The position numbers and the translations under genes were made by a program. The notes under the pieces are model-generated. The model saw nothing but the letters and a program-made list of their open reading frames with translations. It was not told the DNA's origin and ran no database searches. A stretch of DNA of 46,607 bases, taken from NCBI GenBank assembly GCA_030157655.1, contig JAOAUK010000044.1, positions 1-46,607 of the forward strand, written 5' to 3'. Source of the stretch: Polynucleobacter sp. Its GTDB lineage: Bacteria > Pseudomonadota > Gammaproteobacteria > Burkholderiales > Burkholderiaceae. Shown one piece after another: positions 1 to 46,607 of this stretch. The stretch's first letter is position 1; each line of letters starts with the position of its first letter.

Positions 1-27
1 CTTCTGGTATCTAAAGCTTTAGTTGAA

Positions 28-828
28 TTATTGCACTTTAGCTTTTGACTTTAATTTAGCTAGCATCTCTTCAAACTTGGCTTTTTGCCAATTTTGATCT
101 TGAGCCATCATCTGAATTAGTTGAGGTTTAAGTTCAGCAACTGTTGGAACTTTAGATTCGCGAACATCTTCTAATTTAATGATGTGAAAGCCAAATTGAG
201 ACTTCACAGGCTTATCAGTCATTTGACCTTTATCTAGAGCTATCATTGCTTTAGAAAACTCAGGAACTAAGGCTTGTGGGTTCATCCAGTTCAAATCGCC
301 ACCATTGACTGCTGAACCTGGATCTTTAGAGTTAGCCTTAGCCAAATCTTCAAATTTTTCACCAGCTTTGATTTTGGCAATCAAAGACTTGGCATCCGCT
401 TCTTTTTCTACAAGAATATGACGTACTTTGTATTCTTTGCCAGAGAACTGACCTTTTACTTGTTCATAAGCAGTCTTTAGTTCTGCTTCTGTCACGCCTT
501 CACGCTGAATGTAGTCTTCAAAAACTGCGCCCACTAGAATATTTAAACGGGCTTGTTCTAATTGTTCTTGGATGCCATCATTGTTGATAACGCCACGTTT
601 GATAGCTTCTTGGTTAATCAATTCACGGGTAATTAACATATCGCGGGCACGATCACGTAACTCTGGGTTATTGGATACTTGACCGGCGCTCGCTAGCATC
701 TTGTCTAACTTGGCTTTTGGAATGGCTTTGCCGTTAACAACGGCTGCATTTTGCGCCAATACTGGTGTTGCAAGAGTAGCTGTTAGGGCTACAGAAACTG
801 CCAAAGTAGATAGTAATTTCATATTCAT
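28..828 (-). CDS. Periplasmic peptidyl-prolyl cis-trans isomerase, parvulin (PpiC/SurA-like)
   Basis: Parvulin-type prolyl isomerase that should help fold exported proteins in the periplasm. The N-terminus is a signal peptide (hydrophobic stretch ending near TPVLAQ). A SurA/PrsA-like helical region follows, then a rotamase domain at about residues 135-230 with the family landmarks VRHILV, GGDLNW and FGFHIIKLED. The C-terminus is lysine-rich. The ORF track starts at a TTG at 831; I prefer the ATG at 828, three bases after the bolA stop, although an ATG at 822 is equally possible. It is the last gene of the minus-strand group selO-msrB-yciB-bolA. Whether it assists outer-membrane proteins like SurA or has a narrower client set cannot be told from sequence. 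Confidence 0.9.
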   Translation of the reverse strand: MNMKLLSTLAVSVALTATLATPVLAQNAAVVNGKAIPKAKLDKMLASAGQVSNNPELRDRARDMLITRELINQEAIKRGVINNDGIQEQLEQARLNILVGAVFEDYIQREGVTEAELKTAYEQVKGQFSGKEYKVRHILVEKEADAKSLIAKIKAGEKFEDLAKANSKDPGSAVNGGDLNWMNPQALVPEFSKAMIALDKGQMTDKPVKSQFGFHIIKLEDVRESKVPTVAELKPQLIQMMAQDQNWQKAKFEEMLAKLKSKAKVQ

Positions 829-831
829 CAA

Positions 832-1089
832 TCAGTTAGTGATAATTGCTAAAGCATGGATCTCATGAGGCATCCAAGCAGACAGAGCATCATACACCAG
901 GCGGTGTTTTTGAACCCTATTTAGGTCTTTAAATGCAGGGGAGCTAATATGGATTCGATAATGACCGGCGCCACCTTGTGCGCCTGCATGTCCGGCATGT
1001 AAGTGACTTTCATCTTCAATTTCAAGACTATCAATTTGAATAGCACTTCTGAGAGCTTCTTCAAATTTAGAGATTCTTGTTTGTGTCAT
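832..1089 (-). CDS. bolA: BolA family protein
   Basis: Small (85 aa) BolA-type protein. In known systems these bind monothiol glutaredoxins and Fe-S clusters and influence cell shape and stress responses. The sequence shows the family pattern: an N-terminal helix (TRISKFEEALRSAI), an ESHLHAGH segment, a glycine-rich turn, and the second half with FKDLNRVQKHRLVYDAL and a C-terminal HALAI strand. The track ORF extends upstream to 1161, but the homologous region begins at MTQTRI, so I start at the ATG at 1089. It lies between yciB and the prolyl isomerase gene, with its stop three bases before the next start, which suggests translational coupling. Confidence 0.92.
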   Translation of the reverse strand: MTQTRISKFEEALRSAIQIDSLEIEDESHLHAGHAGAQGGAGHYRIHISSPAFKDLNRVQKHRLVYDALSAWMPHEIHALAIITN

Positions 1090-1111
1090 GTCAGATGGGC
1101 CTATTAAATGG

Positions 1112-1660
1112 TTACTTGTGGTCGTTAACAATGAATTTATTAAGCCATATCCCTTGAGCAATCACAAAGGCCAACATTAGCCCCATGCCGCCAAATAACT
1201 TGAAATTGACCCAAGTCGCTTCATCATATTGGTAGGCAACGATCAAATTCAAAATACCCATGATGAGGAAGAAAACAACCCACGCCAGATTGAGCTGCTT
1301 CCACAAATATTCACCAACACCAGGTTTTAAGGTTAACTGATGAGCCATGGCTGCTTGTATCAAGTTCTTTTTCCAAAAGGTAGCGCTTGCCCATAAGCTT
1401 ACTGAAAATAGCCAATAGAGAATGCTGGGTTTCCATTGGATAAATGTCTTATCTTGTAAGCCAATCGTTAAACCACCAAAAATCATGATTAGCGCCAAAC
1501 TAGCCCATTGCATGGGCTCTACTTTTTTGTACTTTATGGCAACCCAAATAATTTGGGCCACCGTAGCCGCCATGGCTACGCCAGTGGCAACATAGATGTC
1601 TGCCATTTTGAAGGCAACAAAAAATAATATAACTGGCAGTAAATCAAAAAGAAATTTCAT
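1112..1660 (-). CDS. yciB: Inner membrane protein YciB (septation protein A / IspZ family)
   Basis: Polytopic inner-membrane protein of 182 aa, the usual length for the YciB/IspA family, which in enterobacteria is linked to cell envelope synthesis and septation. It begins MKFLFDLLPVILFFVAFKMADIYVATG, a typical family N-terminus. About five hydrophobic segments follow, with the characteristic KPSILYWLFS and FWKKNLI regions and a conserved NL.WV.FF segment before the final pair of membrane helices. The biochemical activity of the family is unknown. It sits in the minus-strand group between msrB and bolA, in a common Burkholderiales arrangement next to bolA and a parvulin. Confidence 0.93.
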   Translation of the reverse strand: MKFLFDLLPVILFFVAFKMADIYVATGVAMAATVAQIIWVAIKYKKVEPMQWASLALIMIFGGLTIGLQDKTFIQWKPSILYWLFSVSLWASATFWKKNLIQAAMAHQLTLKPGVGEYLWKQLNLAWVVFFLIMGILNLIVAYQYDEATWVNFKLFGGMGLMLAFVIAQGIWLNKFIVNDHK

Positions 1661-1675
1661 GGAAGGCTTAATTGT

Positions 1676-2062
1676 TTATGAATCAGAGTTGAATTTTAAC
1701 GAAGCTGAGTTGATGCAGTACCTTAATCCTGTTGGGGCAGGGCCATCTTCAAAAACATGCCCTAGGTGAGCATCACAGTTTTTACAGCGTACTTCTGTAC
1801 GAATCATGCCATGGCTAGCATCTTTATATTCGGTAATATGACTTGCTTCAATCGGTTGAAAGTAGCTTGGCCAGCCACACCCAGCATCAAATTTAGTATT
1901 CGAGGCGAATAGTGGGGTGCCACAACAAACACATTGATACTGGCCATCTTGCCAGTGATCCCAGTACTTTCCGCTAAAGGGATATTCTGTGCCTGCCTCT
2001 CGAGTAACCTTGTATTCAATGTCACTCAATATTTCTTTGTATTCTTGATTGGTCTTTTTCAT
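1676..2062 (-). CDS. msrB: Peptide-methionine (R)-S-oxide reductase MsrB
   Basis: Reduces the R-epimer of methionine sulfoxide in proteins, repairing oxidative damage in the cytoplasm. At 128 aa it is a full single-domain MsrB. Two CxxC pairs (CVCC near residue 45 and CKNC near residue 94) form the structural zinc site. The GCGWPSY motif is present, and the catalytic cysteine lies in RYCINS near the C-terminus. No signal peptide or fused MsrA domain is seen. The gene lies eight bases downstream of selO in the same orientation and 15 bases upstream of yciB, so it is probably in one transcript with them. SelO is also tied to redox control, which makes the pairing functionally sensible. Confidence 0.96.
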
Positions 2063-2070
2063 GATGGGTT

Positions 2071-3516
2071 CTATGACGAACAGCTAATAGGAATGGCAGT
2101 CAAATCAGGTGGTGGCCCGAGTGCATAAGATTCAGGAACTGATTGGCTAGTGTACGGGTTTTCTAATATTTTGAGTAAACGTGACACTTCTGAAAAATCC
2201 TTTTTTTGTGCCAACTCAATCGCATGCTGAGCTAAGTGATTGCGCAAAACATATTTTGGATTGATTGTCTGCATACCCTCTAGCCGTGTATCCATGGATT
2301 GCTTTTCTAGGCTTAGACGCTCTTGGTAAGTTGCATACCAATGATTCATTGATGCGGGGACATCCAAGCCTTCGGATAAATTTCTAAAAAATAATGTGAA
2401 GTCTACTTTTTCTCGGTGCAGTGTTTGCATGAGCGCTTCTAGCAAAGTTAAGTCACTGTCGCACTCGGTCGTTAAACCAAGCTTTAGTCTAAATAGGGTC
2501 TGCCAGGTTTTGGCATATTCTTTGTTGTAGTTATCTAACGTGTCTTTGATGTGCTGAATTGCATCTTCGCCATCGATACCATGAACTCTTTTGAGTTCTT
2601 CTTTTAGTGGTTGCAACATAGCGCTAGCTAAACAATAAATATTCCAATGCAAGGCCTCTGGTTGACGATGGTAAGAGTAACGGCCACCATGATCTGAATG
2701 GTTGCAAATATGATCAACTTGAAATTGATCTAAAAATCCAAATGGACCGTAATCAAGAGTTAAACCAAGCAGGCTGGTGTTATCGGTATTGAGCACGCCA
2801 TGACAAAAGCCAAGTGACTGCCATTGAGCAACCATACGAGCAGTTCTTAATGATATTTGATCTAATAAAGTCAAATATGGCGTAGGGCTATTGTGGCAAT
2901 TTGGATAGTGGTGCTCAATGAGGTTGTCCAGGGTAAGGCCTAATTCATGCCACATTTGATTGTGGCCATAGTGTTCAATATGCCCAATACGTAAAAAGCT
3001 TGGTGCAACTCTGGTGCACACCGCGATGGTTTCTGGTGTTTCACGCATGACTGTCATATCTGAGCCAACCACAGCTAGCGCTCTTGAGGTGGGTACACCC
3101 AAGAAGTGCATCGCCTCACTGCATAAAAACTCTCTAATAGATGACCTTAATACAGCTCTGCCATCACCCATTCTGGAGTACGCGGTTTTTCCTGCACCTT
3201 TTAGTTGAATTTCCTGGCCATGAATGTCACCAAAATAAATAGCTCGACCGTCCCCTAATTGACCTGCCCAAGATCCAAATTGGTGACCACTATAAGCGGT
3301 GGCATAGGTTTTAAATGAGTTCTGGCCAATATGCGATTGATTGCCAGCCAAGACCTCTAAGTATTCTGAGTTATTAGGCAATCCATTTACGTGCTCAATG
3401 CCTAGTAAGTCTGCAGTTGTATTTGAGAATCCAACCCAATAAGGATTAGGAATGGGTGTCGGATTGATTTCTTGAACAAGGGCTAAGTTGTCGGTAAATG
3501 GAAGGTGAAATGCCAT
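2071..3516 (-). CDS. selO: SelO-type protein adenylyltransferase (YdiU/UPF0061)
   Basis: A 481-aa SelO pseudokinase. The family transfers AMP rather than phosphate to protein hydroxyl groups; E. coli SelO AMPylates redox proteins such as glutaredoxin. Visible landmarks are the N-terminal [18 protein letters not shown] block, the glycine-rich segment around [32 protein letters not shown] in the catalytic loop, and [11 protein letters not shown] in the metal-binding region. The C-terminus ends in ISCSS, where the cysteine occupies the place of the selenocysteine of some eukaryotic orthologs. It is the first gene of the minus-strand group running to ppiC; its promoter should lie in the 90 bases shared with the divergent thioesterase gene. 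Confidence 0.94.
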
Positions 3517-3606
3517 AAATATGTACTTAAGTAGTACCTTATTCTAGGTTGCTTAGCGAATATTTGCAGAAAACCTCTGTATGACGTCTATAACCACGAT
3601 TAAGAT

Positions 3607-4044
3607 ATGGCTATGGATGAAAAACAATTAAAAAATCTAGGTGTCGAATTAGATGTGCCTTTCCTAAAGTTATTAGGGGTCCGTTGCTTGCGTGCAGAAT
3701 TGGGGGAGGGCGAAGTAGTTCTTGCATTGAAGCCTGAGCACAATAATAGTTGGGAGGTCGCTCATGGCGGCGTTCTATTAACTTTGATGGATGTTGGAAT
3801 GGCGGTTGCTGCACGAGCTGCTGATGAGGCTGGTCGCGGTGTGGTAACGATTGAATTAAAAGCTAATTTTATGCAAGCGGCAGAAGGTATTGTGAGAGTG
3901 GCAGCAAGAACAGTACATGCAACACCGACCTTGGTATTTGTTGAGGCGAAGCTTTACGATGAGCGTGACAGGGTCTGCTGTATGGGAAGCGCTACATTTA
4001 AATACTTTAAAGAGCTACCAAGTAGGCAAGCCAAAAAAAATTAA
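3607..4044 (+). CDS. PaaI/YbgC-like hotdog-fold thioesterase
   Basis: A 145-aa single-domain hotdog protein, probably an acyl-CoA thioesterase. The segment NNSWEVAHGGVLLTLMDVGMAVAA matches the PaaI-type signature (the HGG turn followed by the central helix). The second half has VTIELKANFMQ and the strand GSATFKYF. The substrate cannot be inferred; phenylacetate genes are not nearby, so the paaI symbol is not justified. It is transcribed divergently from selO and converges on the NRDE gene, with which it overlaps by four bases at the stop codons. There is an alternative start at the second ATG six bases downstream. Confidence 0.88.
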   Translation: MAMDEKQLKNLGVELDVPFLKLLGVRCLRAELGEGEVVLALKPEHNNSWEVAHGGVLLTLMDVGMAVAARAADEAGRGVVTIELKANFMQAAEGIVRVAARTVHATPTLVFVEAKLYDERDRVCCMGSATFKYFKELPSRQAKKN

Positions 4045-4889
4045 GCCTTGGCGTTATGGAAGTTTTCTAGTTGACCTTCAAAAATTTGGGTATCTAATTC
4101 TTTTTCCGCATTAAAAAGTTTTTCAATCACTTCGTAGCGCCCATCTTTTCTAATTCTGATCAGTGATGTTGATCTGGTGCCGTAATTAGGGGTTCTAATA
4201 AAGGCAGAGGAGAGTACTTTCTCCCATTCATATGAAACACCTGTTTGAGGCAAGTAATCATCTGGAGCTTGTGTCATGTCTTCCATGGCTCGCAGATAAT
4301 GTTCCGAACGTTTGAATTGTCCTGTATCCATTGCCAATAACTGAGCAAATGCACCCACTCGATGTTGAACTTTAGGCCATGGTGTATCGAGTATGCCATT
4401 CGATAAGCCATAGATCCCTGGGTTTAATCGTTGCGGATTCATGACTTTTCTAGGCCTCAGATTTTTACCCATGAGGATTCGATTGCTTAACCAAACTAAT
4501 ATTGGATCCTTCCTTGATAGATCCGTTGCTAGCAAATTAAATCCGTTGTAGCGATTGAATGTGTGGCCCTGTGTATCAATAAATATCTCAGGACTATCTG
4601 AAGTTTTCAAAAACTTAGCGGTAATCTCGCCACGAGTTTGCGCATCTGGGTTTTTCTCGCTAGGTGCTCTGACATTGGTAATTGCTGCAAAACGACCAGT
4701 TTTGCTTATCCCCATCCAGGTACCGGCTTGGCCCTTGACATCAGCGCGGTCACGTCCAGCGAGTATGTGTGGATGGTCATCCCACCAATGCATTGGGTCA
4801 GTGGCACGTTCATAAAACTCATCTCGATTGGCGAGCACAACCAGTGGATATTCTGGGTGTGATTGCCAGGAGGTGAGTATTAGGCACAT
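4041..4889 (-). CDS. NRDE family protein (TANGO2 homolog)
   Basis: A 282-aa member of the NRDE/TANGO2 family, named after the N-R-D-E residues visible here in VVLANRDEFYERAT near the N-terminus. The protein begins MCLILTSW with the conserved Cys2, typical of this Ntn-hydrolase-like fold; if processed, Cys2 would be the nucleophile. Other landmarks are AGRD, GTWMGISKTGRFAAITNVR and YGLSNG. Animal homologs are implicated in lipid and haem handling, but the bacterial role is unclear. It is followed after ten bases upstream by ygfZ in the same orientation, so the two are likely co-transcribed. Confidence 0.88.
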   Translation of the reverse strand: MCLILTSWQSHPEYPLVVLANRDEFYERATDPMHWWDDHPHILAGRDRADVKGQAGTWMGISKTGRFAAITNVRAPSEKNPDAQTRGEITAKFLKTSDSPEIFIDTQGHTFNRYNGFNLLATDLSRKDPILVWLSNRILMGKNLRPRKVMNPQRLNPGIYGLSNGILDTPWPKVQHRVGAFAQLLAMDTGQFKRSEHYLRAMEDMTQAPDDYLPQTGVSYEWEKVLSSAFIRTPNYGTRSTSLIRIRKDGRYEVIEKLFNAEKELDTQIFEGQLENFHNAKA

Positions 4890-4899
4890 ACAAGCAGGT

Positions 4900-5898
4900 T
4901 TAAATCTCGATCAATGGATAAGGCAGTGCCGTAAATTGAATGGCTGGCCCATCCACAGAACCTAAGTGAACTGATCCAGTTTCAAGCGCCTCCAATTTGC
5001 ATTCAGTTTGGATGTCGATGCGCTGATTAATGCTAGGGTGTGGTCCGCTAAGTACTACCATGCCGCATGGTTGTGTTGGATCTTCGCTATGAAAAATCTC
5101 TGTACCAATGGCAACCTCAGTATTTGTATTTAAATGGCCAATATGGAGGCGACGTTTAATCGTGCCGCGATACTGGCTTCTAGCCACGACCTCTTGACCT
5201 GGGTAGCAGCCTTTTTGAAAATCAATGCCCTTAAGTGATTCCATATTAATCATCTGAGGTACAAATTGCTCAAAAGTTGATTGCGTCACTCGCGGAATAC
5301 CGCTTTGAACCTCTAACCAATTCCAAGTATTGATCGATGCAGTTCTGTCGTCAGCATTGATCTCTTGCAATAAGGCCTCTTGTTCTAGAGGGCAAGTTAG
5401 TAGATAACGTTGGTAATTTGCGCCATCAGATTGAACGGATGGCAATTCAGCTACGACGATGCCAGCAGTACTGATTTTTTCCAACAATGCCGCCTGAGAA
5501 CTATTTTGATCTAGCAGCCCATAAACTTTGTAATGATTTGTTTGGTCAATGACTTTTACCTTAGATCTCAATACAAACATACTCAAACGCTTACTTAAAG
5601 ACTGCGCCAAATCTGAAGAAATCAGTAATTGATACTCGGGAACTTCTTCATCTAGCTCATTTTTAATATTTCGACGTGTGATCCAGAAGCTGGCCATTAA
5701 ACGACCCTTGGCAGAGCAGTAGCCGGCAAAACGGTTATGACTATGTACAGCAGCTACGACTCCAGGGCTGATTGGTTTAATTGATTTAACGCTATTGGTG
5801 AGTTGGTTTTGAAGGAACTCAGTGGCATCCGGACCTGTTACGGTGATAACAGCCCAATTATTTAATTGGTTCAGGGATGTATGGTTGGTGAGTGACAT
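4900..5898 (-). CDS. ygfZ: YgfZ/CAF17 folate-binding Fe-S cluster maintenance protein
   Basis: Folate-dependent protein of the GcvT/COG0354 family that supports assembly or repair of certain Fe-S enzymes in the cytoplasm. The diagnostic motif K-G-C-Y-x-G-Q-E is present as KGCYPGQEVVAR near residue 230, and the N-terminal domain starts with the tetrahydrofolate-binding pattern VTGPDATEFLQNQLTN. The length of 332 aa is normal. It lies upstream of the NRDE gene on the minus strand and is divergent from mltG, with 48 AT-rich bases between the two starts. Grouping with mltG-tmk-holB is common in Betaproteobacteria. Confidence 0.94.
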   Translation of the reverse strand: MSLTNHTSLNQLNNWAVITVTGPDATEFLQNQLTNSVKSIKPISPGVVAAVHSHNRFAGYCSAKGRLMASFWITRRNIKNELDEEVPEYQLLISSDLAQSLSKRLSMFVLRSKVKVIDQTNHYKVYGLLDQNSSQAALLEKISTAGIVVAELPSVQSDGANYQRYLLTCPLEQEALLQEINADDRTASINTWNWLEVQSGIPRVTQSTFEQFVPQMINMESLKGIDFQKGCYPGQEVVARSQYRGTIKRRLHIGHLNTNTEVAIGTEIFHSEDPTQPCGMVVLSGPHPSINQRIDIQTECKLEALETGSVHLGSVDGPAIQFTALPYPLIEI

Positions 5899-5946
5899 AG
5901 TCTTTAAATTTCTAAATATTTATAAATATGCTTTTATCATAGACGG

Positions 5947-6993
5947 ATGAAGAACGTTTTTACATCTATTTTTTCTAGACCTATATTTAAGGTTATTTCT
6001 TTATTGGGTTTGGGCCTTCTAATCGGATTTATTTACCTTGGCTTTATTGCACCGGTGGTTCCTGACAAGGGATTTGCTTTGACACCTGCAGGTCAATTCA
6101 GAGTAAAGGTTCTGCCTGGTTCTAATGTGGCGAGTACGGCTAAACAGCTTGCATCTCAAGGGGTCCAGGTTTCCAACATCACTATGCAAATAGTGGCACG
6201 TGTCTTATTTCAGGGTAAGAAATTAAAGGCGGGTGTATATGACTTCGCACCTAAATCAAGCTTGGCTACCATTTTGTTTAAGATGGGGCGGGGGGATAGC
6301 ATTAAATTAGGCGTGACCTTGGTTGAGGGGTGGACTTTTAAACAATTCAAATCCGCCATTGATGTTCAGGTTGACCTAAAGAAAGAAACCAAAGGTCTTA
6401 CAGTTAAACAAATTTTGGCTAAATTGGATGCTAAAGAAGTCCATCCCGAGGGTTTATTTTTTCCTGACACTTATGTCTATGAGCCTGGCGACAGTGATTT
6501 AGTCATTTATCAAAAGGCTTATAAATCCATGCAAATGAAGTTAAATGATGCCTGGGAAGCAAGGTCTAGTGATTCACCAGTTAAGTCACCTTATGACTTA
6601 CTTAAATTAGCGTCCATTGTAGAAAAAGAAACTGGCCATCCCGATGATCGCGGTTTAGTTTCTGCAGTATTTAATAATCGCCTAAAACTAGGCATGAAAC
6701 TTCAAACAGATCCAACCATTATTTATGGTCTAGGCGATTCATTTGATGGAAATATTAGAAAAAAAGACCTCCTAAAGGATGGTCCATACAACACCTATAC
6801 TCGTTATGGACTGCCGCCTACTCCGATTGCGATGCCAGGCAAAAATGCATTGTTGGCTGCAGCAAAACCATCCAACTCCAAGGCCCTTTACTTTGTTGCT
6901 AGAGGGGATGGTAGAAGTACCTTTTCTGAGTCGTTGGTAGCGCATAATGAGGCTGTGAGGAAATATCAGTTGACCAATACCCAAGCTAAATAG
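5947..6993 (+). CDS. mltG: Endolytic murein transglycosylase MltG
   Basis: Inner-membrane lytic transglycosylase that cleaves nascent glycan strands and limits peptidoglycan chain length. There is one N-terminal transmembrane helix at about residues 10-32 (VISLLGLGLLIGFIYLGFIAPVV), then the YceG/MltG ectodomain. The catalytic glutamate is in LASIVEKETG, and the downstream substrate-binding landmarks NNRLKLGMKLQTDPTIIYG and YNTYTRYGLPPTPIAMPG are intact. The length of 348 aa is normal. It is the first gene of the plus-strand series mltG-tmk-holB-tatD, 35 bases upstream of tmk. Confidence 0.96.
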   Translation: MKNVFTSIFSRPIFKVISLLGLGLLIGFIYLGFIAPVVPDKGFALTPAGQFRVKVLPGSNVASTAKQLASQGVQVSNITMQIVARVLFQGKKLKAGVYDFAPKSSLATILFKMGRGDSIKLGVTLVEGWTFKQFKSAIDVQVDLKKETKGLTVKQILAKLDAKEVHPEGLFFPDTYVYEPGDSDLVIYQKAYKSMQMKLNDAWEARSSDSPVKSPYDLLKLASIVEKETGHPDDRGLVSAVFNNRLKLGMKLQTDPTIIYGLGDSFDGNIRKKDLLKDGPYNTYTRYGLPPTPIAMPGKNALLAAAKPSNSKALYFVARGDGRSTFSESLVAHNEAVRKYQLTNTQAK

Positions 6994-7028
6994 ATTTTTA
7001 ATACCCTAAATACAGATTCCGAATTCAT

Positions 7029-7700
7029 ATGTCTTTAATGACCCAGTCACCCAATCAACCGGGTTTTTTCATTACCTTCGAGGGTATTGATGGAGCGGGT
7101 AAAAGCACTCATATTGAAGCTTTTGCCGCTGAGTTATCAAAAAAATACCCGCACAAAGAGGTGGTTTTAACGCGTGAGCCAGGCGGTACTGCGCTAGGTG
7201 AAAAGCTTCGTGATTTGTTGTTGCATCACCCCATGCACCTCGAGACAGAGGCATTGCTAATGTTTGCGGCAAGAAGAGAGCATTTGGCAACGGTGATTGA
7301 GCCTGCACTATCTGCCGGAAAGATAGTTATTTCAGATCGGTTTACAGATGCTAGCTTTGCCTATCAGGGTGGGGGTCGCGGCCTAGACTTGGCCAAACTT
7401 TATGAATTAGAGGTTTGGGTACAGATGCGCCTTAAAAGCGATGGGGTGGGGCAGCGCTATGTATTGCAACCAGACTTAACTTTCTTATTTGACCTCCCCA
7501 GTCAGGTTGCTGAAGCTCGCAGAAGCGCTGTTCGCGAACCGGATAAGTTTGAGCAACTCAATACAGCCTTTTTTGAAAGTGTGCGCCAAGAATATTTACG
7601 TCGTGCCAGCGATGATCCAGGTCGATTTAGATTAATTGATGCCAGTCAAACAAAAGAACAAATCTGGAATTTACTTCAAGAAATATCTATATCTATTTGA
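7029..7700 (+). CDS. tmk: Thymidylate kinase
   Basis: Phosphorylates dTMP to dTDP in DNA precursor synthesis. The P-loop GIDGAGKST lies at about residues 19-27, followed by the dTMP-binding loop [18 protein letters not shown], the [18 protein letters not shown] segment and a lid region near [16 protein letters not shown]. The length of 223 aa is slightly longer than the E. coli enzyme because of an extra N-terminal peptide and a short insertion ([11 protein letters not shown]). An ATG four codons downstream could be the true start. It sits between mltG and holB, its usual partners. Confidence 0.97.
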
Positions 7701-7758
7701 TTATATTTGATATTTTTATCATTAATTTTAACTATAATCATCGATATAATCTAAACCT

Positions 7759-8862
7759 ATGAAGAGTTCTTTATTCCCTTGGTTTGAGCAGTCTTGGTCT
7801 GAGCTTAGCTTAAACAATATGCCTCATGCAGTGTTGTTGCATGGCCAAACAGGCATTGGGAAGATGGAATTTGCGCTGTATTTAGCTAAGGCCTTGCTTT
7901 GTGAATCCACTGAGCATCAGAAACCTTGCTGCTCTTGTGAAGCTTGTCATTGGTTTGATACAGGTAACCATCCTGATTTCTTGGGCATCGTGCCTGAAAC
8001 AATGGTGAGTAGCCTGCCTCATGAACATATGGAGGGGTCTGATTCCCTAGAAGATAAGCCTAAGCGCGGCAAAAAGAAATCAGATGACGATTCTGAGAAA
8101 GCCGATAAAAAAGCCAGTTCATTTATCAAAGTGGAACAAATTAGAGAAGCCTTGGAGGGAATTAATACAACCCCGCACAGAGGTCGCCAAAGGGTTGTCT
8201 TGATTAATCCCGTTGAAGCACTCCAGGCTGTGTCTGCTAACACGTTACTTAAAACGCTAGAGGAGCCCCCGGCTAGCACCTTATTTATTTTGCTAAGTGA
8301 TCGCTTGGATCGTATTTTGCCCACGATAAGATCTCGTTGTCGTTTGATCGCCTTGCCAAGGCCGCATAAAGAACAGGCGCTTGCTTGGTTGTCTAATCAG
8401 GTTCAGCTTGCAGGTATTAAGAAATCATCAGCTGATATTGATAAAGCCTTAAGCGAGTCAGGTGGATCTGTGATGGATTCTTTAGCTCAGTTATTGGGGG
8501 TGGATGATAGGGAAGATACCTCTCAGGCAACAGATTTTCTGCTAGGTGCGCTCGCTCAAGCGGGTCAGGTCAATTGGTTGACCGCTGCTGAGCAAATTTA
8601 TAAAGCACCGATGCCTGATTTGTTGATTACCCTAGAGCGCTGGATTTTTGATTTGCTTAGTCAACAACAATCGGGGCAAATACGTTATTACCCATCTAGG
8701 CAGATTGATATTGAAAAGTGCGCTAAGCTGGCAAGACCCAATAAAGTAGCTGGTTTCTGGCGAACCCTCCTAGATGCACGCAGGCATGAACTTCATGCTC
8801 TGGCGAACAGGGTTCAGATTGAGGCTTTATTGATACGCTATCAAGAGCTATATAAAGATTAA
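7759..8862 (+). CDS. holB: DNA polymerase III subunit delta'
   Basis: Clamp-loader subunit of the replicative polymerase. The AAA+ N-domain begins with a P-loop-like HGQTGIGK at about residues 29-36, followed by the zinc-binding cysteines in CCSCEACHWF and the SRC motif in LPTIRSRCRLIALP. A charged insertion rich in Lys/Asp/Glu (around SLEDKPKRGKKKSDDDSEK) separates the zinc region from the rest of the domain. It is probably a flexible linker and should not disturb folding. The length of 367 aa is plausible for Betaproteobacteria. The 58-base gap after tmk is very AT-rich and may hold an internal promoter. tatD follows directly. Confidence 0.94.
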   Translation: MKSSLFPWFEQSWSELSLNNMPHAVLLHGQTGIGKMEFALYLAKALLCESTEHQKPCCSCEACHWFDTGNHPDFLGIVPETMVSSLPHEHMEGSDSLEDKPKRGKKKSDDDSEKADKKASSFIKVEQIREALEGINTTPHRGRQRVVLINPVEALQAVSANTLLKTLEEPPASTLFILLSDRLDRILPTIRSRCRLIALPRPHKEQALAWLSNQVQLAGIKKSSADIDKALSESGGSVMDSLAQLLGVDDREDTSQATDFLLGALAQAGQVNWLTAAEQIYKAPMPDLLITLERWIFDLLSQQQSGQIRYYPSRQIDIEKCAKLARPNKVAGFWRTLLDARRHELHALANRVQIEALLIRYQELYKD

Positions 8863-8880
8863 TGAAGGGGTTAAGTTTTA

Positions 8881-9660
8881 ATGTTCGTTGATTCACACTG
8901 CCATTTAGATTTCCCTGAATATGCCGATAAGGTTCCAGAATTATTGGAGCGCATGAAAGCAGCTAAGGTGATGCATGCGATGTGCATCTCCGTGGATATG
9001 CCAGACTTTCCAAATGTTTTGGCTTTAGCGCAGGCCCATGACAATTTATTTGCCACGGTTGGAACTCATCCTGATTATGAAGATACTCCAGAGCCAACAG
9101 AGGACCAATTGGTTGAGCTTGCAAAGCATCCCAAGATTCTTGCAATTGGGGAAACCGGTCTAGATTATTACCGTATTGGCGATAGAACGTATGATCAAAT
9201 GGAATGGCAGAGAGAGCGATTTCGCACACATATTCGCGCAGCGAAGCGGGCTAATAAGCCTTTAATTATTCATACACGTTCGGCATCTGAAGATACCATC
9301 AGAATCCTCAAAGAGGAGGGCGCTAGTCAGGTAGCAGGGGTGATGCACTGCTTTACCGAAACTTGGGATGTTGCACAAGCTGCCATGGATTTAGGGTTCT
9401 ACATTTCATTTTCAGGGATTGTGACTTTTAAAAACGCTAAGGAGTTACAAGAAACTTGTAAAAAAGTGCCTTTAAATCGGATGTTGATTGAAACAGACTC
9501 TCCATTTTTAGCTCCAATTCCGCATCGAGGTAAAACCAATGAGCCAGCCTGGGTATCTCATGTAGGGGAATTTATTGCCGATCTCAGGGGTATCTCGGTT
9601 GAGGAAGTTGCCAAGGCAACAACTGACAATTTTAAAAGCTTGTTCAAAGCTCCATTTTGA
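8881..9660 (+). CDS. TatD/YcfH family metal-dependent hydrolase (DNase)
   Basis: TIM-barrel metallohydrolase of the TatD family, with deoxyribonuclease activity in characterised members. The metal ligands are visible: DSHCHLDF at the N-terminus, GETGLDYY with the conserved Glu, PLIIHTRSA, the MHCFTETW histidine and ETDSPFLAP near the C-terminus. The length of 259 aa is typical. It follows holB after 18 bases, with a GGGG stretch as a possible ribosome-binding site, and its position in the tmk-holB-tatD string is well conserved. A YcfH-type assignment is more likely than true TatD because of this context. Confidence 0.94.
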   Translation: MFVDSHCHLDFPEYADKVPELLERMKAAKVMHAMCISVDMPDFPNVLALAQAHDNLFATVGTHPDYEDTPEPTEDQLVELAKHPKILAIGETGLDYYRIGDRTYDQMEWQRERFRTHIRAAKRANKPLIIHTRSASEDTIRILKEEGASQVAGVMHCFTETWDVAQAAMDLGFYISFSGIVTFKNAKELQETCKKVPLNRMLIETDSPFLAPIPHRGKTNEPAWVSHVGEFIADLRGISVEEVAKATTDNFKSLFKAPF

Positions 9661-9682
9661 ACATTACCAAACCTAGAATTAG

Positions 9683-10378
9683 ATGCAAAAATTCATAATA
9701 ACCTGTTGTTTTACAACATTAATATTGACTATATCTGGCTCTGTTTTTGCGCAGAATAACTCTGTTAGGGTCAGCCAGTACCAGACGGATGACTTTCTAA
9801 ATTCAGTCAAGATGAATGATGCTAAAGCCGTTAAAAAGGCTTTAAGTAACGGAATCAGTCCCAATTTGATGGATACACAAGGTAATTCTGCGTTAGCGCT
9901 AGCCATTACCGAGAAGTCCATAGATGTGATCAAACTGTTAGTTGATACGCCTTCGATAGATCTTGAAAGGCCAAATTTGGCTGGTGAAACACCCGTCATG
10001 ATGATGGCATATAACGATATGTATGATTTATTGGTCTATTTGGTCGACAAACGTGATGTTGATATTAATAAGCCTGGATGGACTGCCTTACATTACGCAG
10101 CAACCAACGGTCACGAGCGCATAGCGTCTTATTTATTGGATAAGCATGCCTATGTAGATGCTTTAAGCCCAAACGGGACGACACCATTGATGATGGCAGC
10201 CAGAGGTGGTCATATCCATGTCGTCAAACTGTTACTAGATCGCGGCGCAGACTTATCAAAGCGCAATGGATTGAAAATGACAGCTATTGAGTTTGCTGAG
10301 CAGAATAATCAATCTGAGATTGTTGCGGGGCTTAAATCTAGGTGGTCTAAGGTCTATGGCAAGCCCTACGGCAACTAA
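9683..10378 (+). CDS. Secreted ankyrin-repeat protein
   Basis: A 231-aa protein with a signal peptide (hydrophobic core ending SGSVFAQ, a good AxA-like cleavage site) and about four to five ankyrin repeats filling the rest: repeat cores are visible at GNSALALAITEKSIDVIKLLV, GETPVMMMAY, GWTALHYAATNGHERIASYLL and GTTPLMMAARGGHIHVVKLLL. Ankyrin repeats mediate protein binding, so a periplasmic scaffold role is plausible, but no partner is evident. It follows tatD by 22 bases in the same orientation, a position where a similar secreted ankyrin protein recurs in Burkholderiales (from memory, not checked). Confidence 0.85.
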   Translation: MQKFIITCCFTTLILTISGSVFAQNNSVRVSQYQTDDFLNSVKMNDAKAVKKALSNGISPNLMDTQGNSALALAITEKSIDVIKLLVDTPSIDLERPNLAGETPVMMMAYNDMYDLLVYLVDKRDVDINKPGWTALHYAATNGHERIASYLLDKHAYVDALSPNGTTPLMMAARGGHIHVVKLLLDRGADLSKRNGLKMTAIEFAEQNNQSEIVAGLKSRWSKVYGKPYGN

Positions 10379-10402
10379 GACTATATTCGCATAATCATTA
10401 TT

Positions 10403-10834
10403 ATGTTAAATAAGATATTTGTATCAGAAATAGCATATGGTGAAACCTATCAAAATGCCGAATACCAGGTCACTACCCCAGATGGTCAGATTAACTTCAA
10501 GATTGGCGAACAGAATCAGAATCTAGACCAACTACTAGATGCTAATGGTGTTGATGTGGCCTGCTTGATCACTGCTTGCAATCCATTGGGTCAACAGGTT
10601 GCAGTAGAGGTAAATCTGAAAGCCAATCATTCACTAGAGCTTGCTATCAAAGCAATGGGACTGCCCTATTATCCTGGCCATGGAAATGATCCAAAGGGCG
10701 CTTGGAAAGAAGGTAGTTATCTAATGATGGGGATTGACCAAGTGAAGGCAAGACAATTAGGGGATCTATACCAACAGAATGCAGTTGTTTGGATCAGTAA
10801 GGACGCGCCCCCAGAACTTATGTGGCTGAGGTAA
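10403..10834 (+). CDS. DUF3293 domain-containing protein
   Basis: A 143-aa soluble protein that I recognise as resembling the DUF3293 family by its overall pattern: an N-terminal YQNAEYQV segment, the central VDVACLITACNPLGQ strand-turn, then GLPYYPGHGNDPKGAWKEGSYLMMGID, where family members have a conserved G.gdp.g.W.Eps pattern. No enzymatic motif, signal peptide or membrane segment is seen and the function is unknown. It lies 24 bases after the ankyrin gene in the same direction, and its 3' end faces the thiolase gene, with a terminator serving the opposite strand in between. Confidence 0.75.
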   Translation: MLNKIFVSEIAYGETYQNAEYQVTTPDGQINFKIGEQNQNLDQLLDANGVDVACLITACNPLGQQVAVEVNLKANHSLELAIKAMGLPYYPGHGNDPKGAWKEGSYLMMGIDQVKARQLGDLYQQNAVVWISKDAPPELMWLR

Positions 10835-10843
10835 GTTCATAAA

Positions 10844-10872
10844 TAAAAAAGCCGCTAACGAATTAGCGGCTT
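10844..10872 (-). terminator. Rho-independent terminator of the thiolase gene
   Basis: A perfect 10-bp stem (aagccgctaa / ttagcggctt) with a four-base loop cgaa is followed on the minus strand by a run of T residues (TTTTTT before TATTT). It lies just downstream of the thiolase stop. On the plus strand no T-run follows, so it would serve the thiolase much better than the DUF3293 gene. Confidence 0.9.
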
Positions 10873-10891
10873 ATGAGGCAAAACTTAAGGC

Positions 10892-12073
10892 TTATAAGCG
10901 TTCAAAAATAACCGCAATACCCTGACCGCCACCGATACACATTGTTACCAATGCATATTTACCACCTGTACGATGAAGTTCATAAATTGCCTTTGTAGCA
11001 ATAAATGCACCAGAGCAACCTACTGGGTGACCTAGAGCAATCGCACCTCCGTTAGGGTTTGTCTTAGTCATATCCAAACCTAAACCTTTAGACACTGCGA
11101 TCGCTTGAGCAGCAAAGGCTTCATTCGACTCAACAACATCCATTTTGTCGATAGTTAAACCAGCACGTTGCAATGCAATCTTAGATGCAGGAATTGGACC
11201 TTCGCCCATGATGTCATTAGGAACGCCAGCCAATGCATAAGACACTAGACGTGCCATAGGCTTCTGCCCTGCTTTTGCAGCTGCATCAGCCGATGCTAAT
11301 ACAAAGAATGCTGCGCCATCGTTAATGCCTGAAGCATTACCAGCAGTAACTGTGCCATCTTTCTTGAAAGCAGGCTTCATCTTGCCCAAGCTTTCCATCG
11401 TAGTGCTAGCTTTAACGTGCTCATCAGTATCAAATACGACATCACCTTTGCGTGTTTGCATAGTGATTGGTACGATCTGTGATTTGAAGCGACCTTCAGC
11501 GATAGCTGCAGTAGCACGACGGTGTGATTCAACTGCTAAAGCATCTTGCTCTTCGCGTGTGATGTTCCATTTGCTAGCCAAGTTCTCAGCTGTAATACCC
11601 ATATGACCAGCACCGAATGGATCAGTTAATGTGGATACCATTAAGTCGATCATTTTTGTATCACCCATACGTGCGCCAGTACGCATTGCAGGTGCACCGT
11701 AGATGCCACGAGACATGACTTCTACACCACCACCAACACCGTATTCGCAATCGCCCAACATGATCGCCTGTGATGTAGTAACAATACCTTGCAAACCAGA
11801 GCTACACAAACGGTTAACAGCCATCGCTACTGAATCCATTGGCAAGCCAGCTTGAATAGCCGCGACGCGAGCAACATATGGGAAACGTGATTCTGTTGGA
11901 ATACAGTTACCAACAGTTACATAATTAATTTGTTTAGGATCTACGCCAGAACGATTCACAGCCTCTTTCATGACTGTGCCAGCTAATTCAGCCGGTTCCA
12001 TGCTGCTTAATGAACCACCAAAACCACCAATAGCAGAACGAACTGCACTCAATACAACAACATCACGTGCCAT
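10892..12073 (-). CDS. Acetyl-CoA acetyltransferase / beta-ketothiolase (BktB/PhaA-like)
   Basis: Thiolase of 393 aa that condenses two acetyl-CoA to acetoacetyl-CoA, the first step of PHB synthesis; it may also accept longer acyl-CoAs. The nucleophilic cysteine is in NRLCSSGLQG, the histidine in GHPVGCSGA and the second cysteine in TMCIGGGQG, all intact. From memory the sequence resembles Cupriavidus BktB more than PhaA (for example DTDEHVKA and the C-terminus CIGGGQGIAVIFERL), which suggests a relaxed chain-length range. A good ribosome-binding site (AAGGGAG) precedes the ATG. It lies on the same strand as phaC, phaB and phaR but is separated from them by rimO and a 158-base gap, and has its own terminator. 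Confidence 0.93.
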   Translation of the reverse strand: MARDVVVLSAVRSAIGGFGGSLSSMEPAELAGTVMKEAVNRSGVDPKQINYVTVGNCIPTESRFPYVARVAAIQAGLPMDSVAMAVNRLCSSGLQGIVTTSQAIMLGDCEYGVGGGVEVMSRGIYGAPAMRTGARMGDTKMIDLMVSTLTDPFGAGHMGITAENLASKWNITREEQDALAVESHRRATAAIAEGRFKSQIVPITMQTRKGDVVFDTDEHVKASTTMESLGKMKPAFKKDGTVTAGNASGINDGAAFFVLASADAAAKAGQKPMARLVSYALAGVPNDIMGEGPIPASKIALQRAGLTIDKMDVVESNEAFAAQAIAVSKGLGLDMTKTNPNGGAIALGHPVGCSGAFIATKAIYELHRTGGKYALVTMCIGGGQGIAVIFERL

Positions 12074-12231
12074 CTGGAACTCCCTTGTTACTTGTTATTA
12101 ATAGAAAAATCTAGTCTGTAGGGCTAATCTTACGAGTAACTGTCTAAAACAATCTATTAGTACTTACCAAGGGTAATCACCCATGAAAAATGGCTAATAA
12201 TTGATCTAGATGAAGGAAATTTGTTCGAAAA

Positions 12232-13590
12232 CTAAAGCTGAGCAATTAAGTCGTGGCCTTGAGTACCAACAACCGTCGCTTTTACAAACTCACCAACTCG
12301 ATACTTTTTAGATATCTTATCGGTTGGCAGTAAGTGAACTAGACCATCAATCTCCGGGGCATCCGATTGACTACGACCTACTCCGCCTTGACCATTAAGC
12401 GTATCAACAATTACTTTAATACGCTTACCTACTTTAGCTTGAAGAAGTTGTGTTGAAACCTCCTCTGCTACAGCCATGAATCTTGCTTGACGCTCATTTC
12501 TGATGTCATCAGGTAATGCGCCAGCCAACTCATTAGCTTTTGCCCCATCAACTGGTGAGTATGCAAAACAACCTGCTCTATCAATTTTTGCCTCACGCAT
12601 GAAATCAAGCAAGTAATTGAATTCCTGTTCAGTTTCTCCAGGGAATCCAGCAATGAACGTACTTCTGATGGTTAAGTCTGGACAAGCCTTTCGCCAAGCT
12701 TGAATGCGATCTAAATTCTTTTCACCACTCGCGGGACGTTTCATGCGTTTGAGTACATCTGGGTGTGCATGTTGCATAGGTATGTCTAAGTATGGCAGAA
12801 CCCCACTACCCTCATCTGCGAAACCAGCCATGATAGGCAATATCTCATCAACATGCGGATAAGGGTAAACATAATGCAACCGTACCCATGCATCATGTTG
12901 ACGAGCCAATTTACCCAAAGCTTCAACCATATCAAACAATTTAGCTTTAATTGGACGACCATCCCAAAAGCCTGTTCGATACTGCACATCCACACCGTAG
13001 GCACTCGTATCTTGAGACACTACCAATAACTCTTTAACGCCTGCCTCAAATAAATGTTGCGCCTCTAGTAATACATCACCTATTGGTCGTGAAACTAAGT
13101 CACCACGCAAACTTGGAATAATGCAAAACGTACAGCGATGATTACAACCTTCGGAAATTTTTAAATACGCATAATGCTTAGGAGTTAGCTTAACGCCGGC
13201 TTTAGGTACTAAATCTGAGAAAGGATCATGCGCCTTAGGTAGATGCTGATGAACAGCAGTCAATACCTCATCAGCTGCGTGGGGGCCTGTAACAGCCAAA
13301 ACCTTAGGATGAACTGATGTAACCACATCGGAACCATCAGCGTTCTTTTTTGCACCCAAACACCCAGTCACAATCACTTTGCCATTTTCTGCTAGTGCCT
13401 CGCCAATAGCATCTAAGCTCTCTTGAACAGCTGAGTCAATAAAACCACATGTATTAACTACAACAAGATCTGAGCCTGCATAATCCTTAGCAATCTCATA
13501 ACCTTCTGCGCGTAGCTGTGTAACGATACGTTCAGCATCAACCAAGGCCTTAGGGCATCCTAAGGAAACAAAACCAATCTTGCCGCTCAA
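12232..13590 (-). CDS. rimO: Ribosomal protein uS12 methylthiotransferase RimO
   Basis: Radical-SAM enzyme that adds a methylthio group to the conserved aspartate of ribosomal protein S12. Three parts are clear: the N-terminal MTTase domain with [14 protein letters not shown] and further cluster cysteines in VVNTCGFID and VTGCLGA, the radical-SAM motif CNHRCTFC near residue 150, and a C-terminal TRAM domain ([13 protein letters not shown]). The length of 452 aa is normal. The start is a TTG that directly abuts the phaR stop (TAA then TTG), so translation is probably coupled to phaR. Lying between phaR and the thiolase, it is a housekeeping gene inside a PHB locus. Confidence 0.96.
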
Positions 13591-14142
13591 TTATTTATCG
13601 CTCTTGTTGGGAGTTGTGAAAGGAAACCCAGTAAAGACATTAGGGGTTTGATCTTTCATTTTTTCTTGCATTTGAGTAAATAGATTTTTACTCTGCTCTA
13701 TATAGTTACCCATTTGCATCATTGGGTTCTGCATGTTCATAAATTGAGCCCAACTTTCAGGAGTTGCACCACCCTGCTTAGACTGCTCTGCAAATTGACT
13801 TTGCATATCTATGAATGATTGAATATTTTTCTCTAACATGCCTCCCACCATTCCTTGCATGGAGTGACCATAGAACCTAATCATTTGAGACAACATCGGT
13901 GTTGTAAATAATGGAACGCCACCAGCCTCTTCTTCCAAAATAATCTGTAGAAGAATCGCGCGAGTTAAATTCTCGTCCGTCTTGGCATCAACAACCTTAA
14001 ACTCATCATGAGCAAGTACCAAGCCTTTAACATCAGACAAAGTAACGTATGTACTTGTTTGAGTATCGTAAAGACGGCGATTAGGATATTTCTTAATCGT
14101 CCTAATGCCAGCGGATTTAGCGGATTGTCTTTTTGTGACCAT
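13591..14142 (-). CDS. phaR: Polyhydroxyalkanoate synthesis repressor PhaR
   Basis: DNA- and PHB-binding regulator that represses phasin and other PHA genes until granules form. The N-terminal PHB/PHA accumulation regulator domain is clear (TIKKYPNRRLYDTQTSTYVTLSDVKGLV at about residues 15-42), followed by two repeated PHB_acc segments (PLFTTPMLSQMIRFYG, then MLEKNIQSFIDMQSQFAEQ), and a Met/Gln-rich C-terminus ending in FPFTTPNKSDK. The length of 183 aa is typical. It is separated from phaB by a strong terminator and has its own leader containing a long inverted repeat, which suggests independent regulation. rimO begins at the base after its stop codon. Confidence 0.95.
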   Translation of the reverse strand: MVTKRQSAKSAGIRTIKKYPNRRLYDTQTSTYVTLSDVKGLVLAHDEFKVVDAKTDENLTRAILLQIILEEEAGGVPLFTTPMLSQMIRFYGHSMQGMVGGMLEKNIQSFIDMQSQFAEQSKQGGATPESWAQFMNMQNPMMQMGNYIEQSKNLFTQMQEKMKDQTPNVFTGFPFTTPNKSDK

Positions 14143-14154
14143 ATCAAATAATTT

Positions 14155-14192
14155 GGGCTTGAATACGCATATTGTATGTGTAAATCAAGCCC
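14155..14192 (-). promoter_or_regulatory. Long inverted repeat in the phaR leader (candidate operator or 5' UTR hairpin)
   Basis: The 8-base arms GGGCTTGA and TCAAGCCC pair perfectly. Inside them a second pair, TACACATA and TATGCGTA, matches at seven of eight positions around a CAA loop. Together they could form a nearly continuous 16-bp hairpin in the phaR mRNA leader, or a 38-bp dyad in DNA. It ends 12 bases before the phaR ATG. No T-run follows on the minus strand, so it is not a simple terminator. Autoregulation by PhaR is inferred only. Confidence 0.55.
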
Positions 14193-14197
14193 ACTCC

Positions 14198-14243
14198 TAA
14201 AAACTAAGCAATATGCCCTTTTTTGGGGCATGGGATTGCTTAG
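14198..14243 (-). terminator. Rho-independent terminator after phaB, overlapping its stop codon
   Basis: On the minus strand the sequence CTAAGCAAT-CCC-ATGCCC pairs with GGGCAT-ATTGCTTAG, giving a 6-bp plus 9-bp stem with a three-base bulge, then TTTTT. The phaB stop codon TAA is inside the first arm. This should end the phaC-phaB transcript and separate it from phaR. Confidence 0.8.
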
Positions 14244-14980
14244 CCCATATGTAAACCACCATTTAGCGAGAAGTCAGCGCCAGTTGAGAAACCGCCCTGA
14301 TCAGATGCCAACCAAGAAACAATTGAAGCAATCTCATCTGGCGTACCCAAACGTTTAACTGGAATCGTTGCGATGATTTTTTCAAGGACATCTTCACGAA
14401 TAGCTGTAACCATATCTGTGCCGATATAACCAGGAGATACAGTGTTTACTGTGACACCCTTAGAGGCTGTCTCCTGTGCTAATGACATAGTGAAACCATG
14501 AATACCAGCTTTTGCTGTTGCATAGTTTGATTGACCAAATTGACCTTTTTGACCATTCACTGATGAGATGTTAACAATACGACCCCAACCTGCATCAACC
14601 ATGCCATCAATCACTTGTTTGGTGACGTTGAATAATGAGTTCAAGTTAGTATCAATAACAGCGCGCCAATCTTCTGGTGTCATTTTGCGGAAAACTGTGT
14701 CACGAGTAATACCTGCGTTGTTAACCAACACATCTACCTTACCGTGCTCAGCTTTTACTTTATTAAAGGCAGCTACAGTACTTTCCCAGTCACCAACGTT
14801 ACCTTCTGATGCCGTGAAATCAAAACCTAGAGCTTTTTGCTCAGCCAACCATCTATCTTTACGAGGTGAGTTAGGACCGCAACCTGCAATCACTTTAAAA
14901 CCATCTTTTGCCAAACGTTGACAGATAGCGGTACCGATACCACCCATACCACCTGTTACATACGCGATCTTCTGACTCAT
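14240..14980 (-). CDS. phaB: NADPH-dependent acetoacetyl-CoA reductase
   Basis: Short-chain dehydrogenase of 246 aa that reduces acetoacetyl-CoA to (R)-3-hydroxybutyryl-CoA for PHB synthesis. The Rossmann glycine motif TGGMGGIGT is near residue 10, NNAG near residue 88, the catalytic Ser in VNISSVNGQKGQFGQ, and the YxxxK pair in SNYATAKAG. The segment GQFGQSNYATAKAGIHGFTMSLAQE is very typical of PhaB. A strong ribosome-binding site (AAGGGAGAAG) precedes the ATG. It follows phaC by 51 bases on the same strand, and its stop codon is buried in a terminator stem. Confidence 0.96.
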   Translation of the reverse strand: MSQKIAYVTGGMGGIGTAICQRLAKDGFKVIAGCGPNSPRKDRWLAEQKALGFDFTASEGNVGDWESTVAAFNKVKAEHGKVDVLVNNAGITRDTVFRKMTPEDWRAVIDTNLNSLFNVTKQVIDGMVDAGWGRIVNISSVNGQKGQFGQSNYATAKAGIHGFTMSLAQETASKGVTVNTVSPGYIGTDMVTAIREDVLEKIIATIPVKRLGTPDEIASIVSWLASDQGGFSTGADFSLNGGLHMG

Positions 14981-15031
14981 TCTTCTTCTCCCTTAATTTG
15001 AGTATTTTGCTACTATAAAAATTACTAATAA

Positions 15032-16663
15032 TTAATCAATTGCTTTTTCTTTGACGTAAGAGCCGGGTGCTTTTTCAATCGCCTTGTACTTAGTACTTCC
15101 ATAAGATTTAGGCGCAAGCTTTTGCTTACCGCTATGGGGAATTAACCACTTAGCCCAATCTGGCCACCAACTTCCTGGAATTTCTTTTGCACCATCGAAC
15201 CATGCATCAGCAGTTGTGGCCAACTTTGAATTAGCCCAGTAGTTACGCTTTTTCTTCGCCGGTGGGTTAATTACGCCAGCGATGTGGCCTGAAGCGCCAA
15301 GAACAAAATGAACTTTTGCACCCTTTAATAATTTGACAGATTCATAGGCAGACCACCATGGAACGATGTGATCTTCTCTAGATGCATACAAGTAGACTGG
15401 GCATTTGATTTTGCCTAGGTCAACTTTCTCACCGCAAATAGTTAGCTTGCCAGGTTCCTTAAGTTCATTTTGCAAATACAAATGACGTAAGTACCAAGAA
15501 TACATAGCGCCAGGTAGATTTGTCGAATCACCATTCCAATAAAGTAAATCAAACGGTGGCGGAGAATTACCTTTGAGGTAGTTATCAACTACATAGTTCC
15601 AAACTAAGTCATTAGGCCTTAAGAATGAAAAAGTATTGGCTAACTCCACTCCTCGCAACATGCCACACTTGCCACCGTTCTTGCCGCCAATGCTATTTTC
15701 TCTAAGACTAACCAATGCCTCATCAACGAACACATCCAAAATGCCTGTGTCTGAAAAATCAAGTAAGGTGGTTAATAGCGTCAAGCTTGCAGCAGGGTGT
15801 TGATTTCTAGCTGCCATCACAGCTAGTGCTGTTGTGGTGATAGTTCCACCAACACAGAATCCCAAAATATTAATTTGTTTTTGACCGCTGATATCTTGAA
15901 CCGTTTCAATGGCGTGAATAGCACCATCGCCGATGTAATCATCCCAAGTTGTATCTGCCATAGATGGATCTGGATTTTTCCAAGAGACCAAATAAACAGT
16001 GTGCCCCTGCTCAACTAGGTAGCGAACTAAAGAGCTTTCTGGCTGAAGGTCCAAAATATAGTACTTGTTGATACATGGTGGAATCATTAAGTACGGACGC
16101 TCATATACTTTGGCAGTTAATGGCTTGTACTGAATAATTTCAAATAATTTTGTTTGGTAAACAACTGCGCCCTCAGAGGTCGCAACGTTTTTACCAACCT
16201 CAAAAGCTGACTCATCGGTTTGCGATACCTTGCCTTTACCCAAATCTTGCAGGGCATTCAGAATCCCTGTACGCAAAGATTCGCCCTTTGTTTCGATAAG
16301 ACGTTGTTGAGCTTCTGGATTAGTCGCTAAAAAGTTAGATGGCGACATGGCATCAATCATTTGTTCGATGCTAAAGCGAATTCTTTGTCTAACCTTTGCT
16401 TCTGCCTCTACGGCATCAGCCAAATTTAATAAGTGACGAGAATTAAGTAAATAAAAATTAACAGTAGCTTGATTCCAGGGGTTTTGCCATGCATCAGCCC
16501 TAAAGCGTCTATCCGTGATTGGTGTACCAGTTGGATTGGCCCATAAAGCAGACAGCTCTTTGGCATATTGCTGTTCAATTTCTACCAATTTTTCTGGTGG
16601 AATTAAAGCCATATGCTGGGGAGCGAGGCTAGGACCCGAACCAAAGCCTTGCATATTCACCAT
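15032..16663 (-). CDS. phaC: Class I poly(R)-hydroxyalkanoate synthase
   Basis: Polymerises (R)-3-hydroxybutyryl-CoA into PHB at the granule surface. The alpha/beta-hydrolase core has the synthase form of the lipase box, GFCVGG, with the catalytic cysteine. The conserved aspartate in YLYASREDHIVPW and the histidine in LGASGHIAGVINPP complete the triad. The N-terminal region carries the typical YLLNSRHLLNLADAV segment. The length of 543 aa is slightly short of the 589-aa Cupriavidus enzyme because of a shorter N-terminus. A ribosome-binding site AAGGGA precedes the chosen ATG; a second ATG is three codons in. phaB follows on the same strand. Confidence 0.95.
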   Translation of the reverse strand: MVNMQGFGSGPSLAPQHMALIPPEKLVEIEQQYAKELSALWANPTGTPITDRRFRADAWQNPWNQATVNFYLLNSRHLLNLADAVEAEAKVRQRIRFSIEQMIDAMSPSNFLATNPEAQQRLIETKGESLRTGILNALQDLGKGKVSQTDESAFEVGKNVATSEGAVVYQTKLFEIIQYKPLTAKVYERPYLMIPPCINKYYILDLQPESSLVRYLVEQGHTVYLVSWKNPDPSMADTTWDDYIGDGAIHAIETVQDISGQKQINILGFCVGGTITTTALAVMAARNQHPAASLTLLTTLLDFSDTGILDVFVDEALVSLRENSIGGKNGGKCGMLRGVELANTFSFLRPNDLVWNYVVDNYLKGNSPPPFDLLYWNGDSTNLPGAMYSWYLRHLYLQNELKEPGKLTICGEKVDLGKIKCPVYLYASREDHIVPWWSAYESVKLLKGAKVHFVLGASGHIAGVINPPAKKKRNYWANSKLATTADAWFDGAKEIPGSWWPDWAKWLIPHSGKQKLAPKSYGSTKYKAIEKAPGSYVKEKAID

Positions 16664-16762
16664 AACGTTCCCTTAATATAATTATTGACCTTTTGTCTAA
16701 CCCCTATTCTGATGTCTTATTGGGGAAATCGTTATAAGAATTAACCCTATCTGAAACTTGTC

Positions 16763-16784
16763 AAAAGCTTACTTGATAAGCTTT
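16763..16784 (-). terminator. Possible weak terminator after pgeF
   Basis: An 8-bp stem AAAGCTTA / TAAGCTTT around a five-base loop lies just downstream of the pgeF stop on the minus strand and ends in TTTT before GAC. The stem is AT-rich, so termination may be partial. It could also mark the upstream edge of the phaC promoter region (16664-16788), in which I see no convincing -35/-10 pair. Confidence 0.45.
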
Positions 16785-16788
16785 AAAT

Positions 16789-17544
16789 CTAGTTTTTGAT
16801 CCAGATTAAGCTGACCATGCGCCCAGTTACATGATCTCTACGATAGGAAAAAAAGTTCCTATTTTTATAGGTACATTCGTCACCGCCATAAATTTCATCC
16901 ACCCCCATAGCTTTCAACCTATTCTTAGCCAAAGCGTAGATATCAGCCATGTATTTGCCAGCCCGCTTGCTTGGTTGAAATGATTTAGATGTTTGTGGGT
17001 CATGATTTACAAACACACTCATGACTTCCTCGCCCACCTCAAACGATTGTGGTCCAATCGCCGCACCCAAATAGGCCTTGATTGGTTGTTGCTGCTCTTG
17101 AGTGGCCATCTTTGACCGCATGGCTTGAACAGTATGTTCTATAACTCCGCTCGCCAAACCTCGCCATCCTGCATGGGCGGCTCCAATAATCGTCCCATCA
17201 ATTGTTGTCAACAAGACCGGTAAACAGTCTGCCGTCATGATTGCCAAAACTTGATTGATCTTAGTTGTCACCGTAGCATCTGCTGTAGGAATGGAGCTTC
17301 CATCCCAAAAGTCAGCATCAAAAACCTCATGGCCGTGGACTTGATTGAGCCAAATTGGGTGATTGGGTAATCGACTTCTCAATAGATCTCTGTTTCTTTC
17401 AACCGCATTAGGATCATCACCCACGTGAGTGCCCAGATTGAAACTATCATAAGGTTCTAGGCTAAATCCACCATGTCTATTGGTTAAGCGGATGTCAATA
17501 TTTGCAGGCAGAGGCCAACTAGGCTTAGTTAAACTCTCAAACAT
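16789..17544 (-). CDS. pgeF: Purine nucleoside phosphorylase / polyphenol oxidase family protein (YfiH, PgeF)
   Basis: Member of the DUF152/YfiH family, characterised as a zinc-dependent purine nucleoside phosphorylase or deaminase and as a peptidoglycan editing factor. The metal-binding motifs are intact: LNQVHGHEVF, the cysteine in MTADCLPVLL, HAGWRG, and the C-terminal DECTYKNRNFFSYRRDHVTGRMVSLIWI. The track ORF begins at 17589, inside rluD. The ATG at 17544 is better because it overlaps the rluD stop by eight bases (ATGTTTGA) and begins immediately before the family homology, giving 251 aa. rluD-pgeF is a common bacterial pair. Confidence 0.93.
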   Translation of the reverse strand: MFESLTKPSWPLPANIDIRLTNRHGGFSLEPYDSFNLGTHVGDDPNAVERNRDLLRSRLPNHPIWLNQVHGHEVFDADFWDGSSIPTADATVTTKINQVLAIMTADCLPVLLTTIDGTIIGAAHAGWRGLASGVIEHTVQAMRSKMATQEQQQPIKAYLGAAIGPQSFEVGEEVMSVFVNHDPQTSKSFQPSKRAGKYMADIYALAKNRLKAMGVDEIYGGDECTYKNRNFFSYRRDHVTGRMVSLIWIKN

Positions 17545-18580
17545 CAAAAGATTCCCAGTTAGGCCATAAACAAGATGCACTAAACCCAAGGCCTTCGCCC
17601 AATTGCTGCATATCGGAAGGTAATGGCGCTTTCCAAATCATGGTTTCTTTAGTTCTAGGGTGTTCTATACCTAAGACGGCAGCATGCAAGGCCTGCCCTG
17701 GCCTTGCAAACGAAAGTGCCGCCGCGTCAGCCGGCAACTTCTTTTTATAGACAGGGTCTCCCACCAATGAATTACCGAGTGATTCAAGATGAACTCTAAT
17801 TTGATGTGTTCTACCTGTTTCCAAGCGACACACAACCAATGAAATCTTAGTTTTTTGAAAATCTACAGTTTCCAAATGATGGACATGTGTAACAGCAGGC
17901 TTACTTGCTGAACCAGTCAATAAAGCCATTTTTAATCTGTCGCGAGGATCTCGACCTAGTGATGCGTGAACAGTCTGAGATTTAACCTGCCCCCATGCAA
18001 AGGCCAAGTAACGTCGAATAACTTGCCTAGATTGCAACTGACGAACCAAGTCAGTCTGTGCCTCAAGGGTCTTTGCGATCATCAATAGCCCAGATGTATC
18101 TTTATCTAATCGATGAACAATTCCAGCGCGTGGAACCCCAGCAATACTGGGGTAATGATGAAGTAAAGCGTTTAAAACAGTTCCAGACCAATTTCCTGCA
18201 GCAGGATGAACAACCATGCCAGCCGGTTTATGAATAACTAGAATATCTTCGTCTTCATAAACGATATCTAAAGAAATATTCTCCGGAAGATAGGCTTGCT
18301 CTTCGGCGCTAGCCTGAGGAATGACAGTAATTTGATCACCAGCATTCACTGAGTACCGAATTTTTAGAGTTGCGCCTGCTAAAGTAACAAAACCACCCTC
18401 AATCCATGATTGCAGACGATTTCTGGAATGTTGAGGTATTAATTGGGCTAAAACTTTGTCTAAACGCTCTCCTGCCAAATTATCTGGCACAACTACAGCA
18501 ATAAACTCGTCCTCATCGATATAATGGGATGCATTGATCTCAGGAGAATCTGGTAATGCCAAAATTTGGTGCCCTTTCAT
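17537..18580 (-). CDS. rluD: 23S rRNA pseudouridine synthase RluD
   Basis: Makes pseudouridines in helix 69 of 23S rRNA (positions 1911, 1915 and 1917 in E. coli). An S4 RNA-binding domain (GERLDKVLAQLIPQHSRNRLQSWIEGGFV) precedes the RluA-type catalytic domain, with the catalytic aspartate in PRAGIVHRLDKDTSGLLMIAKT and the C-terminal RTHQIRVHLESLGNSLVGDPVY. The track start at 18580 overlaps the 5' end of bamD by 25 bases in divergent orientation and lacks an obvious ribosome-binding site. A TTG at 18562, preceded by AAAGGG, is an alternative. pgeF overlaps its 3' end. Confidence 0.93.
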   Translation of the reverse strand: MKGHQILALPDSPEINASHYIDEDEFIAVVVPDNLAGERLDKVLAQLIPQHSRNRLQSWIEGGFVTLAGATLKIRYSVNAGDQITVIPQASAEEQAYLPENISLDIVYEDEDILVIHKPAGMVVHPAAGNWSGTVLNALLHHYPSIAGVPRAGIVHRLDKDTSGLLMIAKTLEAQTDLVRQLQSRQVIRRYLAFAWGQVKSQTVHASLGRDPRDRLKMALLTGSASKPAVTHVHHLETVDFQKTKISLVVCRLETGRTHQIRVHLESLGNSLVGDPVYKKKLPADAAALSFARPGQALHAAVLGIEHPRTKETMIWKAPLPSDMQQLGEGLGFSASCLWPNWESFDV

Positions 18581-19419
18581 CTATAAGTAACGTTAGTTTA
18601 AGTCCGAAATTAATTCATCTAGTTTCACTGTCCTTATTATTGACCACCGCCCTTCTATCTGGTTGCGCAGGTGACGCCAATGATGAGACTGCTGGCTGGT
18701 CTCAAAACAAACTATACGTTGAAGCTAAAGACGCCATGGATGGTGGTGACAATGCAAAATGTATTAAATACTTTGAGAAGCTAGAAGCCAGATATCCATT
18801 TGGGCCATATGCTCAACAAGCACAAATTAACGTTGCCTATTGCCATTGGAAGGATGGTGAATTAGCCCAAGCCATTGTTGCAGTAGATCGATTCATTCAA
18901 TTACACCCAGGCCACCCTAGCGTGGACTATGCCTATTACCTTAAAGGTTTAATTACTTTTAACGACAACATGGGTTTTCTTGGTAAGTTAACTGGACAGG
19001 ATCTTAGCGAGAGAGATCCTAGAGCGGCACGCGACGCATTTGAAGCCTTCAAAACTCTCACGACTCGTTATCCAGAGAGTAAATACACACCGGATGCTTT
19101 GGATCGCATGCGCTATATCGTTAACTCATTAGCTGATAGCGACGTTAATACAGCTCGTTATTACTACCGCCGTGGCGCCTATTTAGCCGCAGTAAACCGT
19201 GCCCAGCGTGCTATCACAGACTATGACAGAGCTCCTGCAACTGAAGAAGCGCTTTATATTCTTTATAAGTCTTATGAAGCTCTAAATATGAAAGACTTAA
19301 GCAATGATGCATTAAGAGTATTAAAGCTTAATTTTCCAGATAGTAAAATCTTGGTCACGGGTAAGCGTGCTGATGCTGACGAAAATAAAGCATCCTGGTG
19401 GCAGATTTGGCGCAAATAA
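18556..19419 (+). CDS. bamD: Outer membrane assembly lipoprotein BamD
   Basis: Essential lipoprotein of the BAM complex that inserts beta-barrel proteins into the outer membrane. The signal peptide ends in a lipobox LLSGC (Cys at about residue 37), followed by an EGW-like start of the mature protein and TPR repeats, including YEAKDAMDGGDNAKCIKYFEKLEARYPFG-type helices, and the typical PESKYTPDALDRMRYIVNSLADSDVNTARYYYRRGAYLAAVNRAQ region. The ATG at 18556 is supported by AGGAG nine bases upstream, although this signal lies inside the divergent rluD gene. A strong bidirectional terminator follows. Confidence 0.95.
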   Translation: MPKFGALSSISNVSLSPKLIHLVSLSLLLTTALLSGCAGDANDETAGWSQNKLYVEAKDAMDGGDNAKCIKYFEKLEARYPFGPYAQQAQINVAYCHWKDGELAQAIVAVDRFIQLHPGHPSVDYAYYLKGLITFNDNMGFLGKLTGQDLSERDPRAARDAFEAFKTLTTRYPESKYTPDALDRMRYIVNSLADSDVNTARYYYRRGAYLAAVNRAQRAITDYDRAPATEEALYILYKSYEALNMKDLSNDALRVLKLNFPDSKILVTGKRADADENKASWWQIWRK

Positions 19420-19442
19420 AAAAGATTTAAGTATTAATTAAT

Positions 19443-19472
19443 AAAAAAGGAAGGTAACACCTTCCTTTTTTA
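19443..19472. terminator. Bidirectional terminator between bamD and alr
   Basis: The stem GGAAGGT / ACCTTCC around a three-base aac loop is flanked by AAAAAA on the left and TTTTTT on the right, so it has a T-run on both strands. It serves the convergent genes bamD and alr. Confidence 0.92.
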
Positions 19473-19481
19473 TTGGTATCT

Positions 19482-20624
19482 TTATCTAGTTCTGGGCACT
19501 CTAGGCGCTAATGCGCAAAGCAACTCATAGCCAATTGTTCCAGCAGATTGAGCAACCTCATCCACAGGCAAGAAATCCCCCCACAACTGGACATCAGTAC
19601 CAACATCTACATGGGGCATATCAGTAATGTCAACTGTAATCATATCCATCGATACCTGACCTGCCATACGGCAAACTTTGCCATCTTCAAGTCCTTTAGG
19701 GCCTGCAACCCAAACAGGGGTCCCATCTGGCGCGTGCCTTGGATAACCATCTGCATAGCCGCAAGCAACTATACCAATACGGATAGGTACATCTGTTCTA
19801 TATCTTGAACCATATCCAACTGATTCATGCGCATCTAAATGTTGAACGCCAATAATCTTTGAATTTAAAGACATTACTGCTTGCAGCTTAGCATGCTCAA
19901 TATCTTCATGCTTACCAGATGGTGATGCGCCATAAAGCATGATGCCTGGTCGAACCCAATCAGAAAAAACCACATGGTGGTGCCATAAAATAGCTGCCGA
20001 ATTAGCCAGTGATTTCTCACCAGAGAATCCTTCTATTGTTTGGTGAAATAACTCAGACTGCTCATCTACGCTAGGGGTGCGATCGATGTAATCAGCATTG
20101 GCAAAATGGGTCATATGAGAAATGACATAGCCATTTGTATGTAAACGATGGTAAGTCTCAACATACTCATTTGGCCTAAAGCCAAGACGATTCATGCCTG
20201 TATTCATTTTTAAATAAATCTTAGGCAAATGACTGTTTGAGCCATGCTTGGCTTCACTAAGAGCTTCTAGCCAGTCAACCTGATCGATATGATGAACAAC
20301 GCAATCACAATGAAGGTCTGATGCTAAAAATATATCCTCTTGGCTAAATAAGCCCTCTAGCAAAAGAATTGGGCCTTGCCACCCCATTTCACGCAATAAC
20401 TTGGCTTCAGCCAGGTCTAGCAAGGCAAATCCATCGGTGGTTTTTAAACCCTCCAAAGCAGGTGCCAGACCATGGCCATAAGCATTGGCTTTAACTACAG
20501 ACCATACTTTTGAACCAGGCACGAGCTCCCTTACCCGCTCCAAGTTATGGTGCATGGCATCAGAATTTATATGGGCATAGATCGGTCTAGACAGAAAATA
20601 CTCACTTTCGTGTTTTAATGACAA
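19482..20624 (-). CDS. alr: Alanine racemase
   Basis: PLP enzyme that converts L- to D-alanine for peptidoglycan. The PLP lysine is in VWSVVKANAYGHGL near the N-terminus, and the catalytic tyrosine in ESVGYGSRYRTD. The C-terminal beta domain has MAGQVSMDMITVDIT and YELLCALAPRVPR. The track ORF starts at a TTG at 20666, which would overlap the divergent lplT start. I prefer the in-frame TTG at 20624, giving 380 aa and a clear divergent gap, but the true start is uncertain: the conserved region only begins at LSRPIYAHI and no ATG precedes it. Confidence 0.88.
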   Translation of the reverse strand: MSLKHESEYFLSRPIYAHINSDAMHHNLERVRELVPGSKVWSVVKANAYGHGLAPALEGLKTTDGFALLDLAEAKLLREMGWQGPILLLEGLFSQEDIFLASDLHCDCVVHHIDQVDWLEALSEAKHGSNSHLPKIYLKMNTGMNRLGFRPNEYVETYHRLHTNGYVISHMTHFANADYIDRTPSVDEQSELFHQTIEGFSGEKSLANSAAILWHHHVVFSDWVRPGIMLYGASPSGKHEDIEHAKLQAVMSLNSKIIGVQHLDAHESVGYGSRYRTDVPIRIGIVACGYADGYPRHAPDGTPVWVAGPKGLEDGKVCRMAGQVSMDMITVDITDMPHVDVGTDVQLWGDFLPVDEVAQSAGTIGYELLCALAPRVPRTR

Positions 20625-20644
20625 CTCATAACTGAATTGTACGA

Positions 20645-21961
20645 ATGAAACCAGGTTTTTACACAATTATGGCGGCGCAATTTTTTTCGTCGCTCGCAGA
20701 CAACGCGCTCTTAATTGCAGCCATTGCTCTGTTATACCAGCTTCAAGCGCCGGCTTGGATGACTCCGCTCCTAAAGCTTTTCTTCGTTCTATCTTATGTA
20801 GTTCTAGCAGCTTTTGTTGGAGCCTTTGCGGATTCTCGCCCCAAGGGCAATGTCATGTTCTGGACTAACAGCATCAAAATTATCGGCTGTCTAGCCATGT
20901 TGTTCAGCGCCCACCCTCTAATGGCTTATGCCATTGTTGGCTTTGGCGCTGCAGCTTATTCACCCGCAAAATATGGAATTTTGACTGAGTTATTGCCCCC
21001 AGAAAAATTAGTTGCTGCTAATGGTTGGATTGAAGGTTTAACTGTTGGCTCGATCATTTTGGGCACCGTATTTGGTGGTATGTTGATTTCTAATCAGTTA
21101 TCTACTTTCCTGTTAGGCTTTGATCTCCCAGTCATCAACACAAGTATAGACACAGCTCCTGAAGCAGCTATTTGTGTGATTGCCTTTATCTATTTAATAG
21201 CCGCCGCCTTTAACTTAAAGATTCCTGATACTGGAGCTGTTTACCCTCAACAAGAAACAAACCCAATTCGATTGGTAAAAGATTTTGAGCACTGCTTTAG
21301 AACTCTCTGGACGGATCGCTTAGGGCAAATCTCACTAGCAGTAACCACTCTATTTTGGGGAGCTGGGGCCACCCTTCAATTTATTGTTCTTAAGTGGGCA
21401 GAATCTGCATTGGGTATGAATTTATCCGAAGGTGCTATCTTGCAGGCTGTTGTGGCCTTTGGAGTCGCTGGTGGAGCGGTGTGGGCTGCCTGGAGAGTTC
21501 CGCTTAAAAAATCACTGAATGTTCTTATCTATGGTGTCTTAATGGGCGCATTGGTAATGGTTTTGGCCATTTTCAGAAAAGACCTAATACCAGATATTTC
21601 AGTTGATTTAGGCATTATCACCATGCCTTTATACCTACTAATTGCATATGTATTTTTAATGACAATTGGCTGGATGTCAGGCTACTTTGTTGTACCAATG
21701 AATGCGCTGTTACAGCATCGTGGCCACGTTCTTCTGTCTGCCGGCCACTCTATTGCAGTCCAGAACTTCAATGAAAACCTATCGGTTCTAGCGATGCTCT
21801 GCTTGTATTCACTACTGATCTGGCTAGAAGTACCTGTTAGCTTTGTGATTGTCTTATTTGGTAGCTTTGTTTGCTTATTAATGGTCTACATTATTCGATG
21901 GCATAACCGCAACCAAATGGAATATGACTCTCTCCACCTAATCGGTGAACATAAGCACTAA
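20645..21961 (+). CDS. lplT: Lysophospholipid transporter LplT
   Basis: Major-facilitator flippase that moves lysophospholipids across the inner membrane for re-acylation. The N-terminus MKPGFYTIMAAQFFSSLADNALLIAAIALL is highly characteristic of LplT, and about 12 hydrophobic segments follow, including PAKYGILTELLPPEKLVAANGWIEG and the late GYFVVPMNALLQHRGHVLLSAGHSIAVQNFNEN segment. The length of 438 aa is longer than E. coli LplT by roughly 40 residues. The usual acyltransferase partner (aas) is not adjacent. It is divergent from alr and converges on the HolD-like gene with an 18-base gap. Confidence 0.93.
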   Translation: MKPGFYTIMAAQFFSSLADNALLIAAIALLYQLQAPAWMTPLLKLFFVLSYVVLAAFVGAFADSRPKGNVMFWTNSIKIIGCLAMLFSAHPLMAYAIVGFGAAAYSPAKYGILTELLPPEKLVAANGWIEGLTVGSIILGTVFGGMLISNQLSTFLLGFDLPVINTSIDTAPEAAICVIAFIYLIAAAFNLKIPDTGAVYPQQETNPIRLVKDFEHCFRTLWTDRLGQISLAVTTLFWGAGATLQFIVLKWAESALGMNLSEGAILQAVVAFGVAGGAVWAAWRVPLKKSLNVLIYGVLMGALVMVLAIFRKDLIPDISVDLGIITMPLYLLIAYVFLMTIGWMSGYFVVPMNALLQHRGHVLLSAGHSIAVQNFNENLSVLAMLCLYSLLIWLEVPVSFVIVLFGSFVCLLMVYIIRWHNRNQMEYDSLHLIGEHKH

Positions 21962-21979
21962 AACAATCAAGATTTAACG

Positions 21980-22468
21980 CTAGATAAGTGACCTGGCTAA
22001 TATTAAATCTTGCCAAGTTTTAATTTTATCTAGTGGGTTTTTTAATAAATGATCAGGATGGTAAGTTAATACAACAGGAATTTCATCCCCGGCTTGGTCG
22101 AAAGAATGCACTGCGCCTCTAAGCTCATTAAATGGCTCTTGTAACCCTAATAGAGTCTTACCTAGGGCAGAGCCCATAGCCACCATCACTTGCCCCTTGA
22201 TGGACTCAGATTTCACCTTTGAAGCACTAATTAACTGTATGTTTGTTCTGCTAAGCATTAAAGATGCCAAAATCTTGTCAAACAACACATTGCCAACATC
22301 TGTTAAATCATCAACTACAAATGTCCATATGATTGATTCATCATTACCTACCTGTGGCATCGATATAGGCGCACTTCCCTCAGTCAATTCTCTTTTTGAA
22401 GTGACATCATCATCTTTAACCACCCATGTACTGATGCCCATGGCATTTAAATAATCTACCTGACTCAT
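21980..22468 (-). CDS. UDG-fold protein, degenerate; candidate DNA polymerase III psi (HolD-like) subunit
   Basis: A 162-aa protein of uncertain function. The C-terminal half (VMVAMGSALGKTLLG, LRGAVHSF, IPVVLTYHPDHLLKNPLDKIKTWQDL) resembles the end of family 4/5 uracil-DNA glycosylases, with the HPxxLL motif. The N-terminal iron-sulfur cysteines and the GEAPG-type catalytic loop of those enzymes are missing. The N-terminus YLNAMGISTWVVKDD instead resembles the chi-binding tip of E. coli HolD (LQQLGITQWSLR), and holD is next to rimI in E. coli, as this gene is here. I infer a replication role rather than glycosylase activity. It starts four bases after the rimI stop. Confidence 0.6.
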   Translation of the reverse strand: MSQVDYLNAMGISTWVVKDDDVTSKRELTEGSAPISMPQVGNDESIIWTFVVDDLTDVGNVLFDKILASLMLSRTNIQLISASKVKSESIKGQVMVAMGSALGKTLLGLQEPFNELRGAVHSFDQAGDEIPVVLTYHPDHLLKNPLDKIKTWQDLILARSLI

Positions 22469-22472
22469 ATAT

Positions 22473-22952
22473 TTACAATCTTATTAAGCGTTTTTTCATC
22501 ACAATGGCGTCTTCTCGACCGCCAGAGGTTAAAGGATAGTAATCCTTTCTTAAGCCCACTTGTTCATAGCCCAATTTCTCATACAAACGAATAGCTGGCT
22601 CATTACTAACTCTGACCTCTAAGAAAATACTCTGAATCGATCGAGACAATGCAGCATCATCCATGATGCCTAAAATCTTTTGGGCATAACCTCGTTTTCT
22701 ATAACTTGGATGAACTGTGATGTTAAGCAGCTCTAGTTCATCAATACTTGGCATGAGCACACAATACGCCATTAGTTCATCAGGATGGTCATCATCTTCT
22801 GCTAGGCGACGCAAACAATAAGACCAATAGCCGGCATTCAATGAATCTACAAAATTACCTTTGGTCCAAGAGGACTCATGACTAAGACTTTCAATCTCAA
22901 TCACCTCATCAAGATCTCTAACAGCCATGGGTAAAAGTCGCATGTTTAACAT
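22473..22952 (-). CDS. rimI: Ribosomal protein bS18-type alanine N-acetyltransferase RimI
   Basis: GNAT acetyltransferase that acetylates the N-terminus of ribosomal protein S18. The fold is visible from IEIESLSHESSWTKGNFVDSL to the acetyl-CoA binding loop HPSYRKRGYAQKILG near residue 100 and the C-terminal LEVRVSNEPAIRLYEKLGYEQVGLRKDYY. The length of 159 aa is normal. An ATG four codons downstream (MRLLPMAVRDL) is an alternative start. It begins nine bases after the tsaB stop and is followed four bases later by the HolD-like gene, so the three form one compact unit. tsaB-rimI adjacency is widespread. Confidence 0.93.
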   Translation of the reverse strand: MLNMRLLPMAVRDLDEVIEIESLSHESSWTKGNFVDSLNAGYWSYCLRRLAEDDDHPDELMAYCVLMPSIDELELLNITVHPSYRKRGYAQKILGIMDDAALSRSIQSIFLEVRVSNEPAIRLYEKLGYEQVGLRKDYYPLTSGGREDAIVMKKRLIRL

Positions 22953-22961
22953 ATAGAAATG

Positions 22962-23708
22962 TTAATTAGATTTTGCTTGACGATTCGCTTGACTACGCTC
23001 TGCAATCGTTTCAGCAACTTTATCTCTGATGTAGATGGGTTGTAAATTTTCAGCGGTAACTTGCAAACCTTTTGCGAGTGCATCGATACCTAATGTTGCA
23101 ATCGATCTAGCATGAGGAACCGCATGAGGGTCAATCGCCACAGCTTTATTGGATAGCGCATTCATCTCATTTTTATAGGCCGTCACTGCATTCCCAACCA
23201 AATAAAAATCAGACTGAGGCAAATCGATATTTTCGGGTGACGACAAATAAACATCCCCGATCCGCTCAGGCAAACCATTACTCTGAACAATATAAGTTGC
23301 CCAATAAGCTTCATTCATGCGAGCATCCACTGCGACTAAGATTGATTCACCTGCAACTATCTTTAAGCTATGAATCCCCTCTAATGCGACCGCATCCAGA
23401 CAAACAATTGGCAAGCAAGGCAAGTCAGCAGCAAAAGCCATCCCCTGACCTATACCAACACCTATTCTTATACCGGTAAAAGCACCTGGGCCAATCCCAA
23501 TAGCCACTGCATCTAAATCTCTGAAGTTTAGATTTGCCTCAGTGAGTAACTCTTCCACCCAGTCCAATGCATGTTGACTGGACTCAGGGCCAAGATTTTC
23601 ATGACGTACCAATGACAAAGGGGACTGCGGTTTACCCGAGCCCCCCTTTGGGTTGACCAAGGCCACAGAACACCACTGTGTCGAGGTGTCAATGGCCAGA
23701 ATAGTCAA
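22962..23708 (-). CDS. tsaB: tRNA threonylcarbamoyladenosine biosynthesis protein TsaB
   Basis: Partner of TsaD in making t6A37 in ANN-decoding tRNAs. The ASKHA N-domain begins ILAIDTSTQWCSVAL, and the family motif IGIGPGAFTGIRIGVGIGQGMAFA is at about residues 70-93. The length of 248 aa is at the usual size. The start is a TTG directly abutting the malate synthase stop (TAA then TTG), the same arrangement seen at phaR/rimO. The reading frame could not start much further in because the ILAIDTS strand is conserved. It is probably translated by coupling to aceB and is followed by rimI. Confidence 0.94.
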   Translation of the reverse strand: MTILAIDTSTQWCSVALVNPKGGSGKPQSPLSLVRHENLGPESSQHALDWVEELLTEANLNFRDLDAVAIGIGPGAFTGIRIGVGIGQGMAFAADLPCLPIVCLDAVALEGIHSLKIVAGESILVAVDARMNEAYWATYIVQSNGLPERIGDVYLSSPENIDLPQSDFYLVGNAVTAYKNEMNALSNKAVAIDPHAVPHARSIATLGIDALAKGLQVTAENLQPIYIRDKVAETIAERSQANRQAKSN

Positions 23709-25286
23709 TTAGATTTCCTCGTACAAAGGCAAAGTTAAGAATTCTTCAAATTTTTCACTTGTGCTCATTGTGTCAAAAATCTCTGCTGCACGATCCCAGT
23801 GACCAGTTGCACCGCTTGCTTTAACTTTCGGCAACTCTTCAGCAATTAACTTGCGAACCAATTCAGCAGTTACCTTTGTACCGTCTTCCAAAACTCCTTT
23901 TGGTGAACGAATCCATTGCCAAACTTGTGAGCGGCTAATTTCAGCGGTAGCAGCATCTTCCATCAAGTTGTGAATAGGTACACAACCATTACCAGCCAAC
24001 CATGCGCCTAAGTAATGAATACCAACGTTGATATTCATGCGTAAACCAGCTTCAGTAATTGGTGTTTCTGGTTGGAAGTTCAACAAGTCTGCTGCTGCAA
24101 CATTCACTTCAGGTTTTTGTTTTTCGAATTGGTTAGGTTTGTCACCTAACACTTTCACAAACTCTGCCATCGCTGGCTCAACCAAACCTGGGTGAGCAAC
24201 CCAACCGCCGTCGTAACCATCTTCTGCATCACGTTTCTTATCATTAATAATGCCTTGCATAGCGATAGCGTTCTTTTCAGGATCATTTTTGATAGGAATC
24301 AAGGCGCTCATACCACCCATAGCTGGTGCACCACGCTTATGGCAAGTTTTCAATAACAATAATGCATAAGCACGCATAAACGGTGAAGTCATCGTTACTT
24401 TAGCGCGATCTGCTAAACAGAAATTTTGATCAACTTTGAATTTCTTGATGCAAGAGAAAATGTAATCCCAACGACCAGCGTTAAGACCAGCGCTATGCTC
24501 ACGCAATTCGTAAAGAATCTCTTCCATTTCGAATGCTGCCAAAATAGTTTCAATCAAAACTGTTGCCTTGATTGTGCCGCGTGGGAAGCCCAACTCATCT
24601 TGAGTCATGCAGAAAATATCATTCCATAAACGAGCTTCTAAATGGCTTTCCATTTTTGGCAAGTAAAAATATGGGCCTGCGCCACGCGCTAATTGTTCCT
24701 TAGCGTTGTGGAAGAAAAATAATGCAAAGTCAAAAATACCGCCTGAAACACGTTGGCCATCAACTGTTACGTGCTTTTCATCTAGGTGCCAGCCACGTGG
24801 ACGAACTTGCAAAGTTGCAATCTTGTCGTTTAATTTGTAGCTCTTACCATTTTGTTCAAGGCTAAGTTCACGACGAACTGCCTTCTTCATATTAATTTGG
24901 CCTTGAATTTGATTCGTCCAGCTAGGGCTATTTGAATCTTCAAAGTCAGTCATATAAGAATCTGCACCTGAATTGAAAGCATTGATCACCATCTTTGCTT
25001 CAACAGGGCCTGTGATTTCTACGCGACGACATTGCAATGCTGCTGGAATTGGAGCAACTTTCCAATCACCCTCACGAATAGCTTTTGTTTCAGGCAAGAA
25101 ATCAGGTCTTTCACCAGCATCTAGACGCTTTGTGCGCTCAACGCGGGCTTTTAACAATTCTTGACGACGCGGCTCAAATGCACGATGAAGTTTGGCGACC
25201 AAAGCCAAAGCTTCAGGAGTCAAAATAGTAGCGAATTCTGGGGTAACTTCGGCATTGATAGCCATGCCTTGTGGCAAGTTTGACAT
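23709..25286 (-). CDS. aceB: Malate synthase A
   Basis: Condenses glyoxylate with acetyl-CoA to malate in the glyoxylate shunt. The 525-aa length fits the A isoform. Landmarks include FEDSNSPSWTNQIQGQINMKKAVRR, the LQVRPRGWHLDEKHV region with the catalytic-site arginine, IETILAAFEMEEILYELREHSAGLNAGRWDYIFS, and the C-terminal NVGIHYLGAWLAGNGCVPIHNLMEDAATAEISRSQVWQW signature. Isocitrate lyase is not in the window. A ribosome-binding site AGGAGT precedes the ATG. The upstream 190 bases to the divergent small ORF hold its promoter, but I see no clear consensus there. Confidence 0.96.
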   Translation of the reverse strand: MSNLPQGMAINAEVTPEFATILTPEALALVAKLHRAFEPRRQELLKARVERTKRLDAGERPDFLPETKAIREGDWKVAPIPAALQCRRVEITGPVEAKMVINAFNSGADSYMTDFEDSNSPSWTNQIQGQINMKKAVRRELSLEQNGKSYKLNDKIATLQVRPRGWHLDEKHVTVDGQRVSGGIFDFALFFFHNAKEQLARGAGPYFYLPKMESHLEARLWNDIFCMTQDELGFPRGTIKATVLIETILAAFEMEEILYELREHSAGLNAGRWDYIFSCIKKFKVDQNFCLADRAKVTMTSPFMRAYALLLLKTCHKRGAPAMGGMSALIPIKNDPEKNAIAMQGIINDKKRDAEDGYDGGWVAHPGLVEPAMAEFVKVLGDKPNQFEKQKPEVNVAAADLLNFQPETPITEAGLRMNINVGIHYLGAWLAGNGCVPIHNLMEDAATAEISRSQVWQWIRSPKGVLEDGTKVTAELVRKLIAEELPKVKASGATGHWDRAAEIFDTMSTSEKFEEFLTLPLYEEI

Positions 25287-25478
25287 GAAAACTCCTGAAA
25301 AAACAATTAGTTATGATTATTAAGGGCTAATTACTTAAAACTGTAAAAACGACATTATGCCTTAGCTATAGAAAATGTTTCACAGACAAAGGTACTAATT
25401 CAAAGAATATCTAATTTGCGTCAACCAAACTAAAAAGTCATACGTTATAGCTATAAGGAAACTTTATAGGAGCCTTTT

Positions 25479-25649
25479 GTGAGATACGGTTTTAACCATT
25501 TGTCAGATGATGAATTTCTTGTTTTGTGCAAAGAATTGAATAAAAACAAGGGGTTATTGCTTATTGGAGCAATCAGAGAGTTACCGCCTAAACTAGCAGC
25601 CTTTGCTGAATGGAGAAAAGGCCTTACGTATATGCCAGTTTACGCATAA
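25479..25649 (+). CDS. Small hypothetical protein (56 aa), not in the ORF track
   Basis: A short ORF with a GTG start and a well-placed Shine-Dalgarno (TAGGAG, six bases before GTG), ending at TAA. The peptide begins MRYGFNHLSDDEFLVLCKELNKNKG and ends LAAFAEWRKGLTYMPVYA. It has an acidic helix, a hydrophobic LLLIGAI stretch and no signal peptide. It is followed 31 bases later by a strong terminator, as expected for a stand-alone gene. I do not recognise a family. The stretch from aceB to the epimerase gene (25287-25727) otherwise holds only this ORF and the terminator. A non-coding RNA explanation cannot be excluded. Confidence 0.6.
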   Translation: MRYGFNHLSDDEFLVLCKELNKNKGLLLIGAIRELPPKLAAFAEWRKGLTYMPVYA

Positions 25650-25680
25650 AAAAATAATAACTAAGACAGTACATTCAATA

Positions 25681-25708
25681 AAAAAACCGCCTTTTATGGC
25701 GGTTTTTT
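25681..25708. terminator. Bidirectional terminator between the 56-codon ORF and the epimerase gene
   Basis: A stem AAAAAACCGCC / GGCGGTTTTTT with a six-base loop ttttat has T-runs on both strands. It would end both the small plus-strand gene and the minus-strand propionyl-CoA operon. Confidence 0.92.
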
Positions 25709-25727
25709 TGTTTTATGGCTCAGCCCA

Positions 25728-26189
25728 TTAACTTAATGCAGCTATGACATCCGCAGGTGCTTGAACTAATTCAATCAATACTCCCTCACCACCAATTGGA
25801 AACTCATCATTTCCCTTTGGGTGCAAGAATGTAATGTCATATCCAGCAGCCCCTTTGCGAATACCACCAGGTGCAAAGCGCACACCATTAGCACTCAGCC
25901 ATTCAACAGCAACAGGCAAGTTATCTACCCATAAGCCGATATGATTCAGTGGTGTTGCATGAACTGCTGGCTTTTTATCAGGGTCAATTGGTTGCATCAA
26001 ATCCACTTCAACCTTGTGCACGCCCTTACCCATTGCACAAATATCCTCATCAACGTTTTCACGTTCCGATTTAAATGTACCAGTAACTTCTAAGCCAAAC
26101 ATATCTACCCATAATTTCTGGAGTTTCGATTTATCTGGCCCACCAATAGCTACTTGTTGAATACCTAAAATTTTGAATGGCTTAGTCAT
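25728..26189 (-). CDS. mce: Methylmalonyl-CoA epimerase (VOC superfamily)
   Basis: Vicinal-oxygen-chelate protein of 153 aa. It should interconvert the (2S) and (2R) epimers of methylmalonyl-CoA between propionyl-CoA carboxylase and the mutase. The beginning [30 protein letters not shown], the metal-ligand histidine in [12 protein letters not shown] and the glutamate in [12 protein letters not shown] fit this fold, although epimerases usually begin with a histidine (ihHvgia) where this one has QQVAIG. This is a weak point in the assignment; another VOC lyase is possible. Position at the end of the mutase-carboxylase operon strongly favours epimerase. The track start at 26192 is TTG; I use the ATG at 26189. 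Confidence 0.8.
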
Positions 26190-26197
26190 CAATCAAC

Positions 26198-28195
26198 TCA
26201 CTCAAATCTAAGAATTTGTTGATCAACTGCCAAGCTTTCACCTTTAGCAGCCATTACCTCTGCAACCACACCATCTTGGGTCGCTACTAGTACGTTCTCC
26301 ATCTTCATCGCTTCAATAGCTGCAAGACGTTGGCCAGCCTCTACTTTCTGACCTACAGTCACAGCAACATCCACCAAAAGACCTGGCATCGGTGACAACA
26401 AGAACTTAGACATATCAGGCGGTTCTTTGAATGGCATCAACTTTTGCATTTCAGCACCCGCTGGAGTTAATACCAAGCTATCGACACGAACGCCATCAAA
26501 CTGAATACGATAGAACAAGCCAACACGCTCTACTTGAGCAGAGATTGCTTTACCGTTAACTGTTGCTTTGTAGATGATTTGCCCAGGATTCCAGTCAGTA
26601 TCAATTTTATAAATCTGACCGGCAACATTAACCTCGTAGCCACGTGCTGATTCATTGACGCTAGTCTCGACGTATTCCATCTTGCCTGGCTCACCTGAAG
26701 CCACCACGAACTCTGTTGGAATCTTAACTTCGTGACCTTCTAACTGGCCATAGATGCCTGCTGCTCGGTCTAAATAACGACGATGAACAGCTGTTGCTAA
26801 GGCATCCATCAACTTATCATCAGCAGGTACAACATCTGACGCACGGAAACCGTGTGGGAATTCTTCAGCAATAAATCCCGTGTTGAAATCGCCTGAAATA
26901 AAACGTGGGTGTTGCATTAAAGCAGCTTGGAATGGGATATTTGAATGGATGCCACGAATCACAAACTCGTTTAAGGCTGCACGCATTTTTGTGATGGCAT
27001 CTAAACGATCTTTACCATGCACAATCAGCTTCGCAATCATTGAGTCATAGTACATAGGAATCTCGCCACCCTCGTACACCCCTGTATCAACACGAACACC
27101 ATTTACTTCTTCAGGTGGCTGATATCTTACTAAGCGACCAGTAGATGGTAAGAAGTTTCGATATGGATCATCCGCATTAATACGGCACTCCATTGACCAG
27201 CCATTACGCTTAATGTCACCTTGTCCAAATGATAATTTTTCACCAGCAGCAACACGAATCATTTGCTCAACTAGGTCAAGTCCAGTAATTGATTCAGTTA
27301 CGGGATGTTCTACTTGTAGACGTGTGTTCATCTCAAGGAAATAAAACGACTGATCTTTACCAACAACAAACTCGACCGTACCAGCAGATTGATACTTAAC
27401 CGCTTTAGCTAAAGCAACAGCTTGTTCACCCATCGCTTTTCGAGTTTCTTCACTAATAAACGGTGATGGTGCTTCTTCAATTACTTTTTGATGGCGACGT
27501 TGAATTGAACATTCACGTTCCCATAGGTAAACAGCATTACCGTGACCGTCGCCTAGTACTTGAATCTCAATATGGCGTGGCTCTTCAACAAACTTCTCAA
27601 TAAATACGCGATCATCACCAAAGCTATTGCGAGCTTCATTTTTACAAGCCGAGAAACCTTCAAAAGCTTCTTTGTCGTTAAATGCAACGCGCAACCCCTT
27701 ACCACCGCCACCAGCTGATGCTTTGATCATCACTGGATAGCCAATACCTTTAGCAATTTCTACAGCAGCTTCAGGTGTATCAATCGCATCGTTATATCCA
27801 GGAATCGTATTAACTTTTGCTTCGTTGGCTAATTTCTTTGAGGCAATCTTGTCGCCCATCGCAGCAATTGAATAGTGCTTAGGTCCAATGAAAGTAATGC
27901 CCTCTTCTTCCAAGCGCTTAGCAAACGCCTCGTTTTCAGACAAGAAACCATAACCTGGGTGAACACCTTCTGCACCAGTATCTTTACAAGCCTTGATGAT
28001 GTTATCCATCACCAAATAAGACTCGCGTGATGGTGCTGGGCCTATACAAACCGCTTCATCTGCTAGCTCAACATGACGCGCATCTTTGTCAGCTTCAGAA
28101 TAAACAGCAACAGTTTTAATACCCATCTTACGGGCAGTTTTAATAACGCGGCAAGCAATCTCACCACGGTTAGCAATCAGAATCTTCTTAAACAT
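26198..28195 (-). CDS. pccA: Propionyl-CoA (acetyl-CoA) carboxylase alpha subunit: biotin carboxylase plus biotin carrier
   Basis: Biotin-dependent carboxylase subunit of 665 aa. The biotin carboxylase domain begins FKKILIANRGEIACRVIKTARKMGI, with the ATP-grasp loop KASAGGGGKGLRVA near residue 160 and the active-site EMNTRLQVEHPVTE near residue 290. A linker (BT) domain follows, then a C-terminal carrier domain with the biotinylated lysine in EAMKMEN. With the beta subunit just upstream and the mutase nearby, propionyl-CoA is the likely substrate. It follows pccB by 17 bases and precedes the epimerase gene by eight. Confidence 0.93.
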   Translation of the reverse strand: MFKKILIANRGEIACRVIKTARKMGIKTVAVYSEADKDARHVELADEAVCIGPAPSRESYLVMDNIIKACKDTGAEGVHPGYGFLSENEAFAKRLEEEGITFIGPKHYSIAAMGDKIASKKLANEAKVNTIPGYNDAIDTPEAAVEIAKGIGYPVMIKASAGGGGKGLRVAFNDKEAFEGFSACKNEARNSFGDDRVFIEKFVEEPRHIEIQVLGDGHGNAVYLWERECSIQRRHQKVIEEAPSPFISEETRKAMGEQAVALAKAVKYQSAGTVEFVVGKDQSFYFLEMNTRLQVEHPVTESITGLDLVEQMIRVAAGEKLSFGQGDIKRNGWSMECRINADDPYRNFLPSTGRLVRYQPPEEVNGVRVDTGVYEGGEIPMYYDSMIAKLIVHGKDRLDAITKMRAALNEFVIRGIHSNIPFQAALMQHPRFISGDFNTGFIAEEFPHGFRASDVVPADDKLMDALATAVHRRYLDRAAGIYGQLEGHEVKIPTEFVVASGEPGKMEYVETSVNESARGYEVNVAGQIYKIDTDWNPGQIIYKATVNGKAISAQVERVGLFYRIQFDGVRVDSLVLTPAGAEMQKLMPFKEPPDMSKFLLSPMPGLLVDVAVTVGQKVEAGQRLAAIEAMKMENVLVATQDGVVAEVMAAKGESLAVDQQILRFE

Positions 28196-28212
28196 GTTCT
28201 TTTCCTAATCGA

Positions 28213-29745
28213 TTAGAGGGGGATATTGCCGTGTTTGCGCCATGGATTTTCTAAATCCTTGTCTTTTAGCATTGCTAAAGAACGCGCTACACGCTTGCGA
28301 GTTTCATGCGGCATGATCACGTCATCAATATAGCCACGACGACCAGCAACAAATGGGTTTGCAAACTTGGCCTTGTACTCAGCCTCACGTTCTGCCAATT
28401 TAGCTGGATCACCCTTTTCCTCACGGAAAATAATTTCAACGGCACCTTTAGGTCCCATCACCGCAATTTCTGCTGAAGGCCAAGCAAAGTTCACGTCACC
28501 ACGTAAATGCTTAGATGCCATCACGTCATAAGCTCCACCGTATGCTTTACGAGTAATCACTGTAATTTTTGGCACTGTGCATTCAGCATACGCATACAAT
28601 AACTTAGCGCCATGCTTAATGATGCCGCCGTACTCTTGAGATGTACCAGGCATAAAACCAGGAACGTCTACAAAGGTCACCACTGGAATATTAAATGCAT
28701 CACAGAATCGAACGAAACGCGCTGCCTTAATTGAGGACTTAATATCCAAGCAACCAGCCAAGACTAAAGGCTGATTGGCGACGATACCTACTGTTTGACC
28801 TTCTACTCGAGCAAAGCCAATGATGATATTTTTCGCGTAATCTGGTTGAATCTCAAAAAAATCACCATCGTCAACTGTTTTTAAAATCAATTCAAGCATG
28901 TCATATGGCTTGTTTGGATTATCTGGAACCAATGTATCTAAGGAATAATCCAAACGTTCTGCAGTATCAGCAGCTTTACGAACCGGAGGCTTCTCTTTGT
29001 TCGAAAGAGGTAGATAGTTAAAGAAACGACGTAACATTAAAATCGCTTCAACATCATTATCAAATGCACGATCACAAACACCAGATTTAGTTGAGTGCGT
29101 CATTGCACCACCTAATTCCTCAGCCGTCACTTCTTCGTGCGTCACTGTTTTTACAACTTCAGGGCCTGTAACGAACATGTATGAACTGTCTTTCACCATA
29201 AAGATGAAATCAGTCAATGCTGGCGAATAAACGGCACCACCTGCGCTAGGTCCCATGATCAATGAAATTTGTGGGATAACACCAGAAGCAGAAACGTTAC
29301 GCTGGAAAATTTCTGCATAACCACCTAATGATGCAACACCCTCTTGAATACGCGCACCACCTGAGTCATTAAGGCCAATCACTGGAGCGCCAACTTTCAT
29401 GGCCTGATCCATTACTTTACAAATCTTTTCGGCATGAGCTTCAGATAATGAGCCGCCAAAAACCGTAAAGTCTTGTGAATAAACAAATGTCAATCGACCA
29501 TTAATCATGCCGTAGCCGGTTACAACGCCATCACCTGGCACAGATTCGTTGGCCATACCAAAGTCAGTACAACGGTGCTCAACGAACATATCCCACTCTT
29601 CGAATGAGCCTTCGTCTAGTAATAGCTCAATGCGTTCGCGAGCTGTTAACTTGCCTTTGCCGTGTTGCGCATTGATACGCTTTTGGCCTCCACCGAGGCG
29701 AGCTTGCTCGCGCTTGGCTTCTAGCTGTTTAATGATGTCATGCAT
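28213..29745 (-). CDS. pccB: Propionyl-CoA carboxylase beta subunit (carboxyltransferase)
   Basis: Carboxyltransferase of 510 aa that moves the carboxyl group from biotin to propionyl-CoA. Both crotonase-like halves are present: the N-half with [21 protein letters not shown] and the glycine-rich [24 protein letters not shown], the C-half with [56 protein letters not shown]. The track start (29769) is eight codons too long: an ATG at 29745 preceded by GGGAGAGC begins at [15 protein letters not shown], the usual family start. It lies between meaB and pccA. Confidence 0.95.
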
Positions 29746-29792
29746 GGAATGCTCTCCCTTGTTTCTCAATCTTCAAAATTAATACATCGCTG

Positions 29793-30812
29793 CTATTTCA
29801 TTAAATCTAATAAACGTCTGGCTGCAACCGATGCTGCAACGGTACCGTTATTTACTGCTGCCGTTAATTCAGGCAATAATTTTTGTACTTCTGAATTGGC
29901 TCTAAAGTTCTGCTTCAATCCAGCTTCAATTCTTTCCCACATCCATGATTGGGCTTGTTGCTTTCTTCTCGCTGCCAAATGTCCATGGTTACTTTGCACA
30001 TCCTTGAACGCACTAACCGTATCCCAAAACTCTGTAATACCTTCACATTTCAAAGCGCTTAAACGCATCACTTTCGGGTGCCACAAGGTTTCGTCATGAT
30101 GAGCGTGGTCAGGATTGCCATGCATGCTAAATAAGCGCAATGAACTCATGATTTGTACCTGAGCCCTAGTTGCCGCATCTGGATCTAGGTCAACCTTATT
30201 AATCACAACCAAGTCGGCTAGCTCCATGACCCCTTTTTTAATTGCCTGTAAATCATCACCGGCATTAGGCAATTGCAACAACACAAACATATCTGTCATA
30301 TTGGCCACAGCCGTTTCGCTTTGACCAACACCCACAGTTTCAACAATCACAACATCATGACCTGCCGCTTCAGCGACAAGCATTGCTTCTCTGGTCTTCT
30401 CAGCCACTCCACCCAAATTACCAGATGATGGGCTCGGCCTGATGAATGCTTTTTCGTTAACCGACAAAAACTCCATACGAGTCTTATCGCCCAAAATTGA
30501 ACCGCCCGAAACTGATGATGATGGGTCAATCGCTAACACCGCAACACGATGCCCCTTACCAATCAAATACAAACCTAGTGCTTCAATAAAAGTTGATTTA
30601 CCAACTCCAGGCACACCTGAAATACCTAATCTAAATGAGTGGCCGCTTTTGGGTAATACGGCATTTAATACTTCATCAGCCCTTAGTCGATGATCAACTC
30701 GTGTTGACTCAAGTAGCGTAATTGCCTTAGCCATAGCACGACGTTGAGCTGGACCAGGAGTAGCACCTGGACCACAGATTGCATCAACGAGAGCTTTGTC
30801 TTCTGCTTGCAC
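29793..30812 (-). CDS. meaB: MeaB/ArgK-type GTPase, chaperone of methylmalonyl-CoA mutase
   Basis: G3E-family GTPase of 339 aa that protects and loads methylmalonyl-CoA mutase with adenosylcobalamin. The P-loop GVPGVGKSTFIE is near residue 65, with switch-region motifs LAIDPSSSVSGGSILGDKTRM and VIVETVGVGQSE, and the base-recognition NKVD. The start is a GTG. The gene lies 17 bases downstream of the mutase gene, the usual partner arrangement; the old ArgK kinase annotation should not be applied here. Confidence 0.95.
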   Translation of the reverse strand: MQAEDKALVDAICGPGATPGPAQRRAMAKAITLLESTRVDHRLRADEVLNAVLPKSGHSFRLGISGVPGVGKSTFIEALGLYLIGKGHRVAVLAIDPSSSVSGGSILGDKTRMEFLSVNEKAFIRPSPSSGNLGGVAEKTREAMLVAEAAGHDVVIVETVGVGQSETAVANMTDMFVLLQLPNAGDDLQAIKKGVMELADLVVINKVDLDPDAATRAQVQIMSSLRLFSMHGNPDHAHHDETLWHPKVMRLSALKCEGITEFWDTVSAFKDVQSNHGHLAARRKQQAQSWMWERIEAGLKQNFRANSEVQKLLPELTAAVNNGTVAASVAARRLLDLMK

Positions 30813-30828
30813 CCTAGTTCTTTACCGA

Positions 30829-32997
30829 TTATTTTTGCGCCAAACGAATTTGCTCTAGTACATCTTTTGCTGAAGCAGGGATTGGTGTTCCGGGACCATA
30901 AATACCTTTAACACCTGCCTCATACAAGAACTCATAGTCTTGACGAGGGATCACACCGCCCACAAACACAATAATGTCATCTGCACCTTGTTTTTTTAGC
31001 TCAGCAATAATTGCAGGTACCAAGGTCTTATGTCCTGCTGCCAATGTAGAAATGCCTACTGCATGCACATCATTTTCAATTGCTTGGCGAGCACACTCTT
31101 CTGGCGTTTGGAACAATGGACCCATATCAACGTCAAAGCCCAGGTCTGCAAATGCAGTAGCAACAACTTTTGCACCACGGTCATGACCGTCTTGCCCTAA
31201 TTTAGCAATCATCACACGTGGGTGACGACCAGCCTCTTTAGCAAAATCAGCGATTTCTGTTTTTAATTTTTCCCAGCCTTCTGCTGAGTCATAAGCTGCT
31301 GCATACACACCAGTCACCTTTTGAGTATCGGCGCGATGGCGCCCGTAAATTTTCTCCAAAGCATCAGACACTTCGCCCACAGTTGCTCTTAAGCGAATCG
31401 CATCAATTGCTAAAGCTAATAAATTACCTGAGTTTGTTTCAGCTGCTTTAGTTAATGCCTCTAATGCTACTTGTACCTTTGCGGCATCACGTTTTGCCTT
31501 AACATCCTTCAATCGAGCAATTTGTGAATCACGTACTTTGTTGTTATCGATATCAAGAATATCAATTGAGTCTTCTTTAGCAAGTTTGTACTTGTTAACA
31601 CCAACAATCACATCTTTACCAGAATCTATGCAAGCTTGCTTTTCAGCAGCTGCAGCTTCAATCTTCAATTTCGCCCAGCCGCTCTCAACCGCTTTGGTCA
31701 TGCCACCCATTGACTCAACTTCTTGAATGATCTCCCAAGCCTGATCCGCCATATCTTGAGTTAGCTTCTCCATCATGTAGGAGCCAGCCCATGGATCAAT
31801 CACATTAGTAATGTGTGTTTCTTCTTGAATAATCAACTGAGTATTACGTGCAATACGTGAAGAGAACTCAGTTGGTAAAGCAATCGCCTCATCAAATGAA
31901 TTTGTATGCAAGGACTGTGTGCCACCAAAAACTGCAGCCATTGCTTCAATGGTAGTTCTCACAACGTTGTTATATGGATCTTGCTCTGTCAAAGACCAGC
32001 CAGATGTTTGGCAATGAGTTCTTAACATTAATGATTTAGGGTTAGTCGGATTAAACTCCTTCATCACCCTCCACCATAACAAGCGCGCAGCTCTTAGCTT
32101 GGCAACTTCTAGATAGAAATTCATGCCAATCGCGAAGAAGAAAGATAAGCGCCCAGCAAAGTCATCCACGTCCAGACCCTTACTAAGGGCGGTTTTAACG
32201 TACTCTTTACCATCAGCAATTGTGAAGGCAAGCTCTAGAGCTTGGTTGGCGCCAGCTTCTTGAATGTGGTAACCAGAAATTGAGATGGAATTGAACTTAG
32301 GCATCTTTTGAGATGTGTACTCAATGATGTCCCCAATAATTCTCATTGATGGCTCTGGTGGGTAAATATAGGTATTACGCACCATGAACTCTTTCAGAAT
32401 ATCGTTCTGAATCGTTCCAGATAATTTGTCCTGACTAACACCTTGCTCTTCAGCGGCCACCACATAACCAGCCAAAATTGGTAGCACTGCGCCATTCATC
32501 GTCATTGATACAGAAACTTTATCCAATGGAATCTCATTGAATAGAATTTTCATATCTTCTACAGAGTCAATTGCTACACCAGCTTTGCCAACGTCACCAG
32601 TCACGCGTGGATGATCTGAGTCATAGCCACGGTGCGTCGCCAAGTCGAATGCAACCGATACACCTTGACCGCCAGCTGCAAGTGCTTTTCGATAGAACGC
32701 ATTAGATTCTTCTGCTGTTGAGAAACCAGCATATTGACGAATGGTCCATGGGCGCACTGAATACATAGTCGCTTGGGGTCCTCGTACAAATGGCTCGAAA
32801 CCTGGCAAGGTGTTGGCAAATGGCAGTCCCTCTGTGTCTGCAGCGGTATACAAAGCCTTTAACTTGATGCCATCTGGTGTTTGCCAACCCAGTGCATCAA
32901 CATTTCCATTAGGTGCCGATTTAGTAGCTGCTTTATTCCATGCCTCCATATTAGGAGTTGAAAATTCGGGCCACTGGCTTTTAGTGGGTTTACTCAT
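30829..32997 (-). CDS. scpA: Methylmalonyl-CoA mutase, fused large and B12-binding domains
   Basis: Adenosylcobalamin-dependent mutase that interconverts (R)-methylmalonyl-CoA and succinyl-CoA. It is a single 722-aa chain combining the TIM-barrel substrate domain ([40 protein letters not shown], and [24 protein letters not shown] with the catalytic histidine region) and a C-terminal cobalamin domain with [14 protein letters not shown]. No separate small subunit is present. The track start is 23 codons too long: GTGGAGAAATA precedes the ATG at 32997. It heads the operon mutase-meaB-pccB-pccA-mce, divergent from the GntR gene. Cobalamin dependence implies B12 uptake or synthesis elsewhere. Confidence 0.96.
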
Positions 32998-33077
32998 TAT
33001 TTCTCCACAGACACAATTAATTGATTCTTGATATTGAACCTCGAAGGCTTGACATATACCTGACAAAAGTAGTCTAA

Positions 33078-33099
33078 TGAATTCATAATTATGAATTCA
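33078..33099. promoter_or_regulatory. Perfect 22-bp palindrome overlapping the GntR-family gene start (candidate operator)
   Basis: TGAATTCATAATTATGAATTCA reads the same on both strands. The ATG of the divergent GntR-family gene is inside its right half (33091-33093). No Shine-Dalgarno precedes that ATG. A symmetric AT-rich site between a dimeric regulator and its divergent target operon is what a GntR operator would look like, so autoregulation and control of the mutase operon are inferred. Confidence 0.65.
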
Positions 33100-33735
33100 A
33101 AATCATTACTAAGCCCAAGGCCATTGTACGAGGAAGTCGCAGAAAGATTGCGAACAAGTATTTTTTCTCATGAATTTGCACCTGGCTCATGGATCGACGA
33201 ACAAGCTATAGCAAAAGAATATGGCATCAGCCGCACGCCAATGCGAGAAGCCATCAAAATACTCGCTGCCGAAGGCTTGATTACGATGAAAATGAGGCGC
33301 GGAGCCTATGTCACAGAGGTCAGCAAGTCGGATTTGAATCAAATTTTCACAGTCCTTGCCCTCCTGGAGGGACAAGCTTGCCGTGAAACCGCCCTTAAGG
33401 CAACAGAAGGACAACTTGAGGCCCTAGATTCAATCCACATGAAGCTAGAAAGAGCAGCGGCCGATCGAGATTTAGACCAATTCTTTACCATTAACCAAAC
33501 TTTTCATGACAAGTTACAGGAAATATCCAATAACCCTTGGATGAAGCGCGTCATTGATGATCTAAGAAAAGTTCTTAAACTTCAGCGCAGAGACTCGTTA
33601 AGTAAAAGAGGAAGAATGGAGAGTTCCTTGCTTGAACATAGAAAAATTCTGTCTGCCCTACTCGCACGAGACGCGGATCTATCTGAAAAACTGATGAAAG
33701 AACACTTACTTCAGGGGCAACTTGCTGCCAAATAA
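33091..33735 (+). CDS. GntR family transcriptional regulator, FCD subfamily
   Basis: A 214-aa dimeric DNA-binding regulator. The winged helix-turn-helix runs from [54 protein letters not shown], the classic GntR signature. A C-terminal FCD helical domain follows with the likely metal-ligand histidines in [14 protein letters not shown] and [15 protein letters not shown]. The effector is unknown; a small organic acid or acyl-CoA is typical. It is transcribed away from the methylmalonyl-CoA operon with a palindrome at its start, so control of that operon is likely. A bidirectional terminator follows. Confidence 0.92.
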
Positions 33736-33738
33736 CAT

Positions 33739-33769
33739 AAAAAAAGCCGCTTCGTAGCGGCTTTTTTTA
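33739..33769. terminator. Bidirectional terminator between the GntR gene and the cytochrome genes
   Basis: Stem AGCCGCT / AGCGGCT with the four-base loop tcgt, flanked by seven A and seven T residues, so a T-run follows on both strands. It ends the GntR gene on plus and the cytochrome pair on minus. Confidence 0.93.
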
Positions 33770-33786
33770 GCACTGAATGAAAAGAA

Positions 33787-34128
33787 TTACTTCTTCATCA
33801 CCAATGTGCCAGGCAAGTTAGCGATATATGCTGCCATGTCTTGCAAATCCTTATTTGAGAATTGTGCAACTTGGCCTGCCATGATCGCATTGCTACGACC
33901 AATGTTTGGATTATTAGTTACCTTATAAGCCTTCAAAGCAGCATATAAGTAGTCTGCATGTTGACCTGCCAATTTTGGATACTCAGGTGCCAAAGGCTTA
34001 TTTAAACCTTCACCATGACAAGCAATACAACCGCTCTTATTAACTAATTCCTCACCCTTTTTAAGGTCTGCTGCATTAGCTGTAATAGCGATAGAAGCCG
34101 TTGCGATAGCAATCAAAATACGTTTCAT
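33787..34128 (-). CDS. Small periplasmic class I c-type cytochrome (cytochrome c553/c4-like)
   Basis: A 113-aa exported monohaem cytochrome. The signal peptide MKRILIAIATASIAITANAA is followed by the haem attachment motif CIACH near residue 36, and a methionine (likely axial ligand) in NAIMAGQVAQFSNKDLQDMAAYIANLPG. It is an electron carrier in the periplasm; partner oxidases are not in the window. The upstream gene is a second small cytochrome separated by 15 bases, suggesting a tandem duplication expressed as one transcript. Confidence 0.92.
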   Translation of the reverse strand: MKRILIAIATASIAITANAADLKKGEELVNKSGCIACHGEGLNKPLAPEYPKLAGQHADYLYAALKAYKVTNNPNIGRSNAIMAGQVAQFSNKDLQDMAAYIANLPGTLVMKK

Positions 34129-34143
34129 GTCGACTTCCCCTAC

Positions 34144-34491
34144 TTATTTCAATTTGTTAATAGTCGTGGCAGAAGTTTGAGCAGCGTAGTACTCAGCAAT
34201 ATCAGCCATGTCTTGATCAGTCAAAGTACCTGCAATACCGCGCATAGTCGGGTGTTTACGTTCACCTTTTTTATAGGCCTGTAACGCAGAGACAATGTAA
34301 GCAGCGTTTTGACCGCCCAATAGAGGAACGGTATAAATTTCTGGGTAGCTAATACGGTAGCCAGGAATTGCATGGCAACCAATACACATAGCCACTTTAG
34401 GCTCAGCAGCTTTTGCATTGCCCACAGTTTGAGCATTTACAGTACCAGCCAAAGTCATAGCGGCAACAGCAACAGTTAGTAGTTTTTTCAT
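34144..34491 (-). CDS. Small periplasmic class I c-type cytochrome, second of a tandem pair
   Basis: A 115-aa exported monohaem cytochrome: signal peptide MKKLLTVAVAAMTLAGTVNAQ, haem motif CIGCH near residue 38, and a methionine in HPTMRGIAGTLTDQDMADIAEYYAAQ as the probable sixth ligand. It is a paralog of the neighbouring cytochrome but diverged, with an extra tyrosine-rich segment (GYRISYPEIYTVPLLGGQNAAYI). The track start at 34500 is a TTG; I use the ATG at 34491. The 225 bases to the divergent ridA gene carry phased T-runs and a short candidate ORF described separately. Confidence 0.92.
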   Translation of the reverse strand: MKKLLTVAVAAMTLAGTVNAQTVGNAKAAEPKVAMCIGCHAIPGYRISYPEIYTVPLLGGQNAAYIVSALQAYKKGERKHPTMRGIAGTLTDQDMADIAEYYAAQTSATTINKLK

Positions 34492-34544
34492 AGTGACCAA
34501 ATATTGAGGTAGATCAAAAAAATTGTTCGAAAGGAGTATAGCGG

Positions 34545-34640
34545 ATGAGTAAGCGAAATGGGCTTACAAAGAGTAATTTTTACGTATTTTTACCAAGTTT
34601 TACGTGGTTAAGGCTCAATTTTCTATCGAAAACCCAGTAA
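34545..34640 (+). CDS. Candidate 31-aa small ORF in the cytochrome/RidA intergenic region
   Basis: ATG at 34545 is preceded by a strong Shine-Dalgarno (AAAGGAG, eight bases away) and reads MSKRNGLTKSNFYVFLPSF to a TAA after 31 codons. The peptide is basic with no recognisable family. The ribosome-binding site is the only argument for translation. The same DNA holds phased T-runs that may have a purely regulatory function. Confidence 0.22.
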   Translation: MSKRNGLTKSNFYVFLPSFTWLRLNFLSKTQ

Positions 34641-34716
34641 AAATACTGAAAAAATCAAAACTTAACGCCGCACTTTTTGCTGGCAATACAATGATGCATC
34701 GTTATGGAGAACTCAT

Positions 34717-35175
34717 ATGTCAAAGATTGCACAACGTTTAAAAGAATTAAATATTGAATTACCTGCTGCTGGCGCACCTGCTGCTGCCTATGTCATGTCA
34801 GCACAAACTGGCAATACCCTATTTTTATCTGGTCACATTGCCAAAAATGATGGTAAACCTTTAGTTGGCAAACTGGGATTAGACATGACTACAGACGAAG
34901 GCAAAGCTGCAGCCAGAAGTATTGCCATCGACTTGATGGCAACAATGCAAGCTCACTTAGGTAATTTAGATCGAGTTAAACGAATTGTGAAAGTCATGAG
35001 CTTAGTGAACTCTACAGAATCCTTTACAGAGCATCACTTAGTTACCAATGGTTGTTCAGAGTTATTGTTTGAAGTTTTTGGTGATGCAGGCAAACATGCA
35101 CGCAGCGCGTTTGGTGTGGCTCAAATTCCATTAGGTGCATGCGTTGAAATCGAATTAATCGCTGAGGTTGAGTAA
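34717..35175 (+). CDS. RidA/YjgF/YER057c family protein
   Basis: A 152-aa protein of the RidA superfamily, whose archetype hydrolyses reactive imine/enamine intermediates. This member is the longer type (beginning IAQRLKELNIELPAAGAPAAAYVMSAQTGNTLFLSGH), close to the YjgH/TdcF-like side of the family. The conserved arginine is in ARSAFGVAQIPLGACVEIELIAEVE, so imine deamination is possible but the substrate is unknown. GGAGA lies seven bases before the ATG. The enoyl-CoA hydratase-like gene starts five bases after its stop, suggesting co-transcription. Confidence 0.9.
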   Translation: MSKIAQRLKELNIELPAAGAPAAAYVMSAQTGNTLFLSGHIAKNDGKPLVGKLGLDMTTDEGKAAARSIAIDLMATMQAHLGNLDRVKRIVKVMSLVNSTESFTEHHLVTNGCSELLFEVFGDAGKHARSAFGVAQIPLGACVEIELIAEVE

Positions 35176-35180
35176 GTATT

Positions 35181-35933
35181 GTGAAACCAAGTCTAAGCAT
35201 CCAAGGAAAGGTTGCAGTCATTACGCTGAACAACCCTGAGTCAGCCAATCGTCTAACTGTAGATGACTTAGATACCCTGCAGCAACACATTCGTGATGTG
35301 AATCAACATCAAGATATCATCATCTTGATTATCAGATCTACGGGTAAGTATTTCTGCTCTGGCTTTGACATCACTAGCTTAGATCAAGCTGCCAAAGAAA
35401 AGTCACTCATGTTTGAGGATGTTGTGAATGCTCTGGAGGACTGCCGCCCAATCACTATTGCAGCAGTACAAGGTGGCGTTTATGGTGGAGCCACTGATCT
35501 AGTACTCGCTTGTGACTTTAGAATTGGTAGCGAATCAGCTGAGATGTTTATGCCCGCAGCAAAACTAGGGATACATTTTTATCAACGTGGCTTGGTACGT
35601 TACGTATCCCGACTTGGTGTTGATACAGCTAAACGACTACTACTCACAGCAGAAAAAATTCAATCTGCAGAAATGAAAGAAATCGGTTTTCTAACTCAAC
35701 TAGCTAAGCCTGAAGAGTTAGATCAAGCTGTTAATGGTTTAACGCAGGAAATCATGCTGATGGCACCGCTTGCTATCTTGGGCATGAAAAAACATATCAA
35801 TCGAATTGCAAGTAATGCTCTAAATATTGATGAGCTCAATCAAGACATTGCGCTCGCACAAAACTCAGAAGACCTTCAAGAAGGAAGAACTGCTTGGGCA
35901 GAAAAACGCGCCCCTATATTCAAGGGGCGCTAA
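35181..35933 (+). CDS. Enoyl-CoA hydratase/isomerase family protein
   Basis: Crotonase-fold protein of 250 aa. The oxyanion-hole strand IRSTGKYFCSGFDITSL and the second glycine-rich loop AAVQGGVYGGATDLVLACDFRIGSE are present. In the second region the position of the hydratase glutamate appears as AAKLGIHFYQRG, without the usual E-x-x-x-G glutamates, so it may not be a standard hydratase. The start codon is GTG. The last codons overlap a GC-rich hairpin that looks like the parC terminator on the opposite strand. It follows a RidA-like gene and may act with it in an amino-acid or acyl-CoA breakdown route. Confidence 0.87.
   Translation: MKPSLSIQGKVAVITLNNPESANRLTVDDLDTLQQHIRDVNQHQDIIILIIRSTGKYFCSGFDITSLDQAAKEKSLMFEDVVNALEDCRPITIAAVQGGVYGGATDLVLACDFRIGSESAEMFMPAAKLGIHFYQRGLVRYVSRLGVDTAKRLLLTAEKIQSAEMKEIGFLTQLAKPEELDQAVNGLTQEIMLMAPLAILGMKKHINRIASNALNIDELNQDIALAQNSEDLQEGRTAWAEKRAPIFKGR
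35902..35930 (-). terminator. Probable parC terminator located inside the enoyl-CoA hydratase-like gene
   Basis: On the minus strand the stem GCGCCCC / GGGGCGC with a nine-base loop is followed by G and TTTTT. It lies 15 bases past the parC stop codon but within the last codons of the convergent gene, whose stop follows directly. No other terminator is visible between these convergent genes. Confidence 0.7.
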
Positions 35934-35944
35934 GGTTTATCTGT

Positions 35945-38338
35945 TTAGATACCGGCTGTTAACTTGGCATCTTTTAATTTCGGCTCTAAAGCATGACCTT
36001 TGCGAGCACGATTAGCTGCAAAGGCCTTAAGCGTTTTTGCATCTAATCCCGCTTCTGTTGGCTTACCAGTTCTACCTAAACCAGACAGAGTAGCACCCGT
36101 ATCACCTACTGCAATCGCAGATTGCAGTTTTTCATTCTTATCCAAGTCCATCAAGATGACACCTTTGCCACCAGTTGGTAAGCGCTTTAAATCATCTAAT
36201 GGGAAAACAAGTAAACGACCTGTTTCGGATAGACAAGCAACACTCTTCATGCCTTCTATTACTTTTGCAGGAGCCAATGGAGCATCTCCAGGTGCGAACT
36301 TAGCATCAACACCAACAAATGATTTACCTGCCTTGTTGCGAGTTGTCATATCTGCAACATTAGCTAAGAAGCCATTACCCGATCTCATTGAGAGCAACAG
36401 CAAATCATCATTCTGACCGGCATAGTAGGCAACCATTTGCGTACCGGCTGCCAAATTAACAAAACCAGTTAATGGTGAACCGTCGCCACGAGCACCAGGA
36501 AGATCAGCTACCGCAACCGTGTAGACACGGCCATTACTGCCAAAACCTAGCACCACATCCGTTGTACGACATTCAAATGTGCCATACATTCCATCACCAG
36601 CTTTGAAACTAAATTGTTGTGGGTCATGGTCATGCCCTTGGCGAGCTCTGACCCAGCCTCTTTGAGATATGACCACCGTCACAGGTTCGTCGATTACTTT
36701 AGCTTCAGCAATCGCCTTCTTCTCTTCCTGGATCATAGTGCGACGCTCGTCACCAAAGCTCTTCATATCAGCTTCAATTTCTTTAACAATACGTTTACGC
36801 ATGTTGGCATCGCTGCTCAATAGACTTTCGAGATCATCTTTTTCAGTCTTTAATTCATTAAGCTCTTGCTCAATCTTAATCGCCTCAAGGCGAGCCAATT
36901 GACGCAAACGAATTTCTAAAATGTCTTCTGCTTGGCGCTCTGATAACTTGAATGCAGTCATCAAGTCCGCTTTAGGATCATCGCTGCCACGAATAATTTT
37001 GATGACTTTATCGATGTTCAGAAGAACTAACTGACGTCCCTCCAAAATATGAATACGATCGTTCACCTTACCTAAGCGATGCTCGGTTCTTCGCGTCACC
37101 GTTGCCACTCGGAACTCAATCCACTCACGCAGAATCTCACCCAGACCTTTTTGACGAGGTCTACCATCATTGCCAATCATTACTAAGTTAATTGGGGCGT
37201 TACATTCTAGTGATGTGTGGGCAAGTAATGTTGTTGCGAACTCATTCACATCAATGTTTTTAGTCTTTGGCTCAAAAACTAAACGCACAGGAGCATCCTT
37301 GCTAGATTCATCACGTACAGAATCTAACAACGACAAAATGGTTTGCTTAAGATTGTTTTGCTCTGCAGTGAGCGTTTTCTTACCAACCTTTACTTTTGGA
37401 TTAGTTAACTCCTCAATTTCCTGAAGAACTTTCTGGGTCGATGTGCCTGGTGGCATTTCTGTAACCACTAATTTCCATTGCCCCCGCGCCATATCCTCAA
37501 CCATCCAGCGCGCTCTAACCTTTAAGCTACCTCTGCCAGTTTGATAGATTTGTGAAATTTCAGATTGAGAAGAAATAATCTGTGCGCCACCCGGGAAATC
37601 AGGTCCTGGAACATAAGTCATTAACTCATCATGAGTTAATTTAGGATTTTTCATGAGCGCAATAGTTGCGCCAGCGACTTCTTTTAAATTGTGAGATGGC
37701 ACTTCTGTAGCCATACCAACAGCAATACCTGATGCACCATTTAATAAAACGAATGGCAAACGTGCTGGCAGTAGCTTAGGCTCCTGCATAGAACCGTCAT
37801 AGTTAGGAATGAAATCAACCGTACCTTCGTCAATTTCATCTAGCAATAAGCTAGCAATTTTGGTCAATCTAGCCTCTGTGTAACGCATCGCCGCTGCGCC
37901 ATCACCGTCTCTAGAGCCGAAGTTTCCTTGGCCATCAATTAATGGGTAACGTAATGAAAAATCCTGAGCTAGGCGCACTAAAGCATCGTAAGCAGATTGA
38001 TCTCCGTGCGGATGAAATTTACCTAAGACATCACCCACCACGCGCGCACTCTTTACTGGTTTTGCATCTGAGCGCAAATTCATTTCATTCATCGCAAATA
38101 AGATGCGACGCTGAACCGGCTTCTGACCATCAGCAACTTCAGGCAGTGCCCTGCCCTTAACTACGCTAATGGCGTAGTCTAAATAGGCACGCTCTGCATA
38201 AGTTGCCAGCGTTAATGAATCCACATCAGCAGTATTAGGTACAACACGCGAACTTACTGCCACAGGCTCAGAAGATTCCTCTGACATGTCAGCAAATAAA
38301 TCGGCTTCTTGATTTGAATTATTTTTTTTCTTGCTCAT
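35945..38338 (-). CDS. parC: DNA topoisomerase IV subunit A
   Basis: Catalytic breakage-reunion subunit that decatenates chromosomes. The 797-aa chain has the active-site tyrosine in [14 protein letters not shown] and the quinolone-pocket sequence [50 protein letters not shown], followed by a coiled-coil tower region ([34 protein letters not shown]) and a C-terminal beta-pinwheel. In the pocket, residue positions usually altered in resistance look wild type (HGDQSAYD). It follows parE by 23 bases in an operon. The acidic N-terminal extension ([15 protein letters not shown]) is common in Burkholderiales. Confidence 0.96.
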
Positions 38339-38361
38339 TATTTTTTCTAAGTATTGGTGAG

Positions 38362-40353
38362 TTAAATGTCTGCTTCAACTTCGTTGCCGCGCTCTTCCAA
38401 CCAACTCTTGCGAGCACCAGATTCAGATTTGCCCATCAGCATATCCATGGTCTTAACTGTTTCTACTTCACCCAACGCACCCTCTGTCACAGGCAACAAT
38501 CTGCGCGTATCAGGATTTAAAGTTGTATCCCATAACTGTTCGGCGTTCATCTCACCCAAACCTTTAAAGCGACTGATTTGCCAAGAGCCCTCTCGCAAAC
38601 CATCCTTGCGCAATTTATCCTCAATACTTCTTAATTCACCCTCATCAAGAGCATAAAGTTTTTGTGCTGGTTTCTTTCCGCGAGCTGGTGCGTCCACGCG
38701 GAACAACGGAGGACGAGCGATATATACATGACCACGCTCCATCAATTTCGGGAAATGTTTATAGAACAACGTTAACAACAACACTTGAATATGAGCACCA
38801 TCCACATCAGCATCAGACAAGATACAAACCTTGCCGTAACGTAGGTTACTTAAGTCCGGTTCATCTGTTACGCCATGTGGATCAACTCCAATTGCTACAG
38901 CAATGTCATGGACCTCATTATTCGCAAACAAACGATCACGCTCAGCTTCCCAAGTATTTAAAACTTTACCGCGTAAGGGCAAAATTGCTTGATACTCCTT
39001 ATTGCGCCCCATTTTTGCTGAGCCGCCCGCAGAGTCGCCCTCTACAAGGAAGAGTTCATTCATGGCAATGTCTTCACTCTCGCAGTCAGTTAACTTGCCA
39101 GGTAAAACCGCCACACCTGAAGATTTTTTCTTTTCAACTTTTTGACCAGCACGTGTGCGTGCTTGAGCTTGCTTAATAACTAATTCAGCTAATTTTCGAC
39201 CGTAATCAACATGTTGGTTAAGCCATAAATCCAATGCTGATTTAACAAAACCAGACACCAAACGTACAGCATCTCTTGAATTTAAACGTTCTTTAATCTG
39301 ACCTTGGAACTGTGGATCCAATACTTTGGCCGACAAAACAAAAGAAGCTCGTGCAAACACGTCTTCCGGCATCAACTTCACGCCCTTTGGTTGTAGGGCA
39401 TGGATATCAATAAAACTCTTTACGGCGTTAAACAATCCATCGCGCAAACCACTTTCATGGGTACCACCGGCTGGCGTTGGAATTAGGTTCACATAACTTT
39501 CGCGAACAGGCGCGCCTTCTTCAGTCCACGCCACAACCCAACTTGCCCCCTCACCTTCAGCAAATGAATCTTCACCAGGTCGATTAGGGTCTGCAAAATG
39601 CTCCCCATCAAACGCAGGTATCACAACAGGACTATGACCACCCTGAGCCATCGCTTCGTCTAAGTAACCTCTTAGACCTTGGGTATACAACCAAGTTTGT
39701 GGCTCACCGCCTTTTTCTTGGATCAGGGTTACTTTGACGCCAGGCAAAAGAACTGCTTTAGAACGTAAAAGTCTTTGTAATTCGGCTAATGGAATTTGTG
39801 CACTGTCAAAATACTTGGCATCAGGCCAAGCTCTTACACGCGTGCCGTTAGGACGATCACCCATTGGGGCAATTTTTGTTTTAAGAGCTTCAACCACAAA
39901 ACCTGCTTCAAAAGCCAATGTGGATACCTGCTTATCACGCCATACAGTGACTTCCATCCGCTTTGATAGAGCATTGGTTACCGATACGCCCACACCATGC
40001 AAGCCGCCCGAGAAAGCATATGCTCCGCCAGAACCTTTTTCGAATTTACCGCCAGCATGCAGTTGGGTGAACACCAACTCAACTACCGGTCTCTTCTCTT
40101 CTGGATGCATACCAACTGGAATACCACGGCCATCGTCTTCCACGCTCACACTACCATCGGTATGTAAGGTGACGACGATGTGCTTACCGTAGCCTCCCAA
40201 GGCTTCATCGGAAGCGTTATCGATAACCTCTTGAATCATATGCAAAGGGTTATCGGTCCGTGTATACATACCCGGACGTTGTTTGACTGGTTCAAGGCCC
40301 TTTAGGACTTTGATCGACGATTCGCTGTATTGGTCTGATTTTTTTGTTGCCAT
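38362..40353 (-). CDS. parE: DNA topoisomerase IV subunit B
   Basis: ATPase subunit of topoisomerase IV, 663 aa. The GHKL ATP site is visible in [19 protein letters not shown] and [19 protein letters not shown], the [15 protein letters not shown] lid, and the TOPRIM domain with [35 protein letters not shown] and [10 protein letters not shown]. The track ORF begins at 40407; the ATG at 40353 begins [23 protein letters not shown], the natural family start. The divergent CoA-transferase gene begins about 27 bases away, so both promoters must reach into neighbouring coding DNA. Confidence 0.95.
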
Positions 40354-40380
40354 GGCGGAGAATTGTATCCACATGCGAAA

Positions 40381-41610
40381 ATGACTTCCATGGGAGCACT
40401 TAATCATCTTCGCGTTTTAGACCTCAGTCGAGTACTGGCTGGACCCTGGTGTGGGCAGAACCTAGCGGACCTAGGAGCCGATGTAATCAAGGTTGAGAGG
40501 CCGATTACTGGGGATGACACTCGCCAATGGGGCCCTCCTTTTTTAAAGAATTCTGAGGGTCAAGAAACCACAGAATCTGCCTTTTATTTGGCAATAAATC
40601 GCAATAAAAGATCAATTACAGTGGATATTTCGAAGCCAGAAGGTCAAGAAATCATCAAAAAACTGGTTTTAGAGAGCGATATCGTCATCGAAAACTACAA
40701 AGTCGGGCAATTAAAGAAATATGGCCTTGATTATGAGAGCTTAAAACTTCTTAAAAATGACCTAATTTATTGTTCTATAACGGGTTTTGGCCAAACTGGT
40801 CCTTATGCTCACCGCCCCGGTTACGACTACATCGTCCAAGGTATGGGGGGCTTTATGAGTGTTACTGGCGAAAAAGAAGATTTACCTGGTGGAGGTCCTC
40901 AAAAAGCTGGGGTAGCCATCGCGGATATCTTCACTGGTATGTATGCCACCTCAGCAATACTTGCTGCGGTTGTTCATCGTGACAGAACGGGTGTTGGTCA
41001 GTACATTGACTTGTCGCTACTAGATGTACAAATTGCCACCATGTGTAACGTTGCAAGCAATTATTTAACCAGTGGTATCTCCCCTAAAAGCTGGGGTAAT
41101 GCTAGCGCCAACATTGTTCCCTATCAAACTTTTAAAGCTTCCGATGGTTGGATCATTGTCGCGGCAGGTAATGACAGCCAGTTTAGACACTTTGTAGAAT
41201 CTGGACATGAGCCGCAATTAGCCGATGATCCCCGTTTTGCAACCAATCCAGAGCGCGTTAGACATCGAGCTGAACTAGATCCGCTGCTTCAAAAAATGGT
41301 TTTAAAGAAAACTAAAAAAGAATGGATTGAATTACTAGATCTTGCCAATGTTCCTTGTGGACCCATCAATAACTTCAAAGAAGTTTTTGAGAACGAGCAA
41401 GTTATCGCACGCAATATCAAAATGGAAATGCCTCATCCAACTGCTGGCAAGGTTAATTTGGTGCGCAGTCCGATGAGACTGAGCGAAACGCCCGTGGTTG
41501 AGCACCGCCCTCCACCACTACTGGGTGAACACACCCATGAGATTCTTCAAGAAAAATTAGGTCTTACTGAATCTCAAATTACATCCCTAAAAAACCAAGG
41601 CATTATTTAA
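40381..41610 (+). CDS. CaiB/BaiF family CoA-transferase (formyl-CoA transferase-like, class III)
   Basis: Class III CoA-transferase of 409 aa that moves CoA between carboxylic acids. The signature LRVLDLSRVLAGPWCGQNLADLGADVIKVERP opens the protein, and the catalytic aspartate is in IDLSLLDVQIATMCN. Substrates could be dicarboxylates (succinate, glutarate) or formate/oxalate; no oxalyl-CoA decarboxylase is nearby. I use the ATG at 40381; the ATG at 40390 (MGALNHLRV) is an equally good family start, and neither has a clear ribosome-binding site. The MFS transporter gene follows three bases after its stop, which suggests transport and activation of the same acid. Confidence 0.9.
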   Translation: MTSMGALNHLRVLDLSRVLAGPWCGQNLADLGADVIKVERPITGDDTRQWGPPFLKNSEGQETTESAFYLAINRNKRSITVDISKPEGQEIIKKLVLESDIVIENYKVGQLKKYGLDYESLKLLKNDLIYCSITGFGQTGPYAHRPGYDYIVQGMGGFMSVTGEKEDLPGGGPQKAGVAIADIFTGMYATSAILAAVVHRDRTGVGQYIDLSLLDVQIATMCNVASNYLTSGISPKSWGNASANIVPYQTFKASDGWIIVAAGNDSQFRHFVESGHEPQLADDPRFATNPERVRHRAELDPLLQKMVLKKTKKEWIELLDLANVPCGPINNFKEVFENEQVIARNIKMEMPHPTAGKVNLVRSPMRLSETPVVEHRPPPLLGEHTHEILQEKLGLTESQITSLKNQGII

Positions 41611-41613
41611 ACC

Positions 41614-42840
41614 ATGACTTATCAATTAAATCTAACAAGAGTTTTAATTGCAGGCGGACTGTTAGTCACATTATCGATGGGTATTCGTCATGGGTTTGGT
41701 TTATTTAACCTACCCATCACTCAAGCCAATGGCTGGGGTCGAGAAACTTTTGCCTTGGCCATCGCCCTACAAAATTTAACTTGGGGGGCTACACAGCCAC
41801 TATTTGGCGGACTATCAGATAAATTCGGCGCGTATAAAGTGATGCTGTTAGGTGGTTGCCTATATTGCTTAGGGCTTTATGGGGCTAGCCAAGCAGTCAG
41901 TGGATTAACCTTTATTCTGAGCATGGGCGTGATCTTAGGCTTGGCTTTAGCCTGCTCAACTTACAGTGTTGTATATGGTGTGATTGGCAGAAACTGTCCG
42001 CCTGAGAAACGCGTGTGGGCAATGGGTATTGCTGCTGCCATGGGTTCTTTTGGCCAGTTCTTAATGATCCCCCTAGAACAAGAATTACTAGGTAGCTTCG
42101 GGCCACAAAATGCTCTAGTGATCTTAGCGATCATGGTTACTTTGATGGTGCCACTCGGCTGGGTTCTTCGTGAAAAAAACTATACGCCAGCACAAACTGG
42201 TCATCACCAAACAATTAAAGAAGCAATTTCTGAAGCGTTTAAACAACGTAGCTTCCAACTACTAATTCTTGGATATTTTGTTTGTGGCTTCCAAGTGGTT
42301 TTCATTGGCGTTCACTTAGCGCCCTATCTCAAAGATATGTCAGTCACCTATCCTGATGTTGGACACCCTCAGGTTGCAACACTAGCTTTAGCACTAGTAG
42401 GTTTATTCAATGTATTTGGCACATACTACGCAGGTGTTTTAGGGCAAAAATTACCAAAACGCTACATCCTAGCCTTTATATATGGCTCAAGATCTATTGT
42501 GATTAGTGCATTCTTGCTGCTACCACTATCACCAGCAACAACTTATTTGTTTGCCGCATTCATGGGCATTTTATGGCTATCAACGGTACCGCTGACCAAT
42601 GGCATTGTGGCCCAAATTTTTGGAGTTAAGTATTTATCGATGCTATCTGGTTTTGCATTCTTCTCCCACCAAATTGGCAGTTTCACAGGCGCTTACCTCG
42701 GTGGAGTCTTATTTGATAAAACTGGCTCATACAACATTGTTTGGGTCATTGCCATAGCATTAGGTGTTCTTGCTGCTGTAGTTAATTTACCCATCAAAGA
42801 AGATGCGATAGACAGAAATACAAACCTGGCAAAAGCCTGA
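41614..42840 (+). CDS. Major facilitator superfamily transporter (oxalate/formate or monocarboxylate type)
   Basis: A 408-aa MFS transporter with about 12 hydrophobic segments. Family landmarks are SMGIRHGFGLFNLPITQANGWGRETFALAIALQNLTWGATQPLFGGLSDKFGAYKVMLLGG in the first half, typical of the OFA/monocarboxylate-porter groups, and a central loop before FQLLILGYFVCGFQVVFIGVHLAPYL. It starts three bases after the CoA-transferase stop, so both are co-expressed. The combination points to uptake of an organic acid that is then activated by CoA transfer; the acid cannot be named. Confidence 0.88.
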   Translation: MTYQLNLTRVLIAGGLLVTLSMGIRHGFGLFNLPITQANGWGRETFALAIALQNLTWGATQPLFGGLSDKFGAYKVMLLGGCLYCLGLYGASQAVSGLTFILSMGVILGLALACSTYSVVYGVIGRNCPPEKRVWAMGIAAAMGSFGQFLMIPLEQELLGSFGPQNALVILAIMVTLMVPLGWVLREKNYTPAQTGHHQTIKEAISEAFKQRSFQLLILGYFVCGFQVVFIGVHLAPYLKDMSVTYPDVGHPQVATLALALVGLFNVFGTYYAGVLGQKLPKRYILAFIYGSRSIVISAFLLLPLSPATTYLFAAFMGILWLSTVPLTNGIVAQIFGVKYLSMLSGFAFFSHQIGSFTGAYLGGVLFDKTGSYNIVWVIAIALGVLAAVVNLPIKEDAIDRNTNLAKA

Positions 42841-42858
42841 TTATTCAAATGAATCATC

Positions 42859-42993
42859 ATGAGAATATTACAAACAAACATCTTAATTAAGGCTCTAGCA
42901 ATCGTTGCATTGACCTTGGTCTTCCTGGCTTATTTAAAGCCAGATTTAATGGTTACCGTCGCAAATACAGTGCTAACTCTTTGCGGGTGGTAA
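42859..42993 (+). CDS. Small single-span membrane protein (44 aa), not in the ORF track
   Basis: Short ORF MRILQTNILIKALAIVALTLVF, then LAYLKPDLMVTVANTVLTLCGW, ending 20 bases before tRNA-Arg. It has one clear transmembrane helix (ILIKALAIVALTLVFLAYL) and a short amphipathic tail. I recall comparable 40-50 aa peptides with a Y-L-x-P-D/S-L/F-M/V-V-D/T-x-A-N pattern near this position in other Burkholderiales, but could not check. No clear Shine-Dalgarno is seen; it follows the MFS stop by 18 bases. Confidence 0.6.
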   Translation: MRILQTNILIKALAIVALTLVFLAYLKPDLMVTVANTVLTLCGW

Positions 42994-43013
42994 GCTAGCG
43001 ACCTATTTTAGAT

Positions 43014-43088
43014 CTCGCCATAGTACAGTGGATAGTACAACTGCCTCCTAAGCGGTAGACACAGGTTCGATTCCTGTTGGCGGGACCA
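43014..43088 (+). tRNA. tRNA-Arg (anticodon CCU)
   Basis: A complete 75-base cloverleaf. The acceptor CTCGCCA pairs with TGGCGGG (one T-G wobble), the D stem is GTAC/GTAC, the anticodon stem ACTGC/GCGGT holds the loop CTCCTAA with anticodon CCT, and the T stem ACAGG/CCTGT closes TTCGATT. A is the discriminator and CCA is encoded. It reads AGG codons. The terminator-like hairpin after it shares its CCA end. Confidence 0.95.
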
Positions 43089-43113
43089 ATAACGGCTTAT
43101 TGGCGCTTATTTT
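43086..43113 (+). terminator. Terminator-like hairpin after tRNA-Arg
   Basis: CCAATAA pairs perfectly with TTATTGG around the loop CGGC, followed by CGCTTATTTT. The first three stem bases are the encoded CCA of the tRNA. The tail is only partly T-rich, so efficiency is uncertain. The last bases overlap the stop of the convergent lipoprotein gene. Confidence 0.55.
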
Positions 43114-43547
43114 GTTACGGGTGGCACAACAGTGCTACGAGGCGCCACAGTTAACATCACATTTGTTTTACCAATCCAGCCTGCATCTTCTATCTCAATC
43201 GTAGCGGTTCTATCTTTCTTGATAAAAACCAAAATGCTATTTTTTGTTTTGGTTGAAGAAACTAAGGTCCAACCTGCTTTTTGAAATTGATCACGGAAAA
43301 AGGTGAAGGTTTCATTAGAGTTTTGTTGAGCAATAATTGCAACTCTGCCTGCCCAACCATCGCCACTACCAAGAATCAATGTATTTTCATTGTTTATCTT
43401 AGCTCCACCTGGCATTGGCATATCACCTAACAACTTTGTTTGAATATCTTGAATGGATTCACCATCTGCATTAGCCATGGGCGTTGAAGCGCACCCTGAA
43501 TACAGCGTTACAGAAAAACAAAATAGAGCTACAAGTAATTTATTCAT
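43107..43547 (-). CDS. Putative lipoprotein of unknown function
   Basis: A 146-aa exported protein. The signal sequence MNKLLVALFCFSVTLYSGC ends in a plausible lipobox (LYSGC, slightly unusual with Tyr and Ser), followed by ASTPMANADG, so lipidation at Cys19 is likely. The mature part includes MPMPGGAKI, a compact domain with FTFFRDQFQKAGWTLVSSTK, and KNSILVFIKKDRTATIEIED, a pattern seen in small periplasmic alpha/beta domains. I do not recognise a named family. Its start overlaps the SemiSWEET stop by eight bases (ATGAATAA). Confidence 0.75.
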   Translation of the reverse strand: MNKLLVALFCFSVTLYSGCASTPMANADGESIQDIQTKLLGDMPMPGGAKINNENTLILGSGDGWAGRVAIIAQQNSNETFTFFRDQFQKAGWTLVSSTKTKNSILVFIKKDRTATIEIEDAGWIGKTNVMLTVAPRSTVVPPVTK

Positions 43548-43794
43548 TGATCTTCATCCACAAAATCCAAAGCGATATCAATAATGTAATCGCATTTGCA
43601 ATAACCACAGGCCAGGCGCTGATAAAAGTACCATACACCAACCACAGAAAAACACCAAGACTAAAAATCAAATACATCCACAATGAAATAGCTTTTGTAT
43701 CTTTAGTTTTATAAATGCGCCAAGCTTGCGGCAAAAAAGCACACGTAGTGAGAGCTGCTGCTACAAATCCAAGAATATTCTCAAAATTCATCAA
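43540..43794 (-). CDS. SemiSWEET-type PQ-loop sugar transporter
   Basis: An 84-aa membrane protein with three transmembrane helices, the size of a bacterial SemiSWEET, which works as a dimer for passive sugar movement. The PQ-loop is in TTCAFLPQAWRIYKTKDTKAISLWMYL, and a second helix pair carries FSLGVFLWLVYG and ITLLISLWILWM. The substrate is unknown; the motif set is consistent with mono- or disaccharides. Its 3' end overlaps the lipoprotein gene, so both are probably expressed together. Confidence 0.87.
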   Translation of the reverse strand: MMNFENILGFVAAALTTCAFLPQAWRIYKTKDTKAISLWMYLIFSLGVFLWLVYGTFISAWPVVIANAITLLISLWILWMKINE

Positions 43795-43859
43795 ATTTAA
43801 TTTTCTACTTCTTTGTCAATAGGGAAAAAATATATATTTCTCAAAAAATTTTGGGCAAC

Positions 43860-43880
43860 TTATCCACAGAATTTGTGGAC
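43860..43880. other. Single DnaA-box match within a short inverted repeat
   Basis: TTATCCACA (43860-43868) matches the DnaA consensus exactly, and TCCACA/TGTGGA form a dyad around five bases. It lies in the 195-base non-coding gap between the SemiSWEET and Rieske genes. I see no other exact copies close by. Confidence 0.4.
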
Positions 43881-43989
43881 TACTCAATCATTAAAATTAA
43901 AAAATCCTTATCTGACAATGCTCGAGCTGACCTGCTTAAAATTTAGGCAAACCAAGAATTAGATATATCAACCTGAAAAAATATTTTGT

Positions 43990-44430
43990 TCAAACTGCTT
44001 GACAGAGAAAAATCTTGCCGTCTTTCTCTTCAATGTTAAGTTTAATTAAGGTAGCACCATGCGGGCATGGTCCAGAAATACACTCCCCCGTATCAGGTAA
44101 ATACTGTGCATCATGTGATGCACAAATCAATGCACTTTTATCTAATGTAAAAAATTGACCTGGTTGCCAATCCAATTCCATAGCAACATGAGCACATCTA
44201 TTTAGATAGGCATGAGCTTGGCCATCGAAACGAATTACAAAAGCTGGGAGTGTTTCATCAATGCGATGATCAACAGTACCCACCTTACTAGCAATATCAG
44301 ATGTTCTCACCATAAAACGAAAGCCCTCACCCTGATCTTCAAGCTGTTCAGAAGAGCAGATAAGATGGCCGGCTTGAACCAAAGGCTCAAAATCATCGCT
44401 TGATGAATCGTTGTCATTCGTTGAACTCAT
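43990..44430 (-). CDS. Rieske [2Fe-2S] domain protein
   Basis: A 146-aa soluble protein with a single Rieske-type cluster site: the first ligand pair CAH (NRCAHVAMELDWQ) and the second CASH (ICASHDAQYLPDTGECISGPC), as in ferredoxin components of dioxygenases or stand-alone Rieske proteins. The C-terminus has GPCPHGATLIKLN. There is no signal peptide, and an acidic serine-rich N-terminal stretch precedes the fold. No oxygenase gene is adjacent, so it could be an orphan electron carrier. It is divergent from the Nudix gene with 84 bases between. Confidence 0.9.
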   Translation of the reverse strand: MSSTNDNDSSSDDFEPLVQAGHLICSSEQLEDQGEGFRFMVRTSDIASKVGTVDHRIDETLPAFVIRFDGQAHAYLNRCAHVAMELDWQPGQFFTLDKSALICASHDAQYLPDTGECISGPCPHGATLIKLNIEEKDGKIFLCQAV

Positions 44431-44490
44431 GCCATCCCTTTATTTTTGAAGCAAATTTAGACTAGATTGTCCGCTTTGACAGATAATCTA

Positions 44491-44510
44491 ACAATATTAA
44501 TAAATATTGT
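44491..44510. promoter_or_regulatory. 20-bp inverted repeat just upstream of the Nudix gene (candidate operator)
   Basis: ACAATATT-aata-AATATTGT, with perfect 8-base arms, ends four bases before the ATG at 44515. It occupies the expected Shine-Dalgarno region, and no ribosome-binding site is otherwise visible. Either a repressor site or an AT-rich leader hairpin is possible. Confidence 0.45.
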
Positions 44511-44514
44511 AGAC

Positions 44515-45330
44515 ATGTCATTAATTTCTGCCACAACACGCGCTGCATTAGAAGAGATCTTAGAAACAGCACTAAGACCTGCCCCTTCCAACTGGCAAAC
44601 CATTCGTTTTGGTACAGAGGTGATTGGCCATATTCAGCCTGATTACGTCGGCACAATCGAAACTTATATTGCTAATGCAGAGACTCCAGCCATTGTTCGG
44701 TTTGGTGAGCACCTACAACTAGAAAAATTACCTCCTTATTTACTAAGCCAAGAACTTCAAGAATTAGCTGAATTTTTAAGGAAAGAAGGTTTGGCGCCAG
44801 GTTGGCGTAATGAATCATTTGCATGGGTTGATCATCTAGGTCATGAACGATTCAGGATGGAAAGAGCTGCTTTTAGATCTCTAGGACTTCATAGTAGGGC
44901 TTGCCATATCAATGGATACACCAATAATCAAGAGATTTGGCTAGGTCTTCGTAGTTCCACCAAGGCCACCGATCCCAACATGTTGGATAACCTTGCTGCA
45001 GGTGGCGTCAGTGCCGATGAAACCTTGTTGCAATGTGTCATTAGAGAGTTATGGGAAGAAGCTAGCGTACCAAGAGAGTTAGCTTGTCTGGTTGAACCAG
45101 TTGGCCACATCCATGTGAGTCGCGTTGTGGAGCCCAAAGGGCTTCATGATGAGAGTCTATACACCTATGACTTAGAACTTCCTTTGGACTTTACGCCTCA
45201 AAATAATGATGGTGAAGTGGCAAACTTTATTAAAGTGCCCTTCAATCAAGCTGCTAACTTGATACTAGAAGGCGCACTAACACCAGATGCAGCAGCCGTG
45301 ACAGCTGACTTTCTTTTAAGAAAAGCTTAA
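44515..45330 (+). CDS. Nudix hydrolase with DUF4743-type N-terminal domain (thiamine-damage or TPP-related family)
   Basis: A 271-aa protein with an N-terminal domain of about 120 residues like the Tnr3/YJR142W group (LPPYLLSQELQELAEFLRKEGLAPGWRNESFAWVD) and a C-terminal Nudix domain. The Nudix box is GGVSADETLLQCVIRELWEEASV, in which the canonical glycine after EEx is serine. Characterised members hydrolyse oxidised or oxo forms of thiamine diphosphate, so removal of damaged TPP is the best guess, supported by the TPP riboswitch three genes on. The track TTG start (44467) is less likely than this ATG. It begins the cluster with the PnuC-like and NadR-like genes. Confidence 0.85.
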   Translation: MSLISATTRAALEEILETALRPAPSNWQTIRFGTEVIGHIQPDYVGTIETYIANAETPAIVRFGEHLQLEKLPPYLLSQELQELAEFLRKEGLAPGWRNESFAWVDHLGHERFRMERAAFRSLGLHSRACHINGYTNNQEIWLGLRSSTKATDPNMLDNLAAGGVSADETLLQCVIRELWEEASVPRELACLVEPVGHIHVSRVVEPKGLHDESLYTYDLELPLDFTPQNNDGEVANFIKVPFNQAANLILEGALTPDAAAVTADFLLRKA

Positions 45331-45348
45331 TTAGCATACTCAAATTAG

Positions 45349-45912
45349 ATGGAAATCTTTGCTTTCATACTGTCTTTGGCCTGCGTTCTATTGAATGCAT
45401 ACGGAAAAATTCTGACTTGGCCATTGGCAATTGCCAGCTCTTCTGCTTATGCCTATGTATTCTTTAATAGCCAATTATTTGGTGATGCTGCCCTTCAATT
45501 TGTATTTATTGGTTTAGCCATATATGCCTGGATTACTTGGTATAAAAAAGATTTGTGCCATGAACCAAACCATCCCTCTTTTTCTAGAATTCCAGCAAAC
45601 TCCATCAGCCAATCCGCTATAGCTTGGTTGGTCATGTTTCTGATCATCCAATACGTTCTACAAAATTACACCAGCTCAGATGTGCCAAATATTGACGCCT
45701 TCTTAACTGCTGGTAGCTTATTAGCCACATATATGAGTGCGCAAAAGTGGTTAGAAAATTGGTTGCTATGGGCTTTTGTGGATCTTCTTTATATTGGCCT
45801 TTATGTTTATAAGGATTTGTATTTAACTGCTCTGTTATATGGTCTACTGATTGCCTTATGTCTCTTAGGCTGGAGACATTGGTCCAATCAGATGAAAGTT
45901 GAAGCAAGTTAA
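45349..45912 (+). CDS. PnuC-family vitamin transporter (PnuT candidate for thiamine)
   Basis: A 187-aa membrane protein with about seven hydrophobic segments. The PnuC signature is clear: LLNAYGKILTWPLAIASSSAYAYVFFNSQLFGDAALQFVFIGLAIYAWITWYKK and the later LENWLLWAFVDLLYIGLYVYKDLYLTALLYGLLIALCLLGW. PnuC proteins import nicotinamide riboside; PnuT relatives import thiamine. The neighbouring Nudix and TPP riboswitch favour thiamine, but a NadR-like partner is also what nicotinamide riboside uptake would need. It follows the Nudix gene by 18 bases, and its stop overlaps the next start (TAATG). Confidence 0.85.
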   Translation: MEIFAFILSLACVLLNAYGKILTWPLAIASSSAYAYVFFNSQLFGDAALQFVFIGLAIYAWITWYKKDLCHEPNHPSFSRIPANSISQSAIAWLVMFLIIQYVLQNYTSSDVPNIDAFLTAGSLLATYMSAQKWLENWLLWAFVDLLYIGLYVYKDLYLTALLYGLLIALCLLGWRHWSNQMKVEAS

Positions 45913-46484
45913 TGAGTCATGTTTTAAAGATTGCCATCGTTGGTGCTGAATGCACAGGTAAAACAACGCTGGCCAAGGATTTAACAGAAGTCTTTAAAAA
46001 AGACTATCCATGTGCTTTTGTACCTGAGTATTTGAGAACTTTTGTTGATCAAGAAAAAAGAACTCCAAAATCTGATGAGCAGATTAATATTGCCCTCACT
46101 CAAAAGGCAGCAGAGAAAGATACAGCCAAAGAATTAATGGAAGCAAATCCAGAGGCGGCGGTTGTATTACTGTTCTGCGATACCGCTCCACTATTAACCT
46201 CGATTTACAGCGAAGTTGTTTTTGCTGGTAGCAATCCTGGTTTAAAAGAAATTGCTCACAACCATGACTACGATTTAACGCTCTTTACCCAAGTAGACTT
46301 TCCTTGGATTGAAGATGGTATGCAAAGAGATGGTCCTGTAGCTCAAACTAAAGTTCACTACCGACTCAAAGCAAGGTTGGATGAGCTAAAGATCCCATAT
46401 GAATCAATCAATGGAATTCCGGCAGAAAGAGTGAAAAAAACCCAAAAGATCATCCAGCCTTTGCTACAACAACTCCAAAAGTAA
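45912..46484 (+). CDS. NadR-like P-loop kinase/AAA protein
   Basis: A 190-aa single-domain P-loop protein of the NadR kinase/AAA_28 type. The P-loop is AECTGKTTLAKDL at residues 12-24, followed by the FVPEYLRTFVD segment shared with NadR and an aspartate in VVLLFCDTAPLLTSIYS. It lacks the nucleotidyltransferase and helix-turn-helix parts of full NadR. A kinase that traps a vitamin imported by the adjacent PnuC-type carrier is likely; thiamine or nicotinamide riboside are the candidates. The start codon overlaps the transporter stop by one base. A TPP riboswitch follows it. Confidence 0.8.
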   Translation: MSHVLKIAIVGAECTGKTTLAKDLTEVFKKDYPCAFVPEYLRTFVDQEKRTPKSDEQINIALTQKAAEKDTAKELMEANPEAAVVLLFCDTAPLLTSIYSEVVFAGSNPGLKEIAHNHDYDLTLFTQVDFPWIEDGMQRDGPVAQTKVHYRLKARLDELKIPYESINGIPAERVKKTQKIIQPLLQQLQK

Positions 46485-46492
46485 AAAATCCT

Positions 46493-46498
46493 TATAAT
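46493..46498 (+). promoter_or_regulatory. Possible -10 element for the TPP-riboswitch transcript
   Basis: An exact TATAAT lies nine bases after the NadR-like stop and 30 bases before the riboswitch. No matching -35 hexamer is present at the expected distance, so the promoter call is tentative; initiation near 46505 would fit a short leader. A small hairpin (GTCTA...TAGAC) lies between this element and the riboswitch. Confidence 0.4.
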
Positions 46499-46527
46499 TA
46501 GGTGTGTCTAGAAGTTTTAGACATTAG

Positions 46528-46607
46528 CTCGGGGTCCTGCATCAAGTCGTATCGATGTGGGTGAGAAATACCCGTTGAACCTGATCTCGATAATGCGAGC
46601 GCAGGGA
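46528..46607 (+). ncRNA. TPP riboswitch (THI element), cut by the window edge
   Basis: The conserved thi-box blocks are in order: CTCGGGGT, GGGTGAGAAATACCC, TTGAACCTGATC, GATAATGCGAGCG and CAGGGA at the right edge. This binds thiamine diphosphate and normally lowers expression of a thiamine gene when the cofactor is plentiful. The expression platform and controlled gene lie beyond the window; thiC is the commonest target in Betaproteobacteria, but this is only a guess. Confidence 0.95.

Follow-up and report, generated by a model that had tools for sequence, protein, structure and literature searches.

A predicted thiamine uptake and trapping locus with a lone NadR-like kinase in thiamine-auxotrophic Polynucleobacter

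Main finding

A short gene cluster at the end of a Polynucleobacter contig very probably serves the uptake and trapping of thiamine in members of the genus that no longer make the vitamin. The cluster lies in the window, by which we mean the whole stretch of 46,607 nucleotides that was analyzed (contig JAOAUK010000044.1, positions 1 to 46,607), whose closest named relatives are all Polynucleobacter. It encodes a carrier of the PnuC family and a lone NadR-like kinase, flanked by a Nudix hydrolase gene on one side and a TPP riboswitch on the other. An earlier note on this DNA had neither the TonB-dependent receptor, which is encoded beyond the window end, nor the thiamine auxotrophy of the host genomes, and these two are the strongest evidence.

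Organization of the locus

Three open reading frames were called on the plus strand, with a gap of 18 bases between the Nudix and carrier genes and an overlap of 1 base between the carrier and kinase genes. These coordinates bear out the junctions as first described, and ORF, Pfam and Rfam searches confirmed the observation as a whole, namely a Nudix enzyme, a PnuC-type carrier, a lone NadR-like kinase and a TPP riboswitch. Since the same order recurs in loci of related species, the genes are not chance reading frames. The features are as follows.

44515 to 45330, plus strand: Nudix hydrolase (DUF4743/NUDIX architecture), resident, flanking the uptake island (Pfam, 3DUP match, Nudix box, tree)
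45349 to 45912, plus strand: PnuT-type carrier of the PnuC/NMN_transporter family, putative thiamine facilitator (Pfam, single copy, tree, co-occurrence)
45912 to 46484, plus strand: lone NadR-like kinase (AAA_28, ribosylnicotinamide-kinase-type), putative thiamine kinase (Pfam, PDB, tree, genus distribution)
46493 to 46498, plus strand: -10 box TATAAT, likely the receptor gene's own promoter (invariant alignment columns, read by eye)
46520 to 46607 (46520 to 46624 on the contig), plus strand: TPP riboswitch aptamer, leader of the TonB-dependent receptor gene (Rfam RF00059)

The carrier is present in a single copy in the genome and matches the Pfam family NMN_transporter (PF04973) far over the cut-off (E 2.5e-47). 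The NCBIfam model that scores above its cut-off on this protein is the nicotinamide riboside transporter PnuC, and automated annotation would therefore assign the carrier to NAD metabolism. The kinase, of 190 residues, contains a P-loop domain of the ribosylnicotinamide kinase type (Pfam AAA_28, E 3.4e-28), and its top PDB matches are NadR kinase domains. The NMN adenylyltransferase domain is absent from it: TIGR01526 was matched only at its C-terminal part (164-317 of 325), with a score of 67 against a cut-off of 341.

The TPP riboswitch starts 35 bases past the kinase stop codon. Its position 3' of the kinase had been given correctly, its distance (44 bases) had not. It is cut by the window end, where it scores 56.9 bits; the complete element on the 46,751-base contig reaches 59.2 bits against a gathering cut-off of 54.3. 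On the same contig, 3' of the riboswitch, a reading frame begins at about 46662 (MAYMPKLNHIAGAC...), and its relatives are TonB-dependent receptors of 720-750 residues. The motif TATAAT is found just 5' of the aptamer in 10 of 10 aligned loci. Between the aptamer and the start codon there is a perfect stem of 8 bases (GCCATCGT...ACGATGGC), which encloses the ribosome-binding site AAGGAG and contains the start codon. This stem is invariant across the aligned loci, so that covariation speaks neither for nor against it, and its fold z-score is -1.9. In this genus, receptor expression thus appears to start from a separate promoter and to be switched by TPP at the level of translation, and the three 5' genes would not be directly under the riboswitch. 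The same had been proposed from the placement of the riboswitch after the three genes, which is right for this genus and agrees with the conserved -10 box in front of the aptamer.

Thiamine auxotrophy in the genus

The presence or absence of genes was judged by family searches. The kinase was detected in 12 of 186 Polynucleobacter genomes, and ThiC is absent from all 12. Among the 144 genomes of high quality (at least 90% complete and at most 5% contaminated), 9 have the kinase and 134 have ThiC; ThiC is absent from 9/9 kinase-bearing genomes and from 1/135 kinase-free ones. This single exception, G025, is an assembly gap, because its contig C123 begins inside thiO and continues with thiG, thiE and thiD. 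Of the first set, seven genomes have the carrier; in these, true ThiE is absent (PF02581 gave no match or one under 27 bits), and a true ThiD is likewise missing (at most 31 bits, against 286-300 bits in intact prototroph genes). Precursors are therefore not usable by these bacteria, which are left with thiamine or TMP. ThiL was found in all 61 genomes searched and thiamine pyrophosphokinase (TPK) in none of 18. With ThiL kept and TPK absent, a thiamine kinase has to act on imported thiamine ahead of ThiL, and the unit's own kinase is the obvious candidate to fill this gap between thiamine and TMP.

In a tree of the genes around thiL, the seven auxotrophs form one clade (100/100), apart from the prototrophs and the outgroup, so the association within the genus counts as a single evolutionary event. 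A second event is provided by the lineage of G053, from another family of the order, in which carrier, kinase, TPP riboswitch and receptor follow one another and in which ThiC, ThiE and ThiD were likewise not found.

Fragmentary or stop-interrupted thiC matches were also seen in G017 (L093), G456, G459, G472 and G531, which have neither carrier nor kinase. In G017, thiL and several of its neighbours are broken as well, as in a decaying symbiont genome.

Chromosomal slot and apparent receptor exchange

The arrangement of a divergent Rieske gene followed by Nudix, carrier, kinase, TPP riboswitch and receptor recurs in the other Polynucleobacter species fetched, with two short contigs (L022 and L207) that stop inside the unit. 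Within the genus the unit is conserved in one clade. Among the prototrophic species, the main group has in this slot parE (minus), caiB, MFS, a tRNA, Nudix, the TPP riboswitch, thiC, thiO, thiG, thiE, thiD (minus) and a tRNA. In the auxotrophs it contains parE (minus), caiB, MFS, a tRNA, the lipoprotein, PQ-loop and Rieske genes (minus), Nudix, carrier, kinase, the TPP riboswitch, receptor, GNAT (minus) and a tRNA. In G003, G015 and G025 the Nudix gene is located between parE and GNAT with no thi gene adjoining, and the thi genes are on other contigs.

The auxotroph riboswitch is far from the thiC riboswitches of the prototrophs and has several stretches in common with that of the G053 receptor locus, which suggests that it probably came together with the receptor. 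The slot is thus common to the thiC operon and the uptake island, and two histories are equally possible. One is a direct swap. The other is an insertion between Nudix and GNAT followed by the loss of a separate thi operon, a course made equally possible by the riboswitch being nearer to the G053 type than to the thiC type and by the Nudix-GNAT arrangement without thi genes in G003, G015 and G025.

Three further genes on the minus strand accompany the locus. A small Rieske ferredoxin-like gene (43990-44430) is divergent from the Nudix gene in the fetched auxotroph loci; it does not adjoin Nudix in prototrophs, and a 45% relative is found in L094 (G003), at a distance of about 3-4 kb from the thi operon. 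The genes for a small PQ-loop (SemiSWEET-like) membrane protein (43540-43794) and a lipoprotein (43107-43547) overlap by 8 bases, and the pair is kept beside the island in several species and absent in others.

The receptors of the auxotroph clade belong to two classes that are about 36-41% identical (G029, G006 and G027 against the rest). At the DNA level, G027 and the close species G441 and G512 are 81-99% identical over the carrier, kinase and riboswitch, about 40-64% over the mature receptor and then 79-95% over the receptor end and the GNAT gene. Comparison of L027 (11284-13346) with L208 and L209, from near-sister species, places the swap breakpoints at the signal peptide and at the gene end. 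In the receptor tree, the class of G029, G006 and G027 groups with receptors of the G053 lineage, and the other class with those of other Burkholderiales. The pattern looks as if the mature part of the receptor had been exchanged as a cassette while the riboswitch and signal peptide stayed in place, and pressure from phages or bacteriocins on an indispensable receptor may be its driver.

The Nudix hydrolase

The Nudix protein of the window matches Pfam NUDIX (3e-11), and DUF4743 at a sub-threshold 23.8 bits against a cut-off of 25; DUF4743 is matched by 10 of the 14 aligned relatives, at best with 1.7e-11. Its best solved relative is 3DUP (E 1.7e-26), and the Nudix-box residues G163/G164, E169, R177, E178, E181 and E182 are invariant in 14 relatives. 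Every one of the 37 genus genomes in the first set has the gene, and its tree, in which the root is weak, shows grouping by genus. It is therefore considered a resident, vertically inherited gene outside the acquired unit. Within the genus its neighbour is thiC in the majority of prototrophs, and in auxotrophs it stands beside the uptake genes, so that two different thiamine gene sets adjoin it; among the carrier loci fetched from outside the genus, none has it.

For the earlier note's proposal of a thiamine repair role within the unit, the support is family resemblance; the gene is resident in 37 of 37 genomes and has no thi neighbour in G003, G015 and G025. As to activity, the chances appear about even that the enzyme removes diphosphates of damaged thiamine, a role that would fit with the thiamine genes that flank it in two different arrangements. 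This activity is reported for the Tnr3/YJR142W group, and fungal and plant relatives hydrolyze oxo- and oxythiamine diphosphates, according to Goyer et al. 2013, a study cited in PMC5389931. The likeness to this cross-kingdom group (the Nudix domain of Tnr3, and YJR142W) would consist of a DUF4743 and Nudix architecture, which for DUF4743 is sub-threshold in the window protein and clear in its relatives, along with an intact catalytic box. The window protein differs in being bacterial and free-standing, with a putative activity, and here its linkage to thiamine genes is seen only within this genus.

A competing explanation keeps thiamine uptake as proposed and regards the Nudix enzyme as a resident housekeeping gene unrelated to thiamine, beside which the thiamine genes landed by chance. 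It has a little less than an even chance of being correct. The occurrence of the gene throughout the first set, its grouping by genus, its place beside parE and GNAT without thi genes in three genomes and its absence from the fetched carrier loci outside the genus all agree with such a history, whereas the proximity to two different thiamine gene sets and the reported activity of the fungal and plant relatives (Goyer et al. 2013, cited in PMC5389931) argue against it.

Distribution and phylogeny of the carrier and kinase

Relatives of the carrier were found in 67 of 399 Burkholderiales genomes, and 73 loci were examined (60 plus 13 earlier ones). A TPP riboswitch is found beside a lone kinase at 27 of the 73, the locus of the window included. 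A full NadR, with adenylyltransferase and kinase domains, is encoded at 9 loci, and a TPP riboswitch was detected at none of these. All 27 TPP-linked kinases lie within one clade of 35 rows in the kinase tree (split support 92/90), and for 8 of the 35 there is no riboswitch within the fetched stretch. The other 21 rows include every NadR, with all 9 full proteins, and no TPP-linked kinase. In the carrier tree, the Polynucleobacter carriers belong to a clade of 33 rows (98/88) that are accompanied by lone kinases or, in two rows, by no kinase that was found, and never by NadR. At eight loci (L141, L146, L150, L151, L152, L157, L158 and L172; families f38 and f23), the TPP riboswitch, receptor, carrier and kinase follow in close succession on one strand. 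The carrier thus has the association that distinguishes PnuT, with a TPP riboswitch and thiamine genes instead of NAD genes. L41, R50, P52, Q57 and W132 are found in 27/27 TPP-linked kinases; of the NadR kinases, all 7 that have a residue at 41 carry G, and the remaining four positions are mostly different. These five residues are markers of the clade, and their role as specificity residues is putative only.

The same data bear on NAD salvage, in which the carrier, as a true PnuC, would bring in nicotinamide riboside and the kinase would be a ribosylnicotinamide kinase. The family names, NMN_transporter and the above-cut-off NCBIfam PnuC model, are in keeping with it, and the closest solved relatives are PnuC and NadR. 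However, the kinase is without an NMN adenylyltransferase domain, the full-NadR loci lack the TPP riboswitch (0/9) and their carriers and kinases are outside the thiamine-linked clades, and a perfect association with the loss of thiamine synthesis would not be expected, which makes NAD salvage distinctly unlikely. A clustering of orthologous carriers with NAD genes had been named beforehand as an outcome against a thiamine role; it was not seen in the conserved neighbourhoods, and the carrier and kinase clades are distinct from the NAD-type PnuC and NadR. The import of HMP or thiazole, with the kinase as an HMP or thiazole kinase, is more improbable still: precursor auxotrophy is common in freshwater bacteria, and Limnohabitans is without thiC and has pyrimidine transporters (PMC12637900), but neither ThiE, which joins the two halves of the vitamin, nor ThiD was found in G053 or in any of the seven auxotrophs tested.

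We consider it reasonably probable, at a lower level than the thiamine role of the locus itself, that this NadR-type clade is the dedicated thiamine kinase of PnuT/TonB systems across Burkholderiales, with the Polynucleobacter unit placed in the slot of the thiC operon and its mature receptor swapped like a cassette behind the fixed riboswitch and signal peptide.

Two other arrangements were observed among the loci. In a separate clade (L031, L145, L147, L148, L155, L162, L163, L166, L168 and L175; families f5 and f22), the carrier and a lone NadR-like kinase occur with no TPP riboswitch or receptor nearby, and nicotinamide riboside is a possible substrate. At L030, L154 and L156, the receptor and carrier adjoin an APH-fold kinase instead of a NadR-like one, and the receptors are nested among the TPP-linked receptors in the tree. 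This replacement was rejected as proof of thiamine kinase function, as no TPP riboswitch was found at these loci and none of the APH proteins fits a ThiK model; as support for a thiamine kinase role it is only suggestive.

Proposed mechanism and comparison with known systems

In thiamine uptake and trapping as we propose it, the TonB-dependent receptor, under the TPP riboswitch, would carry thiamine across the outer membrane, and the PnuT-type carrier would let it equilibrate across the inner membrane. Conversion to TMP by the lone NadR-like kinase would then trap the thiamine, and ThiL would convert TMP to TPP. At high concentration, TPP would bind the riboswitch and lower receptor translation, probably via the hairpin in which the ribosome-binding site and start codon lie. 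The neighbouring Nudix enzyme may clear useless or toxic thiamine diphosphate analogues formed from imported damaged thiamine. It is from the sequences that we infer the substrates of the receptor, carrier, kinase and Nudix enzyme, and the direction of regulation. An idea of uptake, trapping and sanitation had been put forward for this DNA. Uptake and trapping have gained support, with carrier and kinase present only where ThiC is gone and belonging to TPP-linked clades, and with the riboswitch heading the row in eight relatives; for sanitation, the support stays at family resemblance.

The theme of PnuT, TonB and TPP is already known (PMC5613172; PMC2771747). For the PnuT of Bacteroides thetaiotaomicron, thiamine transport has been reported; together with a TonB receptor it is required for growth at low thiamine concentrations once synthesis is removed (PMC5613172). 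The Bacteroidetes system of PnuT, OMthi and a Tnr3-type pyrophosphokinase (BT2390, BT2396-2397; PMC5613172) and the locus described here both have a TPP riboswitch, a TonB receptor, an inner membrane carrier of the PnuC family and a neighbouring trapping kinase. In contrast to that system, the trapping enzyme here would be a NadR-like kinase and not a pyrophosphokinase, the riboswitch is 5' of the receptor only, thiamine synthesis is lost and there is an extra Nudix gene. With the PnuC and NadR system for nicotinamide riboside, the locus shares a homologous carrier and kinase domain in adjacent genes, and presumably the same logic of facilitated diffusion and trapping by phosphorylation. It differs from this system in the missing adenylyltransferase domain, the different clades, the TPP riboswitch nearby and a presence tied to the loss of ThiC. 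Relative to the known PnuT system, three things appear new: a defined clade of putative trapping kinases of the NadR-like type, a slot shared with the thiC operon, and the apparent exchange of receptors. An earlier description of NadR-like thiamine kinases was not found in the literature searched, which excludes key older PnuT papers, and priority for the kinase assignment is uncertain.

Conclusions

In many freshwater bacteria vitamin B1 has to come from other organisms, and the enzyme that traps imported thiamine is often not named. The locus gives a specific and testable candidate thiamine kinase family that databases now label as NAD-related, and the annotation of lone NadR-like kinases beside PnuC-type carriers is worth revisiting. 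It also offers related genome pairs with biosynthesis or uptake in the same chromosomal place, and would explain how one freshwater lineage lives without thiamine synthesis.
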